Source of the DNA: Niabella soli DSM 19437
Lineage (GTDB): Bacteria; Bacteroidota; Bacteroidia; Chitinophagales; Chitinophagaceae
Direction: 5' to 3'
DNA: 64,000 bases
Assembly: GCF_000243115.2 (NCBI RefSeq)
Contig: NZ_CP007035.1
Span: forward strand, 4,633,344 to 4,697,343
The notes under the pieces were generated by a model that was not told the DNA's origin, searched no databases, and saw nothing but the letters and a program-made list of their open reading frames with translations. Positions 1-64,000 of this stretch are shown here, one piece after another. Numbering within the stretch: position 1 is the first letter of the stretch; the number at the start of each line of letters is the position of its first letter. Both the position numbers and the translations under genes were made by a program.

Positions 1-1
1 G

Positions 2-361
2 CTTACGGAGATCCGCCGGGAACGAGCCGTGGAATTATATCGCGAAGGCCGCCGTTTTGACGATCTGAAACGCTGGGGTATCCTGGAAGCTGCGCTGAAC
101 CCCTCCCGCCTGGGAATGGTGGTGGGCGATGCGTCGTATAACACGCCCTTTAAAGATGCCTCGGGTAATGCCACATCGCTCTATCATCCCTCCACTTATG
201 TATTGGGAGAAGAAGCGGTGCAAACGCCAAAAGGTACCCTGAGTTGCGTGGTGGTAGACAGTAAAACAAATCATTCGGTTGCCAAAAAACATTATTTGTA
301 TCCGGTACCACTGAGCCAGATCACATTAAACAATAAACTGCTTCAGAACCCGGGCTATTAA
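2..361 (+). CDS. susD: SusD/RagB family glycan-binding lipoprotein, C-terminal part
   Basis: The reading frame is open from the left edge of the window, so only the last ~119 residues are present. It contains the SusD C-terminal signature IRRERAVELYREGRRFDDLKRWG-like block (spread over positions 11-79), which in this family precedes a short tail ending in a conserved NPGY-type end, here QNPGY just before the stop. SusD proteins sit on the outer surface as the lid of a SusC TonB-dependent transporter and bind oligosaccharides. The partner susC should lie immediately upstream, outside the window. The gene is followed within 40 bases by the rest of a polysaccharide utilisation operon on the same strand, which supports the call. 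An apparent GTG at 29 is internal, not a start. Confidence 0.9.
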   Translation, partial: LTEIRRERAVELYREGRRFDDLKRWGILEAALNPSRLGMVVGDASYNTPFKDASGNATSLYHPSTYVLGEEAVQTPKGTLSCVVVDSKTNHSVAKKHYLYPVPLSQITLNNKLLQNPGY

Positions 362-399
362 TAAGGGCATTTCATTATTCATTTTTAATAAAAGATTTT

Positions 400-762
400 A
401 TGCGAAATAAATTCATCTGTTTAATAGGAAGCTTATTTATAGCAACTTTTATAATAATAGGCTGCGAAAAAGGGCCCGCCTACCGGACCTTCACTTATCC
501 CGTTCCGGTTGCCTCCGGTATGAGCCCGGTCACCGGCTACCCCGGTAGTAATGTTAGCATCACAGGATCAAATTTTGACACCCTTACGGGGGCCGTAAAA
601 GTTTGGTTTGGCGGTATTCCGGCAACCACTGTGGTAAGCTGCTCCAATAACCAGATTGTAGTGCAGGTGCCTGCAACGGCCACATCAGGAAAAGTAAGCC
701 TGCAGGTATGGACCAATAAGCTCGATTCTATAGGCACTTTCACCGTTACCCCACGTAATTAA
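400..762 (+). CDS. IPT/TIG-domain surface lipoprotein (SusE/F position)
   Basis: This is a 120-residue protein with a lipoprotein signal peptide ending in a lipobox at IIIGC (Cys about residue 22). The remainder, residues ~38-116, is one IPT/TIG immunoglobulin-like domain: it has the MSPVTGYPGSNVSITGSNF start and a VPATATSGKVSL strand typical of that fold. In Bacteroidota, small TIG lipoproteins placed directly after susD take the place of SusE/SusF as surface glycan-binding or spacer proteins. The gene lies 38 bases after susD and 40 bases before the first lyase. Its ligand cannot be deduced. The domain call is firm; the binding role is inferred from position. Confidence 0.75.
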   Translation: MRNKFICLIGSLFIATFIIIGCEKGPAYRTFTYPVPVASGMSPVTGYPGSNVSITGSNFDTLTGAVKVWFGGIPATTVVSCSNNQIVVQVPATATSGKVSLQVWTNKLDSIGTFTVTPRN

Positions 763-802
763 TAATTTTTTGTAGGAACATACAACGATAAAAAATAAAC
801 AC

Positions 803-2563
803 ATGAAACGAAATGGCAATCTTATTTTGCTGACGGCTTGTTTTTTTTGTTGCCTTAGCGCCTGTCAAAAAGCATTCCGGGAAAAAGATCCCGCATCGGT
901 ACTATTATCTAAAGAGAATCAGGATAACCTTGCGCTGATGGAAGACTCCCTGGTAAGCGGTTATATTAATGATGACTTCAGTAAAATGGATACGCTCAAC
1001 TGGAATGCTCCGGCGGGCCGTCTTGAAAATGGTAAAATGGCCGCTACCATGTGGCTGCAGAACGCTACGGTTCCTTATTACCGTGGCGATTTTAGCCGCA
1101 AGAACGGTCTCACTATTAATAAAGATAATTACCCGGTGATCGCCATAAAAATGCGGAAGCCGCCTAAGTCTAACTTCTTTTTTGATACCAACCTCGGCTC
1201 TTACAATAACCGCAACAACAACCATACGGTAATTAAACAGCCGGATGGCAGCAATATCTACTACTGGGACCTGCGCAATGGGGGACTGGGCACAAACCCC
1301 GTGCCTGGGGGGGATGTTTTCCTGTGGAGGTTTCAGTTCAAACTGGCAGAAGTGGAGCTTACGCAGGCCCAGTTGGCGGCGGGAGATATCGGTTATACCG
1401 TATCGTGGATCAAAAGCTTCCGATCGGTAGAAGACATGCGGGCAAAATTGAATATACCACCACCAACGCCCTATTCGTTTGATAAACAATTCAAGCATCC
1501 CGGTCTCCTGCATTCCAAAGCGGATCTCAACCGCATCCGGTCGCTGGTGCTGGATCAGAAACCCCAGGCTTATGCCTGTTACCAGTTGTTGCAAAACGAT
1601 TACCATTCTCATTCCGATTACTTGTTGCGCGGACCGTTTACTTATTTTACCAGGGATAATAATGTATATGTCGACGGAGTGCGCGGCGGTTCTGTAAAAG
1701 CCCTCGTAGAGCGCGATGTGCTGGGTGCTTATTACAATGCCCTGATGTGGTATATTACCGGCGACACCCTGCATGCACGAAAATCCGTACAGATATTGGA
1801 CGCGTACGCTAATAAAGCCGTTGGCATAGTTGGCGGGGATGCACAGTTAAACGGATTGTATGGTTTTTTGCTGGCGAACGCTGGTGAGATCATGCGCTAT
1901 ACCTATGATAAATGGCCGGAGACCTCGGCTATTCAATTAGGTAAAATGCTGCAGACCGCATTCTACCCAACCTTGCGCAATTTTAGTCCGGCTTCGCATG
2001 GCAACTGGGATATCATTTGCATGAAAGCCCTGATGGCCATTGCGGTTTATACGGATGATGCCGCCATGGTTAACAAGGTGGTCACGTATTTCTATCATGG
2101 CGAAGGCAACGGCAGTATCGATCAATACATTGTTTCGGATGCCGGGCAATTGCAGGAAAGCAACCGGGACCAGGCGCATTCCATGCTGGCATTGGGCTCG
2201 CTGGCAGAGCTATGTGAAATTGCCGAGCACCAGGGGATACCCTTATATGCGGCATCAGCGAACGCTATTATGCGCGGGTATGAATATACAGCAGCTTATA
2301 ATTTAGGGAATACGGTTTCCTTCCGTACCTGGTATGATTATCATGAACGGAACTATAAAGATTATACGCCCGAACATATCTCGGATAATGCACGGGGTAG
2401 CTTTCGTGCGGTGTTTGAAATGGCTTATAACCATTATGTAACGCAAAAAGGATTGTCGATGCCTTACACAGAGCAGGTGTTGCAACACATCCGGCCGGAA
2501 GGTGCGCCTGCCTGGGCCGATAATCCGGGTTATGGTACTTTGTTATTTAACCGCTGGGAATAA
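803..2563 (+). CDS. Alginate-lyase-fold polysaccharide lyase (PL38-like) lipoprotein with N-terminal module
   Basis: A 586-residue lipoprotein (lipobox LSAC, Cys21). Residues ~50-205 form a beta-rich module that resembles the DUF4979-type domain seen in front of Bacteroidota carbohydrate-active enzymes. Residues ~225-586 are an alginate-lyase-superfamily alpha/alpha toroid: HPGLLHSKADL at its start, GNWD near residue 400, and QLQESNRDQAHS near 448, the conserved block carrying the likely catalytic His. The second lyase at 12115 shares all of these blocks and is a paralogue. Such enzymes cut uronate-containing chains by beta-elimination and leave an unsaturated uronyl end; GH88, encoded 6 bases downstream, removes that sugar. 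I favour glucuronan/PL38-like specificity from memory of the family, but the exact substrate is not readable. Confidence 0.75.
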   Translation: MKRNGNLILLTACFFCCLSACQKAFREKDPASVLLSKENQDNLALMEDSLVSGYINDDFSKMDTLNWNAPAGRLENGKMAATMWLQNATVPYYRGDFSRKNGLTINKDNYPVIAIKMRKPPKSNFFFDTNLGSYNNRNNNHTVIKQPDGSNIYYWDLRNGGLGTNPVPGGDVFLWRFQFKLAEVELTQAQLAAGDIGYTVSWIKSFRSVEDMRAKLNIPPPTPYSFDKQFKHPGLLHSKADLNRIRSLVLDQKPQAYACYQLLQNDYHSHSDYLLRGPFTYFTRDNNVYVDGVRGGSVKALVERDVLGAYYNALMWYITGDTLHARKSVQILDAYANKAVGIVGGDAQLNGLYGFLLANAGEIMRYTYDKWPETSAIQLGKMLQTAFYPTLRNFSPASHGNWDIICMKALMAIAVYTDDAAMVNKVVTYFYHGEGNGSIDQYIVSDAGQLQESNRDQAHSMLALGSLAELCEIAEHQGIPLYAASANAIMRGYEYTAAYNLGNTVSFRTWYDYHERNYKDYTPEHISDNARGSFRAVFEMAYNHYVTQKGLSMPYTEQVLQHIRPEGAPAWADNPGYGTLLFNRWE

Positions 2564-2569
2564 ATTTGT

Positions 2570-3775
2570 ATGAAATTACTCGCCCTTGCCCTTTTAGCAG
2601 CCCTGTTCCTGGGGAGTTGTAAAACTGCTTCGGTGAAAACGGACAGCACATTGCGTTATTGCCTCCGGCAGGCTTCAAAAACACTGGCAGCAGCGGAAGC
2701 TACCGTAAGCATTCCCCGAAGCATTGCTCCCGGAAGCCGGAAGTGGTATTGTGTAAATTACCGGGACTGGACCAGCGGCTTCTGGCCGGGCATATTATGG
2801 TATGCGTATGAATTTAATAAGCAGCCAAAATGGAAAACAGCCGCGGAATGCTATTCGCGGTTGCTGTTTCCACTGGTAGACTCGTCTGCAATTGATCATG
2901 ATATCGGCTTTCAGTTGTATTGCAGTGCGGGCAATGGATACCGGTTAACGGGGGACAGCTTGTACAGGAACATTCTTTTACGCGCTGCAGATTCACTCGC
3001 CACATTGTATAATGCAAAAGTTGGAACTATTTTGTCATGGCCCCGAGAAGTTCCGGGAGTAGACTGGCCGTTGCGGCATAACACCATTATGGATAATATG
3101 ATTAACCTGGAGCTGCTATTCTGGGCTTCTAAACACGGCGGCGGGAAGAGGCTGTATGATATGGCAGTGAGTCATGCCACCGTCACGATGAGGAATCAGT
3201 TCAGGCCTGATTATACTTCGTATCATGTTGTTGTTTACGATACGGCTACCGGCAAAAAAATAAGAGGAATCACGCACCAGGGTTTTAGCGATGGCAGTAT
3301 GTGGGCGCGCGGACAGGCATGGGCTATTTACGGGTATACCATGGTGTACAGGGAAACGAAAGACCAGCGGTTTCTTGATTTTGCTCAAAAGGTAACTGAT
3401 GTATACCTGGAAAAATTGCCCAAAGATCTAATACCTTATTGGGATTTCGATGATCCGGCTATTCCCGCTGCGCCCCGTGATGCTTCTGCAGCGGCGGTTA
3501 CAGCTTCGGCATTGTTGGAATTATCAACCTTTGTAACGGATAGAGCAAGGTCAAAAATGTATTTCGACAAGGCGGTTGCAATGCTGACGGCCTTATCTTC
3601 TGAAAAATACCAAAGTCGTAACACCAATGATGCATTCCTTTTACACAGCACCGGTCATAAGCCCAATGGCGGGGAAATAGATGCATCCATTATTTACGCA
3701 GATTATTATTATATCGAAGCTCTATTGCGGCTAAAAAAATTAAAGGAGCAACGATCTTTTTATGAAAAATTATAA
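2570..3775 (+). CDS. GH88 family unsaturated glucuronyl/galacturonyl hydrolase
   Basis: A 401-residue lipoprotein (lipobox LGSC, Cys17). The family hallmarks are clear: WTSGFWPGILWYAYE near residue 67, HDIGF with Asp111, and IMDNMINLELLFWA with Asp175. These two aspartates correspond to the pair that hydrates the enol ether in characterised unsaturated glucuronyl hydrolases. DGSMWARGQAWAIYGY near residue 245 is the conserved substrate-site block. The enzyme releases the 4,5-unsaturated uronic acid left at the non-reducing end by a polysaccharide lyase, and the gene sits between lyase and GH97 with gaps of 6 and 3 bases, so cotranslation and a shared pathway are likely. GH105 is the main alternative, but the motif set fits GH88 better. 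Confidence 0.88.
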   Translation: MKLLALALLAALFLGSCKTASVKTDSTLRYCLRQASKTLAAAEATVSIPRSIAPGSRKWYCVNYRDWTSGFWPGILWYAYEFNKQPKWKTAAECYSRLLFPLVDSSAIDHDIGFQLYCSAGNGYRLTGDSLYRNILLRAADSLATLYNAKVGTILSWPREVPGVDWPLRHNTIMDNMINLELLFWASKHGGGKRLYDMAVSHATVTMRNQFRPDYTSYHVVVYDTATGKKIRGITHQGFSDGSMWARGQAWAIYGYTMVYRETKDQRFLDFAQKVTDVYLEKLPKDLIPYWDFDDPAIPAAPRDASAAAVTASALLELSTFVTDRARSKMYFDKAVAMLTALSSEKYQSRNTNDAFLLHSTGHKPNGGEIDASIIYADYYYIEALLRLKKLKEQRSFYEKL

Positions 3776-3778
3776 CAA

Positions 3779-5674
3779 GTGAAGTATTTATTATTTATCA
3801 TATGCATTTTATTTTTTTCCGGTATTGTTAGCGCTCAGCGGATTATTGACGGCTCTTTAGTTACAATTCAATCTCCCGGTAAAAACCTTACAGTGCGTTG
3901 CTATCAAAAAAAAATGTCTGATACAACACGTGCACTGTTTTATACGGTTGATTATAAAGGTCAACCGGTGATCGGCGAATCATTGCTGGATATTAAACTG
4001 GACAATCACCTGAGCGAACAGGCGATGGCGCTTAAAGTGGATGGACATAAGGATTGGTGTGAAAATTTAAAGATAACGCATATTGATTATGTGGCTAAAG
4101 ATAGCAGCTGGCAGCCGGTTTACGGTGAGCAAAAAAATATCAGGGATCATTATAACGAAGCTGTTATTCATTTGATAAAAGATGACAACCCTATTTACAA
4201 GCTGGACGTACAGCTACGGGCCTACGATGAAGGTGTTGCATTGCGCTACTTTTTCCCGGAAAATGAAAAAGGCACTTATTACCGTGTTATGAATGAACGT
4301 ACAGAATTTGCCCTGCCTGCCGGAACCAAAGTCTGGCACCATGAATGGGCGCAGGCACCGTATCAATTGCTTCCATTAAATAACTGGCCCGCTGAAAGTG
4401 AAAGACCACTGACACTGGAGCTGCCCAATGGCTGGTATGCCTGCCTGGCAGAAGCGGCGATGGTAGATTACGCGCGTACGAAATTTAAATTAAGCGATAT
4501 CCGGCCCCACACGATCGTTACATCAATGTATACGCCTGTTGACCTGATCTCGCCCGTGGGTACGCCCTGGAGGGTGATCATGATCGCCGAGCGCGCAGGC
4601 GACCTGGTGCAAAATAACAGCTTGTTGCTGAACCTTAATGAACCGTCAAAAATAAAAGACGTGGGTTGGATAAAGCCCGGAAAGATCATGCGGGTAATGA
4701 CGCAAACCACCAAAGATGCTTTTGATAATATAGATTTCGCGCAGCAACATGGATTACAATATATTTTATTCGATTGGAAATGGTATGGTCCTGCATTTAG
4801 TTTTGCTTCCGACGCCACAAAAGTTGCGATACCGGATTTTGATCTGCCCGCTATTATTAAATACGGGAAAGAGAAGGGCATCGGGGTTTGGTTGTATGTA
4901 AACCAGCAGGCGTTACTGGCGCAGTCCGATTCTCTGTTTAGGGTGTACCGGGATTGGGGCGTAAAAGGCGTTAAGTTTGGTTTTGTACAGGCAGGGTCGC
5001 ACCGCTGGACAACCTGGATAGAAGCGCTATTCAGCAAAGCTGCCGCGAACAGGATAATGGTGAATGTTCATGATGACTGGCGCCCCACCGGCGAACAGCG
5101 GACATGGCCCAACCTGATGACTGCGGAAGGCATCAGGGGCAATGAAGAAATGCCCGATGCAACGCATAATACCGTTTTACCCTTTACCAGGTTTATAGCC
5201 GGGGCGGCGGATTATACAATTTGTTATTATGATAAAAGGATCAAAACCACACACGCCCACCAATTAGCATTAGCCGCCATATATTATAGCCCGGTACAAA
5301 CACTGTTTTGGTACGATAAACCGGCAATGAGCAACAATGAGCCGGAACTGAGCTTCTGGAAAAACATCCCCACAAGCTGGGATGAAACGAAAGTGCTTCA
5401 GGGGCACCCGGGCGCCTTTATCATAACTGCCCGCAGAAAGGGACAGGAGTGGTTTGTGGGTACTATAACGAATGACGAGGCCCGGCGGGTGACGATCAGT
5501 TTTGATTTTTTGCCGGCCGGTAAAAAATACGAGGCAACCGTTTATAGTGATGATGATACTGTAAATACAAATACCAAAGTGGGTGTAAAAAAAATAGGTA
5601 TAACTTCAAAAACGGTTTTGCCGGTTCAGCTCAAACCTTCGGGCGGACAGGCGATATGGCTGCAACCACTATAA
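3779..5674 (+). CDS. GH97 family glycoside hydrolase (SusB-like)
   Basis: A 631-residue secreted protein starting at a GTG three bases after the GH88 stop; a signal peptide ends near VSAQ (residue 20). The layout is that of GH97: N-terminal beta-sandwich (~25-300), a TIM barrel (~300-560) with FDWKWYG near 331, GVKGVKFGF near 394 and TAEGIRGNEEM near 448, then a C-terminal beta domain. In retaining GH97 alpha-galactosidases the third block carries a nucleophilic Asp; here that place is Gly401, as in inverting SusB-type enzymes, with Glu450 a likely general base. Hence an inverting alpha-glycosidase is more likely, acting on alpha-linked side chains in the periplasm. Substrate is inferred only at that level. 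Confidence 0.87.
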   Translation: MKYLLFIICILFFSGIVSAQRIIDGSLVTIQSPGKNLTVRCYQKKMSDTTRALFYTVDYKGQPVIGESLLDIKLDNHLSEQAMALKVDGHKDWCENLKITHIDYVAKDSSWQPVYGEQKNIRDHYNEAVIHLIKDDNPIYKLDVQLRAYDEGVALRYFFPENEKGTYYRVMNERTEFALPAGTKVWHHEWAQAPYQLLPLNNWPAESERPLTLELPNGWYACLAEAAMVDYARTKFKLSDIRPHTIVTSMYTPVDLISPVGTPWRVIMIAERAGDLVQNNSLLLNLNEPSKIKDVGWIKPGKIMRVMTQTTKDAFDNIDFAQQHGLQYILFDWKWYGPAFSFASDATKVAIPDFDLPAIIKYGKEKGIGVWLYVNQQALLAQSDSLFRVYRDWGVKGVKFGFVQAGSHRWTTWIEALFSKAAANRIMVNVHDDWRPTGEQRTWPNLMTAEGIRGNEEMPDATHNTVLPFTRFIAGAADYTICYYDKRIKTTHAHQLALAAIYYSPVQTLFWYDKPAMSNNEPELSFWKNIPTSWDETKVLQGHPGAFIITARRKGQEWFVGTITNDEARRVTISFDFLPAGKKYEATVYSDDDTVNTNTKVGVKKIGITSKTVLPVQLKPSGGQAIWLQPL

Positions 5675-5688
5675 ACTTAAAATAAAAA

Positions 5689-7077
5689 ATGATGCAAATA
5701 AATACTGCGGGGGATTTAAACAAATCGGTAAACGGAGGTAAAGCGCTGTTCGGCATATCCATTATAGCCGCACTGGCCGGCTTTATTTTCGGATTTGATA
5801 CGGTTGTGATTTCTGGTGCCAATATGCCAATAAAGGAATTGTGGCATACGTCTCCCTGGTTTCATGGCTTTTTTATTATGTCGATGGCATTATGGGGCAC
5901 CGTGATCGGGTCCATATTCGGGGGCATTCCAACAGAAAAATATGGAAGAAAAAAGGTCTTGCTTTGGGTAGGTATATTTTTTACCGTTTCTTCAATCGGG
6001 TCGGCATTAGCGCAGGATGCTTATGTCTTTTCTTTCTTCAGGTTTATTGGCGGGGTGGGGATCGGCATCTCTTCCGTTGCCGCGCCTACTTATATTTCAG
6101 AGATTTCCACACCAGGAACGAGGGGCCGGCTGGGCGCCATGTATCAGTTCAATATTGTGTTCGGTATCCTGATCGCATTCCTCTCCAATTATTTTTTAAA
6201 AGGCATGGGCGGTGCAAATGATTGGCGCTGGATGCTGGGCGTAATGGCCATCCCATCGTTGATTTATACATTGCTGGTGTTTTCCATTCCTGAAAGTCCG
6301 CGCTGGCTGATCGCCCGCAAAGGAGATGATAATGCTGCCCGGCAGGTATTGCAGCAATTGGGTATTGGAAATATTGCCGCCGAAATGGATGATATAAAAA
6401 ACAGTGCGGCAAAAGAACAGCAAAACGGCAGCCTTGGATTTTTTAATAAAAAATACTGTCCTGTTGTATGGCTGGCTTTTTTTGTGGCTTTTTTTAATCA
6501 ATGGTCGGGCATTAATTTTATCCTGTACTATGCGCCGGAGATTTTAGAGCGTGCCGGCCTGGCCTCAAAAGACTCATTGCTGAACTCCATTGCCATTGGC
6601 GGGACCAATCTTGTTTTCACGTTTGTCGGTTTATACTTTATTGATCGTGTGGGAAGAAAAACCCTGTTGCTTTGGGGCGCTGTTGGTTATATTATCAGCT
6701 TAAGTATGGTTGCTTTTGCTTTTTATACGCACGCGTCTCCTATGTTCTTGTTATCCTTTCTTTTGCTGTTTATTGCATCGCACGCAATTGGGCAAGGTGC
6801 TGTTATCTGGGTGTTTATCTCTGAGATATTTCCCAATAATATCCGGGCACTGGGTCAGTCGTTTGGAGCCAGTGTGCATTGGGTGTTCGCGGCACTGATC
6901 ACGCTGATTACCCCTGTTTTTCTTGATGCAAACGATGGTGTTTTTAAAGATAACCCCTGGCCAATATTTGCTTTTTTTGCTTTTATGATGTTCCTGGAAC
7001 TTGTGTGGATACTAACCAGGGTGCCCGAAACGAAAGGTGCGTCATTGGAGGAACTGGAAAAAAAACTGATAAAATGA
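5689..7077 (+). CDS. MFS sugar:proton symporter (sugar porter family)
   Basis: A 462-residue inner-membrane protein with about 12 hydrophobic segments. It shows the sugar porter signatures: GFDTVVISGA in TM1, the GRKKVLLW loop motif between TM2 and TM3, PESPRWL after TM6, DRVGRKTLLL between TM8 and TM9, and a C-terminal PETKGASLEELE. Related proteins (XylE, GalP, AraE types) import a monosaccharide with a proton. The gene lies in the middle of the operon, 14 bases after GH97 and overlapping the next gene by an ATGA, so it most likely takes up the sugar released by the operon's enzymes, for example a pentose or hexose. The specific sugar cannot be named. Confidence 0.9.
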   Translation: MMQINTAGDLNKSVNGGKALFGISIIAALAGFIFGFDTVVISGANMPIKELWHTSPWFHGFFIMSMALWGTVIGSIFGGIPTEKYGRKKVLLWVGIFFTVSSIGSALAQDAYVFSFFRFIGGVGIGISSVAAPTYISEISTPGTRGRLGAMYQFNIVFGILIAFLSNYFLKGMGGANDWRWMLGVMAIPSLIYTLLVFSIPESPRWLIARKGDDNAARQVLQQLGIGNIAAEMDDIKNSAAKEQQNGSLGFFNKKYCPVVWLAFFVAFFNQWSGINFILYYAPEILERAGLASKDSLLNSIAIGGTNLVFTFVGLYFIDRVGRKTLLLWGAVGYIISLSMVAFAFYTHASPMFLLSFLLLFIASHAIGQGAVIWVFISEIFPNNIRALGQSFGASVHWVFAALITLITPVFLDANDGVFKDNPWPIFAFFAFMMFLELVWILTRVPETKGASLEELEKKLIK

Positions 7078-8498
7078 AAAAGATCGCAGGCGTTGTATTA
7101 TTACTGGTTTTATATACTGGCGCAGCCGCACAACAATTAAAGGTTTATCCCGGACCAGAGCATGCGCCGGCGTCTTTATATAACGGTGACTTTACCGTAA
7201 AAGTGCGCAAGCTCGGGGGCATATGGCAGCAATTGTATACCTATAATGTAAAGGTGGATGAAGTTGTGGCTGCAAAACATATGGTGCGTGACGCTTCCCT
7301 ATGCGCTTTTGATTTTTCCGGAGAGGTGGAATTGTCGGTTACCAATAACAAAGGGAGCATTCGTTCGGCACGCGTCAGGCCTTTGTCGTATGACATTGGG
7401 TCGGAGGTGAAAGGGAATACGCTATATTTTAAATTACGGAAGCCGCGCAATTTGTCGGTAGAAATCAACGGCGATATTTTTCATAACCTGCATTTATTCG
7501 CCAACCCCGTTGATGATTTCGTATACAATAAAAGCGATACCAATGTTATTTATTTTGGCCCGGGCATACATGATTTTGGTAAAGTACTTAAAGTGCCATC
7601 TGGCAAAATTGTATATGTAGCGGGTGGTGCTGTTCTGATGGGACAGTTGTTGGTAGATCATGCGCATGATGTGAAAATTATGGGTCGGGGTATTATTGAT
7701 GTTTCAGTAAAGCAGGGCGTTCGTATCGCCAATTCAAAAAATGTATTAGTGGAAGGTATTTGTCTTACCCAGTGTCCCACGGGAGGTTCGGATAATGTCG
7801 TTATCCGCAATGTAAAAAGCATCAGTTATTATGGCTGGGGCGATGGTCTGAATGTCTTCGCCAGTAACAATGTGTTATTTGATGGCGTTTTTTGCCGCAA
7901 TTCCGATGATTGTACAACGGTATACGGAACGCGCGGAGGATTTGCGGGAGGATGCAATAATATCGTGATGGAAAACGCCAGCCTGTGGGCCGATGTGGCG
8001 CATCCTATCCTGATCGGTACCCATGGGAATTCCCCTCATCCCGATACCCTCCAGAATATTATCTACAGGAATATTGATATCATGGATCATAAAGAAGCGC
8101 AGGTGGACTACCAGGGCTGTATGAGCATTGATGCCGGTGATAATAACCTGGTACGTAATGTTCGTTTTGAAAATATCCGGGTGGAAGATTTCCGGCAGGG
8201 GCAGTTAGTCAACCTGCGGGTATTCTTTAATAAAAAATACTGTACATCGCCCGGTCGGGGTATTGAGAACGTATTGTTCAAAGACATTGTCTACAATGGC
8301 GCACATGCTGAATTATCTGTAATTGCCGGGTACAGTGATGACCGGAAAATAAAAAACATCGTTTTTGAAAATTTGCGTATAAACGGTAAGTTGATTTATG
8401 ACGATATGCCGTCTAAACCCAAATGGTATAAAACAAGCGATATCGCGAGATTTTTTGTTGGAGAGCACGTTGAGGATATTCAATTCCGGAAGCAGTAA
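7074..8498 (+). CDS. GH28-like right-handed beta-helix glycoside hydrolase (polygalacturonase-like)
   Basis: A 474-residue secreted protein. I take the ATG at 7074, which overlaps the stop of the transporter (ATGA) and opens with a signal peptide ending GAAAQ; an earlier in-frame ATG at 7005 lies inside the transporter and would bury it. An N-terminal beta domain (~22-150) is followed by parallel beta-helix repeats (~155-460) full of N-V-x-I-x-N-V strands. Acidic candidates are Asp257 in GWGDGLN and Asp278-Asp279 in NSDDC, matching clan GH-N. The GH28 GHG motif is not seen, so a GH49-like or new subgroup is possible. The likely role is hydrolysis of galacturonosyl or a related linkage in a pectin-like polymer. 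Confidence 0.72.
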   Translation: MKKIAGVVLLLVLYTGAAAQQLKVYPGPEHAPASLYNGDFTVKVRKLGGIWQQLYTYNVKVDEVVAAKHMVRDASLCAFDFSGEVELSVTNNKGSIRSARVRPLSYDIGSEVKGNTLYFKLRKPRNLSVEINGDIFHNLHLFANPVDDFVYNKSDTNVIYFGPGIHDFGKVLKVPSGKIVYVAGGAVLMGQLLVDHAHDVKIMGRGIIDVSVKQGVRIANSKNVLVEGICLTQCPTGGSDNVVIRNVKSISYYGWGDGLNVFASNNVLFDGVFCRNSDDCTTVYGTRGGFAGGCNNIVMENASLWADVAHPILIGTHGNSPHPDTLQNIIYRNIDIMDHKEAQVDYQGCMSIDAGDNNLVRNVRFENIRVEDFRQGQLVNLRVFFNKKYCTSPGRGIENVLFKDIVYNGAHAELSVIAGYSDDRKIKNIVFENLRINGKLIYDDMPSKPKWYKTSDIARFFVGEHVEDIQFRKQ

Positions 8499-8539
8499 AT
8501 ACGTTGATCATGTTGTTGGAACATATAAAAGGAGGTAAG

Positions 8540-10471
8540 ATGAGGTTCAAAAGTATATTATTAGCGCTTTTGGTGCTGTCAGTTTCTGTGGTGCATGCGC
8601 AGTCCCACTATCCCGGTCAGCATGAAGGTAAATTTGCAATAAAAGACCGGCTAAAGCCCGCAGTGTACAGTTTTGATCTTTCGGAAGTAAAGCTGCTTGA
8701 CAGTCGGTTTAAGGAAAATATGCTCCGGGAGCAGCATTGGCTTCTGGCCATCAGCCTCAAAAGCCTGTTGCATAGTTTTTATACCAATGCCGGAATGTAT
8801 GATGCCAATGAAGGCGGTTATGATGAAATAAAGAAATATGCGGGGTGGGAGTCCATGGATTGTGAATTGCGCGGCCATTCAACGGGTCATATTTTATCCG
8901 GACTGGCATTAATGTATGCTTCAACGGGGGAGCAGATCTATAAATCAAAGGGCGATACGATTATAAAAGCTTTGGCTGCGATTCAGAAAACATTGAATCA
9001 AAATGGATACATCAGCGCATTTCCGCAGGAATTTATCAACCGGAATATCCGGGGTGAAAAAGTTTGGGCGCCCTGGTATACGCTGCATAAAATTCTGGCG
9101 GGCGTGTTGGATCAATATTTATATTGCAACAACGACCAGGCATTGGATATAGCCAAAAACTTTTCTGCCTGGGCTTATAAAAAACTGCATCCGCTTACAG
9201 CAGGCCAGCGGACGTTAATGCTGCGGAATGAATTTGGAGGAATGAATGAGGTCTTTTTTAATCTTTACGCTATAACAGGAGATGAAAAAGATAAATGGTT
9301 GGGCAATTTTTTCTATGATAACCGGATGCTTGATCCCTTAAAAGCCGGGATCGACAATCTAAAAGGTGCACATGCCAATACCTACATTCCCAAACTACTT
9401 GGCGTAACACGCGATTATGAAATTGAAGGCAATGCGGGCGGAGATGCTGTTGTTCGCTTCTTCTGGCAAAGGGTCACAACACATCATTCTTTTGCTACCG
9501 GCAGCAATAGCGATCGCGAACATTTTTTTCAACCGGATGCCATTTCGACCCATTTAACCGGGTATACCGGCGAAAGCTGCAATGTGTATAATATGCTGAA
9601 GCTGACGCGTCATTTGTACATTCACAGCGGCAATGTAAAATATGCCGATTATTATGAGAAAGCATTGTTCAACCATATCCTGGGTCAGCAGGATCCGGCC
9701 ACCGGTATGATCGCTTATTTTTTACCCATGCTGCCCGGCGCGCACAAAGTCTATAGTACCCCCGACAGTTCGTTTTGGTGCTGCGTAGGCACGGGTTTTG
9801 AAAATCAGGCAAAATATGGCGAGGGCATCTATTATCATACTCAAAATGATTTATATATCAACCTTTTTATTCCTTCTGATCTGAATTGGAAAGAGAAAAG
9901 TTTCAGGCTAATGCAGCAGACAAAATTTCCGGAAGACGGAAATATGAAGTTCACGATTGATGAGGCTCCTGAATTTCCCCTCACCATAAACATCCGTTAT
10001 CCTGACTGGGTGGCAGGGAGGCCAACGATTACAATAAATGGCCGATCAATAAAAATAGAACAGGCGGCCGATAGCTATATTTCTATTAAGCGTATATGGA
10101 AAAAGAACGATCGCATTGAAGTGAACTATCGGATGCAGTTGCGGACCATTCCTGCGAATGACAACCCGTCTGTTGCTGCAATTGCCTATGGTCCGGTAGT
10201 GCTGGCCGGCATAATGGGCACCGGGAACTTTAAGGGTAGGGAGCCTTATTCGGATCCGGCGAAGCACAATGATTACTATACTTACAACTATAATGTTCCG
10301 GCGAATATTGATACTGTATTGTCACTTGATGCAGCGAACATTAATCAGTATATAAAACAGGTAAAGGAGCAGCCGCTCACGTTTAAAACGGCTAAAGAAC
10401 AAGTTGTATTAAGACCTTTGTATGATATTCACCGGGAACGCTATGTTGTATACTGGCACATCATTAAATAA
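8540..10471 (+). CDS. GH127/GH146 family beta-L-arabinofuranosidase (DUF1680)
   Basis: A 643-residue protein. The start at 8540 is preferred over the ATG at 8504 because it is preceded by a GGAGG sequence seven bases away and opens a clean signal peptide ending VVHAQ. The (alpha/alpha)6 barrel shows the family blocks: GHSTGHILSGLALMYASTG (~112), WYTLHKILAGVLDQY (~179), GESCNVYNMLKLTRHL (~344) and FWCCVGTGFEN (~412). Glu345, Cys347 and Cys414-Cys415 correspond to the zinc/cysteine active site known for these enzymes. They remove beta-L-arabinofuranose from plant glycans such as pectic side chains or arabinogalactan proteins. Whether it is GH127 or GH146 cannot be decided by eye. Confidence 0.85.
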   Translation: MRFKSILLALLVLSVSVVHAQSHYPGQHEGKFAIKDRLKPAVYSFDLSEVKLLDSRFKENMLREQHWLLAISLKSLLHSFYTNAGMYDANEGGYDEIKKYAGWESMDCELRGHSTGHILSGLALMYASTGEQIYKSKGDTIIKALAAIQKTLNQNGYISAFPQEFINRNIRGEKVWAPWYTLHKILAGVLDQYLYCNNDQALDIAKNFSAWAYKKLHPLTAGQRTLMLRNEFGGMNEVFFNLYAITGDEKDKWLGNFFYDNRMLDPLKAGIDNLKGAHANTYIPKLLGVTRDYEIEGNAGGDAVVRFFWQRVTTHHSFATGSNSDREHFFQPDAISTHLTGYTGESCNVYNMLKLTRHLYIHSGNVKYADYYEKALFNHILGQQDPATGMIAYFLPMLPGAHKVYSTPDSSFWCCVGTGFENQAKYGEGIYYHTQNDLYINLFIPSDLNWKEKSFRLMQQTKFPEDGNMKFTIDEAPEFPLTINIRYPDWVAGRPTITINGRSIKIEQAADSYISIKRIWKKNDRIEVNYRMQLRTIPANDNPSVAAIAYGPVVLAGIMGTGNFKGREPYSDPAKHNDYYTYNYNVPANIDTVLSLDAANINQYIKQVKEQPLTFKTAKEQVVLRPLYDIHRERYVVYWHIIK

Positions 10472-10480
10472 ATATTTTGA

Positions 10481-12106
10481 ATGAACGGTATTAAAACAAA
10501 ACGGATAATTTTTTTAATAGCTGCTGTTTTTCTTTGTGTTGTGCAGGTCGCCGCGCAGGAATACCAATGGTCTGTGCAATTGAAAAACTATATATCTGCC
10601 GAAACAAATGAAGCGCCTGATGCTTTTTTATGGATTCCGGACAACTGCCGGCAGGTGCGGGCGGTGATTGTAGGCCAGCATAATATGTGTGAGGAAACGA
10701 TCTTTAATAATCCGGGTTTTCGACAAACCCTTCGGGCGCTGGGCTTTGCGGTTATTTGGATTACACCGGGCATAGATCAGCGATGGGATGTAAAAAATGG
10801 TTGTCAGCGCGTTTTTGACAATATGATGAAGGATCTTGCCGATGTAAGTGGTTATAGTGAGCTGGAGTTTGCACCTATTGTTCCATTGGGGCATTCGGCA
10901 ATGGCGACCTTCCCCTGGAATTTCGCCGCGTGGAACAAGAACCGGACATTAGCGGTGATCTCCTACCATGGCGATGCGCCACGAACCAACCTTACCGGAT
11001 ACGGACTGGAGAATCTTGAGTGGGGCAGAAACAGGAATATTGATGGCATCCCTGGTTTGATGATCGAAGGAGAATATGAATGGTGGGAAGCAAGGGTGAA
11101 CCCGGCTTTGGCATTCCGAATGATGTATCCTGAGAGCTGTATTTCTTTTTTATGTGACGCCGGGCATGGTCATTTTGATGTGTCTGACGAAGTGATAAAC
11201 TACATCTGCCTGTTTTTAAAAAAAGCCGCGCAATACCGGCTGCCGGAAAACCAGCCATTGAATAAACCCGTGCCACTGCTCAATGTCAATCCTGGAAATG
11301 GCTGGCTGGCCCGGCGATGGGAGCCTTTTTCTTCAAAACGGCCACTTCCCGCGCCAGTGGCGCAATACAAAGGTGACCCCCATGATGCGTTCTGGTATTT
11401 TGATGAAGAGATAGCGGAAACAACCGAAAAATACTATGCGCATGAAAGAAAAAAAATGCCGCAATATATTAGTTTCTCCGCTGCTGGAAAGCTGTTTCCT
11501 TTCGATGCCCAAAGCCATGCGCAGTATAATGCAGGCGCATTGAAGCCTGAAGGCAAAACATTGGCCATTCATTTATCCGCTGTATTTACCGATTCACTTC
11601 ATCAGGCCTATTCGAAAGCTCATTCAGGTATACCAACAGGCATCGAGCGCATATGTGGCCCGGTAGAAAAAATAAATGATACAACCTTTGCTCTACGATT
11701 TTATCGAATGGGGTTAAATAATGCAAAACGTACTAATGATGTCTGGTTGGCGGCTTATAACAAGGGAGATAGCATCTATAAAAGTACGGTGCAGCAGTTT
11801 AACTTTAAAGTAGTGTACCCGCTTACCGAAGGAAAACCTCAGCATATCTTATTTCCCGCAATAGCGGATGTAAAAGAAGGAACTGAATATGTCAGACTGA
11901 ATGGGGAAGCTGACAGCGGATTGCCGGTTTATTATTATGTGCACCAGGGACCAGCAAAAATAGTTGGTAACAAGATTGTATTTACAAAAATACCCCCAAG
12001 GGCTAAATACCCGGTGAAGGTCACACTAATGGCGTGGCAATATGGAGTGGAAGGAAAAGTACAATCTGCCCCACCGGTGGAAAGAAGTTTTTACATAACC
12101 CGATAG
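10481..12106 (+). CDS. Secreted alpha/beta-hydrolase with C-terminal beta domain, possible carbohydrate esterase
   Basis: A 541-residue protein with a signal peptide ending QVAAQ (~26). Residues ~45-255 look like an alpha/beta-hydrolase: a nucleophile elbow GHSAMA with Ser139, a candidate acid in EGEYEWWE (~196-203) and a candidate histidine at His231 in GHGHFD. The remaining half (~275-541) is beta-rich and unassigned. Position between the arabinofuranosidase and the second lyase suggests that it removes ester groups (acetyl, methyl or feruloyl) that would otherwise block the other enzymes, as esterases in such loci often do. I do not recognise a named CE family, so substrate and class are inference. 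The start at 10481 is 9 bases after the upstream stop. Confidence 0.6.
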   Translation: MNGIKTKRIIFLIAAVFLCVVQVAAQEYQWSVQLKNYISAETNEAPDAFLWIPDNCRQVRAVIVGQHNMCEETIFNNPGFRQTLRALGFAVIWITPGIDQRWDVKNGCQRVFDNMMKDLADVSGYSELEFAPIVPLGHSAMATFPWNFAAWNKNRTLAVISYHGDAPRTNLTGYGLENLEWGRNRNIDGIPGLMIEGEYEWWEARVNPALAFRMMYPESCISFLCDAGHGHFDVSDEVINYICLFLKKAAQYRLPENQPLNKPVPLLNVNPGNGWLARRWEPFSSKRPLPAPVAQYKGDPHDAFWYFDEEIAETTEKYYAHERKKMPQYISFSAAGKLFPFDAQSHAQYNAGALKPEGKTLAIHLSAVFTDSLHQAYSKAHSGIPTGIERICGPVEKINDTTFALRFYRMGLNNAKRTNDVWLAAYNKGDSIYKSTVQQFNFKVVYPLTEGKPQHILFPAIADVKEGTEYVRLNGEADSGLPVYYYVHQGPAKIVGNKIVFTKIPPRAKYPVKVTLMAWQYGVEGKVQSAPPVERSFYITR

Positions 12107-12114
12107 TATTTTAT

Positions 12115-14205
12115 ATGATGACTGATAAATTTAAGTGGACGGTTGAATGGAACCTTGTGATCTCGGCATTTAAAAGAGTAGGGGCACTGCGTTATTGTTT
12201 TACTGGAACGATAGTACTATTGGTTACCACACATTCGATAGCCCAGCGTTTTACTCACCCGGGTATTCTGCTTGGCAAAACAGATATTGAGCGGATGCAG
12301 GTTGCTGTGCGATTAAAACAACAGCCGGTTTTTTCGGGATATGAAGTATTTGCCAGAGATCCGGCATCTCAATTTAACTATAAAATGCAAGGGCCTCTGG
12401 AAATGGTTGGCCGTAATCCGACGGTGGGCCAGTCGACTTATGATAATGACGCCAATGCCGCTTTTCAAAACGCGGTCATGTGGGCGATAACCGGCGACAA
12501 AAGATATTCCGAAAAATCAATAGCGCTTATTAATGCCTGGTCCCAAACGCTGAAATCGATCACCGGTCGTGATGCTATACTCATGGCGGGTTTGGGCCCC
12601 TTTAAAATGGTTAATGCTGCGGAGATTATCCGGTATACACATGCAGGGTGGAAAGAGGTCGACATTAAAATGACCGAGAAGCATTTTAAAGAAGTGGTTT
12701 ATCCCATCTTAAAAGATTATGCGCCTTTTGCCAATGGGAACTGGGATGCTGCTGCCATGAAGACCTGCCTGGCAATAGGCGTATTTTGTAATGACCGGGA
12801 AATATTTGAAGCCGCTTTAAGCTATTATACCCATGGATGGGGAAATGGTAGTTTAAAAAATTACATTATAAACGCCGCGGGCCAGATACAGGAAAGCGGG
12901 CGCGACCAGCCTCATTCCCAATTAGGTATTGGCATGTTGGCTGAATGCTGCGCCATTGCCTGGAACCAGGGGCTGGATTTATATGCTTATGATGACAACC
13001 GCCTGCTAAAAGGTTTTGAATATGTGGCGAAATATAATTTGAACAATGATGATATGCCTTTTGAGGAATGGCTGGATAGAACCGGTAAATATCATCATTA
13101 TAAAATTTCAGATAAGGGCAGGGGTGCGCTAAGGCCCTTGTTTGAGCAGGTGTATGCGCATTATGTGGTGCAACAAGGGATGAAAGCGCCTTATGTGGAA
13201 GCGGTGGTGAAAAAGCTGCGGCCTGAAGGAGCGGGGAGACCCGGTGCCGATCATCCCGGTTATGGAACGTTGTTTTTTGCCTGGGTAAATGATCAACCAC
13301 CGTTGGGGGAAAGAAAGTCTGCAAAGCCTGCCGCACCTGCTGGTCTTGTAGCATTGGGAAAAAGCAGCGCTATTTCATTGTCATGGATCAAAACCATTGG
13401 CCGAAACAATACCTATATTATTAAAAGAGCAAAAAGCCTGGCAGGGCCATTTGTTCAGATCGCAAAAAATATAGCCGCCGATACTTTTGTTGACCGTGCC
13501 GTCAAAAACACTGAGCAATACTATTACAGCATTGAAACGGTAAAAGACAAACAACGAAGCGTGGATGCTTTTCCCCGTGCGGCAGTAGCGGGCCTTCCGA
13601 AAGGTTGGCGCCAGACCGACATAGGGGCAATCAAAACCGGTATAAGCTATTACAACGGCACGCAACTTTGTATTGATGCTTCCGGAAAGGGTATCGGCGC
13701 TATAACCGACGCTCTGCATTTTACATATACCGGAGTTACGGAACGCGGGTCTTTGATCGTCCGTATCTTGCCTCAGCCCAGTTCTCAATTTTCGGTTATA
13801 GGGATTATGCTGCGGGCAGATACCACAACTGGGGCGCCGTTCGTAACCTTATCCCTATATCCGGGCAAAACTGGCCAGCCCGAAGAGCCGGATTGGCATA
13901 CGCGCCTGGAAAGCCGTACGGCGAACGGGGCAGAAACGAAGCTTATTGCAAAAGGAGGAAACCTTACCACCCAGGCAGCAACTTTCGGACGACTTACCGG
14001 CTGTTTTTGGTTAAAGCTGGAGAAAAAAGGAGATGAAGTTGCCGCTTATACTTCGTATGACGGGAACAGTTGGGGGAACACGGGTCGTACAACAATTCAT
14101 ATTGGTGCAACTGGCCTGTTGGGCATTTCAGTGGCATCCGGTATACAGAATAGCACTAAGGTGCGTATCGATAAACTGAAAAGTGACGGGACGGTTAATT
14201 TATAA
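12115..14205 (+). CDS. Second alginate-lyase-fold polysaccharide lyase with FN3-like and jelly-roll C-terminus
   Basis: About 696 residues from the ATG at 12115; an in-frame GTG at 12160 would give a more usual signal peptide, so the start is uncertain. Residues ~45-395 repeat the lyase blocks of the protein at 803: HPGIL at the start, GNWDAAAMKT near 208, GQIQESGRDQPHSQ near 256 and a closing HPGYGTLFF. Residues ~410-490 resemble a fibronectin type III domain, and ~500-696 a DUF1349/concanavalin-like sheet with FWLKLEKKGDEVAAYTSYDG. No lipobox is present, unlike its paralogue, so it is probably periplasmic or secreted. It should eliminate at uronic acids; the added beta domains probably bind glycan. 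The two lyases may split chain ends and internal sites, which is speculation. Confidence 0.75.
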   Translation: MMTDKFKWTVEWNLVISAFKRVGALRYCFTGTIVLLVTTHSIAQRFTHPGILLGKTDIERMQVAVRLKQQPVFSGYEVFARDPASQFNYKMQGPLEMVGRNPTVGQSTYDNDANAAFQNAVMWAITGDKRYSEKSIALINAWSQTLKSITGRDAILMAGLGPFKMVNAAEIIRYTHAGWKEVDIKMTEKHFKEVVYPILKDYAPFANGNWDAAAMKTCLAIGVFCNDREIFEAALSYYTHGWGNGSLKNYIINAAGQIQESGRDQPHSQLGIGMLAECCAIAWNQGLDLYAYDDNRLLKGFEYVAKYNLNNDDMPFEEWLDRTGKYHHYKISDKGRGALRPLFEQVYAHYVVQQGMKAPYVEAVVKKLRPEGAGRPGADHPGYGTLFFAWVNDQPPLGERKSAKPAAPAGLVALGKSSAISLSWIKTIGRNNTYIIKRAKSLAGPFVQIAKNIAADTFVDRAVKNTEQYYYSIETVKDKQRSVDAFPRAAVAGLPKGWRQTDIGAIKTGISYYNGTQLCIDASGKGIGAITDALHFTYTGVTERGSLIVRILPQPSSQFSVIGIMLRADTTTGAPFVTLSLYPGKTGQPEEPDWHTRLESRTANGAETKLIAKGGNLTTQAATFGRLTGCFWLKLEKKGDEVAAYTSYDGNSWGNTGRTTIHIGATGLLGISVASGIQNSTKVRIDKLKSDGTVNL

Positions 14206-14209
14206 ATCA

Positions 14210-15850
14210 ATGATAAAAAATATTCAATATTTTATATTGATTGCAGTGGTAACGCTGATTGAGTTGAACTCCCTGAATGCACAATCCTCCTATATCTCAA
14301 AGGTGTGGGTGTCGGATAATGGCGATGGTACCTATAAGAATCCTGTTTTAAATGCCGACTATTCCGACCCTGATGTTATCAGGGTTGGAGATGATTTCTA
14401 TATGACGGCTTCCAGCTTTAATTGTACGCCAGGGTTGCCAATTCTGCATTCGAGGGACATGATAAACTGGAGCATTATCAACCATGCTTTAAAAAAGCAA
14501 ATTCCTGAAGAATCGTTCAATACGCCACAACAGGGGAAAGGAGTTTGGGCTCCATCTTTTGCCTATCATAATAATGAATTGTACATATATTATCCCGATC
14601 CGGATTACGGCATTTACATGATCAAAACTAAAGATCCTGCAGGAGAGTGGAGCCGACCGGTAATGGTATTGTCCGGTAAAGGGATTATTGATCCTTCGGT
14701 GTTCTGGGATGATGACGGGAAGGCCTACCTGTCTGTAGCCTGGGCAGCGAGCCGTGCGGGGGTAAACAGCCTGCTCACTGTTTTTAAAATGAATAGGGAA
14801 GGTACTTCGGTAATTGATGAAGGGAAACATATCTATGATGGTCACGGGATGGATCACACCGTTGAAGGCCCCAAGTTTTATAAAAGAAATGGCTACTATT
14901 ATATTCTATGCCCGGCTGGTGGTGTCGCTACGGGGTGGCAGCTTGCGCTTCGTTCAAAAAATATTTTTGGCCCCTATGAGCGAAAGGTGGTAATGGTTCA
15001 GGGCAATACCGGCATCAATGGCCCGCATCAGGGAGCGTTGGTCCAAACGCCAAAAGGATCAGATTGGTTTTTTCATTTTCAGGATAAAGGCGCTTATGGA
15101 AGAGTGGTGCATTTGCAGCCGGTACAATGGAAAAACGATTGGCCGGTCATTGGCGATGATAAGGATGGTGACGGCACGGGAGTACCGGTCATGCAATTCA
15201 AAAAACCGGATATTGGTAATGTTTACCCTACACAAACTCCGGCAGAAAGCGATGAATTTAATAATGATGGCTTAGGACTGCAATGGCAATGGCAGGGGAA
15301 CCCTAAAATACAATGGAGCGCTTTAATACGAAAGAGCGGATTTTTAAGACTATTTGCTGTTCCTTCAGACACGGGGCGGAATTTATGGTCGGTGCCCAAT
15401 TTGCTTTTGCAAAAGTTTCCCGCACCTTCTTTCACCGCCACTGTTAAAATAAAATGGAATATAGAATGGGATGTTTATCAAAATAAAAAAGCGGGCCTGA
15501 TTATTATGGGGGATGATTATGCTTATCTGGATATTCATAAAACGGACAAGGGCTTTTTTGTCACACAGGTGATTTGTAATGATGCTGTAGGTGGTGGTCC
15601 CGAACGTACGATAGAAACCAGGGCGCTTAAAGACAGTGTTGTTTACCTGAGTGTGCATGTGGGTGCCCCCGATGCAAATTGTGTCTTTAGTTACAGTGAT
15701 GATGGCGTTCGTTTTAACAACATCGGCGTTCCATTTAAGGCCCGGCCTGTTAAGTGGACCGGGGCTAAAATAGGGTTGTTTTCTGTGGCAACCCCTAAAG
15801 AACGAATCGGTGGATATGCAGATGTGGACTGGTTCAGAATTACTAAATGA
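14210..15850 (+). CDS. GH43 family beta-xylosidase/alpha-L-arabinofuranosidase
   Basis: A 546-residue protein from the ATG at 14210, with a signal peptide ending SLNAQ (~25); this start lies 4 bases after the upstream stop. Residues ~42-330 are a five-bladed propeller with the GH43 acids in place: Asp53 in YSDPDVIRVGDDFYM (base), Asp161 in IDPSVF (pKa modulator) and Glu219 in TVEGPKFY (acid). Residues ~350-546 match the C-terminal concanavalin-like sheet found in the larger GH43 xylosidase group (GH43_C2 type). It removes arabinofuranose or xylose from the ends of side chains. It is the last gene of the operon; no clear rho-independent terminator follows. Confidence 0.87.
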   Translation: MIKNIQYFILIAVVTLIELNSLNAQSSYISKVWVSDNGDGTYKNPVLNADYSDPDVIRVGDDFYMTASSFNCTPGLPILHSRDMINWSIINHALKKQIPEESFNTPQQGKGVWAPSFAYHNNELYIYYPDPDYGIYMIKTKDPAGEWSRPVMVLSGKGIIDPSVFWDDDGKAYLSVAWAASRAGVNSLLTVFKMNREGTSVIDEGKHIYDGHGMDHTVEGPKFYKRNGYYYILCPAGGVATGWQLALRSKNIFGPYERKVVMVQGNTGINGPHQGALVQTPKGSDWFFHFQDKGAYGRVVHLQPVQWKNDWPVIGDDKDGDGTGVPVMQFKKPDIGNVYPTQTPAESDEFNNDGLGLQWQWQGNPKIQWSALIRKSGFLRLFAVPSDTGRNLWSVPNLLLQKFPAPSFTATVKIKWNIEWDVYQNKKAGLIIMGDDYAYLDIHKTDKGFFVTQVICNDAVGGGPERTIETRALKDSVVYLSVHVGAPDANCVFSYSDDGVRFNNIGVPFKARPVKWTGAKIGLFSVATPKERIGGYADVDWFRITK

Positions 15851-16206
15851 CCCTTCCCCTTCTCGTATGAATTAAAAGATTTATGGATGCTGCATTTTTT
15901 CGGTGTCTTTAAGCTCAATAATTAACTGGGCCTCCATATTGAAATATAAACCTGCATTGTTTTGTCTGTAGCTTTGGTTATTTGAGGTAAAAAAATATTG
16001 CCCATTCCTTGTGAATCAATGCGCCGCTGGTTCCAATCCTTTTCGAATCCTCTCAGATCGTATCAAAAAAAATGATACAACTGTATGGGATACAATAGGT
16101 TAACCGCTATTGGGTGAGTGCAAAATCCGTGCCCGTAAATACTCACCGATTTACTCACCCGAATTAGGCTATTATTTGAAATGATTTGACAAGCTGTAAA
16201 AAAATA
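15851..16206 (+). other. Non-coding stretch after the polysaccharide operon
   Basis: No gene is supported here. The 3' flank of the GH43 gene carries no clear hairpin with a T run. Between about 16105 and 16165 the motif GTGAGT/ACTCACC occurs three times, twice inverted, and could fold; I cannot assign a role. The stretch around 16025-16055 has a tRNA T-arm-like TTCGAATCC, but no cloverleaf can be drawn. Confidence 0.4.
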
Positions 16207-16238
16207 AACCCTTGCAAATCAAAATATTTGCAAGGGTT
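16207..16238 (-). terminator. Rho-independent terminator of the tRNA-Pro unit
   Basis: A perfect 13-bp stem (AACCCTTGCAAAT paired with ATTTGCAAGGGTT) with a six-base loop. Read on the minus strand it is followed by TTTATTTTTTT, as expected for termination downstream of the tRNA at 16263-16336. Confidence 0.8.
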
Positions 16239-16262
16239 CAACCGGAATTGATATCCTTTTTG

Positions 16263-16336
16263 TCGGGATGACTGGATTCGAACCAGCGGCCTCTTCGTCC
16301 CGAACGAAGCGCGCTACCGGGCTGCGCTACATCCCG
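16263..16336 (-). tRNA. tRNA-Pro, anticodon CGG
   Basis: A complete cloverleaf of 74 bases can be drawn on the minus strand: acceptor stem CGGGATG with CATCCCG, D stem GCGC/GCGC, anticodon stem CTTCG/CGAAG around loop TTCGGGA (anticodon CGG, reading proline CCG), T arm with loop TTCGAAT, and discriminator A. The CCA end is not encoded. It is cotranscribed with the tRNA-like copy at 16363-16448, because the only promoter-like sequence lies in front of that copy and a terminator follows this gene. Confidence 0.95.
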
Positions 16337-16362
16337 CGCAAAATTTCTTCACAAGTTATCGA

Positions 16363-16448
16363 TCGGGAAGATGGCGTTTCAGGCGCCACGCGGCCTCTCC
16401 GTCCCGAACGAAGGGCGCTATCCCGCCACAGCGGGACGCTACATCCCG
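16363..16448 (-). pseudogene. Degenerate tRNA-Pro(CGG)-like copy with D-loop hairpin and abnormal T loop
   Basis: An 86-base sequence lies 26 bases upstream (minus sense) of tRNA-Pro and is clearly related to it. It keeps the 5' acceptor strand CGGGATG, the anticodon loop TTCGGGA with CGG, a compatible anticodon stem (CTTCG/CGGAG) and the variable loop AGGCC. The D loop is enlarged to 17 bases and contains its own hairpin (CCCGC-TGTG-GCGGG). The T arm still pairs (TGGCG/CGCCA), but its loop is CCTGAAA instead of TTCGAAT, and the 3' acceptor strand CTTCCCG has one mismatch. It is not a standard tRNA; it is either a decaying duplicate or a tRNA-like RNA. A promoter-like box stands directly in front of it. 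Confidence 0.75.
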
Positions 16449-16457
16449 AATGGGAGA

Positions 16458-16465
16458 CAAATATA
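16458..16465 (-). promoter_or_regulatory. -7 box (TATATTTG) in front of the tRNA-Pro-like/tRNA-Pro unit
   Basis: On the minus strand TATATTTG matches the Bacteroidota -7 consensus TAnnTTTG and ends nine bases before the first base of the tRNA-like copy. No good TTTG is seen at the -33 position, only TTTA-rich sequence. Confidence 0.5.
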
Positions 16466-16588
16466 AATGATAGTTAATAAATTTTTTATAAACGAAAAAG
16501 ATTTATTCAGGCAGCGATAGCTATTAGCAGGTGTTATAGTATCTTTCGATAAGAAACTTGCCTTAAAATCAGTTGAACCTCTCTGCCA

Positions 16589-18994
16589 ATGAAAGCAAAA
16601 CAAAACGGTATTTCAAGAAAAGCCTTTTTAGGAAACCTGGCCCTTGGTGGGTTACCTATCATCTTGTCTCCAAAAGATCTTTTCAATGGCCAGCTTTTCA
16701 GAACGGCAGCAAACGGTTTTATTCCGCAGGTCATTCCGCTGAGCACGGGGTGGAAGTTTAGACCGCATGCGGGAACGATTGCACGGCAGTCGGAACAGAC
16801 GGTAACGATCCCGCATTGTGTTTCGAATCTTTCCTGGCAGGACTGGGACCCTGCATCCTGGCAGGCATTATGGCAGTATCAAAAATCATTTGAGTTACCC
16901 GCTGCTTTTTTGAATGAGCGGGTCTTCGTCCATTTTGATGGCGTTATGGTGGGTGCGGTGGTGCGCATAAACGGCCAGGAATTACCGTCACATTACGGGG
17001 GCTATCTGCCTTTTGAATATGAAATCACACCTTATGTAAAAAAAGAGAATTTGCTTGAGGTTATGGTAGATGCCCGCTGGAGCAATGTGCCTCCGCAAGG
17101 GTCGGTTAAAGGGGCTGCCCGGGTCGATTACCTGGAGGCAGGCGGAATTTACCGCCCGGTTTCTCTAAAGATAGTTCCCAAGATCTTTATACAGGATGTT
17201 TTTGCAAAACCGGTGGATGTATTAAACCCGGGGCGAAATGTTTCGGTAAAATGCACGCTGAACACTTCCGTTGCTCCGGTAAAAAACGCAGCGCTGGAAG
17301 TTACTTTGGTAAAAGAAGACAAAACCGTTGCCGCTACCCGTACTGCAGTAATAATAGATAAGACGGGAACAAAAGAAGTTGCGGTTACGCTGAGTGATCT
17401 AAAAAATATCCGGCTCTGGGATATAGATACTCCCCATCTTTATGGGGTTATTGTAAGACTTTATATCGATAACAGCATGGTGCACTGCTATAAAGAGCGG
17501 GTTGGCTTCCGGGAAGCTGCATTTACAACCGACGGATTTTTTTTAAACGGAAACCGCTTGCAGCTTTTCGGATTAAACCGGCATGAAATATTCCCTTATG
17601 TGGGCGGTGCAATGCCGGCCCGGGTGATGAAAAATGATGCGTTGATCCTGAAAAAGAAATTGAACTGTAATATGGTGCGCTGCTCGCATTACCCGCAATC
17701 CACCGCTTTCCTGGATGCCTGTGATGAACTCGGGCTGATGGTATGGGAAGAAGTTCCGGGCTGGGGCTATCTGGGTGATGAGCAATGGAAGGAGCTGCTG
17801 GTGCAAAATACAAGAGATATGGTACTGCGCGACAGGAATCATCCGTCAATAATTATTTGGGGCGTACGGGTAAATGAATCTCCTAATGACCCGGTGCTGT
17901 ACCGGCGTACTAAAGCAATAGCAAAAAATCTGGACGGCAGCAGACCCACTTCGGGCAGCATGACGCCGGATAGCATGAAAACCTGGAAGGAAGACTGGCA
18001 TCAGGATGTGCTGGCATTTGATGACTATCATGCTGATCCTGATGGAAACGTTGGGATCAACGAACCGGAGAAAGGCGTTCCTTACATGCTGGCAGAAGCA
18101 GTGGGGCAATTTAATTACGCAAAGCGAAAAAATTTCGACAGTTATTACAGACGATCGGGAACTATTGCCACGATGCAACATCAGGCAATCTGGCATGCTC
18201 AGGCGCATCAAAAAGCTAGGTTAAATAAACACAATTGCGGGGTGATTGCCTGGTGCGCTTTTGAATATGCCAGTTTGGTTAATCATTACAGAACCGTAAA
18301 ATATCCCGGCGTGGCCGATTTTTTCCGGGTTCCGAAATTAGGAGCTTCCTTTTATATGGCGCAAACAGATCCGTTACTACGCCCGGTAATTGAGCCGGAT
18401 TTTTACTGGGATTTTGGAAGGGAAACGCCGCATGGCCCCGGGAAAAATGTGGCTATATTCTCTAACTGCGACCGATTAGAACTGTATATTAATGATACCC
18501 TCCACGGCAGTTTACAGCCGGATATAAAAAACTTTTACAACCTAAAGTATCCTCCGTTTTTTGGGGATCTGGAGTGGAAAGGAACCGGGTTGCCGGAATT
18601 GAAAATTGTCGGCTATCTCAAAGGAAAGCGTTTATTGAGCCGGCGATTTTCGGCCGATCGTCAAAAGGACCGGCTTAGGATGATAGCGGATGATCCGGAG
18701 CTTACAGGTGACGGGGTAGATGCCACCCGCGTGGAATTTGGAATTACGGATGCCTATGGCAATTACAGGATAGGGGGCAAAGGGATCGTGCAATTTCAAA
18801 TCAGTGGCCCCGGGCAGCTTATAGGCGATAATCCATTTAATTTGAATGAAAGCGGCGGGGTGGCCGCTGTCTGGATCAGGACGCAGCCAGGTGGTTCAGG
18901 CAAAATAGTGGTAACCGCTTTGCACCCGGAATTGGGTAAACAAAAAGTGGAAATAGGGGTGCTGCGCGCTAAGGTTAAATCAACGCTTGTTTAA
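16589..18994 (+). CDS. GH2 family beta-glycosidase (beta-galactosidase-like)
   Basis: An 801-residue protein with a Tat-like N-terminus (SRKAFLGNLALGG). GH2 domains follow in order: sugar-binding jelly roll (~45-195), immunoglobulin-like domain (~200-305), TIM barrel (~310-600) and a C-terminal beta-sandwich (~680-795). Glu430 in VRVNES is the acid/base and Glu503 in LAEAVGQFNYAK the likely nucleophile; NMVRCSHYPQ and WEEVPGWG are conserved barrel blocks. Beta-galactosidase, beta-glucuronidase or another beta-glycosidase are all possible. It is separated from the polysaccharide operon by the tRNA unit and about 740 bases, so it is transcribed separately, but it may share the substrate. Confidence 0.85.
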   Translation: MKAKQNGISRKAFLGNLALGGLPIILSPKDLFNGQLFRTAANGFIPQVIPLSTGWKFRPHAGTIARQSEQTVTIPHCVSNLSWQDWDPASWQALWQYQKSFELPAAFLNERVFVHFDGVMVGAVVRINGQELPSHYGGYLPFEYEITPYVKKENLLEVMVDARWSNVPPQGSVKGAARVDYLEAGGIYRPVSLKIVPKIFIQDVFAKPVDVLNPGRNVSVKCTLNTSVAPVKNAALEVTLVKEDKTVAATRTAVIIDKTGTKEVAVTLSDLKNIRLWDIDTPHLYGVIVRLYIDNSMVHCYKERVGFREAAFTTDGFFLNGNRLQLFGLNRHEIFPYVGGAMPARVMKNDALILKKKLNCNMVRCSHYPQSTAFLDACDELGLMVWEEVPGWGYLGDEQWKELLVQNTRDMVLRDRNHPSIIIWGVRVNESPNDPVLYRRTKAIAKNLDGSRPTSGSMTPDSMKTWKEDWHQDVLAFDDYHADPDGNVGINEPEKGVPYMLAEAVGQFNYAKRKNFDSYYRRSGTIATMQHQAIWHAQAHQKARLNKHNCGVIAWCAFEYASLVNHYRTVKYPGVADFFRVPKLGASFYMAQTDPLLRPVIEPDFYWDFGRETPHGPGKNVAIFSNCDRLELYINDTLHGSLQPDIKNFYNLKYPPFFGDLEWKGTGLPELKIVGYLKGKRLLSRRFSADRQKDRLRMIADDPELTGDGVDATRVEFGITDAYGNYRIGGKGIVQFQISGPGQLIGDNPFNLNESGGVAAVWIRTQPGGSGKIVVTALHPELGKQKVEIGVLRAKVKSTLV

Positions 18995-19124
18995 TAACCT
19001 AAGACACTTGTTAATCGTGAAATGTCAAACGATAAACATGGGAAGTTTACTTCTCCCGTCATGATACGCTGTTTTACGAGTAAGACCTCACCGGGACAAT
19101 AAGGTTAAAAGCCAGGTAATACCC

Positions 19125-19946
19125 TTATTTTTCCACGTTTCTTTCGCTATTGACCGGCAACTGCGGACCATTTAAATGCACTACATTCTTTTGCTGCCGC
19201 TTTCGCATTACCATGTTCAGCAATTCTACTGTAAAGGAAAAAGCCATGGCAAAATAAATGTAATTCTTTAAGTGCAGTTCATGTGCGGCGTCGGCATTCC
19301 AGCCCTCAATGATCAAACTTACACCGATCATTACCAGGAACGACAGGGCCAGCATTTTGATAGTAGGGTGCTTCATGATAAAGTCCGATATGCGGGCGCT
19401 GAAGGTAAACATTACGAACATGGCAACAATCACTGCCGCGATCATGATCTCGATATGTTTGGCCGTACCGCCAGCGGTTATTACACTATCAAAGGAAAAT
19501 ACGGCATCAATTACCAGGATCTGTCCTATTGCCTGGCTAAAGCCCAGTGGTTTTTGGTTGGTGGATGCGGTTGCCGGATCTTCACCTTCCAGCTTGTGAT
19601 GGATCTCTTTTACCGATTTGTAAATAAGAAATAAACCGCCGGCGAGCATAACGATGCTTGCCAGGTCAAACCCTTTTCCCAGCCACGATTCGGGGATAAT
19701 GTACTTTCCCTTTTGGCTCAGCAACCAGCTAAGGGCCGCCAGCAGCAAACACCGGGTAATAATGCCGGTGAACATCCAGGTCCGGCGGGCTTTTGGCCGG
19801 AGGTCTTTCGGAAGCCTGTTTAAAATGATACTTACGAAAATAACATTGTCGATCCCGAGCACGATTTCCAGCACCGCAAGGATCAGGAAGCTGATTAGTG
19901 ACTCCATGGTGAATATTTCGGAAGCCGAAATAAATAAAAAAGGCAT
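19125..19946 (-). CDS. TerC family integral membrane protein
   Basis: A 273-residue protein with about seven hydrophobic segments and the TerC hallmarks: LEIVLGIDNVIFVSI near residue 26 and DAVFSFDSVITAG near 150, whose acidic residues within membrane helices are thought to handle divalent metals. Bacterial relatives are linked to tellurite resistance and to manganese export during secretion. A later Met at 19907 could also be the start, but relatives often carry a short N-terminal lead like this one. The gene lies 10 bases after pyrD on the same strand and is probably cotranscribed with it. Specific function is not readable. Confidence 0.88.
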   Translation of the reverse strand: MPFLFISASEIFTMESLISFLILAVLEIVLGIDNVIFVSIILNRLPKDLRPKARRTWMFTGIITRCLLLAALSWLLSQKGKYIIPESWLGKGFDLASIVMLAGGLFLIYKSVKEIHHKLEGEDPATASTNQKPLGFSQAIGQILVIDAVFSFDSVITAGGTAKHIEIMIAAVIVAMFVMFTFSARISDFIMKHPTIKMLALSFLVMIGVSLIIEGWNADAAHELHLKNYIYFAMAFSFTVELLNMVMRKRQQKNVVHLNGPQLPVNSERNVEK

Positions 19947-19956
19947 ACTGTTTGGG

Positions 19957-20997
19957 TTATAGATTTTTGCAGATATTTTTTACAATAGCAGGTCCTTCGT
20001 ATATAAACCCCGTCCATATTTGAACCAACGCTGCTCCCGCGGCCATTTTTTCTTTGGCATCCTCACTGGTAAAAATACCTCCCGAGCCAATAATGGGGAT
20101 ATGGCCATCTGTTTGTTCAGCTATGTATTGAATCAGCGCCGTGCTTTTGGATTGAACGGGTTTGCCACTCAATCCGCCTGCGCCAATAGCAGCGAGGGTC
20201 ATTTCGGGCGTGTTTAAATTACTCCGGTCGATGGTAGTATTAGACACCACCAGCCCGTCCAGTTTTATTTCAAGCGCCAGTGCAATAACATCGTCCACCT
20301 GCTCCTTTGTCAGATCGGGCGCTATTTTCAAAAGCACAGGTTTGGCAAAAGCCTTGCCGTTGTTGATCATTGCCAGGTTCAGCAATATTTTTCTTAGTGC
20401 GTCTTTGTCCTGCAACGCCCGTAGTCCGGGTGTGTTGGGGCTGCTTACGTTCACTACAAAATAATCCACAAAATGATGCAGCTTATTAAAGCAGGTGGCG
20501 TAATCCTCCCAAGCATTGTCGTTGGGTGTTATTTTGTTTTTGCCAATATTGCCGCCAATGATTAAGGGGAAAGGATCTTTGCTGCCGGCTTTTCTCTCTC
20601 TCCATGCCTCCAGGCGCCGGGCAATAGCGTCGGCCCCCTCGTTATTAAATCCCATCCGGTTGATCAATGCCTTATCCGCCGGCAACCGAAACAGGCGGGG
20701 CTTTTCATTGCCATCCTGCGGCAGGGGCGTAACGGTGCCAATTTCTACAAAGCCAAAGCCCAGCGCTTCCAGCTCATTCAGGAATACTGCATTTTTATCG
20801 AACCCGGCGCCTAAGCCCACAGGATTTTTAAACCGGAGGTTTAAAAATCGGGTTTCCTTTAACGGCGGTTGGGTGATCGATTGCACCAGTTTTTTCCCCA
20901 CGGCGGTTTTTGTTAACAACTGAAGTTGCCGCATGGCCATGTAATGGGCCCGTTCGGGCTCAAAGTTGAAATAGATTTTGCGCAACAACTGGTACAT
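19957..20997 (-). CDS. pyrD: Dihydroorotate dehydrogenase (quinone), class 2
   Basis: A 346-residue FMN enzyme of pyrimidine synthesis that oxidises dihydroorotate to orotate and passes electrons to quinone. The amphipathic N-terminal helix region (YQLLRKIYFNFEPERAH) marks class 2, which associates with the membrane. Conserved blocks are PVGLGAGFDKNA (~60), GFVEIGTVTP (~78), NVSSPNTPGLRALQ with the catalytic Ser (~183), SNTTIDR (~252) and IPIIGSGGIFTSEDA (~305). Length and motifs agree fully with the family. The -7 box at 21003-21010 lies only five bases from the ATG, suggesting a nearly leaderless mRNA. Confidence 0.96.
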   Translation of the reverse strand: MYQLLRKIYFNFEPERAHYMAMRQLQLLTKTAVGKKLVQSITQPPLKETRFLNLRFKNPVGLGAGFDKNAVFLNELEALGFGFVEIGTVTPLPQDGNEKPRLFRLPADKALINRMGFNNEGADAIARRLEAWRERKAGSKDPFPLIIGGNIGKNKITPNDNAWEDYATCFNKLHHFVDYFVVNVSSPNTPGLRALQDKDALRKILLNLAMINNGKAFAKPVLLKIAPDLTKEQVDDVIALALEIKLDGLVVSNTTIDRSNLNTPEMTLAAIGAGGLSGKPVQSKSTALIQYIAEQTDGHIPIIGSGGIFTSEDAKEKMAAGAALVQIWTGFIYEGPAIVKNICKNL

Positions 20998-21002
20998 AGG
21001 CG

Positions 21003-21010
21003 CAAATATA
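21003..21010 (-). promoter_or_regulatory. -7 box (TATATTTG) directly upstream of pyrD
   Basis: An exact TAnnTTTG match on the minus strand, followed by CGCCT and then the pyrD ATG. Transcription would begin at or beside the start codon. No convincing -33 TTTG was found at the usual distance. Confidence 0.45.
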
Positions 21011-21087
21011 GTTTAAGATGGGCAATAGTTAATTGTCAATAGTCAACGGTTCATAGTTAATAGCGCTTTGCGTTAAGCGTTCCGCAT

Positions 21088-21765
21088 TTAGCCCTCAATC
21101 TTCCAATCGATCGGGTCAATACCATGCGCTACAAGGTATTCGTTTGTTTTTGAAAAGGGTTTGCTTTTGAAGAAACCGTTATGTGCCGATAAGGGCGACG
21201 GATGGGCTGATTTGATGATGCAATGTTTGGAAGCGTCGATCAGGGACGCTTTTTCCTGCGCAAACCGGCCCCATAAAATGAAAACGACATTTTGTTTGTC
21301 ATCCGATACTTTTTTTATTACAGCGTCCGTAAAGGTTGCCCAGCCTATTTTTGCATGACTCATGGGTTCTCCGGCTCTTACCGTTAATGAAGCGTTGAGC
21401 ATGAAAACGCCTTGCTGTGCCCAGGAGGTCAAGTCGCCGGTGCGGGGTATCGGGAGGCCAAGATCATCCTGTAATTCCTTATAAATATTTACAAGTGAGG
21501 GTGGGGGCGGAACGCCTCTTTGCACGGAAAAACATAATCCATGGGCCTGCCCCGGCCCGTGATAAGGATCCTGCCCTAACAGTAATACTTTTACTTTGTC
21601 AAACGGAGTGGTATTGAAAGCATTAAAAATATTTGACCCCGCAGGATAAATAACCTTGCCTGCCTGTTTTTCTGTTTTCAGGTGGTTGACCAGCGATTCA
21701 AAATAAGGTTTATTGAATTCGGTTGCCAGCTCTTTTTTCCAGGAAGGTTCCATTGCTACATCCAT
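21088..21765 (-). CDS. ung: Uracil-DNA glycosylase, family 1
   Basis: Removes uracil from DNA at the start of base excision repair. I take the Met at 21765 (MDVAMEPSWKKEL), the usual Ung start; an upstream in-frame ATG at 21810 adds 15 residues unlike the family. The catalytic water-activating Asp lies in LLGQDPYHGPGQAHGLCFSV, and the DNA intercalation/His block is SAHPSPLSAHNGFF near the C-terminus, followed by KTNEYL. Length (225 residues) is normal. It stands alone between pyrD (minus) and cbpA (plus). Confidence 0.96.
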   Translation of the reverse strand: MDVAMEPSWKKELATEFNKPYFESLVNHLKTEKQAGKVIYPAGSNIFNAFNTTPFDKVKVLLLGQDPYHGPGQAHGLCFSVQRGVPPPPSLVNIYKELQDDLGLPIPRTGDLTSWAQQGVFMLNASLTVRAGEPMSHAKIGWATFTDAVIKKVSDDKQNVVFILWGRFAQEKASLIDASKHCIIKSAHPSPLSAHNGFFKSKPFSKTNEYLVAHGIDPIDWKIEG

Positions 21766-21887
21766 GCTTGCTAAAGTTTGGGTAAAAATAATCATAGCGG
21801 CCCTATTCACAAATATTTATTGAAATTGGCCACCCTGTTGATTTTGAAAGAAAAAGATGCTTCAGGAATCCCGGAATTTTTTCTCTG

Positions 21888-21917
21888 TTGGCAATTCTCT
21901 GTTTATATCTTATCTTG
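21888..21917 (+). promoter_or_regulatory. Promoter-like pair in front of cbpA
   Basis: TTG at 21888-21890 and TATCTTG at 21911-21917, separated by 20 bases, resemble the Bacteroidota -33/-7 elements with one deviation in the -7 box. The cbpA ATG follows 17 bases later. Confidence 0.35.
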
Positions 21918-21934
21918 AAGTGTATTTTATTTAA

Positions 21935-22855
21935 ATGGAGTATATAGACTACTACAAAATCCTGGGATTAAATAAAGATGCATCCACCGATGACATCAAA
22001 AAAGCCTATCGGAAGCTGGCGCGTAAACACCATCCCGATCTGAATCCCAATGACAAAGAAGCCGTGAAGTTATTTCAGCAGATCAATGAAGCCAACGAGG
22101 TTTTAAGCGACCCTGAAAAACGTAAAAAATATGATCAGTACGGTGCAGACTGGAAACATGCAGAGCAATTTGAGGAAGCGCGAAAGCAGCAAAGGGCTTC
22201 AGGCCAGGGCAGTGCCAACCCCTTTGGCGGTGGGGAATACTATTCGTATGGCGGCGGTGAGGAGGGAGATTTTTCCGATTTCTTCTCTTCTATGTTTGGT
22301 AATTCGGGGGGTGGCGCCGGGCGCCGGCAATCGAAGTTTAAAGGGCAGGACTATCGTGCCTCACTGCAGATCAATCTGTCGGAAGCATACAAGACCCATC
22401 AGCAAACCTTTACGGTAAATGGCAGGAATATCAGGATTACCGTGCCCGCGGGAATCGAAAATGGCCAGGAAATAAAGATCGCAGGCTATGGCTCTCCGGG
22501 TATCAATGGCGGCCCCAATGGCGATTTATATATAACCTTCACTATTCATAACGATACGCAATATGTTCGCAAAGGGAATGATCTTTATTTGAATGTTCCG
22601 TTGAATTTGTATAAAGCGGTACTGGGGGGTGAAGAGACCATCGATACCATGGATGGTAAAGTGAAACTGACCATTGCCCCTGAAACGCAGAATGAGACCA
22701 AAGTGCGTCTGAAAGGCAAAGGATTCCCGGTATACAAAAAAGAAGGCGTATTTGGCGACCTTTATGTTACCTACCAGGTAAAAATGCCGAAAAATCTGAC
22801 GGAAAAAGAAAAAGAATTATTCAGGGAATTGGCTGCCGCAGCCGAAAAAAAATAA
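21935..22855 (+). CDS. cbpA: DnaJ-type co-chaperone, CbpA family
   Basis: A 306-residue Hsp40 protein. The J domain fills residues 1-70 with the HPD motif at 33-35, which stimulates DnaK ATPase. A Gly/Phe-rich stretch (~85-130) follows, then two C-terminal substrate-binding beta domains (~140-300). The zinc-finger repeats CxxCxGxG of true DnaJ are absent, so this is the CbpA type. The next gene, two bases downstream, encodes a CbpM-like partner, which confirms the assignment. In E. coli the pair acts in nucleoid compaction and protein folding under stress; the same role is likely here. Confidence 0.93.
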
Positions 22856-22857
22856 TT

Positions 22858-23142
22858 ATGGAACCTGCAAATCAGATAACCGTAGAACAATGCTGTTCCT
22901 ACTACAGCATTGAAACCTCCTTTGTGCGGTCTTTAAATGAACATGGGCTGATCGAATTAAAGCAAGAGGAGAGTGCCGTTTTTATCGGCTTTGAAGAACT
23001 GGGCAACCTGGAGCGTTATATGCACATGCACTATGACCTGGATATTAATATGGAAGGATTGGAAGCCATTGCCCACCTGCTGGACCGGGTGCACGCCTTA
23101 CAACATGAGATAAAGGGATTGAAAAATGAACTGGGCCGCTGA
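22858..23142 (+). CDS. cbpM: CbpM-like modulator of CbpA
   Basis: A 94-residue protein with a MerR-like N-terminal helical region (VEQCCSYYSIETSFVRSLNEHGLI) and a C-terminal coiled segment (HLLDRVHALQHEIKGLKNEL). Such proteins bind the J domain of CbpA and inhibit it. The start is two bases after the cbpA stop, so translation is probably coupled. Confidence 0.85.
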   Translation: MEPANQITVEQCCSYYSIETSFVRSLNEHGLIELKQEESAVFIGFEELGNLERYMHMHYDLDINMEGLEAIAHLLDRVHALQHEIKGLKNELGR

Positions 23143-23224
23143 ATCCGATAACGCGAACGCATACATTGGTCTGATCACTAATCCGTTTTTTAAGAGTTGA
23201 TGCGCCCATCCTGGGGCGTTCAGC

Positions 23225-23710
23225 TTAATCCTTTGCGCAATCCACTTTTGTATAAACCATCCCATTAAACTGTATTTTTAAAGGATCTTTCAGCAGCGCG
23301 CTGTCTGCCTTTATATATTCATCGCCGGTACCGGTAATCAATTGATCCCCCACCTGTTTTAGATAGATCTGCCGAACACTGTTGACCCCTTCAGACTGGA
23401 AGTTATAAAAGAGTTTTAAAGTATCTGCGCTAAACCCGCCATGAATAGTCCCTGTGCTTTTATCTTTTTCAAAGTGGTTAAAACGCATGGTTCCAGTGAT
23501 ACTATTGCCATTCCGGGTATAGCTTATATCAAATGTGTCCTGCTTTGCAATGAACTGAAAACAGGCATGTGACGCAGCCGGCCGAACGGGAACACTATCT
23601 GTATTGATAGTTGTATGTTCTTTCGATGCGTTGGTTGTAGTATTGTTGCAACTAAATAAAAAAGTACAGCAACTGATAAGGGCGATAACAAACGTTTTCA
23701 TATTTTTCAA
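23225..23710 (-). CDS. Small lipoprotein of unknown function
   Basis: A 161-residue protein with a lipoprotein signal peptide (lipobox LFSC, Cys about 21), a Thr/Asn-rich linker, and a beta-rich domain from about residue 48 to the end. Blocks such as NSITGTMRFNHFEKDKSTGTIHGGF are typical of a group of small Bacteroidota lipoproteins without assigned function. An internal ATG four codons in could be the start. It stands alone, convergent with cbpM, and nothing around it hints at a role. Confidence 0.7.
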   Translation of the reverse strand: MKNMKTFVIALISCCTFLFSCNNTTTNASKEHTTINTDSVPVRPAASHACFQFIAKQDTFDISYTRNGNSITGTMRFNHFEKDKSTGTIHGGFSADTLKLFYNFQSEGVNSVRQIYLKQVGDQLITGTGDEYIKADSALLKDPLKIQFNGMVYTKVDCAKD

Positions 23711-23873
23711 AGATTTCAGAAAAGCAAAAATCGTGAAATAAATTTTAATACGCCCCGGAGATAAAATAATGTTGTATCAGAACCCGTTGTTCCCTCATTT
23801 AAGCCTTTTATTACTTTCGGATCGCTGCTGTTTCGTTTTTTTGATTATTTTCCGGCGGATTTAAATTTTTAGT

Positions 23874-25724
23874 ATGTGTAAGCCTAAGTATTTTTTGATT
23901 TTTTTCTTGTTGTTAGCTGGTGTAATGGTGGAAGCACAGGATTGTTACTGGCAGCAGCGGGTAAACTATCATATGGATGTGGATATGAATGTGACCACTA
24001 ACCGCTTCACCGGTAAACAAAAGTTAGAGTACTGGAATAATTCCCCGGACACGCTGGACCGGGTGTTCTACCATTTGTATTGGAACGCTTTTCAGCCGGG
24101 AAGCATGATGGATGAACGCAGTAAACGGCAGGGGACGATTTTTTTTGGCGATAAGCCTGATTGGGATCCCCGGGTTAAAGATCGCATCAGCCATTTGAAA
24201 CCCGATGAGGTCGGCTATCAGAAAGTTCAATCACTTACGATGAATGGGGCGCCGCAAAAATATGAGGTACAAGGTACCATTCTAATTGTACGGCTGAGCA
24301 AACCGATCCTTCCCAAACAAAAAGTGACTTTTGATATGAATTTTGAGGCGCAGGTACCGTTGCAGATCCGCCGGAGCGGCCGCGATAACCCCGATACAAA
24401 AGTGCGCTACTCCATGAGCCAGTGGTACCCCAAGATCTGCGAATATGACCGGGAAGGCTGGCATCCTACACCTTATGTAGGCAGGGAGTTCTACGGAGTT
24501 TGGGGCAATTTTTCAGTAAATATAACCATCGATAAAAACTATATCCTCGGTGGAACGGGGTACCTGACCAATGCGAATCAGATCGGCTATGGTTATGAAG
24601 CAACGGGAACCAAAGTGAACCGGCCGGCCGGAGACCGGTTAACCTGGAAATTTGTAGCGCCGGAGGTGCATGATTTTATGTGGGCGGCGGATCCTGGTTT
24701 TATACATCAAACCAAAAAAGTAAGGGCCGGGCTTACGCTGCATCTCTTATACAAACCGGCAAAAGCTACCCCGGAGAAATGGGAGCAGATCCTGACGAAT
24801 GCCGCAAAGGCGCTTCCTTATATTGAAAAAACCTTCGGAGCCTATCCCTACAAACAATACTCATTTATAACCGGCGGCGATGGCGGCATGGAATACCCGA
24901 TGGCTACCTTGCTCGCCAGTCCCGGCGCCTGGCTGCATGAGTGGATGCACGAATGGTTTTATGGCAGGCTGGCAACCAATGAAAGCATGTATCCCTGGAT
25001 GGACGAGGGCAGCGCCAATTATGCCGACGCCCGTGTTACCAACTGGCTGCACGGTGATACGGCAAGATTCCCCCAAGGCGATTCATATAAAAGTTATTTC
25101 AGCATCGTTAAAAGCGGCAAGGAAGAGCCGTTGAGCACCCATGCAGATCATTTTAATACCAACAGGGCATACTCCGTAGCCAGTTATTCAAAAGGCGCTA
25201 TATTCCTGGAACAGTTGGGATACATTGTGGGCGCACCGGTAAGAGACCGGATCTTTTTAAACTATTATAACCAATGGAAATTTAAACATCCCAATGCGGA
25301 TGCGTTGATCCGCGTGGCGGAGAAGACAAGCGGCGCCAAACTGGACTGGTATAAGGAATTCTGGATCAGTAGTACCAAGACAATTGATTATGCGATTGAC
25401 AGTCTTTGGGAGGAAGGCGGCAAAACAAAGATCCGGTTACGTAATGATGGATTAATGCCCATGCCGGTAGATTTTGTTCTTACGTTTAAAGACGGTTCCA
25501 AAGAGATGCACAATGTGCCGCTGGATCTTATGTATAGCGCCAAACCAAAAGAAAGTGATGCCTTTGCGAAATGGATCACGTATAAACCCTGGCCCTGGAC
25601 CAATAAATATTATACGGTTGAAACCAGCCACCGGCTGGCGGATATAACGGTGGGGGAGATCGATCCTTCGCAGCGCATGGCGGATGTGAACCGCGCCAAT
25701 AATAAAATTGAATTAAAATACTAA
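23874..25724 (+). CDS. M1 family zinc metallopeptidase (aminopeptidase N-like)
   Basis: A 616-residue secreted protein (signal peptide ending VEAQ). The N-terminal beta-saddle (~25-225) precedes a thermolysin-like domain. Zinc and catalytic residues are visible: HEWMH with His355, Glu356 and His359, then Glu378 in WMDEGSANY as the third ligand. GGMEYP at 338-342 is the M1 variant of the GAMEN exopeptidase motif. The C-terminal part (~480-616) is a beta domain rather than the long helical domain of aminopeptidase N, as in many Bacteroidota M1 proteins. It probably trims peptides in the periplasm. Monocistronic. Confidence 0.9.
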   Translation: MCKPKYFLIFFLLLAGVMVEAQDCYWQQRVNYHMDVDMNVTTNRFTGKQKLEYWNNSPDTLDRVFYHLYWNAFQPGSMMDERSKRQGTIFFGDKPDWDPRVKDRISHLKPDEVGYQKVQSLTMNGAPQKYEVQGTILIVRLSKPILPKQKVTFDMNFEAQVPLQIRRSGRDNPDTKVRYSMSQWYPKICEYDREGWHPTPYVGREFYGVWGNFSVNITIDKNYILGGTGYLTNANQIGYGYEATGTKVNRPAGDRLTWKFVAPEVHDFMWAADPGFIHQTKKVRAGLTLHLLYKPAKATPEKWEQILTNAAKALPYIEKTFGAYPYKQYSFITGGDGGMEYPMATLLASPGAWLHEWMHEWFYGRLATNESMYPWMDEGSANYADARVTNWLHGDTARFPQGDSYKSYFSIVKSGKEEPLSTHADHFNTNRAYSVASYSKGAIFLEQLGYIVGAPVRDRIFLNYYNQWKFKHPNADALIRVAEKTSGAKLDWYKEFWISSTKTIDYAIDSLWEEGGKTKIRLRNDGLMPMPVDFVLTFKDGSKEMHNVPLDLMYSAKPKESDAFAKWITYKPWPWTNKYYTVETSHRLADITVGEIDPSQRMADVNRANNKIELKY

Positions 25725-25751
25725 TAACTAAAAAATCAGCTATAGCGCTTA

Positions 25752-25783
25752 TTGCAATTTGAGCGTAAAAAATGGTACTTTTG
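25752..25783 (+). promoter_or_regulatory. Promoter-like -33/-7 pair for the DUF983 gene
   Basis: TTG at 25752-25754 and TACTTTTG at 25776-25783, 21 bases apart. The -7 box is an exact TAnnTTTG match, and the ATG follows 38 bases later. Confidence 0.5.
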
Positions 25784-25821
25784 CGAAATTTATGCCGGTA
25801 AACCGGGTTTAAAATAACGCA

Positions 25822-26286
25822 ATGGAATCCTTAAATACAACAACTGAAAATACTGCTGATAAAGAGCGTGTGCCAAGCTATTGGAACGTAGTGGCCTCTA
25901 AATGTCCGCGCTGCAGAAGAGCACCCATGTTTGAGGTACGCAACCCTTACAAACTGAAAACCACCATGCGGATGCACAAAGAGTGTCCTACCTGCAAACA
26001 GCCGTTTGAGCTGGAAACCGGTTTTTATTTTGGAGCCGGTTATGTGAGTTATGCCCTTACCGTGGCGCTAAGTGTGGCTACCCTGGTGGCCTGGTGGGTA
26101 ATTATCGGGCTGAGCATTTATGATGACCGCTGGATCTATTGGATGATTTTTAATGCAGTGTTCCTGATTGCCCTGCAACCCGTGTTGATGCGCATGGCCC
26201 GCAGCATCTGGCTTTCCTTTTTTGCGAGGTACGATCGTAAATGGTACGTGAATGCGCCCACAAGGGTTAAGAAAAAGGGTACTTGA
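25822..26286 (+). CDS. DUF983 membrane protein with zinc-ribbon-like N-terminus
   Basis: A 154-residue protein. Residues ~30-70 hold two CxxC pairs (CPRCRRAPMF and CPTCKQPF) that could bind a metal ion, followed by FELETGFYFGAGYVSYAL, the DUF983 signature, and two or three membrane helices. DUF983 proteins are widespread in Bacteroidota and Alphaproteobacteria but their function is unknown. The gene stands alone with its own promoter-like sequence. Family call firm, function unknown. Confidence 0.88.
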   Translation: MESLNTTTENTADKERVPSYWNVVASKCPRCRRAPMFEVRNPYKLKTTMRMHKECPTCKQPFELETGFYFGAGYVSYALTVALSVATLVAWWVIIGLSIYDDRWIYWMIFNAVFLIALQPVLMRMARSIWLSFFARYDRKWYVNAPTRVKKKGT

Positions 26287-26486
26287 GAAAAAACCTTTTT
26301 AAACCGGCCTTTTTTTGCCAGCGTTGGTGTTGAGCAGAGGAAGAGTGAAAGAAAAATACCAGTGCCCGGAAGCGTCATTGATTTATTGGAGCCCTGGCCA
26401 TCGTCAGCACAACGGGTAACACCAACAAAAGCAGCAAGCGAAGCGCAATTGAAAGAAAAAGAGAGCTGAACACTGGCTGGTAAAGA

Positions 26487-26789
26487 TCAGCAGCAGTCCT
26501 GAAGGACACGGTCATGTACGATTACAAAACTCATCCATAACACCACCAGGATGGATAGCAAATTAATAAGGGTGCCGGTTATGTAATAATTGCGCTGAAA
26601 AGCATTGGGCCTGTTGGCCATTTTTTTAGCGTAATGCCGGGAAGCAATTGGGACCAGCCCCAGTAGACATAATATAATAATTGCCGGATAAAGCCCGGTT
26701 CTGATAATGCCAATAATGCTGAGTGCTGCTGCAATTAAAGTTATTGCCATTGCCAGGGAAGTAACCACCCCAAATGTTTTTGTTTTCAT
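26487..26789 (-). CDS. Small membrane protein of unknown function
   Basis: A 100-residue protein with three predicted membrane helices (~8-30, ~33-50, ~72-92) separated by a basic loop (ASRHYAKKMANRPNAF) and ending in two cysteines. No family is recognised. The gene is supported by a very good promoter with a -7 box 20 bases ahead of the ATG and by an elaborate palindrome around it (26806-26843), which suggest a specifically regulated gene. The 200 bases between it and the DUF983 stop carry nothing I can name. Confidence 0.6.
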   Translation of the reverse strand: MKTKTFGVVTSLAMAITLIAAALSIIGIIRTGLYPAIIILCLLGLVPIASRHYAKKMANRPNAFQRNYYITGTLINLLSILVVLWMSFVIVHDRVLQDCC

Positions 26790-26805
26790 TTTGGTAATAA
26801 TTTAT

Positions 26806-26843
26806 AACTCAAAGATATGAAAAGTACTTTGAGTTACAAAGTA
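26806..26843 (-). promoter_or_regulatory. Promoter overlapped by two palindromes (operator candidate)
   Basis: On the minus strand, TTTG (26837-26840) and TATCTTTG (26810-26817) are separated by 19 bases, an excellent -33/-7 pair. AACTCAAAG and CTTTGAGTT form a 9-bp inverted repeat (26806-26814 and 26827-26835) that brackets the spacer, and TACTTTG-AGTTA-CAAAGTA (26825-26843) is a perfect 7-5-7 palindrome over the -33 element. Such placement is what a repressor operator would look like. Confidence 0.6.
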
Positions 26844-26968
26844 AGTCAAACTTGTGTTGAAAACTGGATATGACTCGGTGCTTTCGGCGTCTTTGTGGTG
26901 AAAATCAGTTATGGGGCTTGAAGCACTGAAATAGGAATTACTGCTCTGTTTTTCGTTAATAGCGCTAT

Positions 26969-27040
26969 ATGCACTGCAGCACAAGTGTGCGACGCAACGG
27001 GGCTGATGGTCGTACTGCTGATGACTAAATGAAAATCAGT
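26969..27040. repeat. Dispersed intergenic repeat, family A, copy 1
   Basis: About 72 bases starting ATGCACTGCAG and ending AAAATCAGT; it matches 50832-50903 with scattered changes. It lies in the gap upstream of rpsA. Confidence 0.7.
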
Positions 27041-27085
27041 CAGTTATGCTTATGAAACAGATTAGGCCATTCCTCTTAGATTTCG

Positions 27086-27093
27086 TACTTTTG
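27086..27093 (+). promoter_or_regulatory. -7 box (TACTTTTG) of rpsA
   Basis: An exact TAnnTTTG match 32 bases before the rpsA ATG. The region between 26844 and 27085 holds repeat family A and otherwise no feature I can support. Confidence 0.55.
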
Positions 27094-27125
27094 CAGTCCG
27101 AATTTAAAAACCTTCGGATTTATTT

Positions 27126-29054
27126 ATGTTTCAATTATTTTTTAAACAATTAAACGCTGATGCACAGGAGTCTGCAGGCGCTGCCGACGAACCGGTAGCA
27201 GAAGCAGCTACAGCGACAACTACTGCACCTGTAGCCGCGCCCGCGGAAGCACCTGTTGCTGTTGAGACGGCCCACGATGATTTCGACTGGAGCATCGACA
27301 AACGCAATGTTTCTTCTTACACAAAAGAAGAGAAAGAAAAGTACGACAAAGTGTATGAAAACACTTTTGTACAATTGAACGACGGAGAACTGATCAACGG
27401 TATCGTTGTGGGCATCACGAATACAGATGTGGTGTTGAACATCGGTTTTAAAAGTGATGGTCTGATCTCTTTAAACGAATTCCGCGATTTGCAGGGTCTG
27501 AAGATCGGCGATGAAGTGGAAGTAATGATCGTTGAAAAAGAAGACCGCGATGGCCACCTGAACCTGAGCCGCAAACAAGCCCGCACTACCCGTGCATGGG
27601 AGCGCATTGTGGAGGTGAACAAAACAGGCGAAGTGGTTACCGGTACCGTTACTTCTAAAACTAAAGGCGGCTTGATCGTTGATGTATTTGGTATGGAAAC
27701 CTTCCTGCCGGGTTCTCAGATCGACGTTAAACCTGTTACCGACTACGATCAGTTTGTTGGTAAGACCATGGAATTTAAAGTGGTTAAGATCAATGAAACC
27801 ATTAAGAATGCTGTGGTATCGCACAAAGCGCTTATCGAAAGCGATATCGAAGCACAACGTGCTGAGATCATCGGTAAACTGGAAAAAGGTCAGGTACTGG
27901 AAGGAACTGTTAAGAACATTACCGACTTCGGGGCCTTTATGGATCTGGGCGGCTTAGACGGATTACTGTACATTACTGATATTTCATGGGGACGTATTTC
28001 TCACCCGAACGAAGTACTGAAAATTGATCAGAAGATCAATGTGGTGGTGCTTGACTTTGATGATGAGAAAAAACGTATCAGCCTGGGTCTGAAACAATTG
28101 ACGCCGCATCCCTGGGATGTGCTGCCTGAAGGTATTGTAGAAGGCAACACCGTTAAAGGTAAAGTGGTGAATATTGAAGACTACGGTGCATTCCTGGAAA
28201 TCACTCCGGGCGTGGAAGGATTGGTACACGTAAGTGAAATTACATGGGCCAACACTCCTGTAAATGCTAAAGACTTCTTTAAACTGGGCGATGAGCACGA
28301 AGCGAAGATCGTAACATTGGATAAAGATACCCGTAAGATGAGTCTTTCTATTAAGCAATTAACAGAAGATCCCTGGAACGATATCGAGATCAAATTTGCT
28401 GAAGGCAGCCGTCACTCCGGTGAAGTGAAGAATATTACCAACTATGGCGTGTTCGTAGAATTAGCGCCTGGCATTGGTGGTATGATCCACATCAGCGACC
28501 TGAGCTGGTTGAAACGCTTCAACCATCCTAACGAGTACACTAAAGTGGGTGAGCATATTGATGTTGTGATCTTAGGCATCGATAAAGACAACCGCAAACT
28601 GCAGTTAGGACATAAACAACTGGAAGAAGATCCCTGGAACACACTGCAGGATACTTTTGCTATCGGCAGTGTACATGATGGTACGATCGTTCGCCGCGAT
28701 GATAAAGGCGCTACGGTTCAGTTGCCTTATGGTCTGGAAGGATTTGCTCCTAACCGTCACCTGGCTACCCAGGAAGGTAAATCGCTGAACCTGGACGATA
28801 CCGCTCCTTTTGTAGTGATCGAATTTGATCGCAACGAAAAGCGCATCGTTTTATCACATGCGCGTGTTTGGGAACAAGCCGCGTATGATGAAAGAGAAGC
28901 CGGTAAGAAAGAAGCAAGAGCCGAGGTTGAAAAGACCAAGAAAGCGGTGAAGAATATTCAGAGCAAGGTGGAGAAACCTACTTTGGGTAACTTAAGCGCA
29001 CTGGCAGATATTAAAAAGAAACTGGACGAAGAGAACGCGGGTAAATCCGAGTAA
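27126..29054 (+). CDS. rpsA: 30S ribosomal protein S1
   Basis: A 642-residue protein with six S1 RNA-binding repeats from about residue 80 to 580; signature pieces include GFKSDGLISLNEF, GLDGLLYITDISWGRISHP, GVEGLVHVSEITW and GIGGMIHISDLSWLKRFNHP. It recruits mRNA to the 30S subunit, which matters in Bacteroidota, where Shine-Dalgarno sequences are mostly lacking. The N-terminal ~50 residues are Ala/Pro/Glu/Thr-rich and low complexity, and the last ~50 are a Lys/Glu-rich helix. Single gene with its own promoter box and a strong terminator. Confidence 0.97.
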   Translation: MFQLFFKQLNADAQESAGAADEPVAEAATATTTAPVAAPAEAPVAVETAHDDFDWSIDKRNVSSYTKEEKEKYDKVYENTFVQLNDGELINGIVVGITNTDVVLNIGFKSDGLISLNEFRDLQGLKIGDEVEVMIVEKEDRDGHLNLSRKQARTTRAWERIVEVNKTGEVVTGTVTSKTKGGLIVDVFGMETFLPGSQIDVKPVTDYDQFVGKTMEFKVVKINETIKNAVVSHKALIESDIEAQRAEIIGKLEKGQVLEGTVKNITDFGAFMDLGGLDGLLYITDISWGRISHPNEVLKIDQKINVVVLDFDDEKKRISLGLKQLTPHPWDVLPEGIVEGNTVKGKVVNIEDYGAFLEITPGVEGLVHVSEITWANTPVNAKDFFKLGDEHEAKIVTLDKDTRKMSLSIKQLTEDPWNDIEIKFAEGSRHSGEVKNITNYGVFVELAPGIGGMIHISDLSWLKRFNHPNEYTKVGEHIDVVILGIDKDNRKLQLGHKQLEEDPWNTLQDTFAIGSVHDGTIVRRDDKGATVQLPYGLEGFAPNRHLATQEGKSLNLDDTAPFVVIEFDRNEKRIVLSHARVWEQAAYDEREAGKKEARAEVEKTKKAVKNIQSKVEKPTLGNLSALADIKKKLDEENAGKSE

Positions 29055-29080
29055 TCTGAAACCGTTTTTAATAAGCGTAA

Positions 29081-29108
29081 AACCGTCTCAATTGAGGCGG
29101 TTTTTTTT
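29081..29108 (+). terminator. Rho-independent terminator of rpsA
   Basis: A 9-bp stem AACCGTCTC/GAGGCGGTT with loop AATT, followed by a run of T, 26 bases after the rpsA stop. Confidence 0.88.
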
Positions 29109-29118
29109 AGCACTCAAT

Positions 29119-29190
29119 CGCGAAGGCGCGATGGCGCGAGGAATAAATTTTTGGAAAGCTGTTCCGGCAGTAAAATCTTCGCGTTCCAAC
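29119..29190. repeat. Dispersed repeat, family B, copy 1
   Basis: Contains GCGCGAGGAATA and TAAAATCTTCGCG and matches the second copy at 29360-29450 with gaps. Such sequence is intergenic only. Confidence 0.5.
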
Positions 29191-29301
29191 ATCGTCATTT
29201 CGATGAGCATTTCTGAAAGAAAGCGAGGAGAAATCTGGTAGTTAAAGAATGGGATTTACCTTCGGTGAAATTGTTCTCACCCTCCTGGCGTCGGGTTCGA
29301 A

Positions 29302-29317
29302 TCCGATAGCTATCGGA
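29302..29317. repeat. Short palindrome, TCCGATAGCTATCGGA type
   Basis: A perfect 16-base palindrome followed by TGACGG; related palindromes stand at 34977-34992 and 53121-53138. Resembles a REP-like element. Confidence 0.5.
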
Positions 29318-29359
29318 TGACGGTGAAAAGGACGCGGCGTTGCAGTGACAAATTTCAAC

Positions 29360-29450
29360 CGTGAGGGCGCTATGACGCGAGGAATAGTTTTTTAGAGAAG
29401 CTGGTGTTGGTAATAAAATCCTGGCGCCCCCGCGTCTTTGCGGTTAAATA
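29360..29450. repeat. Dispersed repeat, family B, copy 2
   Basis: Shares the order GAGGGCGCTATGACGCGAGG, a T-rich core, GCTG and TAAAATC with copy 1, then CGCGTCTTTGCGGTTAA. The whole interval 29109-29465 has no gene. Confidence 0.5.
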
Positions 29451-29465
29451 CGGTTCAATACAAAA

Positions 29466-29490
29466 AAGCCGCTCGTTGCAGGAGCGGCTT
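29466..29490 (-). terminator. Rho-independent terminator of the YceI gene
   Basis: A 9-bp stem AAGCCGCTC/GAGCGGCTT with a seven-base loop; read on the minus strand it is followed by TTTT, 19 bases after the stop. Confidence 0.85.
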
Positions 29491-29509
29491 TTCTCTTAAG
29501 GATAAAAAA

Positions 29510-30181
29510 TTATTTCTTGTTGGCTTTAAGTGTAAAGCCGAGCTCTACATCTTTACTGATCGCCCAGTTTTCAGGGCTTCCTTCGGTTTTGTAATGAACG
29601 CCCCAGGCGCTGCGGTCAATAGTGAATTTTGCATGCGCTGTAACATCGTTACCTGCAATGATGATCTGTGCAGGGAAGGTAATATTCAACGTGCTGTCTT
29701 TTAAGGTAAGGTTACCGCTGATCAGGTTGGTAGCGCCGGGCAGCAGGCTTTTCTGCTGGGTGCTGTCGTAAGGAGCTACTTTGGTGATCACGAATTTGGC
29801 CGTTGGGTATTTTGCCACATCAAAAAAATCGGGGCTTTTCAGATGGTTTTCCAGGTCGGCCGCTTTTTTACCCGGTTCTGTTACGGAAGCGGTATCAACT
29901 TTAAGGGCCGCCAGATTTATTACGAAATTACCGGCGGTAACCACTCCGTTGTCAACGGTAAGTGTGCCGTCATTTATACTAATTATCCCAAAACGGGGCG
30001 CCAAACCGCCTTTATGGGTGGCACGCCAATCCACCGTTGTAGTTACGGTATCAATAACGTAAGCATTTCCGGCAGCAACAGCCGCCTCTTTTTTTTCTTC
30101 CGTTTTTGCCGAATCGCTGGATGTTCCGCCACAGGCTGCTAACAATACGGCCAGGGAAAGGATTGAAATTGTTTGCTTCAT
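29510..30181 (-). CDS. YceI family lipoprotein
   Basis: A 223-residue lipoprotein (lipobox LAAC, Cys17) with a Lys/Glu/Ala linker and a YceI lipocalin-like barrel from ~42 to 220: VDWRATHKGG, FVINLAALKVDT, HLKSPDFFDVAKYPTAKFVIT and AHAKFTIDRSAWGVHY are family blocks. YceI proteins bind long isoprenoid or amide lipids in the periplasm; the physiological role is mostly unknown. It has its own -7 box and terminator, so it is separate from the copper operon next to it. Confidence 0.92.
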   Translation of the reverse strand: MKQTISILSLAVLLAACGGTSSDSAKTEEKKEAAVAAGNAYVIDTVTTTVDWRATHKGGLAPRFGIISINDGTLTVDNGVVTAGNFVINLAALKVDTASVTEPGKKAADLENHLKSPDFFDVAKYPTAKFVITKVAPYDSTQQKSLLPGATNLISGNLTLKDSTLNITFPAQIIIAGNDVTAHAKFTIDRSAWGVHYKTEGSPENWAISKDVELGFTLKANKK

Positions 30182-30209
30182 AAATTATTTTTATTTTTTA
30201 AAATGTCCG

Positions 30210-30217
30210 CAAAGGTA
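30210..30217 (-). promoter_or_regulatory. -7 box (TACCTTTG) of the YceI gene
   Basis: An exact TAnnTTTG match on the minus strand, 28 bases before the ATG. Confidence 0.45.
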
Positions 30218-30294
30218 GCCCGATATTACATAAATCGATGTTTAAACAGCAAATATGGCAATTTTATAACAATTGCCTTACAAGCTTTTATTTA

Positions 30295-30726
30295 CTACTT
30301 TTCTATAAAGTTTTTATAACTCTGTTCATTTTCAAAATAGGTTACCGCACCCTCCGCCCCGGTCATTACAATATAGGCGGTGGCTTTGTCTATTGTTTTT
30401 CCCGATTGCGGATCGGTTGCCTTGCGTACCGATGGATCATTGGGAATGCGGCTTTTGCACATTTCGCAGCAACCATAATAGGTTTTCCCATTAAGGGGAA
30501 CGGCTAATTGTTCTTTGCCCATAAAAGCATCATTAACCATGCAAACCAGGTTGGGTGGTACGGGATCTCCTTTTTTATAATTACCGGCAACCGGTGTAGC
30601 TGTTTCTGTTATTGAAGCTGTAGCGGGGACCGGTGCTTTGTTTCCCTGTTTTTCTGTTTTGCTGCTACATGCTGCCAGAAATAAAACGAGAGCCGTAAGA
30701 ATGCTTATTTTTTTGATAGGGTTCAT
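30295..30726 (-). CDS. Cys-rich lipoprotein of the copper cluster (YHS/TRASH-like)
   Basis: 143 residues from the Met at 30726, giving a lipoprotein signal with lipobox LAAC; a further upstream ATG at 30771 only adds a repeat-derived leader. After an Ala/Thr/Pro-rich linker, the domain from ~60 holds PPNLVCMVNDAFMGKEQ and KTYYGCCEMCKSRI: four cysteines in C...CCxxC spacing, as in YHS/TRASH-like metal-binding modules. It is the last gene of an operon with a multicopper oxidase and an HMA-like/DUF3347 protein, so a role in copper binding or delivery in the periplasm is likely. Metal identity is inferred from context. Confidence 0.75.
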   Translation of the reverse strand: MNPIKKISILTALVLFLAACSSKTEKQGNKAPVPATASITETATPVAGNYKKGDPVPPNLVCMVNDAFMGKEQLAVPLNGKTYYGCCEMCKSRIPNDPSVRKATDPQSGKTIDKATAYIVMTGAEGAVTYFENEQSYKNFIEK

Positions 30727-30830
30727 TTTGTATTTTTTGATTGTTGTTAAAAGTGAATAGAGAATGGTCAATAGTCAATGGTCAATAGTGAATAGAGAGA
30801 AGGCGCGCGCTATTGACATTTCACCCTTCA

Positions 30831-33089
30831 TTAATACGTCACCACCACGCCACCGCCAAAACCATAATTGGTGGTGTAATTCGCTGCTACACTTAAATGC
30901 CGGGTAACAATATAGCGCAGTCCGCCCATGTATTCTTTTTGCGTGTCAAAAGAAAAAGCGCCCCGGAGCCTGCTGGTTAAAGGAATGTCTTCCCGGTTTA
31001 AGACGAGGCGAAAGATACCCCTGGTGTCTACCTGCGCGCGCAATACGACCAGCATAGGAAGGGTATAGGCGATCCCCGCACTGTAAGCTATCTTACCATC
31101 ATGGTAAAAAGTTTGTCCAAACATATTTTTTTCAGGATGATCATCCTTTTTATAGCGCCACTCAACACCTACATAAGGACGGGCCCATTGCATGCTCCCC
31201 AGGTATCGGCCAAAAGTGGCTTCCAATTCATGCCCGTTAACGGCGTTGTATCCCAGTTTCCATTCGGCATCAAAGGACCAGCGTGTATTGTTCAGTGCAG
31301 CGGCGCCAAAATTACCATTGGAGGCAAACTCATTTTCGGCTTTTAAGAAAAACATCCGGTCATCGCGATAAATTTTCTTTATTGCTTTTTGAGGATTGGG
31401 AACCAGAGGATTGGCGGGTTGATTAGCGTAACTGAAAATACGTCCCATACCAGCCATCATATGATATAAAATATGGCAATGGAAAAACCAATCGCCTTCT
31501 ACATTGGCTTCGAACTCGATCACGTCTGTTTCCATCGGCATGATATCGATCACATTTTTTAACGGGGCATATTCGCCCTTGTCATTCAACACGCGGAAAT
31601 CATGCCCGTGCAGGTGCATGGGGTGCCGCATCATAGACCCGTTGTATAATTTAATACGGACAATCTCTCCTTTTTTTATAAGGATCTTGTCGCTCTCGGA
31701 TACCACCCTGTTATCCATGCTCCACACATACCGGTTCATGTTGCCCGTTAGTGTAAAGCTGAGCTCCTTTACCGGTGCCTTTTTGGGCAGGGTGGTTGGC
31801 TGCGGCGCTTTCAGCATATTATAATTTAAGGTGACTATTGCGGGAGGCATATTCATTTGCATGCCGCTATGTTCCTGCATCGCAGCATGATCATGGGTTG
31901 CGGATTTCCCGCTTTGCTCCTGCTTTGTTCCTCCAGGCCCTGTTATTTCCGGGTACATCACCGTATTCATATCCATTTTCTGAAGGCTCATCTTATGCCC
32001 TTCCATCTCTTTCATGCTTCCGTCCATGCGCATCATATCGTTCATCATTTTCATTCCCTCAAAATACTTCAGCCGGTCCCAATGCGTGGCCAGTTGTTTT
32101 TTTCCGGAGCCGATAAACAACGAAGAAGTGTTAACCCGGTCTTCAGTGGTGGCCAGCAGCTCATAGGAAATTCCGTTTTCAGGAATCTTAACCACGATGT
32201 CCATCGTTTCCGAAGGGGCTATTATAAAACGATCTACGGGTACCGGTTCCACATCATTACCGTCATTGCCCACAACCGTCATTTTTCCTCCGGCATAATT
32301 GATCCAGAAATAAGAGGAAGCACCGCCATTGGAGATCTGTAAACGCACTTTATCCCCTGCTTTAAATTGTGTCAGTTGACTTTCTTCTGCGCCATTGATC
32401 AATACTTTGTCATAATAAACATCACTCACGTCCATGGCTTTCATCCGCTTCCATTCGTTGGTAAGTTTAGTGCCAAAATGACCTGCTTTTATGGCTTCGC
32501 CGTAACTCTGTACCGCGCCTTTTTTTATGCCGGCCCAATCATTGCCATTGCGCAGCATCCGGTGGATCTGGTGGGGCATGATGTCGGTCCAGTCGCTCAG
32601 CATCACCGGTATGCTCGGCAGGTCATCAATTCCTTTCCTGAATGTGAGGTCGCCCTTTTTTTTCTTTAAGATCATGGACCCGTACATGCCGATCTGTTCC
32701 TGGAACCCGAAGTGACTGTGATACCAATAGGTACCATTCTGGATAATGGGGAAACGATAGGTATAAGTAGTGCCGGGTTCAATAGGCATCTGGGTCAAAT
32801 AGGGCACGCCGTCTTCTTTATTGGGAAGGAAGATGCCGTGCCAATGCAGCGCCGTAGGCTCTTTGAGCTGGTTGTGCACCACAATTTCAGCCGTATCGCC
32901 TTCGGTAAATTCCAGGGTGGGCATGGGGATCTGCCCGTTCACTGATATGGCCATTTTGTGTTTGCCCGAATAGTGCACCATGGTGTCTCTTACATAAAGA
33001 TCATAGCGCCTGAGCTGTTGTGCCGTTGTAGTTGCTGCAACTGCTCCCCACAATAATAACAGCAACAATACGTGTTTATAATTTTTCAT
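30831..33089 (-). CDS. Multicopper oxidase (CopA-like) with C-terminal CopB-like barrel extension
   Basis: A 752-residue secreted protein. Three cupredoxin domains span ~25-575: copper ligands are seen in LHWHG (~97), YWYHSH (~140), HPMHLHGHDF (~492) and WFFHCHILYHMMAGMGRI (~540). A Met/His-rich insert (~345-415) matches the flexible copper-binding regions of CopA/CueO-type oxidases, which oxidise toxic Cu(I). Residues ~600-752 are a different module: alternating beta strands ending in a final aromatic-type residue (VVVTY), similar to the CopB outer-membrane barrel. A fused oxidase-barrel would tie the enzyme to the outer membrane. The oxidase call is firm; the barrel is inferred. Confidence 0.9.
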   Translation of the reverse strand: MKNYKHVLLLLLLWGAVAATTTAQQLRRYDLYVRDTMVHYSGKHKMAISVNGQIPMPTLEFTEGDTAEIVVHNQLKEPTALHWHGIFLPNKEDGVPYLTQMPIEPGTTYTYRFPIIQNGTYWYHSHFGFQEQIGMYGSMILKKKKGDLTFRKGIDDLPSIPVMLSDWTDIMPHQIHRMLRNGNDWAGIKKGAVQSYGEAIKAGHFGTKLTNEWKRMKAMDVSDVYYDKVLINGAEESQLTQFKAGDKVRLQISNGGASSYFWINYAGGKMTVVGNDGNDVEPVPVDRFIIAPSETMDIVVKIPENGISYELLATTEDRVNTSSLFIGSGKKQLATHWDRLKYFEGMKMMNDMMRMDGSMKEMEGHKMSLQKMDMNTVMYPEITGPGGTKQEQSGKSATHDHAAMQEHSGMQMNMPPAIVTLNYNMLKAPQPTTLPKKAPVKELSFTLTGNMNRYVWSMDNRVVSESDKILIKKGEIVRIKLYNGSMMRHPMHLHGHDFRVLNDKGEYAPLKNVIDIMPMETDVIEFEANVEGDWFFHCHILYHMMAGMGRIFSYANQPANPLVPNPQKAIKKIYRDDRMFFLKAENEFASNGNFGAAALNNTRWSFDAEWKLGYNAVNGHELEATFGRYLGSMQWARPYVGVEWRYKKDDHPEKNMFGQTFYHDGKIAYSAGIAYTLPMLVVLRAQVDTRGIFRLVLNREDIPLTSRLRGAFSFDTQKEYMGGLRYIVTRHLSVAANYTTNYGFGGGVVVTY

Positions 33090-33237
33090 TGATATGTATA
33101 TCTTGACGCTCGTTTAAGAATTGTATTTTATGACTAAGGTTCCCGCAGCTCCCGCTGCCAATTGCTGATCAACCCGGGGTATTGCTAAGCGGGAAAATCA
33201 GTATATAAAATTTGTAACTTAATTTTTAACCGGGCTC

Positions 33238-34098
33238 TTACTCAATCACTGCTTTTGTTGAACCACAGCTAAGCATTTTTGCGCCGTAGAAAGGGTTGCG
33301 GATCGTTTCATTTTTGCTGAGCCAATGGGCGCCACTATTGAACATCGGGCATTCATTATAATAGATCTTGTATGATGATTTTGACGTCTTCATTAATTGA
33401 TACATGGCATTGCTCAAAGCCGCATAGGCCGTTCTTTGCTTTTCGATCCCTGATGCTGTTTTCAAAGCGGTTACTTCTTTTGTAAGCGCATTCATTACCT
33501 CCATCCAGGCCATATGCTCTTTATGCTCCAGCTCCTCCATTTTTACTGCGGTCACTGCGTTGCTAAGCTCAGTCGCTTTTTGAGCGGTTGCTCTTGCATC
33601 GGATGCCAACAGGGCGTCGCCAACAGCGAAATAGGCTTTATATAATGGCTCAAGCCTGGAGGCCGCTACCGGGGCTGTTTGCGAAGGAGCCGCATCTTGT
33701 TCCATATGAGCAGGATCTGCCGGGGCCGATTCGGATTGTGGCCTTGCGTTTATAGCTCCTTTGTACTGGCATTTCTTGCTGAGGGCGTTGTAAACGGAAA
33801 CAGGGGCATTGTACGCCTCGTTATCGAAACCGGCCAGCGCTACCCGTTTTAAGATAGCTTCGGGGCTGGTTATTTTACTGTTATAAGTTAACTGACCTTG
33901 TTTTGTTTGCGGGTTCCAGGAGAGCAACGAAACTTGTTTTTCGGTGCCCGCTGCTTCAATCATCTTTTTACAATCTGCAGAGCTGCCTTGTATAGTTACG
34001 GTTGCGGTTGCTGCATTTTTTATTGGAGTTGCCGCAACTATTGAAACAGCGGACAGACCGATCAATACTGTTAACAGGTATTTTTTTATTGTTGTCAT
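33238..34098 (-). CDS. HMA-like domain fused to DUF3347, copper-cluster protein
   Basis: 286 residues from the Met at 34098, which opens a signal peptide (KKYLLTVLIGLSAVSIVAA); a longer frame to 34278 overlaps the upstream gene and is not credible. Residues ~30-100 are a ferredoxin-like heavy-metal-associated domain, but the CxxC metal site reads SSADC, with only the last Cys kept. Residues ~140-286 are DUF3347: ALLASDARATAQKATELSNAV, then ECPMFNSGAHWLSKNETIRNPFYGAKMLSCG, which supplies Cys, Met and Asn residues that bind copper in relatives of CusB. It is the second gene of the operon. Probably a periplasmic copper carrier; the HMA part may no longer bind metal. Confidence 0.82.
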   Translation of the reverse strand: MTTIKKYLLTVLIGLSAVSIVAATPIKNAATATVTIQGSSADCKKMIEAAGTEKQVSLLSWNPQTKQGQLTYNSKITSPEAILKRVALAGFDNEAYNAPVSVYNALSKKCQYKGAINARPQSESAPADPAHMEQDAAPSQTAPVAASRLEPLYKAYFAVGDALLASDARATAQKATELSNAVTAVKMEELEHKEHMAWMEVMNALTKEVTALKTASGIEKQRTAYAALSNAMYQLMKTSKSSYKIYYNECPMFNSGAHWLSKNETIRNPFYGAKMLSCGSTKAVIE

Positions 34099-34219
34099 GA
34101 CGTTATAATTAATCAGGTGAATGATGTATGCACAACAGGCATGCATACTGTACGGGTTGATTTCCTGGTATAGATCATACCAGGTAAAAATAAAGGGCAT
34201 AGGCTGCCCATGGAACTGA

Positions 34220-34600
34220 TTAACTTGCCCGCGGAGGCTGCCAGATGGTGTAACTGTAGGCTGTAAGTTGGTGATCATTAGGTTTTATAACATACGCCTT
34301 ACCCGCTTTTAAAGGAGGCGCCACTTCGATTGAAGTTGCCACATGCAGGCTGGAAACGGACATGGGATGACAATTATTGTTGGTGCAATTATTATCATCG
34401 CAATTTCCTTTTTTATGCTGGTGCTTTGCCGAATGCTGTTTACAGCAATCCATCTTTTTATCTGTGCCGGGTTGGTCTTTGTTTTCCTTTGCGGCTTTGG
34501 CGGTTTGCTGGTGCATTTCACAGGCTTGTGCCGTTCCCGCCGGTATCAGAAAGATTCCGAGGAAAAATAACATGAGCCCTGTAAAACGCGACAGTAACAT
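34220..34600 (-). CDS. Secreted Cys/His-rich protein, first gene of the copper operon
   Basis: 126 residues from the Met at 34600, with a signal peptide ending GTAQA. The mature part is rich in Cys, His, Lys and Asn (MDCCKQHSAKHQHKKGNC, then CTNNNCHPM) and ends in a conserved-looking YTIWQPPR. It resembles the small HYC_CC_PP-type proteins found next to copper genes in Bacteroidota (from memory). The likely role is periplasmic metal binding. The start is only four bases after a perfect promoter; the next Met at 34573 is an alternative if a 5' leader is required. Confidence 0.7.
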   Translation of the reverse strand: MLLSRFTGLMLFFLGIFLIPAGTAQACEMHQQTAKAAKENKDQPGTDKKMDCCKQHSAKHQHKKGNCDDNNCTNNNCHPMSVSSLHVATSIEVAPPLKAGKAYVIKPNDHQLTAYSYTIWQPPRAS

Positions 34601-34604
34601 GCGG

Positions 34605-34636
34605 CAAAGGTATAACAACCGGCGGGTGGAATCAAA
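34605..34636 (-). promoter_or_regulatory. Promoter of the copper operon
   Basis: On the minus strand TTTG (34633-34636) and TACCTTTG (34605-34612) are separated by exactly 20 bases, the best promoter match in the window. The ATG at 34600 follows four bases after the -7 box, so the mRNA would be leaderless or nearly so. Confidence 0.65.
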
Positions 34637-34785
34637 AAAAAGGCAGGATTTATCTGGCCCCATCCGATAAATAACAGATTGTTAAGGATAATGAAAAATT
34701 TGTAAGAGAATATCTTAATTGTGTAACAATGATTGCGTTGGAATCAGTAAACGGATCACTAATTCCATTATTTGGGGTTTCAGCA

Positions 34786-35022
34786 TGATTTAAAAATGCA
34801 ACGAAATGATCCGCGCAGATCTGCGGCCAGAAAGGTTTCCTGCGGATTTTCGCGGATGAACGCTATACGAACGATCTGCGCAAATCAGCGAGCCAAAAAT
34901 TATTTTGCAATGATCGCTCGCAGACGTCGCGGATTTTCGCAGAAGATGGAAGTGTAGGTCGCGCCGCGCCGATGGCTCCCGATTTATCGGGATGCGTGAA
35001 TCTGCGGGCCAAAATTCTTTTT
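34786..35022. repeat. Dispersed intergenic repeat, family C, copy 1
   Basis: Matches 37715-37872: both contain CGCAGAAG.AGGAAGTGT followed by GCGCCGCGCCG and GCGTGAATCTGCGGGCCAAA. This copy contains an internal TCCCGATTTATCGGGA palindrome (34977-34992). It fills most of the gap between the copper operon and the aldo/keto reductase; nothing else is seen in 34664-35108. Confidence 0.65.
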
Positions 35023-35108
35023 ATATAACCTTTTGCTTTAAAACCTGTTTGAGTTTAAAGATATAAACGCCTTGTTCGTAAATTTACCCATCAAAAAAAA
35101 TAAACACA

Positions 35109-35948
35109 ATGAACGACTTTATTTTAAATAACGGATTGCCGATCCCCGCTATCGGTTTTGGCACCTGGCAGATCCGGGATGGAAAACCGGTAGTTGATGC
35201 GGTGACTGCTGCGTTAGCGGACGGCTACCGGCATATTGATACCGCAGCCGCCTACAAAAATGAAGCGGGCGTGGGCACGGCCATCAGCGAAAGTACCCTG
35301 CAACGAAAAGATATCTTTCTCACCACCAAACTTTGGAATACCGACAGGGGCTACGACGCAACCCTCGGGGCTTTTGAACGATCGCTTCAATTATTGCAGA
35401 CCGATTACCTGGATCTGTACCTGGTACACTGGCCGGCAAACAGCAAACAATTCGACAACTGGAAAAATATTAATGCAGACACCTGGAAAGCTTTTGAAGC
35501 ACTGTACCGGCAAGGGCGGGTAAAAGCGATCGGGGTGTGCAACTTTATGGTAAAGCACCTGGATGCATTAAAAGAAACGGCTGAAATCTTTCCGATGGTG
35601 AACCAGATCGAATACCATCCGGGACATACCCAGGATGATGTGGTAGCCTGGTGCAAGAACGAAAAAACGTTGGTGGAAGCCTGGAGCCCGATAGGATCCG
35701 GCCGCTTGCTCGACAATCAATTATTGAAAGAAATTGCCGCAAAATATAAGGTGGGCGTGGCACAGCTTTGCATTAAATTTTGTTTACAACAGGAGGTGCT
35801 TCCCCTGCCGAAATCGGTAACGCCTGCCTATATAAAATCCAATTTTGAGGTGGATGGGTTTACCATAGATGCCGCGGATATGAATAAGATGAACGCGTTG
35901 AAAAATGAAGGATGGTCGGGCCTGGATCCTGATAAGGTAGACTTTTAA
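35109..35948 (+). CDS. Aldo/keto reductase
   Basis: A 279-residue NADPH-dependent TIM-barrel reductase. The catalytic tetrad is in place: Asp44 and Tyr49 in HIDTAAAYKNE, Lys74 in TTKLWN and His107 in YLVHWP; GFGTWQ starts the barrel and LPKSVTPAYIKSNFEV near 240 is the NADPH-binding segment. Such enzymes reduce aldehydes and ketones, for example 2,5-diketo-gluconate or methylglyoxal; the specific substrate is unknown. The stop is four bases before the ogt start, so it is probably cotranscribed with the two repair genes. Confidence 0.93.
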   Translation: MNDFILNNGLPIPAIGFGTWQIRDGKPVVDAVTAALADGYRHIDTAAAYKNEAGVGTAISESTLQRKDIFLTTKLWNTDRGYDATLGAFERSLQLLQTDYLDLYLVHWPANSKQFDNWKNINADTWKAFEALYRQGRVKAIGVCNFMVKHLDALKETAEIFPMVNQIEYHPGHTQDDVVAWCKNEKTLVEAWSPIGSGRLLDNQLLKEIAAKYKVGVAQLCIKFCLQQEVLPLPKSVTPAYIKSNFEVDGFTIDAADMNKMNALKNEGWSGLDPDKVDF

Positions 35949-35952
35949 CTGC

Positions 35953-36444
35953 ATGACGCAATATGTATATAAAGAGATAACGTCCCCAACAGGGCCTTTA
36001 CGTCTGATCACGGATGGGAAGCATCTTATTGGTGTGCTGTGGAAACCCTTTGATGATGCAGAAGGGCTGATTCAAGACGCCGCACATCCGGTACTGGTAA
36101 GAACAGAAGAGCAACTTGCTGCCTATTTTGCCGGTAAAAGACAACAATTTGAGCTGCCCCTGAAATTTATTGGAACTGATTTTCAGAAACGGGTTTGGGA
36201 GTTATTATTGGATATACCCTTTGGGCAAACCATTAGCTATGGCGAAATGGCCAAAAGAGTGGGGGATATAAAAACAGTGCGGGCGGTGGGCGGCGCCTTG
36301 AATAAAAATCCGATCCCGATCATCGTTCCCTGTCACAGGGTGGTAGGCAGCGACGGGAAAATGGTAGGCTTTGGCGGCGGGGTAGCGAATAAAATTTATT
36401 TACTGGATCTTGAAAATCCGAAACAGCAGCTCGCTTTGTGGTAG
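35953..36444 (+). CDS. ogt: Methylated-DNA--[protein]-cysteine S-methyltransferase
   Basis: A 163-residue suicide repair protein that takes the methyl group from O6-methylguanine onto Cys127 in the motif VPCHRVVG. The helix-turn-helix segment GQTISYGEMAKRVGDIKTVRAVG (spread over ~91-115) holds the base-flipping Arg. Length is normal for the Ogt type without an Ada domain. The neighbours, an aldo/keto reductase 4 bases upstream and an AlkA-like glycosylase 9 bases downstream, make an alkylation-repair module. Confidence 0.95.
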   Translation: MTQYVYKEITSPTGPLRLITDGKHLIGVLWKPFDDAEGLIQDAAHPVLVRTEEQLAAYFAGKRQQFELPLKFIGTDFQKRVWELLLDIPFGQTISYGEMAKRVGDIKTVRAVGGALNKNPIPIIVPCHRVVGSDGKMVGFGGGVANKIYLLDLENPKQQLALW

Positions 36445-36453
36445 CGACCCTTC

Positions 36454-37086
36454 ATGATACAAACTTTTTCTGATAAAAATTTTAAACGGATCTGCAAACA
36501 ACTGGCAAAAAAGGATAAACACCTGGCGGCTGTTCTGAATGCTTATGGACCTCCGCCTATGTGGACCCGGCCGAATAGCTTTGAGTCGCTGGTGCATATT
36601 ATACTGGAACAGCAGGTTTCCCTGGCTTCTGCGCTGGCCGCTCTAAAAAAATTACAGGAGTTTACTGGTGGAATTACGCCGGGTAAAATTTTAAGGATGG
36701 ATGACCAGGCCCTGCGCGCCTGTTATGTGAGCAGACAGAAAATGATTTATATCCGGGGGCTGGCAAAAGCCATTGCTGATAAGGAGCTTGACCTGGATGC
36801 GATGCTATTGCTTACTGACAATGCGGTTCGCGCGAAACTGACAACCTTCAAAGGGATCGGGAACTGGACGGTGGATGTATACCTGATGTTTGTGTTACAA
36901 CGCACCGATATTTTTCCTTCGGGGGATCTTGCGGCGGTAAATGCATTAAAGCAATTAAAAACGTTAGCTGCTGCCACACCCAGAGAGGCGTTAATAGCTA
37001 TTGCAGAAGAATGGATGCCCTATCGAACAATCGCCACTATGATCTTATGGCATCATTATTTGTCGGAGCGGCGAAAAAGCCAGTAA
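36454..37086 (+). CDS. alkA: DNA-3-methyladenine glycosylase II-like, HhH-GPD superfamily
   Basis: A 210-residue HhH-GPD glycosylase. The helix-hairpin-helix lies at ~129-150 (LTTFKGIGNWTVDVYLMF), followed by the catalytic Asp158 in PSGDLAAVNALK. It lacks the N-terminal TATA-like domain of E. coli AlkA, as is usual for shorter bacterial relatives. It excises 3-methyladenine and related alkylated bases. Its place directly after ogt fits base-excision and direct reversal acting together. The symbol is by family resemblance. Confidence 0.88.
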   Translation: MIQTFSDKNFKRICKQLAKKDKHLAAVLNAYGPPPMWTRPNSFESLVHIILEQQVSLASALAALKKLQEFTGGITPGKILRMDDQALRACYVSRQKMIYIRGLAKAIADKELDLDAMLLLTDNAVRAKLTTFKGIGNWTVDVYLMFVLQRTDIFPSGDLAAVNALKQLKTLAAATPREALIAIAEEWMPYRTIATMILWHHYLSERRKSQ

Positions 37087-37186
37087 GAGCGCGGCATCCA
37101 CACGCTCTTCCAAAAAAAGAGCACCGGTGTTATAAAGGCAAGAGGAAAAAGCCGTTACTTTGCTCTTTTAAGTGTGTTGACTATAC

Positions 37187-37630
37187 ATGATAAATATAAT
37201 TGTATATATTTTAGTTCTGGCAATAAATGCCTTTTTGCTTTTTAGGGCACCGAAGCGCTATACAAGAAAAAAATTACTGATCATAAACGGCATCGGCATT
37301 GGAGCTTCAATGCTGTTGTTGTTTCTGTGTTCGCTTATGGCATTGGGCATATCAAAAATGACTTCTATTGATGAAGAGGCAGCTCAGCAGTTCTTTTTCG
37401 GAGTTTTTGAAATCCTTTTTATATTGTTTGTTTTAAATTTTTTCGTGGTGCTTGCCGTGGATGGCGTTATCAACCTGCTGACGCGTTTTCAAGGCGATTA
37501 TGACAAAAACACACTGTACCAGCAGCCCGTCCGGTTTATTGACAGGAACAAAGGAGTAATTAAAATCATTGCAAGGATCATTTTCTTTTTATCTGCCGCT
37601 CGGATCTTTTATCAGATCTTATTCGATTAG
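37187..37630 (+). CDS. Small integral membrane protein of unknown function
   Basis: A 147-residue protein with about four hydrophobic segments (~1-20, ~30-53, ~68-93, ~125-145) and a short soluble loop NLLTRFQGDYDKNTLYQQP. I do not recognise a family. It follows alkA by 100 bases on the same strand, with a separate start context. Composition and codon use look like its neighbours, so the gene is probably real. Confidence 0.6.
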   Translation: MINIIVYILVLAINAFLLFRAPKRYTRKKLLIINGIGIGASMLLLFLCSLMALGISKMTSIDEEAAQQFFFGVFEILFILFVLNFFVVLAVDGVINLLTRFQGDYDKNTLYQQPVRFIDRNKGVIKIIARIIFFLSAARIFYQILFD

Positions 37631-37714
37631 AATGTGAGTCTGGACGTGAATGAGGCGGCGCGTCAGGTTGCCGCGAATCCTCCAGAGGCGGACACCGTTC
37701 CATCGTTCTGCATT

Positions 37715-37872
37715 GCAGCGTGATTTAAGGACACAACGAAAATGACTCGCGCCGATTGGCAGCCCAAAGAGATCTCCCGCGGATTTCGCAGACTTTCGCA
37801 GAAGAAGGAAGTGTGATCTGCGCCGCGCCGCCGGCGCGGGTCTGCGTGAATCTGCGGGCCAAATTTTTTTTT
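37715..37872. repeat. Dispersed intergenic repeat, family C, copy 2
   Basis: Second copy of the element at 34786-35022, without the inner palindrome; a short third piece (GTGTGAATTTGCGGGCCA) stands at about 52271-52288. It lies in the 536-base gap between the membrane protein and the flavin reductase, which is otherwise unassigned apart from the next repeat. Confidence 0.65.
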
Positions 37873-37882
37873 AGTCATCGCT

Positions 37883-37927
37883 AATCCATGTTACCTTAAA
37901 CACTATGACCCCTACTGCTCCTATGTG
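37883..37927. repeat. Dispersed intergenic repeat, family D, copy 1
   Basis: Shares ATG.T..CCTT.A.CACTATGACC.CTA.TG...CTATGTG with 59175-59220. About 45 bases. Confidence 0.55.
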
Positions 37928-38166
37928 CCCGCCCCGACGACACGGACGGGATTTAAAATTAGTTTAAGCGATTTAGTTGTACAGAATGCACGAATGAAAT
38001 ATCCGGTAGTCTCTCTTGTATAAAAAGGGACACAAATCTAATACACCGTTGGCGCATATTTAGTCATTAAGAATATGGTAATGGCTTTATGCCTGATGGA
38101 TCTCAATCTCTTATTATTTTTAATCCGGTAGTGCTCGTTTTTTAACTAATTGAAATTTAAACGGCC

Positions 38167-38721
38167 TCAGATTGTAACGACTTTCTTTGAGGTAATAATG
38201 CCGGTAAGTAGATTGAATTTATTCTTATACTCTTGGGAAATTTCTGTATAGTCGGGGCCGGTAAACAGTGCATTGCGTACAATAGGTACGCTAAAGGGGA
38301 CGGGCCAGGCCCTCAACGCTTTTGCCACAGCATCCATCGCATTGATACCCTGCATCGCCTGTCCGCCATCTGCCCAGCACACCAGCCCGATCAGTTTATC
38401 GATCAGGTAGGGCTTTTCTTCCCGGGAACTCAGCTCCAGCCAATCCAGGCAATTCTTCATCACTCCCGTTAAGCTTCCGTGGTATAACGGCGTTAACCAG
38501 ATATGTGCGTCGGCATGTCTAAAATGATTCAGCATCACTTCCACTCCTTTCGGTGTTTTACTCAGCGTATAATCGAATAGGGGAATGCCGGATTCCACCA
38601 GGTTGAAAATGGTTGCCTGTGCGCCCAGCGCTTCCAGGTGCTCTTTAAAATAGGCGGTTAGTTTTCCAGGGGTGGAAGCTTCTCTTCTGTCCAGTGAACC
38701 GTTTAAAATAAGTATATTCAT
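38167..38721 (-). CDS. NADPH-dependent FMN reductase family protein
   Basis: 184 residues from the Met at 38721 (MNILILNGSL); a longer frame to 38769 overlaps the ABC-F gene. The flavodoxin-like fold is shown by the phosphate-binding start ILILNGSLDRREASTPGK and by WLTPLYHGSLTGVMKNCLDWL (~95), the typical FMN_red/azoreductase block. It probably reduces flavin or quinone-like compounds with NAD(P)H; the substrate is not evident. It is 34 bases downstream of the ABC-F gene and probably cotranscribed with it. Confidence 0.85.
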   Translation of the reverse strand: MNILILNGSLDRREASTPGKLTAYFKEHLEALGAQATIFNLVESGIPLFDYTLSKTPKGVEVMLNHFRHADAHIWLTPLYHGSLTGVMKNCLDWLELSSREEKPYLIDKLIGLVCWADGGQAMQGINAMDAVAKALRAWPVPFSVPIVRNALFTGPDYTEISQEYKNKFNLLTGIITSKKVVTI

Positions 38722-38755
38722 TATTAATGACGCTCGTATAGTTAATTGGCTAAAG

Positions 38756-40345
38756 TTAACCCAATTCAATGACTTTTGTGGGGCCCAGTGTATCTAAAAA
38801 ATTACTATCATGTGAAACAACAATAACAGTGCCTTCATAATTGTTGATTGCCTGCAGCAATATTTCCACATTCTGAATATCCAGGTTATTTGTAGGCTCA
38901 TCCAGCACCAGCATATCCGGAGCCTGCGAACGAATCATCAGGCAGCATAGCAATAAGCGCATTTTTTCACCGCCGCTTAAGCGACTGCAGGGAGTATCCC
39001 ATTGGGTTTTTGAAAAAAGAAAGCGGGTCAGCCGTATTTTTATTTCATGTTCAGTTAAACCATCCGTGTTGAATTGCTGTGCTTGCTCATACACTGTCAG
39101 CCGGGGATTGATAAGGGAATAATCCTGGTCGATATATACCGAATTGAAAGCTGCCCGGTACACCTGGCCGCTGTCGGGGGCCTGTTGCCCCAGCATCACT
39201 TTGATTAAAGTGGTCTTGCCCGACCCGTTATCACCCTTTATTGTCACCCGCTCTCCACTTTGCACCTGGAAAGTAACCGGCCGTTCCCACAACGGCTGCT
39301 GATGGTGCCGGATATTTATTCCCGTTGCCGTTACTAATATTTTTCCCCGGTGTAATAAAGAGTTGTCCAGGTTGAGTTTCATTTGAGCAAGCGCCTCCTG
39401 GTCCGCCCGCGATTGTTGCAACGCTTCGGAAAGGGTGCTGATTTTTTCCGAATGTGTATTCCTCAGTTTTGAAGTGCTTTTTTCAGCATTGCTGCGCAGG
39501 GTATTCAGCATAATCGTGGGAACGCCTGCCTTATCCTGTTTTTTGCGTCCTCTTGCATCCAGCTTTTGCTTGCGTTCGATGGCCTCGCGCTCAGTGGCCC
39601 TGGCTTTCCTCAGGTCTTTTTCCTGTGATTGTATCTTTTGCAATAAAGCATCGTCGGCGGCCTGTTTTTGTTTAATATAAAAATCATAATTGCCTCCGTA
39701 TAGTTTTAACCCTTGCCGGCTCAAATCACAGGTAAACGGGAGCAGGTTTAAAAGCGTCCGGTCATGACTTACGATAAGCATTGTTTCTTTAGCAGATTGG
39801 ATCGAATCATACAGTAATTTACGGCTGCGGCTATCCAGATGATTGCTGGGCTCATCCATAAGAACAATGTCAGGTTGATGAATCGCCATCCCGGCAAGAA
39901 ATACCTTTGTTTTTTCGCCTCCGCTGAGAGCAGCCATTGGATGACTAAGATCGGACAGTTGCAGCCCCCAGGCGGAAAGCGCCTTCTGCGCTCTTTCTTC
40001 AATCGTCCAGTCTTCGTTCAAGGCATCTATATTCGATTCGCTGACATCGCCGGTAAGTATAGCATGCAATGCCACCAGTTTCTTATCGATCTGCAGTGCC
40101 CGGGCAATTGTCTGTTCATTATATTGTCCGAAATGCTGAGGGATATGATAGACCGCTACATCAGTACAAACCGCTCCTGACGTGGGTTGTAACTGCCCGG
40201 CTATTATTTTTAATAAAGTGGATTTGCCTGCACCATTGTTACCGATCAGGGCTGTCTTTTCCGATGGATTAAGGGTGTAGTGAATATTTTCAAAGAGTAA
40301 TTCTTTGTTGGGGTGCTGGTAGCTGATATTTTGAAGCGTAAGCAT
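38756..40345 (-). CDS. ABC-F family ATPase (ribosome-associated)
   Basis: 529 residues from the Met at 40345, with two ABC domains and no membrane helix. Walker A motifs are GNNGAGKSTL (~38) and GDNGSGKTTL (~365); signatures are LSGGEKTKVFL (~145) and LSGGEKMRLLL (~458); Walker B motifs end in MDEPSNHLD and LDEPTNNLD. A Lys/Arg-rich linker (~225-300) joins the domains, as expected for an ABC-F protein that enters the ribosomal E site. Such proteins regulate translation or protect ribosomes from antibiotics; which one applies here cannot be told. Confidence 0.92.
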   Translation of the reverse strand: MLTLQNISYQHPNKELLFENIHYTLNPSEKTALIGNNGAGKSTLLKIIAGQLQPTSGAVCTDVAVYHIPQHFGQYNEQTIARALQIDKKLVALHAILTGDVSESNIDALNEDWTIEERAQKALSAWGLQLSDLSHPMAALSGGEKTKVFLAGMAIHQPDIVLMDEPSNHLDSRSRKLLYDSIQSAKETMLIVSHDRTLLNLLPFTCDLSRQGLKLYGGNYDFYIKQKQAADDALLQKIQSQEKDLRKARATEREAIERKQKLDARGRKKQDKAGVPTIMLNTLRSNAEKSTSKLRNTHSEKISTLSEALQQSRADQEALAQMKLNLDNSLLHRGKILVTATGINIRHHQQPLWERPVTFQVQSGERVTIKGDNGSGKTTLIKVMLGQQAPDSGQVYRAAFNSVYIDQDYSLINPRLTVYEQAQQFNTDGLTEHEIKIRLTRFLFSKTQWDTPCSRLSGGEKMRLLLCCLMIRSQAPDMLVLDEPTNNLDIQNVEILLQAINNYEGTVIVVSHDSNFLDTLGPTKVIELG

Positions 40346-40503
40346 AATTTCTTTTGTTAAACAGGGTTTGAGCAATGTTTTGTCTCATTCTAAAAGAAAT
40401 TATTTGCTTCATCGGATAGTGTTTAAATGAAAAATCGACTGCAAAGGTACGATTTTTTTTAATAATGGCCAGAGACCTGCCCGACTCTGTCATTACGCTA
40501 AAG

Positions 40504-40965
40504 CTATTTTTGAGGTTTATAATAACGGTTCGCTGCAACCGAAAGCGGTAAGCCGATGCAAAGGATCAGGATAAGGAGACTGGTTGCGATGCTTGATGGC
40601 TTTGACGGGAACGTGCCGATCTGTGATAGGGGTACGATCACAAGGTTCATGACACACCAAACAAAACTGCCGTACAACACAGCGGTGATCCATTTGTTTT
40701 TATGGAGCAGGCCTACTTTAGGATAAATGAAAAAGAAGAACAGGGTAAAAAGTATCGCGATGCAGTAATGAAGCAAAAGCCCCAGCAGGTACATGGGCGC
40801 CTGCGACTCAAAAGCGCTTTTACCGGCAAGACCGCTGGCAATGTATTGCAGCACAAATAAAGGATTCCTTCCGGTAACAATATAAAAATGCAAAAAAGCG
40901 GCACTGATATCCAGCGTGCCGGCGAGTATGCCGGCTTTGATAATCGTACGGGTAAGAGGCTTCAT
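40504..40965 (-). CDS. Integral membrane protein of unknown function
   Basis: A 153-residue protein with four hydrophobic segments (~8-30, ~55-82, ~93-115, ~125-145) and short loops such as SGLAGKSAFESQAPMY. Similar small four-helix proteins are common in Bacteroidota, with no known role. It lies upstream of the ABC-F gene with a 158-base gap, in the same direction, but need not be cotranscribed. Confidence 0.65.
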   Translation of the reverse strand: MKPLTRTIIKAGILAGTLDISAAFLHFYIVTGRNPLFVLQYIASGLAGKSAFESQAPMYLLGLLLHYCIAILFTLFFFFIYPKVGLLHKNKWITAVLYGSFVWCVMNLVIVPLSQIGTFPSKPSSIATSLLILILCIGLPLSVAANRYYKPQK

Positions 40966-41067
40966 AATGGCGTTTAGTTAAAAAATGGAAGGTAACTAAA
41001 ATTACAAATTATATTCTGTATGTTGATTCTGTGAAGGTTGTTTATTTCTTACACCATTCTATTTGAA

Positions 41068-41120
41068 TCGCCACAGGCGATATAATAAGACTGCGAAGCT
41101 GAAAGCCTCGCAGAGCGCGG
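41068..41120. repeat. Dispersed intergenic repeat, family E, copy 1
   Basis: TCGCCACAGGCGA followed by TAAGACTGCGA and CCTCGCAGAGCG; matches 50688-50740. In the 342-base gap 40966-41307. Confidence 0.65.
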
Positions 41121-41145
41121 GATTGCTAAGTTACAGCTTATATCA

Positions 41146-41187
41146 TTTATGCAAGTCAATAGCCGGGAAGCCGGAAATACGGGAAAG
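41146..41187. repeat. Fragment related to the MITE-like element at 59064-59174
   Basis: GCAAGTCAATAGCCGGGAAG with CCGGAAATACGG following matches, inverted, the right arm of the MITE-like element (reverse complement reads GCAAATCAATGCCGGGAAG). Only one arm is present here. Confidence 0.45.
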
Positions 41188-41307
41188 TGTTGTTCTGCAA
41201 CTGTGTCGGGTTTACCGCATCACCGCCTTCCCTGCTGATAAATACTTCTTAGTCGCCCCGCAGTTCTCAGTGTTTCTGTGCTTCAGTGGCAATGAAACTC
41301 TTTTGTA

Positions 41308-43599
41308 TTAGAACGGATAACCAATACCAATATTGAAGATGAGGTTTTGCTTCCGCCATTTTGAATCGCCGAAATTTATCTGATCAAATACCCATCGTTG
41401 GCCGGCGGGAAGGTAAGGCTTGCGAAAAGGGGTGGCGAGGTCGAAACGCACAATAAATATTTTTGCATCTACCCTTAAGCCCAAACCACCACCCACCGCC
41501 ATCTGGCTGAAAACATTGGAAAAGCGAAATTGTCCACCCGGCCGGCTCGTATCCTCTTTTGCCAGCCAGATATTTCCTGCATCGATAAAAGCAGCGCCCT
41601 GTATAACACTGAATAGTTTTGCTCTTAGCTCCGTATTCAGCATTACCTTAATATCACCTCCCTGGTCTGCAAAAAGATTAAGGCCATTGGCGTTTATATT
41701 AAAGGTGCCCGGCCCCAGGGAACGGGAGCGGAAAGCCCTGATATCATTACTTCCCCCGGCAAAGAATTGCCGAACATAAGGAAGCGAACTGCTGTTGCCA
41801 TAAGGGATTCCATACCCGATATTCACCCGGTTGGCCCAGATGAGCCCCTTATTTATTTTATAATAATCCCTGAAATCCGCTTCTAAGCGTATAAACTGGT
41901 TGGTAGCGGTATTGAATAATCTTTTTACCCCATCAGAATCTTTCTTAAGAAAGGCGTTAATAAGATTGCCGGCCGTTTCAGCGGTTCCGGTAAACAGGAA
42001 ATTGTTCCTTCGTGCCGTCTGCATTTGATTGGTGTAGGTGAACGTATAATTACTGCCTATGATAAACTGGTTCTCAAAATTATTCCGTAAGGAAGGCACC
42101 TGCTCCAGCATACGGTGGAAACTATCTGTTGTATTGGCGGTTCGTATATAGCTGATGGAAATAGGATTCAGTGTGTGCTCATTGAATTCATTGCCCTTCC
42201 AGATATAACCGATCTCTCCCTGACCGGAAAGCAGGGTATAATAATTACTCCGGTTGAGTAGCTGGCTCCCGATGGTGAAATGGGTTTTGGGCACATAAGC
42301 GTTGTGCGTGCCGGCATTAAAAAATACAAAACGGGGAACTGTTAGCCGGGCCTGTGCGCCCAGGGAATAGGAAGCAGAGCCCGAGGGCTGCCCGCTGAAC
42401 TGTTTTTCAAACCCGCCAGACAGGCTGAGGTTGAGCTGTTCGGCGCCGTGAAAAAGATTTTTATTTGTATGTGTTATTTTTACTTCGGACCCCACAAAGT
42501 TGTTCGACTTACTGGTGCCGGTCAAAGAAAGGGAGAGCGCATTTTTTTTGGAAGAGGTTAGCAGAAAGTTCAGGTCCAGTTGGTCGTTCCCCGGAACGGA
42601 ATCCACCGGGTTAAACTCGGCTTTTACAAAACGGAAAGTGCCGATATTGACCAGGCGGTTCAGGCTCAGGGAGTGATCGGTGCGGTTGTAACGGGCGCCT
42701 TTTTGAAAAAAGATCAGGTGCTCAAAAAGCGCGGGTTTATATAGCCGTGCCGGATCATAGATGGTATAATCCTTGAAGACAACAGGTGTTGCTTTTCGAA
42801 TGAAGGAATCCCTGCGGAGCGAATAGTTGGGATAGATATCAATGTTCCGGATATAATAGGGATGCAGGGCCTCCAGGGGGGTATTGTTTTTTATTGTCAG
42901 ATCCAGGTTGACCTGGTTGCTGCCAATGGTACTGTCTGCCCGGAATAATAAAAAGTCGGGGTTGAAATAAAAGTATCCTCTTTCTTTCAGCAGGTTGTCG
43001 ATCCGTTCCCGTTCCTCCTTCATTTTATCCAGGTCGTAATAAGCTCCTGTTTTTACCAGTGTTTTGCCTCTGGCTGAATCGATAATGGCGGAGAGCTCGT
43101 TGGCGCCAGCATTTGGGAAATTTACCTGGTTAATGGTATACCTGGGGCCGGAATAGATCGTATAAACGACTTTCCCTTTTTTTTCTTCGGTAACGGCTTC
43201 GCCGGAACCATTGTTTTGCAGGAACCCTTTGCTGCTCATATAGCTGCGCAGGATGTTTACATTATTGACGATTTTTACCTGGCTCATCAGCACAGGTGGT
43301 TCTCCTAATTTGTATTTGATCCAGTATTTAAGACCCTTTTTCTTTTTGGGCTCCTTCACCATATTGTAGAAGGATAATTTATACCGCCATCCTAAAAGCT
43401 TTTTATTGGGCAGGGGCCTGATCCGTGCTTCCAGTTCATTCTGAAATGTTTTCTGATCTTTCACCGCCGGTGTATCGGGGTTTAGTTTCATAACGGGGCC
43501 GGTATACAGCACCTGTCCGGGTTGTAAATTACGGGTAGTACTGCAGGCCGCCGCCAGCACCACAAAGAGTAAAAGATATATCGACCTGTTTTTAATCAT
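41308..43599 (-). CDS. tamL: TamL: lipoprotein of the BamA/TamA outer-membrane family
   Basis: A 763-residue protein with a lipoprotein signal (lipobox AAAC, Cys19), then POTRA-like repeats (~25-350) with YTINQVNFP and a C-terminal 16-stranded barrel of the Omp85 class (~380-763). The barrel contains LPYVRQFFAGGSNDIRAFRSRSLGPG (split over ~645-670), the conserved loop that holds the RGF/RSF motif, and ends in GIGYPF with a C-terminal Phe. Bacteroidota use this lipidated TamA variant (TamL) together with TamB. The tamB stop overlaps its start by 8 bases, which confirms the pair. It inserts or moves proteins or lipids at the outer membrane. Confidence 0.93.
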   Translation of the reverse strand: MIKNRSIYLLLFVVLAAACSTTRNLQPGQVLYTGPVMKLNPDTPAVKDQKTFQNELEARIRPLPNKKLLGWRYKLSFYNMVKEPKKKKGLKYWIKYKLGEPPVLMSQVKIVNNVNILRSYMSSKGFLQNNGSGEAVTEEKKGKVVYTIYSGPRYTINQVNFPNAGANELSAIIDSARGKTLVKTGAYYDLDKMKEERERIDNLLKERGYFYFNPDFLLFRADSTIGSNQVNLDLTIKNNTPLEALHPYYIRNIDIYPNYSLRRDSFIRKATPVVFKDYTIYDPARLYKPALFEHLIFFQKGARYNRTDHSLSLNRLVNIGTFRFVKAEFNPVDSVPGNDQLDLNFLLTSSKKNALSLSLTGTSKSNNFVGSEVKITHTNKNLFHGAEQLNLSLSGGFEKQFSGQPSGSASYSLGAQARLTVPRFVFFNAGTHNAYVPKTHFTIGSQLLNRSNYYTLLSGQGEIGYIWKGNEFNEHTLNPISISYIRTANTTDSFHRMLEQVPSLRNNFENQFIIGSNYTFTYTNQMQTARRNNFLFTGTAETAGNLINAFLKKDSDGVKRLFNTATNQFIRLEADFRDYYKINKGLIWANRVNIGYGIPYGNSSSLPYVRQFFAGGSNDIRAFRSRSLGPGTFNINANGLNLFADQGGDIKVMLNTELRAKLFSVIQGAAFIDAGNIWLAKEDTSRPGGQFRFSNVFSQMAVGGGLGLRVDAKIFIVRFDLATPFRKPYLPAGQRWVFDQINFGDSKWRKQNLIFNIGIGYPF

Positions 43600-46500
43600 C
43601 TGTTTTGTTTTGCCGCTTACGGGATGGGTTTAGATTGGCGTCCGCATTATAGCGATTGCCTCTTTTTTTGAAGCTATTAAACACTTCGCGGAATTTATTG
43701 TATTCTACCACGATCATAAACCCGACACCGGTTTCAATGATTTGTCCTTCAATGATCCCTTCTGTCTGGTTGCGCCGGTAAGCCCTGAGGCGATACCTGC
43801 CGTCCCTGGAAAGCAGGTATTCTATATTTACATTGCTGGCCAGTTGTGAGGCGCCCTGGTTCTGACTGGTGCCTTCCAAATTAAAATTATTCCCGATGGT
43901 TACACTCAGCCGGTCATTCAGCAGCCGCTTAGTGAAGGCTACATTCAGATCTGTTTTTGTTTGCGCGCTGCCGGTGGTATAGTCCTGTTGAGAGTTAAGA
44001 TCGAAGTTGATGTCGACACCTTTAATGAGGCTGGCCGCCAGGTTGTTTAATTGTTGGGTTAATAATTTACTGGCGCTCTGGCGGGCGATCATTTCCGGAG
44101 AGGCGCTACCGGCCAGGCTTTCAAACGGGTTGTCGGAGATAAACCGGTTCAGGGCCAGTAAGGCAAAGACCTGTTTGTTGAGCTCGCTTTCGCTGCTGTT
44201 CACCTGTTGCAGGCGGGTATATACCGTCCCGTTGAAAGCGTTCCGTTCGTTCTCCGGCATATCGATCCGGAAGCTTATTTTGGGCTTGAGCAGTTCCCCG
44301 CTCATATTCAGATATACATAGAAGGGGAGTTTCTGTTTGTACATCGTTCGCATACTGTTATCCATTTCGCCCAACTGGTCGGCTATCAGATCCATGGCCG
44401 AAGTGTTTACTTCATACATCGCGGTAATGTCCGTATTGGCTTCGGTGGGCGCACCCGTCCATTGTATACTGCTTCCCTGCTGGATCTTAAATTCGCGTTT
44501 TGCCAGGCCGCCTACGGTCAGGTTATAACTCCCGTCGGTGATCTCATATCTACCGGTAAGCGTCGTGCGGCCACTGGGGTCCATCTGCAAACTTAATGCC
44601 GCATCGCCTTTTACCTTTAATGCATCACCGTTTTGCGGATCAACCACGATGGTGATCTCCGCTTCTTTGTCAACGGAAAGATCGCCGGAAATATTCATCC
44701 CTTTTAATGGCGAACGGGTCAGGCTATCCACATTAATGGAATCACGCCCGTTAAAAGGCGGTGCATTTTTATCTACAAAAACAACCACTCCTTCCTGCGC
44801 TGCAACAGTGGGGTCGTCTTCAGGAATTACAAAAGTGAATTTGGTCCCTTTGTTAATTTTGGCTTGCAGATTGGCCGTTGGTTTATTCAGATCACCGGTG
44901 ATGCGGGCGTTGATATTCACATATACTTTTCCGTAAAAAAGTTCATTGTCCGCTTCTGTGGAATTCATTACCCTGAAATTGTTGGCCCGGATGGAAAGAT
45001 TAAACCCGGGGTTGGAATAATTAGAAGTGTTGATAGTGCCATTAATGGTCAGCGGCTGGTTGGCTGAATCGCGGATCGTGAAATTTTTAAAAGATAAACC
45101 TGATGGAGTAAAGTTGATTGTTTCGTTTTTTAGCTGATAATAGCTGTTGAGCTGCGTAATGTTTAGCCCTGCATCTTTAAAGGTAAGCGCGCCCAGCAGG
45201 GAGGGCTTACTCAAAGGCCCTTTTATGGTAAGGGCTCCTGTCAGCATACCCCTGCCATCCCTGACCTGGCCGCCCGACAAGCTCTCAATATGTTTCAGGT
45301 CGATCCTGTTTACCGCCACATTCAGATCCAGTGCGCTATTGGGCTTGGTGTAATAAAACCCGCTTATTTTAATGTCATGGATTCCGGTAAGTGCAATGTT
45401 TGTTTTAAAAGCATTCTCGGTGTTGTTGTCAACATTTATCTGTGCGTTGCCCAGCTCGTCTTTTTCATACCGCAGGTTTTCGATCCTCAGGTCCGATTCG
45501 AATTTTGGATTGGAGGCAATATCTTTTATGTCAATAGTGCCGTTCAGCTTTCCGCCAACGAGTGAAGTGTCCTGTTCTGCATACCTTGTTAAGGTTTCCA
45601 GCATGAAATTGGAAAACCGGATGTTGACCGGCGCATTAGGCTGGTCTGATAAACTATTGACGGCAAGCGACTGACCCTTATTGCTGATAGTGAAATTGTG
45701 AATGGAAACGCCCGCCTTGCCATATTGGATGCGGTTGTCCGGGGCCACCGTCCACGGGTCATAATTCAATAGTAACTTATGCGGATCAAGACTGAATTGG
45801 TAGGTCTGATCCTGGGCCTTAAAATTGCCGCCGACCATATATTTGTCCTGCTCTTTGCTGTCTCTTAAAAACAGGTTCACGGCAAGCATATTATGTGCTG
45901 CGTTACCACTTATCTCGGAATGATAAAAGCTGACGGAAGGGCTTTCCACGCTTTTAATGTTTAACGCATAATTAAGGGTGGCGGAATCTTTATTATTAAT
46001 ATTGAGGCTGATATTCTTTACGTCAAAACTGTCATAAACCATATGCGGTATATCGGCATTTAACAAAAGACTATCGGCCTGTGTGTTGATCAATCCATTC
46101 AAATTAACCGGGGATAAGGTGGTCAATGAAGGCACAAACTGTTGGATCAATGCGGGCTTTATAAGGGCCACCTGGAACTGCATCCGCTGCGGTGCGATCC
46201 TTTTTGTGGGTGCAAACTGATAGTATTTATTGATCTGGTTAATAAATGCCTGTCCGATCTGGGTGAGCTGGTAATTGCCATCCAGTTCTGCTGTAAGAAA
46301 ATCGGAATACAGCGACAGATGATGATGGTCTTTTGTTGCAGCGGCAATAAGATTTAAGGTATCTACATTGTACACTTTGCCATTCGTTCCGATCTGTACG
46401 CTATTTAATAGGGCTGTTCCATTCAGGTTGTCGGGGTCGGCGGAACTGAAATCTACCGTTGCCAGCCCGCTAAGCTTTAGTTCCTCTTTATAAAAATTCA

Positions 46501-48628
46501 GCTTTTGAAGATCCAGGCGTTTCAGATCCACGGTGCCTTTAATGGAGGGCGACTTTCCCGCCAATCCTATTTTAGTATCCAGCGTAAAATGCGCATTGGT
46601 ATCGGCACTGGCTGCGTTTAAGACCAGGTTGTTGGGTGTATAGGAGCCATTGAGTTTAATGTCGCGGTAATCATATTTGTTGTATTGTGCATGAGCAATG
46701 GTGCCGTCTATTTTTGCATTTATTTTTTTGGGGTTCAGGCTTTGCCCGTTAACAGTGGCCAATAAAGATACCCGGCCCAACTGATCCTGTTGTTTTAATA
46801 AACGCCCGAGGTTAAACTCCGAAAGCTGCAGGTTCGCGCGGTAGCGCTCGCGGTCTTTAGGACCACTCAGCGCCGCCTGTACTTTTGCATTGCCCATATC
46901 GGTTTTGATGTTCAGGGCGGTGGTAAAATTCGCCATGCTCCCATTGAAGTTCCCGGCTGCCGCAATAGTACCGGGCAGCTCAATAGATGTTGGCAAAGCG
47001 GATTTTGGAACGAATGCCCGCAAGTCTGTTTTTGAAGTTTGTAATTTTTTTATGTTCAGGTTAAAAATGCTTTTGTTCACGTCGGGCAGGCCCCTGATAT
47101 GTCCCGCAACATCAATAGCGGTGTTTTGCAAACCCGCTGCCTGCAGTTTATCAATCGTTAAATTATTGAGATAACCGCTAAAAGCCGCTGCCAGGCTGAT
47201 GCGCTGGCTTCTTTTATCTGCCGGGATCATGGGTGATAAATAATAAAGATCCTGCAGGCCAATGATGGTGTTACGGAAAGCTATATCCATCTTTACCTTT
47301 TCCGGATGTTTGGTAAGGTCATCCTTTGAAGTGTAAGTGAGCAGACTGTTATTATCAATTTGCGTGAAAGGAGTTTTCAGCATCAGACCATCGACTTTTA
47401 TTTGCTGGTCCGTGTAGGCTATAGCTCCTTTGAGATCGTTGATTGTAAAACCACTGCTATCTTTAAGTTTACCCGCGGCGATGGTTGCTTTTATGCCTGC
47501 ACTGTCGATAGCTATTGTATTACCGGTTAATCCCAGGCCTGTTATATTGAGGTGATTGAAATCTACATGCCCGGGCGTAGGTTTTGCCGAAAGATCGTCG
47601 TACTTTATCGTATTATTCGCCAGGATAATTTTATTTAAATACAGACTGAAGGCATTGTCGCTGGTGCTGTCGGCAGCGGCCTTCACCGCTTGCTGATTGG
47701 CCGGGGTAGGGCGGTAGGCAAAGTTGACGATCGAATTGTGCAGCAACGCATCGGAAGACTGGTACCGTCCATGGGTAAGATCGATCAACAAGTCTTTTAA
47801 AGTAAACTCATTCAAACCTAACAAGGCACGGGTATCTGAAAGTCCGTCGTTATAAACAAGGTTTACTTTATTGAGCGCCAGGTTACCGAATTCGATCAGC
47901 GGCAATTGACCACTCTTTTTTCCCTCTGTTTTTTGTATGTTGGAATCAATATGCTGTTGCAATACCGTTAGCGGTTTGTTTTGGTAATAATGCAGGTCGG
48001 AATTGCTGATGCTCAGATCGGCTAAGGTGTAAAGCATCTGGTCCGGGTCAAAAGTTTTTACCCTGGCGTTCAAATGGCCAAGGGAAAGCCCCGCATCATT
48101 GCCGGCTACATCATCTTTAAAATTGATCCGAATGTCGCGGAAAGTAATTTTGTCCAGTTTGAATTTTAATGCGGCCGTAGTGTCTTTTTTTTCTTCTTCC
48201 TTCGTTTTTTTCTGGTCCGATAATAATGAATCCACAAGGAACTGGTAGTTGAAAACCGTATCTGGATTTAACCGGCGCACATACGCCCGCACCGTATCAA
48301 GTTCGATGGAGCTTATCTCCACCCGATTAGAAAGGAGGGCGATCATATCAAGGTTTACGCCCAGTTTCCCCGCATACAGCAAGGTGTCTTTTTTCTGATC
48401 GGCTATATAAAATTTATTAAGCTCCAGATCTTTCGGGAAGCCGATGCGGATCCGCTCCAGGCTGATCTCCGTGTTCGTTTTCTTTTTAAGATAATTGATC
48501 ACCTTACCTTTAATGAAATCCTGTACGAACGGTAAATTGAGAGATAGCACCAACAGCACAACGAGCACCATAATACTTATGATTACCCGTAGCGTTATTC
48601 TGAGTCCTTTTTTTACTGTTTTGTTCAA
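43592..48628 (-). CDS. tamB: TamB/AsmA-like translocation and assembly module protein
   Basis: A 1678-residue protein anchored by one N-terminal membrane helix (~12-32) and followed by a long beta-taco: repeated short beta strands and GNF/GTI/LNG turns typical of lipid-groove proteins. The C-terminal ~450 residues carry the TamB/DUF490 signature, including GSYNLTVGGLAKREFKIQ and NLNVAFTKRLLNDRLSVTIG. It would bridge inner and outer membrane and, with TamL, support outer-membrane assembly or phospholipid transport. It is the first gene of the pair; no other gene lies upstream on this strand, so its promoter should lie just before 48628. Confidence 0.93.
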   Translation of the reverse strand: MNKTVKKGLRITLRVIISIMVLVVLLVLSLNLPFVQDFIKGKVINYLKKKTNTEISLERIRIGFPKDLELNKFYIADQKKDTLLYAGKLGVNLDMIALLSNRVEISSIELDTVRAYVRRLNPDTVFNYQFLVDSLLSDQKKTKEEEKKDTTAALKFKLDKITFRDIRINFKDDVAGNDAGLSLGHLNARVKTFDPDQMLYTLADLSISNSDLHYYQNKPLTVLQQHIDSNIQKTEGKKSGQLPLIEFGNLALNKVNLVYNDGLSDTRALLGLNEFTLKDLLIDLTHGRYQSSDALLHNSIVNFAYRPTPANQQAVKAAADSTSDNAFSLYLNKIILANNTIKYDDLSAKPTPGHVDFNHLNITGLGLTGNTIAIDSAGIKATIAAGKLKDSSGFTINDLKGAIAYTDQQIKVDGLMLKTPFTQIDNNSLLTYTSKDDLTKHPEKVKMDIAFRNTIIGLQDLYYLSPMIPADKRSQRISLAAAFSGYLNNLTIDKLQAAGLQNTAIDVAGHIRGLPDVNKSIFNLNIKKLQTSKTDLRAFVPKSALPTSIELPGTIAAAGNFNGSMANFTTALNIKTDMGNAKVQAALSGPKDRERYRANLQLSEFNLGRLLKQQDQLGRVSLLATVNGQSLNPKKINAKIDGTIAHAQYNKYDYRDIKLNGSYTPNNLVLNAASADTNAHFTLDTKIGLAGKSPSIKGTVDLKRLDLQKLNFYKEELKLSGLATVDFSSADPDNLNGTALLNSVQIGTNGKVYNVDTLNLIAAATKDHHHLSLYSDFLTAELDGNYQLTQIGQAFINQINKYYQFAPTKRIAPQRMQFQVALIKPALIQQFVPSLTTLSPVNLNGLINTQADSLLLNADIPHMVYDSFDVKNISLNINNKDSATLNYALNIKSVESPSVSFYHSEISGNAAHNMLAVNLFLRDSKEQDKYMVGGNFKAQDQTYQFSLDPHKLLLNYDPWTVAPDNRIQYGKAGVSIHNFTISNKGQSLAVNSLSDQPNAPVNIRFSNFMLETLTRYAEQDTSLVGGKLNGTIDIKDIASNPKFESDLRIENLRYEKDELGNAQINVDNNTENAFKTNIALTGIHDIKISGFYYTKPNSALDLNVAVNRIDLKHIESLSGGQVRDGRGMLTGALTIKGPLSKPSLLGALTFKDAGLNITQLNSYYQLKNETINFTPSGLSFKNFTIRDSANQPLTINGTINTSNYSNPGFNLSIRANNFRVMNSTEADNELFYGKVYVNINARITGDLNKPTANLQAKINKGTKFTFVIPEDDPTVAAQEGVVVFVDKNAPPFNGRDSINVDSLTRSPLKGMNISGDLSVDKEAEITIVVDPQNGDALKVKGDAALSLQMDPSGRTTLTGRYEITDGSYNLTVGGLAKREFKIQQGSSIQWTGAPTEANTDITAMYEVNTSAMDLIADQLGEMDNSMRTMYKQKLPFYVYLNMSGELLKPKISFRIDMPENERNAFNGTVYTRLQQVNSSESELNKQVFALLALNRFISDNPFESLAGSASPEMIARQSASKLLTQQLNNLAASLIKGVDINFDLNSQQDYTTGSAQTKTDLNVAFTKRLLNDRLSVTIGNNFNLEGTSQNQGASQLASNVNIEYLLSRDGRYRLRAYRRNQTEGIIEGQIIETGVGFMIVVEYNKFREVFNSFKKRGNRYNADANLNPSRKRQNKTDD

Positions 48629-48780
48629 ATGGTTACCGCTTATCTGATAAAGTAGAGTTCATTATCCGGTGATTCTGCAAACCTAATAGATTTCTCTTTC
48701 TTTTGGATAGAATCCGGGGCTTAATTTGCTCAAAATCACAGCAAATAGGAAGGGGGAAAGTTCCGTATCTTAGCTATATT

Positions 48781-50580
48781 ATGAAACGAAAGATTGGCTT
48801 TTCCTTTTTGCTGTTATGTGTTACATTTTTTTCTTCGCGCGCTCAGGTTGCCTTAACGCCAGAACAAAGGGTTCAATGGTTTTCTGATGCGCGTTTTGGA
48901 ATGTTTATTCATTGGGGGCTTTACAGCGCTGCCGAAGGAATATGGAAAGGTGAACGCTTACGTAACGGCAACAACTATGCCGAATGGATCCGTTACCGCA
49001 ACCGTATCTCAAAGGAAGACTACGGAACGCTGGCGAACCGGTTCCAATGGGATAAAATTAACCCCGAAGCATGGGTATTGCTTGCGAAAAATGCAGGCAT
49101 GAAATATATTATTATCACCGCCAAGCACCATGATGGCGTTGCCATCTGGAATTCCAAGGCCAGCGATTATAACCTTAGCAAACTAGGCCATACCAACCGG
49201 GATGTGATAAAAGAGCTGGCAGCAGCCTGTAAGAAACACGGCATGAAACTGGGTTTTTATTATTCGCATTGGCTGGATTGGGAACATCCTTACGGATGGG
49301 ATCATAACAAAGCTATAACCGGCCCGGTTACCGATGCACAGTACAATCAATACTGGCAGGAGAAAGTGATGCCGCAGTTGCGGGAGTTGCTAACCAACTA
49401 TGGCGATATTGCGGTGCTTTGGTTTGATATGTGGTTGAATTATAAGAATACGATCGTTAAAAAAGAGCAACTGGAACAAGTGATAAAACTGGTGCGGGCG
49501 TTGCAGCCCGGCTGCCTGATCAATTCGCGCCTGGGATTGCCTTCGGATACACCCGGCATTGATTTTGAAACATTGGGCGATAATCAGTTTGGTGCGGTGT
49601 ATAAAGAGCATCCCTGGGAAACAGCGGGCACCATTGCGCATAGCTGGGGCTATAATGCTTTGGAGAACCAATGGAAATCGACCAGCCAGTTATTACAATC
49701 GCTGATCGGGAATGTAAGTCTGAATGGCGATTTTACCCTGAACATCGGTCCGCGCGCAGACGGTTCGGTTCCCTATGAAGGGATCAACCGGTTAAATGAT
49801 ATGGGTAAATGGCTGAAAAAAAACGGGGAGTCAATATATGGATGCACCGGGCTGAACCTGAGACCGGGTCAGCATGACTGGGGGCGCATTACCACAAAAA
49901 TGAATGGTACGAAACAGATGGTGTACCTGCAGGTGTATAACTGGCCGCTGGATCAGGTATTGAGACTTACAGGCATTTTATCGAAGCCAGAGAAAGCGGA
50001 ACTGCTGACCGATGCGGGGAGAAAGCCCTTGCCCTTCACACAGAATGGTCCGCTAACGCATATTCAGTTGCCTGATAAAGCCGGGGATAACTTTGTATCT
50101 ACTATAGTATTGCAATATGCGCTGCCCCTGAAACTGGATGAAGAAGTGGCAGCAGAATCCAGCTTCGGTGGATGCTCCTTAAATAGCGAAAACCTATGGG
50201 AGAATGCGCCTCAATATAAACAGGTAAAATATGATGGCTTAAAGCCCACCCATCGCGTTATCAACAAACCCGGCCGTATTGCCTGGGAATTTTATGCACC
50301 CGAAGCAGGCGTTTATAGTGTGGACCTGTCTTATCATAATGCTTCTCAGGAAAAGGTCGCCGTTACAGTAAATGTAAGTAACCAGGATCTTGTGAAGGAA
50401 TTAGGGCCAACCGGGAAAGTGGTTGTAGAACCGAACGACAGTAATACCGATGAATTTGCAGAGGAGCGTATCGGGACGATTTCTATTCCTCAAAAAGGAT
50501 TTTACCAGGTGGTATTGAAAGCAGATCCGAAAGCCGGACAGTCGTTGCTTTTTAACCGCATCTGGATAATAAAAAAATGA
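48781..50580 (+). CDS. GH29 family alpha-L-fucosidase
   Basis: 599 residues from the ATG at 48781, with a signal peptide ending SSRAQ (~21); the upstream in-frame ATG at 48703 adds residues unlike the family. The TIM barrel shows WFSDARFGMFIHWGLYS (~33), AKHHDGVAIWNS (~114) and LWFDMW, where Asp216 is the retaining nucleophile. The end of the barrel has NIGPRADGSVP. A C-terminal jelly-roll domain (~455-599) follows and may bind fucose-bearing glycans. GH29 enzymes release alpha-L-fucose; linkage preference is not readable. Not linked to a SusCD locus here. Confidence 0.92.
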   Translation: MKRKIGFSFLLLCVTFFSSRAQVALTPEQRVQWFSDARFGMFIHWGLYSAAEGIWKGERLRNGNNYAEWIRYRNRISKEDYGTLANRFQWDKINPEAWVLLAKNAGMKYIIITAKHHDGVAIWNSKASDYNLSKLGHTNRDVIKELAAACKKHGMKLGFYYSHWLDWEHPYGWDHNKAITGPVTDAQYNQYWQEKVMPQLRELLTNYGDIAVLWFDMWLNYKNTIVKKEQLEQVIKLVRALQPGCLINSRLGLPSDTPGIDFETLGDNQFGAVYKEHPWETAGTIAHSWGYNALENQWKSTSQLLQSLIGNVSLNGDFTLNIGPRADGSVPYEGINRLNDMGKWLKKNGESIYGCTGLNLRPGQHDWGRITTKMNGTKQMVYLQVYNWPLDQVLRLTGILSKPEKAELLTDAGRKPLPFTQNGPLTHIQLPDKAGDNFVSTIVLQYALPLKLDEEVAAESSFGGCSLNSENLWENAPQYKQVKYDGLKPTHRVINKPGRIAWEFYAPEAGVYSVDLSYHNASQEKVAVTVNVSNQDLVKELGPTGKVVVEPNDSNTDEFAEERIGTISIPQKGFYQVVLKADPKAGQSLLFNRIWIIKK

Positions 50581-50687
50581 GCATTATTGTACCAATAATA
50601 AATGTAAGGCCCTTAAGAATAGAGGGTCATTAAGCTGGTTTAACTGCGAGAGTGAAGGCGCAGGGAAAGATTTGTCAATGTTTTTTG

Positions 50688-50740
50688 TCGCCGGAGGCGA
50701 CAGAATAAGGCTGCGAGGCGAAGGACGCCTCGCAGAGCGG
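50688..50740. repeat. Dispersed intergenic repeat, family E, copy 2
   Basis: TCGCCGGAGGCGA, then TAAGGCTGCGA and CCTCGCAGAGCG; matches 41068-41120. Both copies can fold as small hairpins (TCGCC..GGCGA). Confidence 0.65.
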
Positions 50741-50831
50741 TAGTCGCACCAGTCCTACGAGTCCCACCCGGTTTTGTGGGACAAAGGAGACTTGAGGGGG
50801 CAAGCATTTTTTACACAGCACCTGCCGCCAG

Positions 50832-50903
50832 ATGCACTGCAGTACAAGTGAGTGACACAACGATGCCGGGTCGTGCACTGCAGCCACCCCAATAAAAATC
50901 AGT
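50832..50903. repeat. Dispersed intergenic repeat, family A, copy 2
   Basis: Matches 26969-27040; starts ATGCACTGCAG and ends AAAATCAGT, just over the stop of the MFS gene on the minus strand. The rest of 50581-50831 holds repeat family E and no gene. Confidence 0.7.
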
Positions 50904-52161
50904 ATTCAAATTTTCTTAGCTTCGGCGCCTTGAACCAGGTGGTGGTTACTACCGCGATGGTCATGCAACCGCCAAACAAGACGGACGGAATAACACCCAC
51001 GAGCTTTGACATGAGTCCGCTTTCAAACTGGCCCAGCTCATTGCTGCTGGTAACAAACATACTGCTGACGCTGCTGACCCGCCCCCGCATATTATCCGGC
51101 GTAAGCAACTGCATAACGGTGCCCCTTACCACAACACTCACACCATCCAGGATGCCGGATAACATCAATGCAAAAAAGGACAGGAAAAACCATTTGGAAA
51201 GTCCGAACAGGATAATGCAACAACCGTAGCCGGCTACTGCCAGCAACATTTTTCTTCCCTGGGCTTTTTTCATGGGGAAGAGGGTAAGGATGAGCACAAT
51301 AACGATAGAACCTATGTCGGACGCGGCATTCAGCCATCCGAAGCCAATAGGGCTTATTTTAAGGATATCACTGGCAAACACGGGGATCAGCGCTGCAGCG
51401 CCCCCAAACAATACGGCAAACATATCCAGCGCCATGGCCGCCAGCAATGCCTTTGTTCTCATAACAAAGCGCAGGCCTTCTTTTACACTGTCCCAGGTTT
51501 TTTTCTCTGCATTTTCTTTATGAGGCGGTTTGGGTTTTAAACGGGTGAGCACCAGAAAGGCAATGCCTATAAAAAGAGCAATGACCGAAAAAGTATGGTT
51601 AATACCTACCCAGGCAATTAAAAAACCGCCGAGGGCATGCCCCGTTACAGAAGCCGATAGCCAGGTGCCCTGGTTCCAGGTAGTGGCGTTTTGCAGCAGG
51701 TGCCGCGGCACAATCGTGGCGATCATGGAAGACAGAGACGGTCCTACGAATGACCGCAGGATACCGGTAAAGAAAAAAGTTCCGTAAATAAACCAGGTAA
51801 TATGCTGCGTGTGCAGCAAACTGCCGGCTTTGGCCGACGAAAGAAATAATAAAAAACAGGCGGCCAGAAAATAACCGGCAACAGATTGTAATAATAATTT
51901 CTTTTTATCACGGATATCTACCCGGTGGCCGGAATACAGCGCAAGGGATAAAGCAGGGATCACTTCCGAAAGCCCGATAAGCCCGATGGCGAAGGGATCT
52001 TTGGTCAGTTGGTAGATCCACCAGCCTACAACCGTTGTGATCATGCGCATGGCGCACACAAACAAGAAGCGGCCGGTCATGAGGTTTTTATATTCGGGAA
52101 TACGCACCGCTGCCAGCGGGTCGTCTGTTACCTGTACTACGGGTTGTTGATCGGCTTCCAT
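50899..52161 (-). CDS. MFS transporter (EntS/MFS_3-like exporter)
   Basis: A 420-residue protein with about 12 hydrophobic segments. Features of the MFS_3/EntS group are YSGHRVDIRDKKKLL between TM2 and TM3 and SRL/NAATTWNQGTWLSASVTGHALGG (two pieces near 150-175). A basic loop after TM6 (LKPKPPHKENAEKK) splits the halves. Such proteins export siderophores or drugs, but the cargo is unknown and no biosynthesis genes lie nearby. A -7 box sits eight bases before the ATG. Confidence 0.87.
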   Translation of the reverse strand: MEADQQPVVQVTDDPLAAVRIPEYKNLMTGRFLFVCAMRMITTVVGWWIYQLTKDPFAIGLIGLSEVIPALSLALYSGHRVDIRDKKKLLLQSVAGYFLAACFLLFLSSAKAGSLLHTQHITWFIYGTFFFTGILRSFVGPSLSSMIATIVPRHLLQNATTWNQGTWLSASVTGHALGGFLIAWVGINHTFSVIALFIGIAFLVLTRLKPKPPHKENAEKKTWDSVKEGLRFVMRTKALLAAMALDMFAVLFGGAAALIPVFASDILKISPIGFGWLNAASDIGSIVIVLILTLFPMKKAQGRKMLLAVAGYGCCIILFGLSKWFFLSFFALMLSGILDGVSVVVRGTVMQLLTPDNMRGRVSSVSSMFVTSSNELGQFESGLMSKLVGVIPSVLFGGCMTIAVVTTTWFKAPKLRKFEY

Positions 52162-52169
52162 TCAGGGTG

Positions 52170-52177
52170 CAAAGGTA
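52170..52177 (-). promoter_or_regulatory. -7 box (TACCTTTG) of the MFS gene
   Basis: An exact TAnnTTTG match on the minus strand, eight bases before the ATG at 52161, which implies a leader of only a few bases. Confidence 0.45.
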
Positions 52178-52388
52178 GGGTATGGTAGTGAAATGGGGGT
52201 AAGCCGGGCGATGGATGTATAAATTGGGCTGATCATTCGTACGTTGATTTTATGAATTAAAAAGATCTGTGTGAATTTGCGGGCCACACCCACTTTCTAG
52301 CTATCCTGGACATTCGCGTTTATTTAAAATAAAATGCTCCAATAGATTATTCATTCGTGTATTCGTGGCTGCTTTTGGATTTATACGT

Positions 52389-53024
52389 TCAGCCCTCCAG
52401 CGATATCGGGTGCAGTCCGGGAGTATAAATTTTGTTCAGCGCATCAACAATAATAGTAAGATGCCGGTCGTTGGTGATGAAATCGGCGTTGGACGCATCA
52501 ACAAACAATATGGGAAAGGGCAACTGTTTGATATACTGAAGGTAGGTTTCCTGTATACTTTCAAGATAAGCGTCAGGAATTTGCTGCTCGTAATTGCGGC
52601 TTCTTTTCTTTATGTTCTCTTGCAATTTTTTTACCGGGGCATGCAGGTAAATGAGCAGTTGCGGTTGTATCAGTTGTTGTTGCACAATGTCAAATAAGCG
52701 CTGGTACAGTTTATATTCATCTTCCGAAAGCGTTACTTTGGCAAACAGCAATGATTTGGTAAAAAGATAATCGCTTACCGTTAGCTGCTGGAACAGGTTT
52801 TTTTGCACCAGCAGATCCTGCAATTGTTTATAGCGCTCTGCCATAAAGAACAATTCCAGTGGAAAAGCATATTGCTGTGGGTTCTGGTAAAATTTGGGCA
52901 GGAAGGGGTTGTCGGCAAATTCCTCCAGCACCAGCCGCGCATTGTAAATCTTACTCAATGCCGTGGTCAGCGTGGTTTTGCCCGCGCCGATATTGCCTTC
53001 TATCGTAATAAAATCATAACGCAT
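52389..53024 (-). CDS. Deoxynucleoside kinase
   Basis: 211 residues from the Met at 53024 (MRYDFITIEGNIGAGKTTL); the ATG at 53039 adds five residues unlike relatives. The P-loop GNIGAGKTTL is near residue 10, followed by LEEFADNPFLPKFY and AFPLELFFMAERYKQLQDL, substrate-site blocks of the dNK/dGK/dCK family, and by RSRNYEQQIPDAYL (lid arginines). It phosphorylates deoxynucleosides for salvage. It lies head-to-tail with folK (143 bases apart). Confidence 0.9.
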   Translation of the reverse strand: MRYDFITIEGNIGAGKTTLTTALSKIYNARLVLEEFADNPFLPKFYQNPQQYAFPLELFFMAERYKQLQDLLVQKNLFQQLTVSDYLFTKSLLFAKVTLSEDEYKLYQRLFDIVQQQLIQPQLLIYLHAPVKKLQENIKKRSRNYEQQIPDAYLESIQETYLQYIKQLPFPILFVDASNADFITNDRHLTIIVDALNKIYTPGLHPISLEG

Positions 53025-53120
53025 ACAGAAGGGGTGCAAGGTAAAGACTAAGCGCTTGTCTAAAAATTATATTTTATGAATAAAGCTCCTGCAGATAAAC
53101 GTAACCTCTTCACATTTGAC

Positions 53121-53138
53121 TCCCGATAACTATCGGGA
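53121..53138. repeat. Short palindrome, TCCCGATAACTATCGGGA
   Basis: An 18-base near-perfect palindrome, same family as 29302-29317 and 34977-34992, again followed by TGAC. Confidence 0.5.
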
Positions 53139-53167
53139 TGACATTTCACGATTAACATAACACCGGC

Positions 53168-53656
53168 TCAACTATTTGTCACCTTTTTTACCGGAGAAGT
53201 ATCGGTAGTTGCTGCCAATAATTCGTGAATGGATTTATTTAACTGAGGATGGATGAGGTCCGGGGCTATCTCTTCCAGCGGCGCCAGCACAAATCTTCTT
53301 TCCGTTATTCTCGGGTGCGGGATTGTGACCGCCGGGGTATCGCAGACAATAGCTCCGTAGAATAAAATATCGATATCAATGATCCGCGGGCCGTAGCGTT
53401 CTTGGCGAATGCGGCCCATAGTGGTCTCGATCTTTAAAATAACGGTCATTAGTTGCTCCGGAGTTAAAGTGGTTTCAATCCGGAGCGCCTGGTTATAAAA
53501 ATCAGGCTGGTCCGTCAGGCCCCAGGCCGCTGTTTCATAGATCGCTGATCTTTTTATGATGGCACCCGCTTCTTTTTCAATATGCCGGCGCGCCCGGCCC
53601 AGGTTTTCCTGCCGGTTACCTAAATTTCCTCCTATTAATAAATATGCGGGGTTCAT
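53168..53656 (-). CDS. folK: 2-amino-4-hydroxy-6-hydroxymethyldihydropteridine diphosphokinase
   Basis: 162 residues from the Met at 53656 (MNPAYLLIGGNLGNRQ); an upstream ATG at 53704 adds 16 residues not typical of FolK. The enzyme transfers pyrophosphate to hydroxymethyl-dihydropterin in folate synthesis. The family blocks are all present: GGNLGNR (~9), YETAAWG (~42), ERYGPRIIDIDILFYG (~88) with the catalytic Arg and Asp pair, and PHPRITERRFVLAPL (~115). Confidence 0.95.
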   Translation of the reverse strand: MNPAYLLIGGNLGNRQENLGRARRHIEKEAGAIIKRSAIYETAAWGLTDQPDFYNQALRIETTLTPEQLMTVILKIETTMGRIRQERYGPRIIDIDILFYGAIVCDTPAVTIPHPRITERRFVLAPLEEIAPDLIHPQLNKSIHELLAATTDTSPVKKVTNS

Positions 53657-53728
53657 TGCTTGTTTATAGCCGCCAAATATCTTTAATTTTGGCTTTTTAA
53701 TCAAAGGGTCGCTTAATTTTAATTCGAT

Positions 53729-55492
53729 ATGCGTTCATTTCTTAAAATTTTTCTTGCAACACTGCTGGCATTGGTGGTATTTAGCCTTATAGCATTTTTC
53801 TTTATTGCAGGGATGGCGGGCAGCGCCGTATCCAGCTCGATGCCAGTGCTTTCAGAAAAATCGGTGTTGAAGATTGACCTGGCCGATGCCTATGTTGAAC
53901 TCCCGCAAAGCGATCTGCAAAGTATGGTACAGTCGCAAAAACTGGAAGAAACGCCTTCGCTGTACGATTTTATCCGGTTGATAAAAAAAGCGAAAACCGA
54001 TGAGAAAATAAAAGCAATCTACCTTGTGGCCAACGGCAATGTAAATGGCTTTGCTTCGAGCGAAGAGATGCGCCGGGCCCTGGAAGATTTTAGAAAATCG
54101 GGGAAACCGGTTATTGCCTATGGAAATACCATGACTCAAAAAGCGTATAGTGTCGCAAATGTGGCCGACAAGGTATATGTAAGCCCCGCGGGCGCTTTTG
54201 AATGGGTGGGCTTCAGGGTAAGCTACCTATTTTTAAAGGGTGCACTGGATAAACTGGATATTCGGCCGCAAATATTTTATGCAGGCAAATTTAAAAGCGC
54301 CACAGAACCATTACGGGCGGAAAAAATGACCGAGGCGAACCAACTGCAAACTTCTGTTTGGCTGAACGACCTGTATGGGGATTTTTTACAAAAGACCGCC
54401 ACTGCCCGAAAACTGGATACGGCAAGCCTGCACCAATGGGCCAATACGGGAGTGATCACTACGCCACAGGTTGCGGCCGGATATAAACTGATTGATGGCG
54501 TGCGCTATGACGATCAGCTTCAGACCGAGCTGAAGAAAACACTTAAGATCGATAGCAGTAATAAAATTAATTTTATCAGCATGGGGCAGTATGCCCGTCT
54601 GCATACCAACCTGGGAGGGAGTGGCGATAAGATCGCGCTGATCTACGCTGCGGGTAATATTGTTGACGGCAACAAACAGGAAGGGGTCATTTCTGATGGC
54701 GAATATATAGACCTGTTGCGCAAGGCAAGGCTGGATCAATCAATAAAGGCCGTTGTGGTGCGCGTTAACTCCGGTGGGGGAAGCGCATTGGCAAGTGATA
54801 ATATCTGGCGCGAAATGAAAATGGCAAAAGCGGTGAAGCCGGTAATCGTGAGTTTTGGAGATGTAGCGGCATCCGGCGGGTACTATATGTCCTGCGCTGC
54901 GGATAGTATTTTTGCATTGCCCAATACGATCACGGGGTCTATCGGCGTATTTGGTATCATCCCGGACATTAGCGCTTTTATGAAAAATAAACTGGGCGTG
55001 ACCTTTGACGGGGTAGGCACCGGGCCGTTGGCAAATGCCGGGGCTGCAGACCATCCGATGACTCCGCAGGAACAAAAGATCGTACAGGGATCTATTGAAC
55101 GGGTGTATGATCAGTTTAAAGCACGTGTTGCGGAAGGCCGGAAAAAAGATACGGCCTATGTGGAAACAATCGCCCAGGGCCGGGTGTGGACGGGCTTCCG
55201 GGCGAAGGATATCGGGCTGATCGACCGCTGGGGCGGATTACAGGATGCAATAAATGCCGCGGCCCGGATGGCAAAACTTTCGGAATTCCGGGTAAAAGAA
55301 TATCCCAATTATAGTTCACTGCTGGAACGTATTTTAAGAATAAAAAATAATGGCGACGCCGAATCGATGGTTAAAAATGAGTTGGGCAGCGAATATGCAC
55401 GGGTGTATCAGCAATTAAGAACAGTTAAACAAATGACCAACAGCGTACAGGCACGGCTGCCCTTTGAATTTTTTATTAATGCACAACAATGA
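53729..55492 (+). CDS. sppA: Signal peptide peptidase SppA (67K type)
   Basis: A 587-residue inner-membrane protease with one N-terminal membrane helix (~5-30) and two S49 domains. The catalytic dyad is split over the halves, as in E. coli: Lys in YAGKFKSATEPL (~185-195) and Ser in DVAASGGYYMSCAAD (~378-390). NSGGGSAL before the Ser block and TGSIGVFG after it are further signatures. It degrades leftover signal peptides in the membrane. Divergent from folK with a 72-base gap. Confidence 0.95.
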   Translation: MRSFLKIFLATLLALVVFSLIAFFFIAGMAGSAVSSSMPVLSEKSVLKIDLADAYVELPQSDLQSMVQSQKLEETPSLYDFIRLIKKAKTDEKIKAIYLVANGNVNGFASSEEMRRALEDFRKSGKPVIAYGNTMTQKAYSVANVADKVYVSPAGAFEWVGFRVSYLFLKGALDKLDIRPQIFYAGKFKSATEPLRAEKMTEANQLQTSVWLNDLYGDFLQKTATARKLDTASLHQWANTGVITTPQVAAGYKLIDGVRYDDQLQTELKKTLKIDSSNKINFISMGQYARLHTNLGGSGDKIALIYAAGNIVDGNKQEGVISDGEYIDLLRKARLDQSIKAVVVRVNSGGGSALASDNIWREMKMAKAVKPVIVSFGDVAASGGYYMSCAADSIFALPNTITGSIGVFGIIPDISAFMKNKLGVTFDGVGTGPLANAGAADHPMTPQEQKIVQGSIERVYDQFKARVAEGRKKDTAYVETIAQGRVWTGFRAKDIGLIDRWGGLQDAINAAARMAKLSEFRVKEYPNYSSLLERILRIKNNGDAESMVKNELGSEYARVYQQLRTVKQMTNSVQARLPFEFFINAQQ

Positions 55493-55570
55493 GTTTAAAC
55501 AGTTGCTGCAATTGTATATCCGGCATCCGGCATCGAGTATCCAATATCCATATTCCAAATCCAGTTCTAA

Positions 55571-56662
55571 ATGAAATATAGTCAGTCAAGGGCATTGTGG
55601 GCCATTACAAAAGCGAGCTTTAAGGCCATCTTCAGTCAGCCCTCTTCCATTTTTTTCAGTTTATTGTTTCCCATCGTTTTCATCCTCATCTTCGGTGCCT
55701 TTGGCGATAAAGCGCCCACGCCTTCAAAGATCGCGATCGATCCGTCGAGCGATACGCTGAATGCTTTGTTCGACAGCATTTCAAAAAGCACGTCGGTTAC
55801 AATTGTTACCTACCCCGACACCGCTTCGCGGAACAACGACCTCCGCAAAGGCAAACTGGATGCGGTGGTGTTTATTCCAAAAGCAGGTGACAGCAGCCTA
55901 CCCCGGCGGGTGCTGCTGCAATCGAGCGAGGCCGGCGGTGGTGCAGTCTACCGGCTGATGCGCTCTTTCGATTACCTGGCATTAAAAGCGGAACTGGCCG
56001 ATGCAAAGCTCAATAGGGAATACCAGTTTGTGCCCGAAATAGTTCCCGGGAAAAAATACCGGACTATCGATTTTGTATTGCCCGGGCAGTTGGGATTTTC
56101 TGTTTTGTTTTCAACCTTGTTTGGGATCGCCTTTATTTTTTTTAATCTCAGGGAGCAACTGGTGTTAAAACGGTTCTATGCTTCACCGGTAAGAAAAATA
56201 AATATTCTTATAGGTATCGGCACCAGCCGGTTGTTTTTTCAACTGATCAACGTAGTGGTGCTCATCCTTTTTGGACATTTCTTTTTAAGCTTCACGCTGG
56301 TGCATGGGGCGCTTACTTTTTTTGAAATGTTGCTATTATCCGTGGTGATGTTATTCTTACTAATGGGTGTAGGGCTGATCATCAGTAGTATAGCCAAAAA
56401 TGACACCATGATCCCCTTAATGATTAACGTATTTGGGTTTCCTCAGATTTTGTTGTCGGGAACTTTTTTCCCGATTGATGTATTTCCTAAATGGATGCAG
56501 ACCCTCTGCGAGCTGCTGCCCCTTACACAGTTTAATGATGCCATGCGCAAGATATCCTTTGAAGGGCTGCATTTATACGACTGCTGGAAGGAATTGGGAT
56601 ACCTGGGTGTCTGGATAGTGGGCACCTATTTAATTGTATCCCGGATCATGCGGTGGGAATAA
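55571..56662 (+). CDS. ABC-2 type transporter permease
   Basis: A 363-residue protein with one membrane helix at the N-terminus (~25-45), a large periplasmic domain (~50-170) and about five helices in the C-terminal half, the layout of ABC-2 permeases of drug/polymer exporters. FGIAFIFFNLREQLVLKRFYASP near 195 and LLSGTFFPIDVFPKWMQ near 300 are typical ABC2_membrane blocks. No ATPase gene lies beside it, so the nucleotide-binding partner must be encoded elsewhere. The cargo is unknown. Confidence 0.85.
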   Translation: MKYSQSRALWAITKASFKAIFSQPSSIFFSLLFPIVFILIFGAFGDKAPTPSKIAIDPSSDTLNALFDSISKSTSVTIVTYPDTASRNNDLRKGKLDAVVFIPKAGDSSLPRRVLLQSSEAGGGAVYRLMRSFDYLALKAELADAKLNREYQFVPEIVPGKKYRTIDFVLPGQLGFSVLFSTLFGIAFIFFNLREQLVLKRFYASPVRKINILIGIGTSRLFFQLINVVVLILFGHFFLSFTLVHGALTFFEMLLLSVVMLFLLMGVGLIISSIAKNDTMIPLMINVFGFPQILLSGTFFPIDVFPKWMQTLCELLPLTQFNDAMRKISFEGLHLYDCWKELGYLGVWIVGTYLIVSRIMRWE

Positions 56663-56698
56663 GAAATTGGAAATTAGAAATAAGTAAGGGTATAGATT

Positions 56699-57205
56699 AT
56701 GAAATATGTGCGGCTTTTAATTATTAGTGTTATTGCTTTTTTGGTGGTCATCAGCGGGGTGACGGCGTTGTTGCCTTCGCAAGTGAAAATATCCCGGGCG
56801 GCGAATCTGAATGCCCGGGGTGATTCCGTTTTAAATTATATTAATGATCTCTCCAAATGGAAATACTGGTACCCGGGGTTCGATACGCTGCAATTAGAAA
56901 ACACAGGGATGCAGAACGGAAAGACCGTAACGGCCACGGTAAAAAATATCCGGCTGCGCATCATCGCCAGCAATGATTCATTGGTGACTGTTGAAATGAA
57001 AAAAGGAGCCCAGCCGGTTTATAACAGTTGGCGGCTGATCCATTATCCGTCTTCTGATTCAGTAACGCTTCAGAATTATATGGACTTCCATTTTAAATGG
57101 TACCCGTGGGAGCGCTTTGCCGGCTTGTTGCTCGATCGTTCCTACGGACCGCTTATGGAGCAGGGGTTGAAGAATTTGAAGAATGTTGGTGTTGCTGATA
57201 AATAG
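56699..57205 (+). CDS. SRPBCC (START-like) domain protein with membrane anchor
   Basis: A 168-residue protein with one N-terminal hydrophobic helix (~5-25) and a SRPBCC/polyketide-cyclase-like domain (~32-162). VLNYINDLSKWKYWYPGF near 45 and MEQGLKNLKNV at the C-terminal helix are typical. Such domains bind hydrophobic ligands; function unknown. It lies 36 bases after the permease and may be cotranscribed with it. Confidence 0.75.
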   Translation: MKYVRLLIISVIAFLVVISGVTALLPSQVKISRAANLNARGDSVLNYINDLSKWKYWYPGFDTLQLENTGMQNGKTVTATVKNIRLRIIASNDSLVTVEMKKGAQPVYNSWRLIHYPSSDSVTLQNYMDFHFKWYPWERFAGLLLDRSYGPLMEQGLKNLKNVGVADK

Positions 57206-57585
57206 GGCTTGTCTGCCGGGTTATGAATGCTTAACGCGGAACGCTCAATGCACAACGCCAATAAAGCATTATGCGTTCCGCCTTAAGCGTTAAGCATGCA
57301 ACTATTGACCATTAACTATTCAATGTCGTTTCCTTAAGCTTTCAAAACGGACCTTTTTGTAGCCCCTGCAAAGGACAATATAACATCTTTTGCAAAGTTC
57401 GATTACTAATACTGTCTTTTCATTTTATTGATAACTTCATTCTATTTTGTTTCTTCTCTTACTTTTTTTTCCGATCAATCGGGAATAAAAAAGTAAGCAA
57501 TCCCGAATCTTTCGCATGGGCGTCAAGTTAAGCGCGGCATTCAATCTGCCGGAACTGCAACTATACCAGCAGTTGAGCCATTTTC
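57206..57585. other. Repeat-rich non-coding stretch
   Basis: This gap contains inverted CTTAACGC/GCGTTAAG-type repeats (57231-57295), CTATTGACCATTAACTATT simple repeats (57302-57320) and a TTCCGATCAATCGGGAA near-palindrome at about 57470. No coding gene is supported. Confidence 0.45.
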
Positions 57586-57732
57586 GCTCCGCTAGGAGCG
57601 TTGTGTTTATAGTAATTGCAATGGTATTTGTGCTGGCTCCGGTAGGACGCCCCCTGTTTACGCGGCACCTGACGGAGCCGATGCGCTGCGTAGATGATCA
57701 TGAATACTATAAACACTCGGCGCTTACAGCGC
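57586..57732. repeat. Long nested inverted repeat
   Basis: GTGTTTATAGTAATT on the left pairs with AATACTATAAACAC on the right, and inside this GGCTCCG pairs with CGGAGCC, so the 147 bases can fold into one long hairpin; flanking GCTCC..GGAGC adds a further small stem. Elements of this CTATAAACAC kind recur in genomes of this group (from memory). An ORF of 79 codons over it has no domain and is not accepted. The remaining 57733-58032 holds only TATTGACTT/ACTATTAACT-type simple repeats. Confidence 0.55.
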
Positions 57733-58032
57733 CTGAATCGTGTTCCTTATCTTGAAGCGTATGCGAATCTTTCGGGACTCTTTCCGCCGGAAGGTGAATT
57801 CACTGCCTGGCGTAAATCCTTCTAAGTAACATCTGTTTCAGAATGTTCGACTGTCCGTTCAGATGCTTTCTTTCCAAATTTGAAAACATCAAAAAAAACG
57901 AATACTAAATATTATTGAACCCATGTCCTTTTACATTACTTATTCAATATTCCTTATTTTACATTCTCGAGAATCCGCCTAAGGAAACGGCATTGCTTGA
58001 CTATTGCCTATTGACTTCTCACTATTAACTAT

Positions 58033-58953
58033 TCACTTCTCCCTTATTAACTTCAAATTCCGCTGCAACCCTTTCAACTTTGTTCTCTTAACAGGCGAAT
58101 GTTTAAAGATCTTCCGGAACTGCTCTTCGGAAAAGCTTTCCCATTCTTTGCTGGAAAGATTCAGGATCTGTGGCAGTGGCTCAAAAGCCGCTTCCTGCGT
58201 GGGTTTGCTGAAGCGGTTCCAGGGGCATACGTCCTGGCAGGTATCACAGCCAAAAGCCCAGTTCTCAAACTTCCCTTGCATTTCGGCGGGAATAATACTG
58301 TCTTTCAGTTCAATGGTGAAGTAGGAAATACACCGGCTGCCATCGATTATTTTACCGGGTAAAATGGCATTGGTCGGACAAGCATCTATGCAGCGGGTAC
58401 AGGTGCCGCAGAAATCTTTAGTGTAAGGGGAATCATATTCCAGCTCGAGGTCGGTGATCAGGGTGGCTATAAAATAAAAAGAGCCGGAATCCTTCGTAAG
58501 TAGGTTGCCGTTCTTCCCGATCCAGCCCAGCCCGCTTTTTTGGGCCCAGCTGCGTTCCAGTACCGGGGCCGAATCTACAAATCCCCTGCCATTCACAGCG
58601 CCTATCTGTTCATTAATAAAGGATAATAAGGCGTTGAGTTTGGCGCGTATCACCTCATGATAGTCGTTCCCGTAAGCGTATTTGGCTATTTTAGCCCCGT
58701 CTGTTTGCTGAAGCTGCTGGGGAAAATAATTCATCAAAAGCGTGATCACCGATTTTGCCCCGGGAACCAGCCGGGAGGGGTCGATGCGCAGGTCGAAATA
58801 GTTTTCCATATATTTCATGGTACCATGCATGCCGCGGGATAACCATTGCTCCAGCCGGCGGGCATCATCATCCAGCTTTTCGGCTTTGGCAATGCCACAG
58901 TAGTCAAAGCCCAGTTCTTTGCTAACTATTTTAATATGTTGCGTGGCATTCAT
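58033..58953 (-). CDS. queG: Epoxyqueuosine reductase
   Basis: A 306-residue cobalamin-dependent Fe-S enzyme of the last step in queuosine tRNA modification. Two [4Fe-4S] motifs are visible: [12 protein letters not shown] (~183) and [11 protein letters not shown] (~238). The N-terminal DUF1730 part holds [11 protein letters not shown] and [11 protein letters not shown]. Length is slightly shorter than in E. coli, which has C-terminal HEAT repeats, and this is usual for Bacteroidota. It stands alone. Confidence 0.95.
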
Positions 58954-59063
58954 CGGGTAAAATTACTTGTTGTTGATTTAAAATTGAACTTGTTTGTATT
59001 TTTAAATCTAACCACATAGAATTATGATTGTGGAAAGAGGAACAAAAATAACATCAGTTATGT

Positions 59064-59174
59064 GGGGTTGTCTCAAAAGTGCTATTCGGCCGGGAAGCCG
59101 CTGAGACGGTAAGTCAAAGGCATCCGCATTTCCGACTTCCCGGCATTGATTTGCTTCTGGCTTTTGATACAGCC
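59064..59174. mobile_element. MITE-like element with terminal inverted repeats
   Basis: The ends GGGGTTGTCTCAAAAG and, inverted, GGCTGTATCAAAAG form imperfect terminal inverted repeats of the GGCTGTCTCAAAAG kind known from IS1182-like elements. Inside, GGCCGGGAAGCCG and CGACTTCCCGGC pair too, so the 111 bases fold as one hairpin. The flanks are ATGTG and CACAT. No transposase is present. A related arm is at 41146-41187. Confidence 0.55.
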
Positions 59175-59220
59175 ACATCTATGTAGCCTTGAGCACTATG
59201 ACCTCTATTGAATCTATGTG
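59175..59220. repeat. Dispersed intergenic repeat, family D, copy 2
   Basis: Matches 37883-37927. It directly follows the MITE-like element and covers the apparent upstream start region of the asparaginase frame. Confidence 0.5.
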
Positions 59221-59269
59221 GTTTAAATTTTGTTTCAACAACTTCTTTACCTTAGAGAAAACTTTTTGT

Positions 59270-60316
59270 ATGCCACGATTAGGTCTTGCATTTTTTATTT
59301 TGATCCACTGCTTTTGTATCAAAAGCAGCGCCCAGCAGCTCACTGATCAACAATTGAAGCACCAGGGGCAATATGTAATGGTGATCCATGGCGGGGCAGG
59401 CACCATTTTGCGATCCAGCATGACGCCTGAAAAAGAAAAAGCCTATCGTACTGCTTTGGAAGCAGCACTGAAAGCGGGATATCAGAAGATCAACGCCGGA
59501 AGCTCCAGCCTCGATGCGGTTCAGGCGGCAATTACGATGCTGGAAGACAACCCGTTGTTTAATGCAGGTAAAGGTGCCGTATTTACGCACGACGGGAAAA
59601 ATGAACTGGATGCCGCCATCATGGATGGGAAAAGCCTGAAGGCAGGAGCGGTTGCCGGCGTTACAGTTATAAAGAACCCGATCATGGCCGCAAGAGCGGT
59701 GATGGAACGGTCGGAGCATGTAATGCTGATCGGGAAAGGCGCGGAGCAATTTGCAAAAGAATGTGGGCTCACCATCGTTGACCCGAAATACTTTTACACT
59801 GAAGACCGCTGGAAAGGCCTGCAAAAAGCCATTGAGGAAGAAGCTGAAAAAAATAAACGGGGAAATGGCTATAATCCTCCCGGAACGGGTTACCCCGATT
59901 ATAAATTTGGAACGGTGGGCGCTGTAGCGCTGGACAAAGACGGTAACCTGGCCGCGGGCACCTCCACCGGGGGCATGACCAACAAGAAATTTGGCCGGGT
60001 GGGGGACTCGCCTATTATCGGGGCGGGTACTTATGCAAATAACAAAACGGCAGCAGTGTCCGGCACCGGCTGGGGCGAGTTTTTTATAAGAAATGTGGTG
60101 GCGTACGATCTGTCGGCGTTGATGGAATATAAAGGACTTACGGTGCGTGATGCGGGGGAGCAGGTCATAAAAAAAGTAGGAGCGATGGGTGGCGACGGCG
60201 GATTGATCGCCCTTGATCAAAAGGGCAACGCCGCCATGCCTTTTAATACGGCGGGAATGTACCGGGGAACCATAACAAAAGACGGGACCATTGAGATTTA
60301 TATTTATAATGAATAA
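59270..60316 (+). CDS. Isoaspartyl peptidase/L-asparaginase, Ntn-hydrolase family
   Basis: 348 residues from the ATG at 59270, which gives a proper signal peptide (PRLGLAFFILIHCFCIKSSA) and leaves the family D repeat outside the gene; the longer frame from 59189 is rejected. Like other type-2 asparaginases it should cut itself before Thr215 in FGTVGAVA, which then acts as nucleophile; TSTGGMTNK (~231), GRVGDSPIIGAGTYA and GTGWGE are substrate-site blocks, and VIHGGAGT opens the mature fold. It hydrolyses isoaspartyl dipeptides and asparagine, here in the periplasm. Confidence 0.93.
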   Translation: MPRLGLAFFILIHCFCIKSSAQQLTDQQLKHQGQYVMVIHGGAGTILRSSMTPEKEKAYRTALEAALKAGYQKINAGSSSLDAVQAAITMLEDNPLFNAGKGAVFTHDGKNELDAAIMDGKSLKAGAVAGVTVIKNPIMAARAVMERSEHVMLIGKGAEQFAKECGLTIVDPKYFYTEDRWKGLQKAIEEEAEKNKRGNGYNPPGTGYPDYKFGTVGAVALDKDGNLAAGTSTGGMTNKKFGRVGDSPIIGAGTYANNKTAAVSGTGWGEFFIRNVVAYDLSALMEYKGLTVRDAGEQVIKKVGAMGGDGGLIALDQKGNAAMPFNTAGMYRGTITKDGTIEIYIYNE

Positions 60317-60504
60317 GCTGCTATTTTTTCATAAAACATTTAGTATGACTGAATTATAGTCAGTTTAGGTTAGTAAAATCTGACAAAATTTCTGATATTC
60401 CCGGCCTGGATTTTGATTTGATAGATAGTTGTAAGTTTTGGGTTTATATAAAACAAATAATGGTATAACTTCAAACTGAAAACAACAATATCAAACAATA
60501 AATT
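60317..60504 (+). promoter_or_regulatory. clpB upstream region
   Basis: This 188-base region contains ACTGAATTATAGTCAGT, an inverted repeat, and CTGACAAAATTTCTGAT, but no clear TAnnTTTG box. A stress-type promoter is plausible because clpB follows, but I cannot support an exact element. Confidence 0.3.
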
Positions 60505-63108
60505 ATGAATCTAGGAAATTTTACAATTAAAGCAGCGGAGGCATTTCAACAGGCCCAGCAGTTGGCCTTTAATGCAAAGAATCCGAATATAGAAGTGGAA
60601 CATATTTTAAAAGCATTATTAGACCAGGAAGACTCCCCGGTGGATTTCCTGCTGAAGAAAAATAATGTTACTGTAAATCTGGTTCACACAAAACTGGATG
60701 AACTGTTAAGCAAACTGCCCACAACCAATGGCGAACCGGCCCAGCAAATAAGCCGGGACGCCAATAACGTTGTTTTAAGAGCGGGTGCCGATCTGAAACA
60801 ATTTAATGATGAGTTTGTGACTCCGGAGCATTTACTTCTGGCCATAGTTCAGGGAAATGATGCCGTTGCCCGGTTACTGAAAGATGCGGGACTTACAGAA
60901 AAAGGACTGGTAACCACCATCAAAGAACTGAGGCAAGGCGGCACGGTGTCTTCTCAAACACAGTCGCAGGAGTTTAATGCCCTGAACAAATATGCAAAGA
61001 ACCTGAACGAGCTGGCGCGCCAGGGTAAACTGGACCCCGTTATCGGTCGTGATGAAGAGATACGGAGGACCTTACATATTTTAAGCCGCCGCACAAAAAA
61101 TAATCCCATTTTGGTAGGAGAGCCGGGTGTGGGTAAAACGGCAATAGTGGAAGGGCTGGCACACCGGATCATCAATGGCGATGTGCCCGAAAATTTAAAG
61201 TCCAAGATCATTTACGCTTTGGATATGGGGCTGCTGATCGCAGGGGCCAAATACAAAGGAGAATTTGAAGAGCGTTTGAAGGGGGTGGTAAAGGAAGTAG
61301 GCGGAAGCGATGGAGAAATTATATTGTTCATCGATGAAATTCATACGTTGATTGGCGCCGGTGGTGGCGAGGGCGCTATGGATGCCGCTAATATATTGAA
61401 GCCCGCCCTGGCACGCGGTGAGTTAAGAGCTGTAGGGGCCACTACCTTAAATGAGTATCAGAAATATTTTGAGAAAGATAAGGCCCTGGAACGCCGCTTC
61501 CAGCGGGTAATGGTGGATGAGCCCTCGGTGGAAGACGCGATCTCCATTTTGCGGGGTTTGAAAGATAAATATGAAACCCACCACCATGTACGCATTAAAG
61601 ATGAAGCGATCATTGCCGCAGTGGAATTGTCGCACCGGTATATAACCGACCGTTATCTTCCGGATAAAGCTATTGACCTGGTGGATGAAAGTGCCGCCAA
61701 GCTGCGGCTGGAAATGAATTCCATGCCCGAAGAGCTGGATCGCCTGAACCGGCATATCCGTCAGTTGGAGATCGAAAGAGAAGCAATTAAACGCGAGAAC
61801 GATAAGGATAAATTAAAACAGTTGAATACCGATATAGCCAATTTATCGGTGGAGCGGGATACGCTGAAAGCCAAATGGCAGGAAGAAAAGGAGCTGGTGG
61901 AAAAAATTCAAACCGGAAAGGCGACTATCGAGGATCTTAAAGTAGAAGCAGAGAAGGCTGAGCGTAATGGCGATTATGGTAAGGTAGCGGAAATACGCTA
62001 TGGGAAAATAAAAGAGGAAGAAGCGAAGATCAGCCAACTTTCGCAGGAGCTGGATGATACCAAGCAAAGCCGTTTGGTAAAAGAAGAAGTGGATGCAGAA
62101 GATATAGCCGAGAGCGTATCAAAAGCGACGGGGATCCCCGTAAATAAAATGCTGGAAAGCGAGCGCGAAAAATTGCTGCACCTGGAAGAGCATTTGCACC
62201 AGCGCGTGGTGGGCCAGGAAGAAGCGATTACCGCTGTTGCGGATGCTATCCGGCGCAGCCGGGCAGGCTTAAGCGATCCCCGGAAACCGATCGGGTCTTT
62301 TATTTTCCTGGGTACAACAGGTGTGGGTAAAACAGAGCTGGCAAAGGCCCTGGCCGAATATTTATTTGATGACGAAAGTATGATGACCCGCATCGACATG
62401 AGCGAATACCAGGAAAAACATACGGTCAGTCGTTTGGTGGGGGCGCCTCCGGGATATGTGGGCTATGATGAAGGCGGACAATTAACGGAAGCCGTGCGCA
62501 GAAAGCCTTACAGCGTGGTACTGCTGGATGAAATTGAAAAAGCAAATCCTGATGTATGGAACGTATTATTGCAGGTGCTGGACGACGGCCGGCTTACCGA
62601 TAATAAAGGCCGGGTGGTGAACTTTAAGAATACCATCATCATCATGACCAGCAATATCGGCAGTCATATTATACAGAATGCTTTTGAAAATGTAACGGAG
62701 AAAAATGTAGAGGAAGCTACGGAAAAAGCAAAGGTAGAAGTGATGAGCCTGCTGCGCGAAACCATCCGGCCGGAATTTCTGAATCGTGTGGATGAGATCA
62801 TTATGTTCCATCCGTTACTGAAGAAGAACATTAAAGAAATTGTAAAGATCCAACTGGATGGGTTGAAGAAGCTGGTGGCTGAAAATGGCATCCAACTGGA
62901 GTTCAGCGATTATGCGCTGGAATATTTGGTGGACCAGGGCTATGATCCGCAGTTTGGTGCCCGTCCTTTAAAAAGGCTGATCCAGAAGGAAATTGTAAAC
63001 CAGTTAAGCCGCAGAATATTGCAGGGCGATCTGGATCGGTCTAAACCGGTATTGGTGGATGTATTTGATAATAACGTGGTGTTCAGGAATGATACCAAGG
63101 CGGCGTAA
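60505..63108 (+). CDS. clpB: ATP-dependent disaggregase ClpB (Hsp100)
   Basis: An 867-residue AAA+ chaperone that, with DnaK, pulls proteins out of aggregates. The N domain spans ~1-145, the first AAA module carries Walker [14 protein letters not shown] (~206) and Walker [15 protein letters not shown] (~273), the coiled-coil middle domain spans ~405-525 (Leu/Glu/Lys-rich), and the second AAA module has [14 protein letters not shown] (~610) and [10 protein letters not shown] (~672). Length and order match ClpB. It stands alone with its own terminator. Confidence 0.98.
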
Positions 63109-63131
63109 TCGTTTTAGGATCTTAATGTTGG

Positions 63132-63159
63132 GGCGCAAAACTTTGCGCCTCTTTTTTTT
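63132..63159 (+). terminator. Rho-independent terminator of clpB
   Basis: Stem GGCGCAAA/TTTGCGCC with a tight loop, followed by TCTTTTTTTT, 23 bases after the stop. A second small palindrome (CCTGAAATTTCAGG) follows at about 63183-63196. The rest to 63391 is AT-rich and holds no feature I can name. Confidence 0.85.
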
Positions 63160-63391
63160 GCGCAACGCCCCCTTAATAGGGACCTGAAATTTCAGGCCCC
63201 TTCGTTATGTTTTAATTATTATATGGTTGATAATCAATTATATATAATAAATCAAATTTTATTCCAAACAAAATGGGGGCCGGATAAAAAAAAAAATTAT
63301 CTTCGACCAATTTTCTAAAAATTTTGTTGTATTTATGTATTGATTTTTAGAAGATTAAAGCCCTCCCAAACCAAATAAATGATTTAATTGT

Positions 63392-63979
63392 ATGAGTGTC
63401 AAAAAGGAAATTGAAGAAATAATTGAACCAAAGGACGTTTTTGTGGGGAAGAAAGACGCCCCTGTTACATTAATGGAATTTGGGGAATATGAAAGTGAAG
63501 AGTGTGCCAAGGCGAACGAGATCGTTAAGCAGGTGCTCGAAAACTATGAAGGGTCCGTTAAATTCAATTTTCGTCATTTCCCCCAAACCCGGATCCATCA
63601 GCGAAGCTTAAAAGCTGCGGAGTCCGCCATAGCTGCGGCGCAGGAAGGTAAGTTTTGGGAAATGCATAATGTATTATTTCAGAACAGGAGAAATCTGGGC
63701 ACCACGAGTCTTAAGCTCCACTCCAAAGATGCAGGTGTAAAAAACAAAAATTTTTTAGAAGAGCTGGTTAACGGAACTTACGGCTGGCAGGTGCAGGATG
63801 ATTTAAAATATGGGTTGGATCTGGGGGTAAAGGAAGTGCCCACCTTTTTTGTAAACGGCGCAATGATAAAAGGAAAAACCACTTATGCGTTGCTGAGCAG
63901 TGCCATAGATGAAGCATTGAAAGGCGCCCAAAAAAAAGGCCGCTACAAAAACCAAAGCCAAGCCAAAAGCCGCTTCTAA
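63392..63979 (+). CDS. DsbA-like thioredoxin-fold protein with altered active site, 3' end probably frameshifted
   Basis: A 195-residue protein as read. Residues ~17-175 are a DsbA-family thioredoxin fold: KDAPVTLMEFGEYESEECAKA opens it, FNFRHFPQTRIHQRSLKAAESAIAA covers the inserted helices, and VKEVPTFFVNG carries the cis-Pro loop. The usual CxxC reads SEEC, so the reactive first Cys is missing. No signal peptide is seen. Near the end an A8 run (63930-63937) separates this frame from a Lys/Ala-rich frame that stays open to the window edge; removal of one A would join the two. The printed C-terminus after residue ~180 is therefore doubtful. Confidence 0.75.
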   Translation: MSVKKEIEEIIEPKDVFVGKKDAPVTLMEFGEYESEECAKANEIVKQVLENYEGSVKFNFRHFPQTRIHQRSLKAAESAIAAAQEGKFWEMHNVLFQNRRNLGTTSLKLHSKDAGVKNKNFLEELVNGTYGWQVQDDLKYGLDLGVKEVPTFFVNGAMIKGKTTYALLSSAIDEALKGAQKKGRYKNQSQAKSRF

Positions 63980-64000
63980 AACGGCAGCAAAGGCTAAAGA
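63930..64000 (+). other. A8 homopolymer and Lys/Ala-rich open frame running off the window
   Basis: With seven instead of eight A bases the DsbA-like frame would continue as QKKAATKTKAKPKAASKT and so on, a Lys/Ala-rich tail like those of many DNA- or RNA-binding bacterial proteins. This frame has no stop up to position 64000. It could be the true 3' end of the gene. Confidence 0.55.

Follow-up and report, generated by a model that had tools for sequence, protein, structure and literature searches.

An 86-nt sequence resembling tRNA-Pro(CGG), here called copy 1, precedes an intact tRNA-Pro(CGG) gene in the genome of Niabella soli DSM 19437 (G000), and most likely marks one edge of a tRNA-resident GIY-YIG element that has since decayed and that probably spread by homing-like recombination. 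Units of this kind share a common anatomy, recur in many genomes, are linked to particular tRNA kinds with a specificity that follows the phylogeny of their ORFs, occur in tandem, and are present in some species and absent from others. Copy 1 would be a tRNA-Pro gene that is dead and interrupted by two DNA palindromes, and would mark the left edge of a small mobile element from which the nuclease gene has disappeared here. This locus retains no GIY-YIG gene, nor does G000 contain a relative of the Pro-type ORF at E ≤ 1e-12, so this reading draws on one relative that carries an intact unit and on the wider pattern across genomes.

The tRNA-Pro Locus of Niabella soli

The window, which is the whole 64,000-nt stretch of contig NZ_CP007035.1 that was analysed, carries the following features at this locus:

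16458-16465, minus strand: TATATTTG box, like the Bacteroidota -7 box; occurs before both copies in Niabella sp. BIN26 (G016)
16363-16448, minus strand: copy 1, a palindrome-interrupted tRNA-Pro(CGG) copy of 86 nt, interpreted as the left border of a GIY-YIG element that has decayed; its homologue in G016 is 86% identical
16421-16436, minus strand: palindrome 1, TCCCGC-TGTG-GCGGGA, a 16-nt hairpin replacing the D-loop CAGCCCGG
16397-16413, minus strand: kept anticodon arm CTTCG-TTCGGGA-CGGAG, with anticodon CGG and one G-U pair
16372-16388, minus strand: palindrome 2, TGGCG-CCTGAAA-CGCCA, replacing the T arm CTGGTTCGAATCCAG
16337-16362, minus strand: 26-nt spacer, in place of the roughly 300 bp in G016 that hold a GIY-YIG ORF and a second promoter box for the tRNA
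16262-16336, minus strand: intact tRNA-Pro(CGG), called by ARAGORN and by Rfam (66.7 bits)
16206-16239, minus strand: terminator-like hairpin and T run 3′ of the tRNA, by our own reading, with positions from a sub-threshold Rfam match

The first-pass annotation had described the box, the 86-base copy, the 26-base spacer, the intact tRNA-Pro(CGG), and the terminator-like hairpin, and this anatomy is confirmed on the minus strand, as are the D-loop hairpin and the T-arm hairpin with its CCTGAAA loop. Box, copy 1, tRNA-Pro, and terminator plausibly form one transcription unit in G000, where the TATATTTG box resembles what we take to be the Bacteroidota -7 consensus.

Copy 1 retains the letters of the tRNA up to GATGTAGCG, the D-arm TAGCGC, the anticodon arm, and AGGCCG. 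Its acceptor stem contains a T-T mismatch and is not full, and its T loop reads CCTGAAA and not a TTCGAAT type, all of which departs from a functional tRNA. Neither ARAGORN nor Rfam (E ≤ 1) calls a tRNA at copy 1, and only the intact tRNA-Pro is called. The fold is also not unusually stable (78 of 86 bases folded; z = -1.05), as 29 of 200 shuffled sequences fold as well or better.

The hairpins had been interpreted as old stems preserved through compensatory changes. They are instead palindromes substituted for the tRNA's own letters, and the pairing of CTTCG with CGGAG, offered as an example of compensation, reflects a one-sided change of A to G that gives a G-U pair. The break of copy 1 is palindromic, like those of the elements described below, while no GIY-YIG ORF lies between copy 1 and the intact tRNA in the window, and the locus is therefore classed as a relic and not as a member. 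Short palindromes in the window as a whole are little above shuffled sequence (46 with a stem of 7, compared to 27-47 in shuffles), and no group I intron was matched by Rfam at the locus (15500-17200, E ≤ 1).

A Counterpart with a Nuclease Gene

A homologue of copy 1 was found in one of 58 relatives, Niabella sp. BIN26 (G016; JAGIAQ010000007.1), where it is 86% identical. When 84,980 species genomes were scanned for this tRNA-Pro with its enlarged D loop, only the BIN26 record was returned, although records near that of the window were possibly excluded. The D-loop palindrome of G016, TCCCGC-CACA-GCGGGA, is the exact reverse complement of that in copy 1, and its T-arm palindrome reads TGGCGC-CCGGA-GCGCCA. 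Between the broken copy and the intact tRNA-Pro, the latter behind an identical promoter box of its own, lie about 300 bp, and an 82-aa GIY-YIG protein is encoded there (Pfam E 9e-15; G016:C219:3819-4019, also found by the family search). The order in G016 is thus broken copy, GIY-YIG ORF, and intact tRNA-Pro, which is the arrangement of the element, whereas the corresponding stretch in G000 has shrunk to 26 nt and the pairing of acceptor and T arm is poorer in G000 than in G016. In a third species, G007, a tRNA-Pro copy in tandem has TCCCGATTCAATCGGGA in place of its T arm, with no ORF seen in the short spacer. Copy 1 itself was found in two of 17 genus genomes, while five of the 17 gave no match at all, the intact tRNA included.

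Small GIY-YIG ORFs at tRNA Genes

Fuller units consist of a tRNA 5′ part ending in a palindrome, a GIY-YIG ORF of about 80-100 aa, and an intact tRNA, often followed by a further palindrome and a tRNA 3′ part; alternatively, the ORF comes after the intact tRNA. By our own reading, 6 of the 40 tRNA genes in G000 have broken copies (Pro, Arg, Gly(TCC), Gly(GCC), Ser, and Met), and GIY-YIG ORFs directly adjoin those of Ser, Arg, and Met. Four of the seven small GIY-YIG ORFs of G000 have a tRNA in their locus, and three do not. Twelve relatives gave 69 GIY-YIG matches, including 41 small ORFs, of which 40 were examined (all except G112:C203); a tRNA is present in the locus of 29 and absent from that of 11. 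None of nine long GIY-YIG controls, drawn from 30 (28 in the relatives and two in G000), has a tRNA in its locus. Partial tRNA copies occur at 28 of 31 tRNA-linked loci in this first set, with none detected at the other three.

This pattern extends across the phylum. A profile of 21 such ORFs has at least one match in 90 of 148 phylum genomes (E ≤ 1e-10, G000 included), a count that also takes in ORFs without a tRNA. ARAGORN found a tRNA at 25 of 29 loci taken from the 30 best-scoring (L182, G000's own, was left out), which are thus not a random draw, and 22 of these 25 tRNA-linked loci have partial copies while three do not. Copies were searched with BLAST at E ≤ 0.02, which may miss worn copies, and boundaries and palindromes were read by eye. 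Palindromes lie at 34 of 44 breaks (23 of 28 loci) in the first set and at 30 of 46 (17 of 22 loci) in the phylum set, compared to 5 of 132 and 10 of 138 random segments from the same loci. These figures come from a repeat with defined breaks and random-segment controls of an earlier test, in which many of the 61 breaks (32 with P ≤ 0.05) were outer ends of copies.

Comparison of genomes reveals occupied and empty alleles. In G010, tRNA-Ser(GGA) stands alone behind its promoter flank. In G005, a palindrome-broken 5′ copy comes after the corresponding flank, followed by the intact tRNA, an ORF, a broken 3′ copy, and a partial second ORF before the same downstream flank is reached. Additional units are found in G009, and an ORF relic alone is left in G014. 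For tRNA-Pro, the comparison concerns presence or absence of the copy only, within Niabella. The intact tRNA is unchanged between occupied and empty loci for both Ser (G005 and G010) and Pro (G000 and G016 compared to G011).

ORF Types, tRNA Kinds, and the Nuclease Protein

The ORFs group by the kind of tRNA they accompany. On a tree of 40 rows, from which ORFs shorter than 70 aa, L127, L148, L181, and second tandem ORFs were left out, the 28 labelled rows require 10 changes of tRNA kind, compared to a mean of 20.6 and a minimum of 17 in 500 shuffles, while the genome label carries no signal (22 changes, mean 20.9). ORFs of the same tRNA kind tend to cluster across genera, though Leu, Ser, Arg, and Ala each fail to form a single clade. 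The tRNA-less ORFs form one clade of 11, plus L170. The site of the break is often typical of the tRNA kind as well: after CATA in Met, between GGAG and GAAAG in Ser(GGA), and between GAGCATC and GAGGGTC in Val. Within some kinds it varies, most of all in Pro, with copies broken in any of three places: the D loop, the anticodon arm, or the T arm.

Of 394 family genomes, 61 contain relatives of the G016 ORF. Among the 30 best, 27 lie beside tRNA-Pro, one beside tRNA-Leu, and two without a tRNA; the anticodon at the 27 tRNA-Pro loci is GGG or TGG, and in no case CGG. Partial copies are present at 25 of the 28 tRNA-linked loci in this best-scoring set and absent from three, as listed for up to two tRNAs per locus and four copies per tRNA. 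The TCCCGC D-loop device of copy 1 is present in G016, in L244 (three times), and in L247. A T-arm palindrome is found in L252 and L254, and Pro-linked copies in L248, L254, L256, and L263 have TGGCGC..GCGCCA at their anticodon arm. At L249 (1268-1342, minus strand), ARAGORN calls a tRNA-Pro(TGG) with the anticodon arm TCCCGC-TTGGA-GCGGGA, which looks like a palindrome-broken copy of the adjacent tRNA-Pro(GGG), so broken copies may be annotated as tRNAs.

In 21 ORFs, from G016 and relatives, the Y, Y, G, R, H, E, and K columns are invariant, and presumably have catalytic roles. Compared against structures, the ORF profile matches UPF0213 (E 2e-17) and SLX1 (E 1e-7), and I-TevI (1mk0) at E 0.005. 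Four of the 21 ORFs match a group I intron endonuclease family, with the one score shown lying below the cut-off.

Palindromes as Dispersed DNA Sequences

The TCCCGC palindrome is not confined to tRNA genes. TCCCGCN{3,8}GCGGGA has 39 sites in G000, compared to one for the reversed control, and TCCCGC..GCGGGA has at least one match in 108 of 117 sampled family genomes, not all of which exceed the control (G103 has four, control 23). A tRNA copy is recognised at four of 38 contexts read for the 39 sites in G000 (37 read together plus copy 1), namely copy 1, two at tRNA-Gly(TCC), and one at tRNA-Arg(TCT), while many of the remaining sites lie in other repeats. Since the arms of copy 1 are palindromes whose sequence recurs elsewhere, their pairing needs no selection on an RNA. 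The first-pass annotation had held that such selection kept the stems paired, which is not supported: in many genomes, palindromes of this kind lie where a tRNA copy next to a GIY-YIG gene is broken. Stems that pair within a tRNA-like copy are not in themselves a sign of selection on an RNA.

Two further candidates were set aside. TGGCG..CGCCA is not clearly enriched as a dispersed family in G000 (37 sites, control 27), and elsewhere the counts are 36 and 18 in G016, 18 and 6 in G007, and 29 and 56 in G005. A RAYT is also rejected as mover of the palindromes, as none of eight Y1 loci (of 10 Y1 matches in G000) has a TCCCG..CGGGA palindrome.

By eye, MITE-like repeats of about 100 bp with GTGTTTATAG-like ends occur in G000 (L062, L063, L065, L073, L087, and L091-L095), and these enclose TCCCGC-(CTCA/TGAG)-GCGGGA. 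At L088 (G000:C1:2435400-2436800), two tandem tRNA-Gly(TCC) copies have their T-arm letters CGAGTTCG replaced by TCCCGC palindromes; no GIY-YIG ORF is seen between them, and they are possibly older relics of the same kind.

Proposed Mechanism and Alternative Explanations

The nuclease would cut the matching tRNA gene, or a cruciform formed by its arms, and repair from an occupied copy would install the element. The host tRNA would thereby be split at the palindrome site, with the tRNA sequence of the element keeping one gene intact. Tandem arrays may arise by repeated insertion or by unequal exchange between tRNA pieces, and deletion may leave relics such as copy 1. Given that intact tRNAs are the same in occupied and empty loci, plain homing would cut its own carrier.

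A variant of this explanation, which we regard as possible though rather unlikely, addresses that point. Here the cutting would be structure-specific, with the GIY-YIG protein acting on the palindrome as a cruciform and the palindromes being ends of the element and not scars of the target, which would account for the intact tRNA needing no recoding. The closer fit of the ORF profile to the UPF0213 and SLX1 structures than to I-TevI is consistent with this, as are the palindromes at both edges of many units and the exact inversion of the D-loop palindrome between G000 and G016. However, ORF phylogeny tracks tRNA kind, which points to recognition of the tRNA sequence, the sequence of the palindrome differs within one tRNA kind, and the four matches to the group I intron endonuclease family, subject to the score noted above, also argue against it. 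It is improbable, by comparison, that copy 1 is just a common pseudogene from a tandem tRNA duplication and that short, dispersed mobile palindromes struck tRNA duplicates with no involvement of the nuclease. The dispersal of TCCCGC..GCGGGA in G000 and across the family favors such an origin, as do the broken copies of three G000 tRNA genes that have no GIY-YIG neighbor (Pro, Gly(TCC), and Gly(GCC)). Against this, all three G000 tRNAs with a GIY-YIG neighbor (Ser, Arg, and Met) have broken copies, compared to 3 of the 37 others, different genera often agree in where the break falls and in the type of palindrome for a given tRNA kind (for example Met, Val, and Ser(GGA)), and G016 carries the ORF at the very same copy. 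The annotation was nonetheless right to list a pseudogene among its options for copy 1.

Its other option, a selected tRNA-like RNA serving as a regulator or decoy, is very improbable, and nothing was found that points to an RNA with a job of its own. A promoter-like box does precede copy 1, and it is 86% identical between G000 and G016, compared to a difference of 48% at fourfold sites in the upstream gene. On the downstream side, however, fourfold sites differ by only 19-24%, and a difference of 14% is not clearly slow. Selection on copy 1 is therefore unproven, with an identity from two species that lies between the flanks' 48% and 19% fourfold difference and a copy present in two of 17 genus genomes; the poorer acceptor and T-arm pairing in G000 and the ordinary stability of the fold also speak against a selected RNA. 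Returning to the decayed GIY-YIG element as the preferred explanation, the chances seem to us evenly balanced that it represents an undescribed, phylum-wide class of mobile elements in tRNA genes. In such a class, a single-domain GIY-YIG nuclease specific to one tRNA kind would split that gene, the element would bring the missing tRNA part so that one tRNA stays intact, and palindromes placed at the cut site would serve to mark broken copies, to silence them, or to re-target them. Its behavior would resemble natural cut-and-rescue directed at an essential gene.

Relation to Known Systems

Several known systems share features with these units. REP palindromes with RAYT (Y1) transposases are similar in that short palindromes, scattered through the genome, go with a small nuclease gene, but here the nuclease is of the GIY-YIG type, the sites lie inside tRNA genes, and the eight Y1 loci of G000 that were examined lack the palindrome. 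Genomic islands with tyrosine integrases also insert in tRNA genes, keep one intact tRNA, and displace a partial copy. In contrast, the units described here measure about 300-420 bp, with a GIY-YIG ORF between tRNA pieces and palindromes in the broken copies. I-TevI, the homing endonuclease of a group I intron, has the GIY-YIG fold and is weakly matched by the ORF profile; unlike I-TevI, the window locus has no intron match, the ORFs span only 80-100 aa, and the broken copy has an intact tRNA gene as its neighbor.

Among the literature matches found, the nearest described system is SegB of the T-even phages, a free-standing GIY-YIG homing endonuclease of the tRNA clusters of phages T4 and T6 (PMC13096335, citing Brok-Volchanskaya 2008), and the element would accordingly be of the homing-endonuclease kind. 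In that account, the GIY-YIG gene lies beside tRNA genes, SegB cleavage sites lie within tRNA genes, and tandem tRNA-segB repeats arise by recombination (PMC13096335). SegB belongs to a phage tRNA cluster, and the part of its description that was available contains no palindrome-interrupted tRNA copies (PMC13096335). The element described here, unlike SegB, occupies host chromosomal tRNA genes, has ORF types tied to tRNA kind, and has broken copies at its edges. Among the literature matches listed by a full-text search (titles and openings of abstracts, from a corpus without subscription papers and preprints), none describes such elements in bacterial tRNA genes, and the available portions of Dunin-Horkawicz (2006; PMC1564403) contain no remark on GIY-YIG elements in tRNA genes.

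These elements account for a class of tRNA pseudogenes in Bacteroidota and suggest a target for many of the small GIY-YIG genes matched by the profile in the phylum. If the proposed movement is true, they would also show by what route short palindromes spread and how a selfish nuclease can survive within RNA genes that are essential.

Further Loci

Tandem arrays of GIY-YIG ORFs with a regular spacing of about 320-370 bp occur at G203:C34:6988-9772 (eight matches listed) and G280:C1:1384622-1385513 (three). At L127, tRNA-Arg(TCT) is accompanied by two near-identical tandem GIY-YIG ORFs, each with a tRNA-Arg 3′ half before it. L134 (G000:C1:3815919-3816029) has a truncated ORF resembling those of tRNA-Arg(CCG), with a short sequence similar to tRNA-Arg after it (blastn E 0.04), and is possibly a worn relic. 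In the window itself, divergence from G016 jumps at tRNA-Pro (12034-20997), with fourfold-site distances of 0.77 and 0.74 upstream, beside genes that by our own reading are GH2-like and DHODH-like, and of 0.22 and 0.29 downstream, on the GH43-like side, as if one side of the locus had been exchanged more recently.
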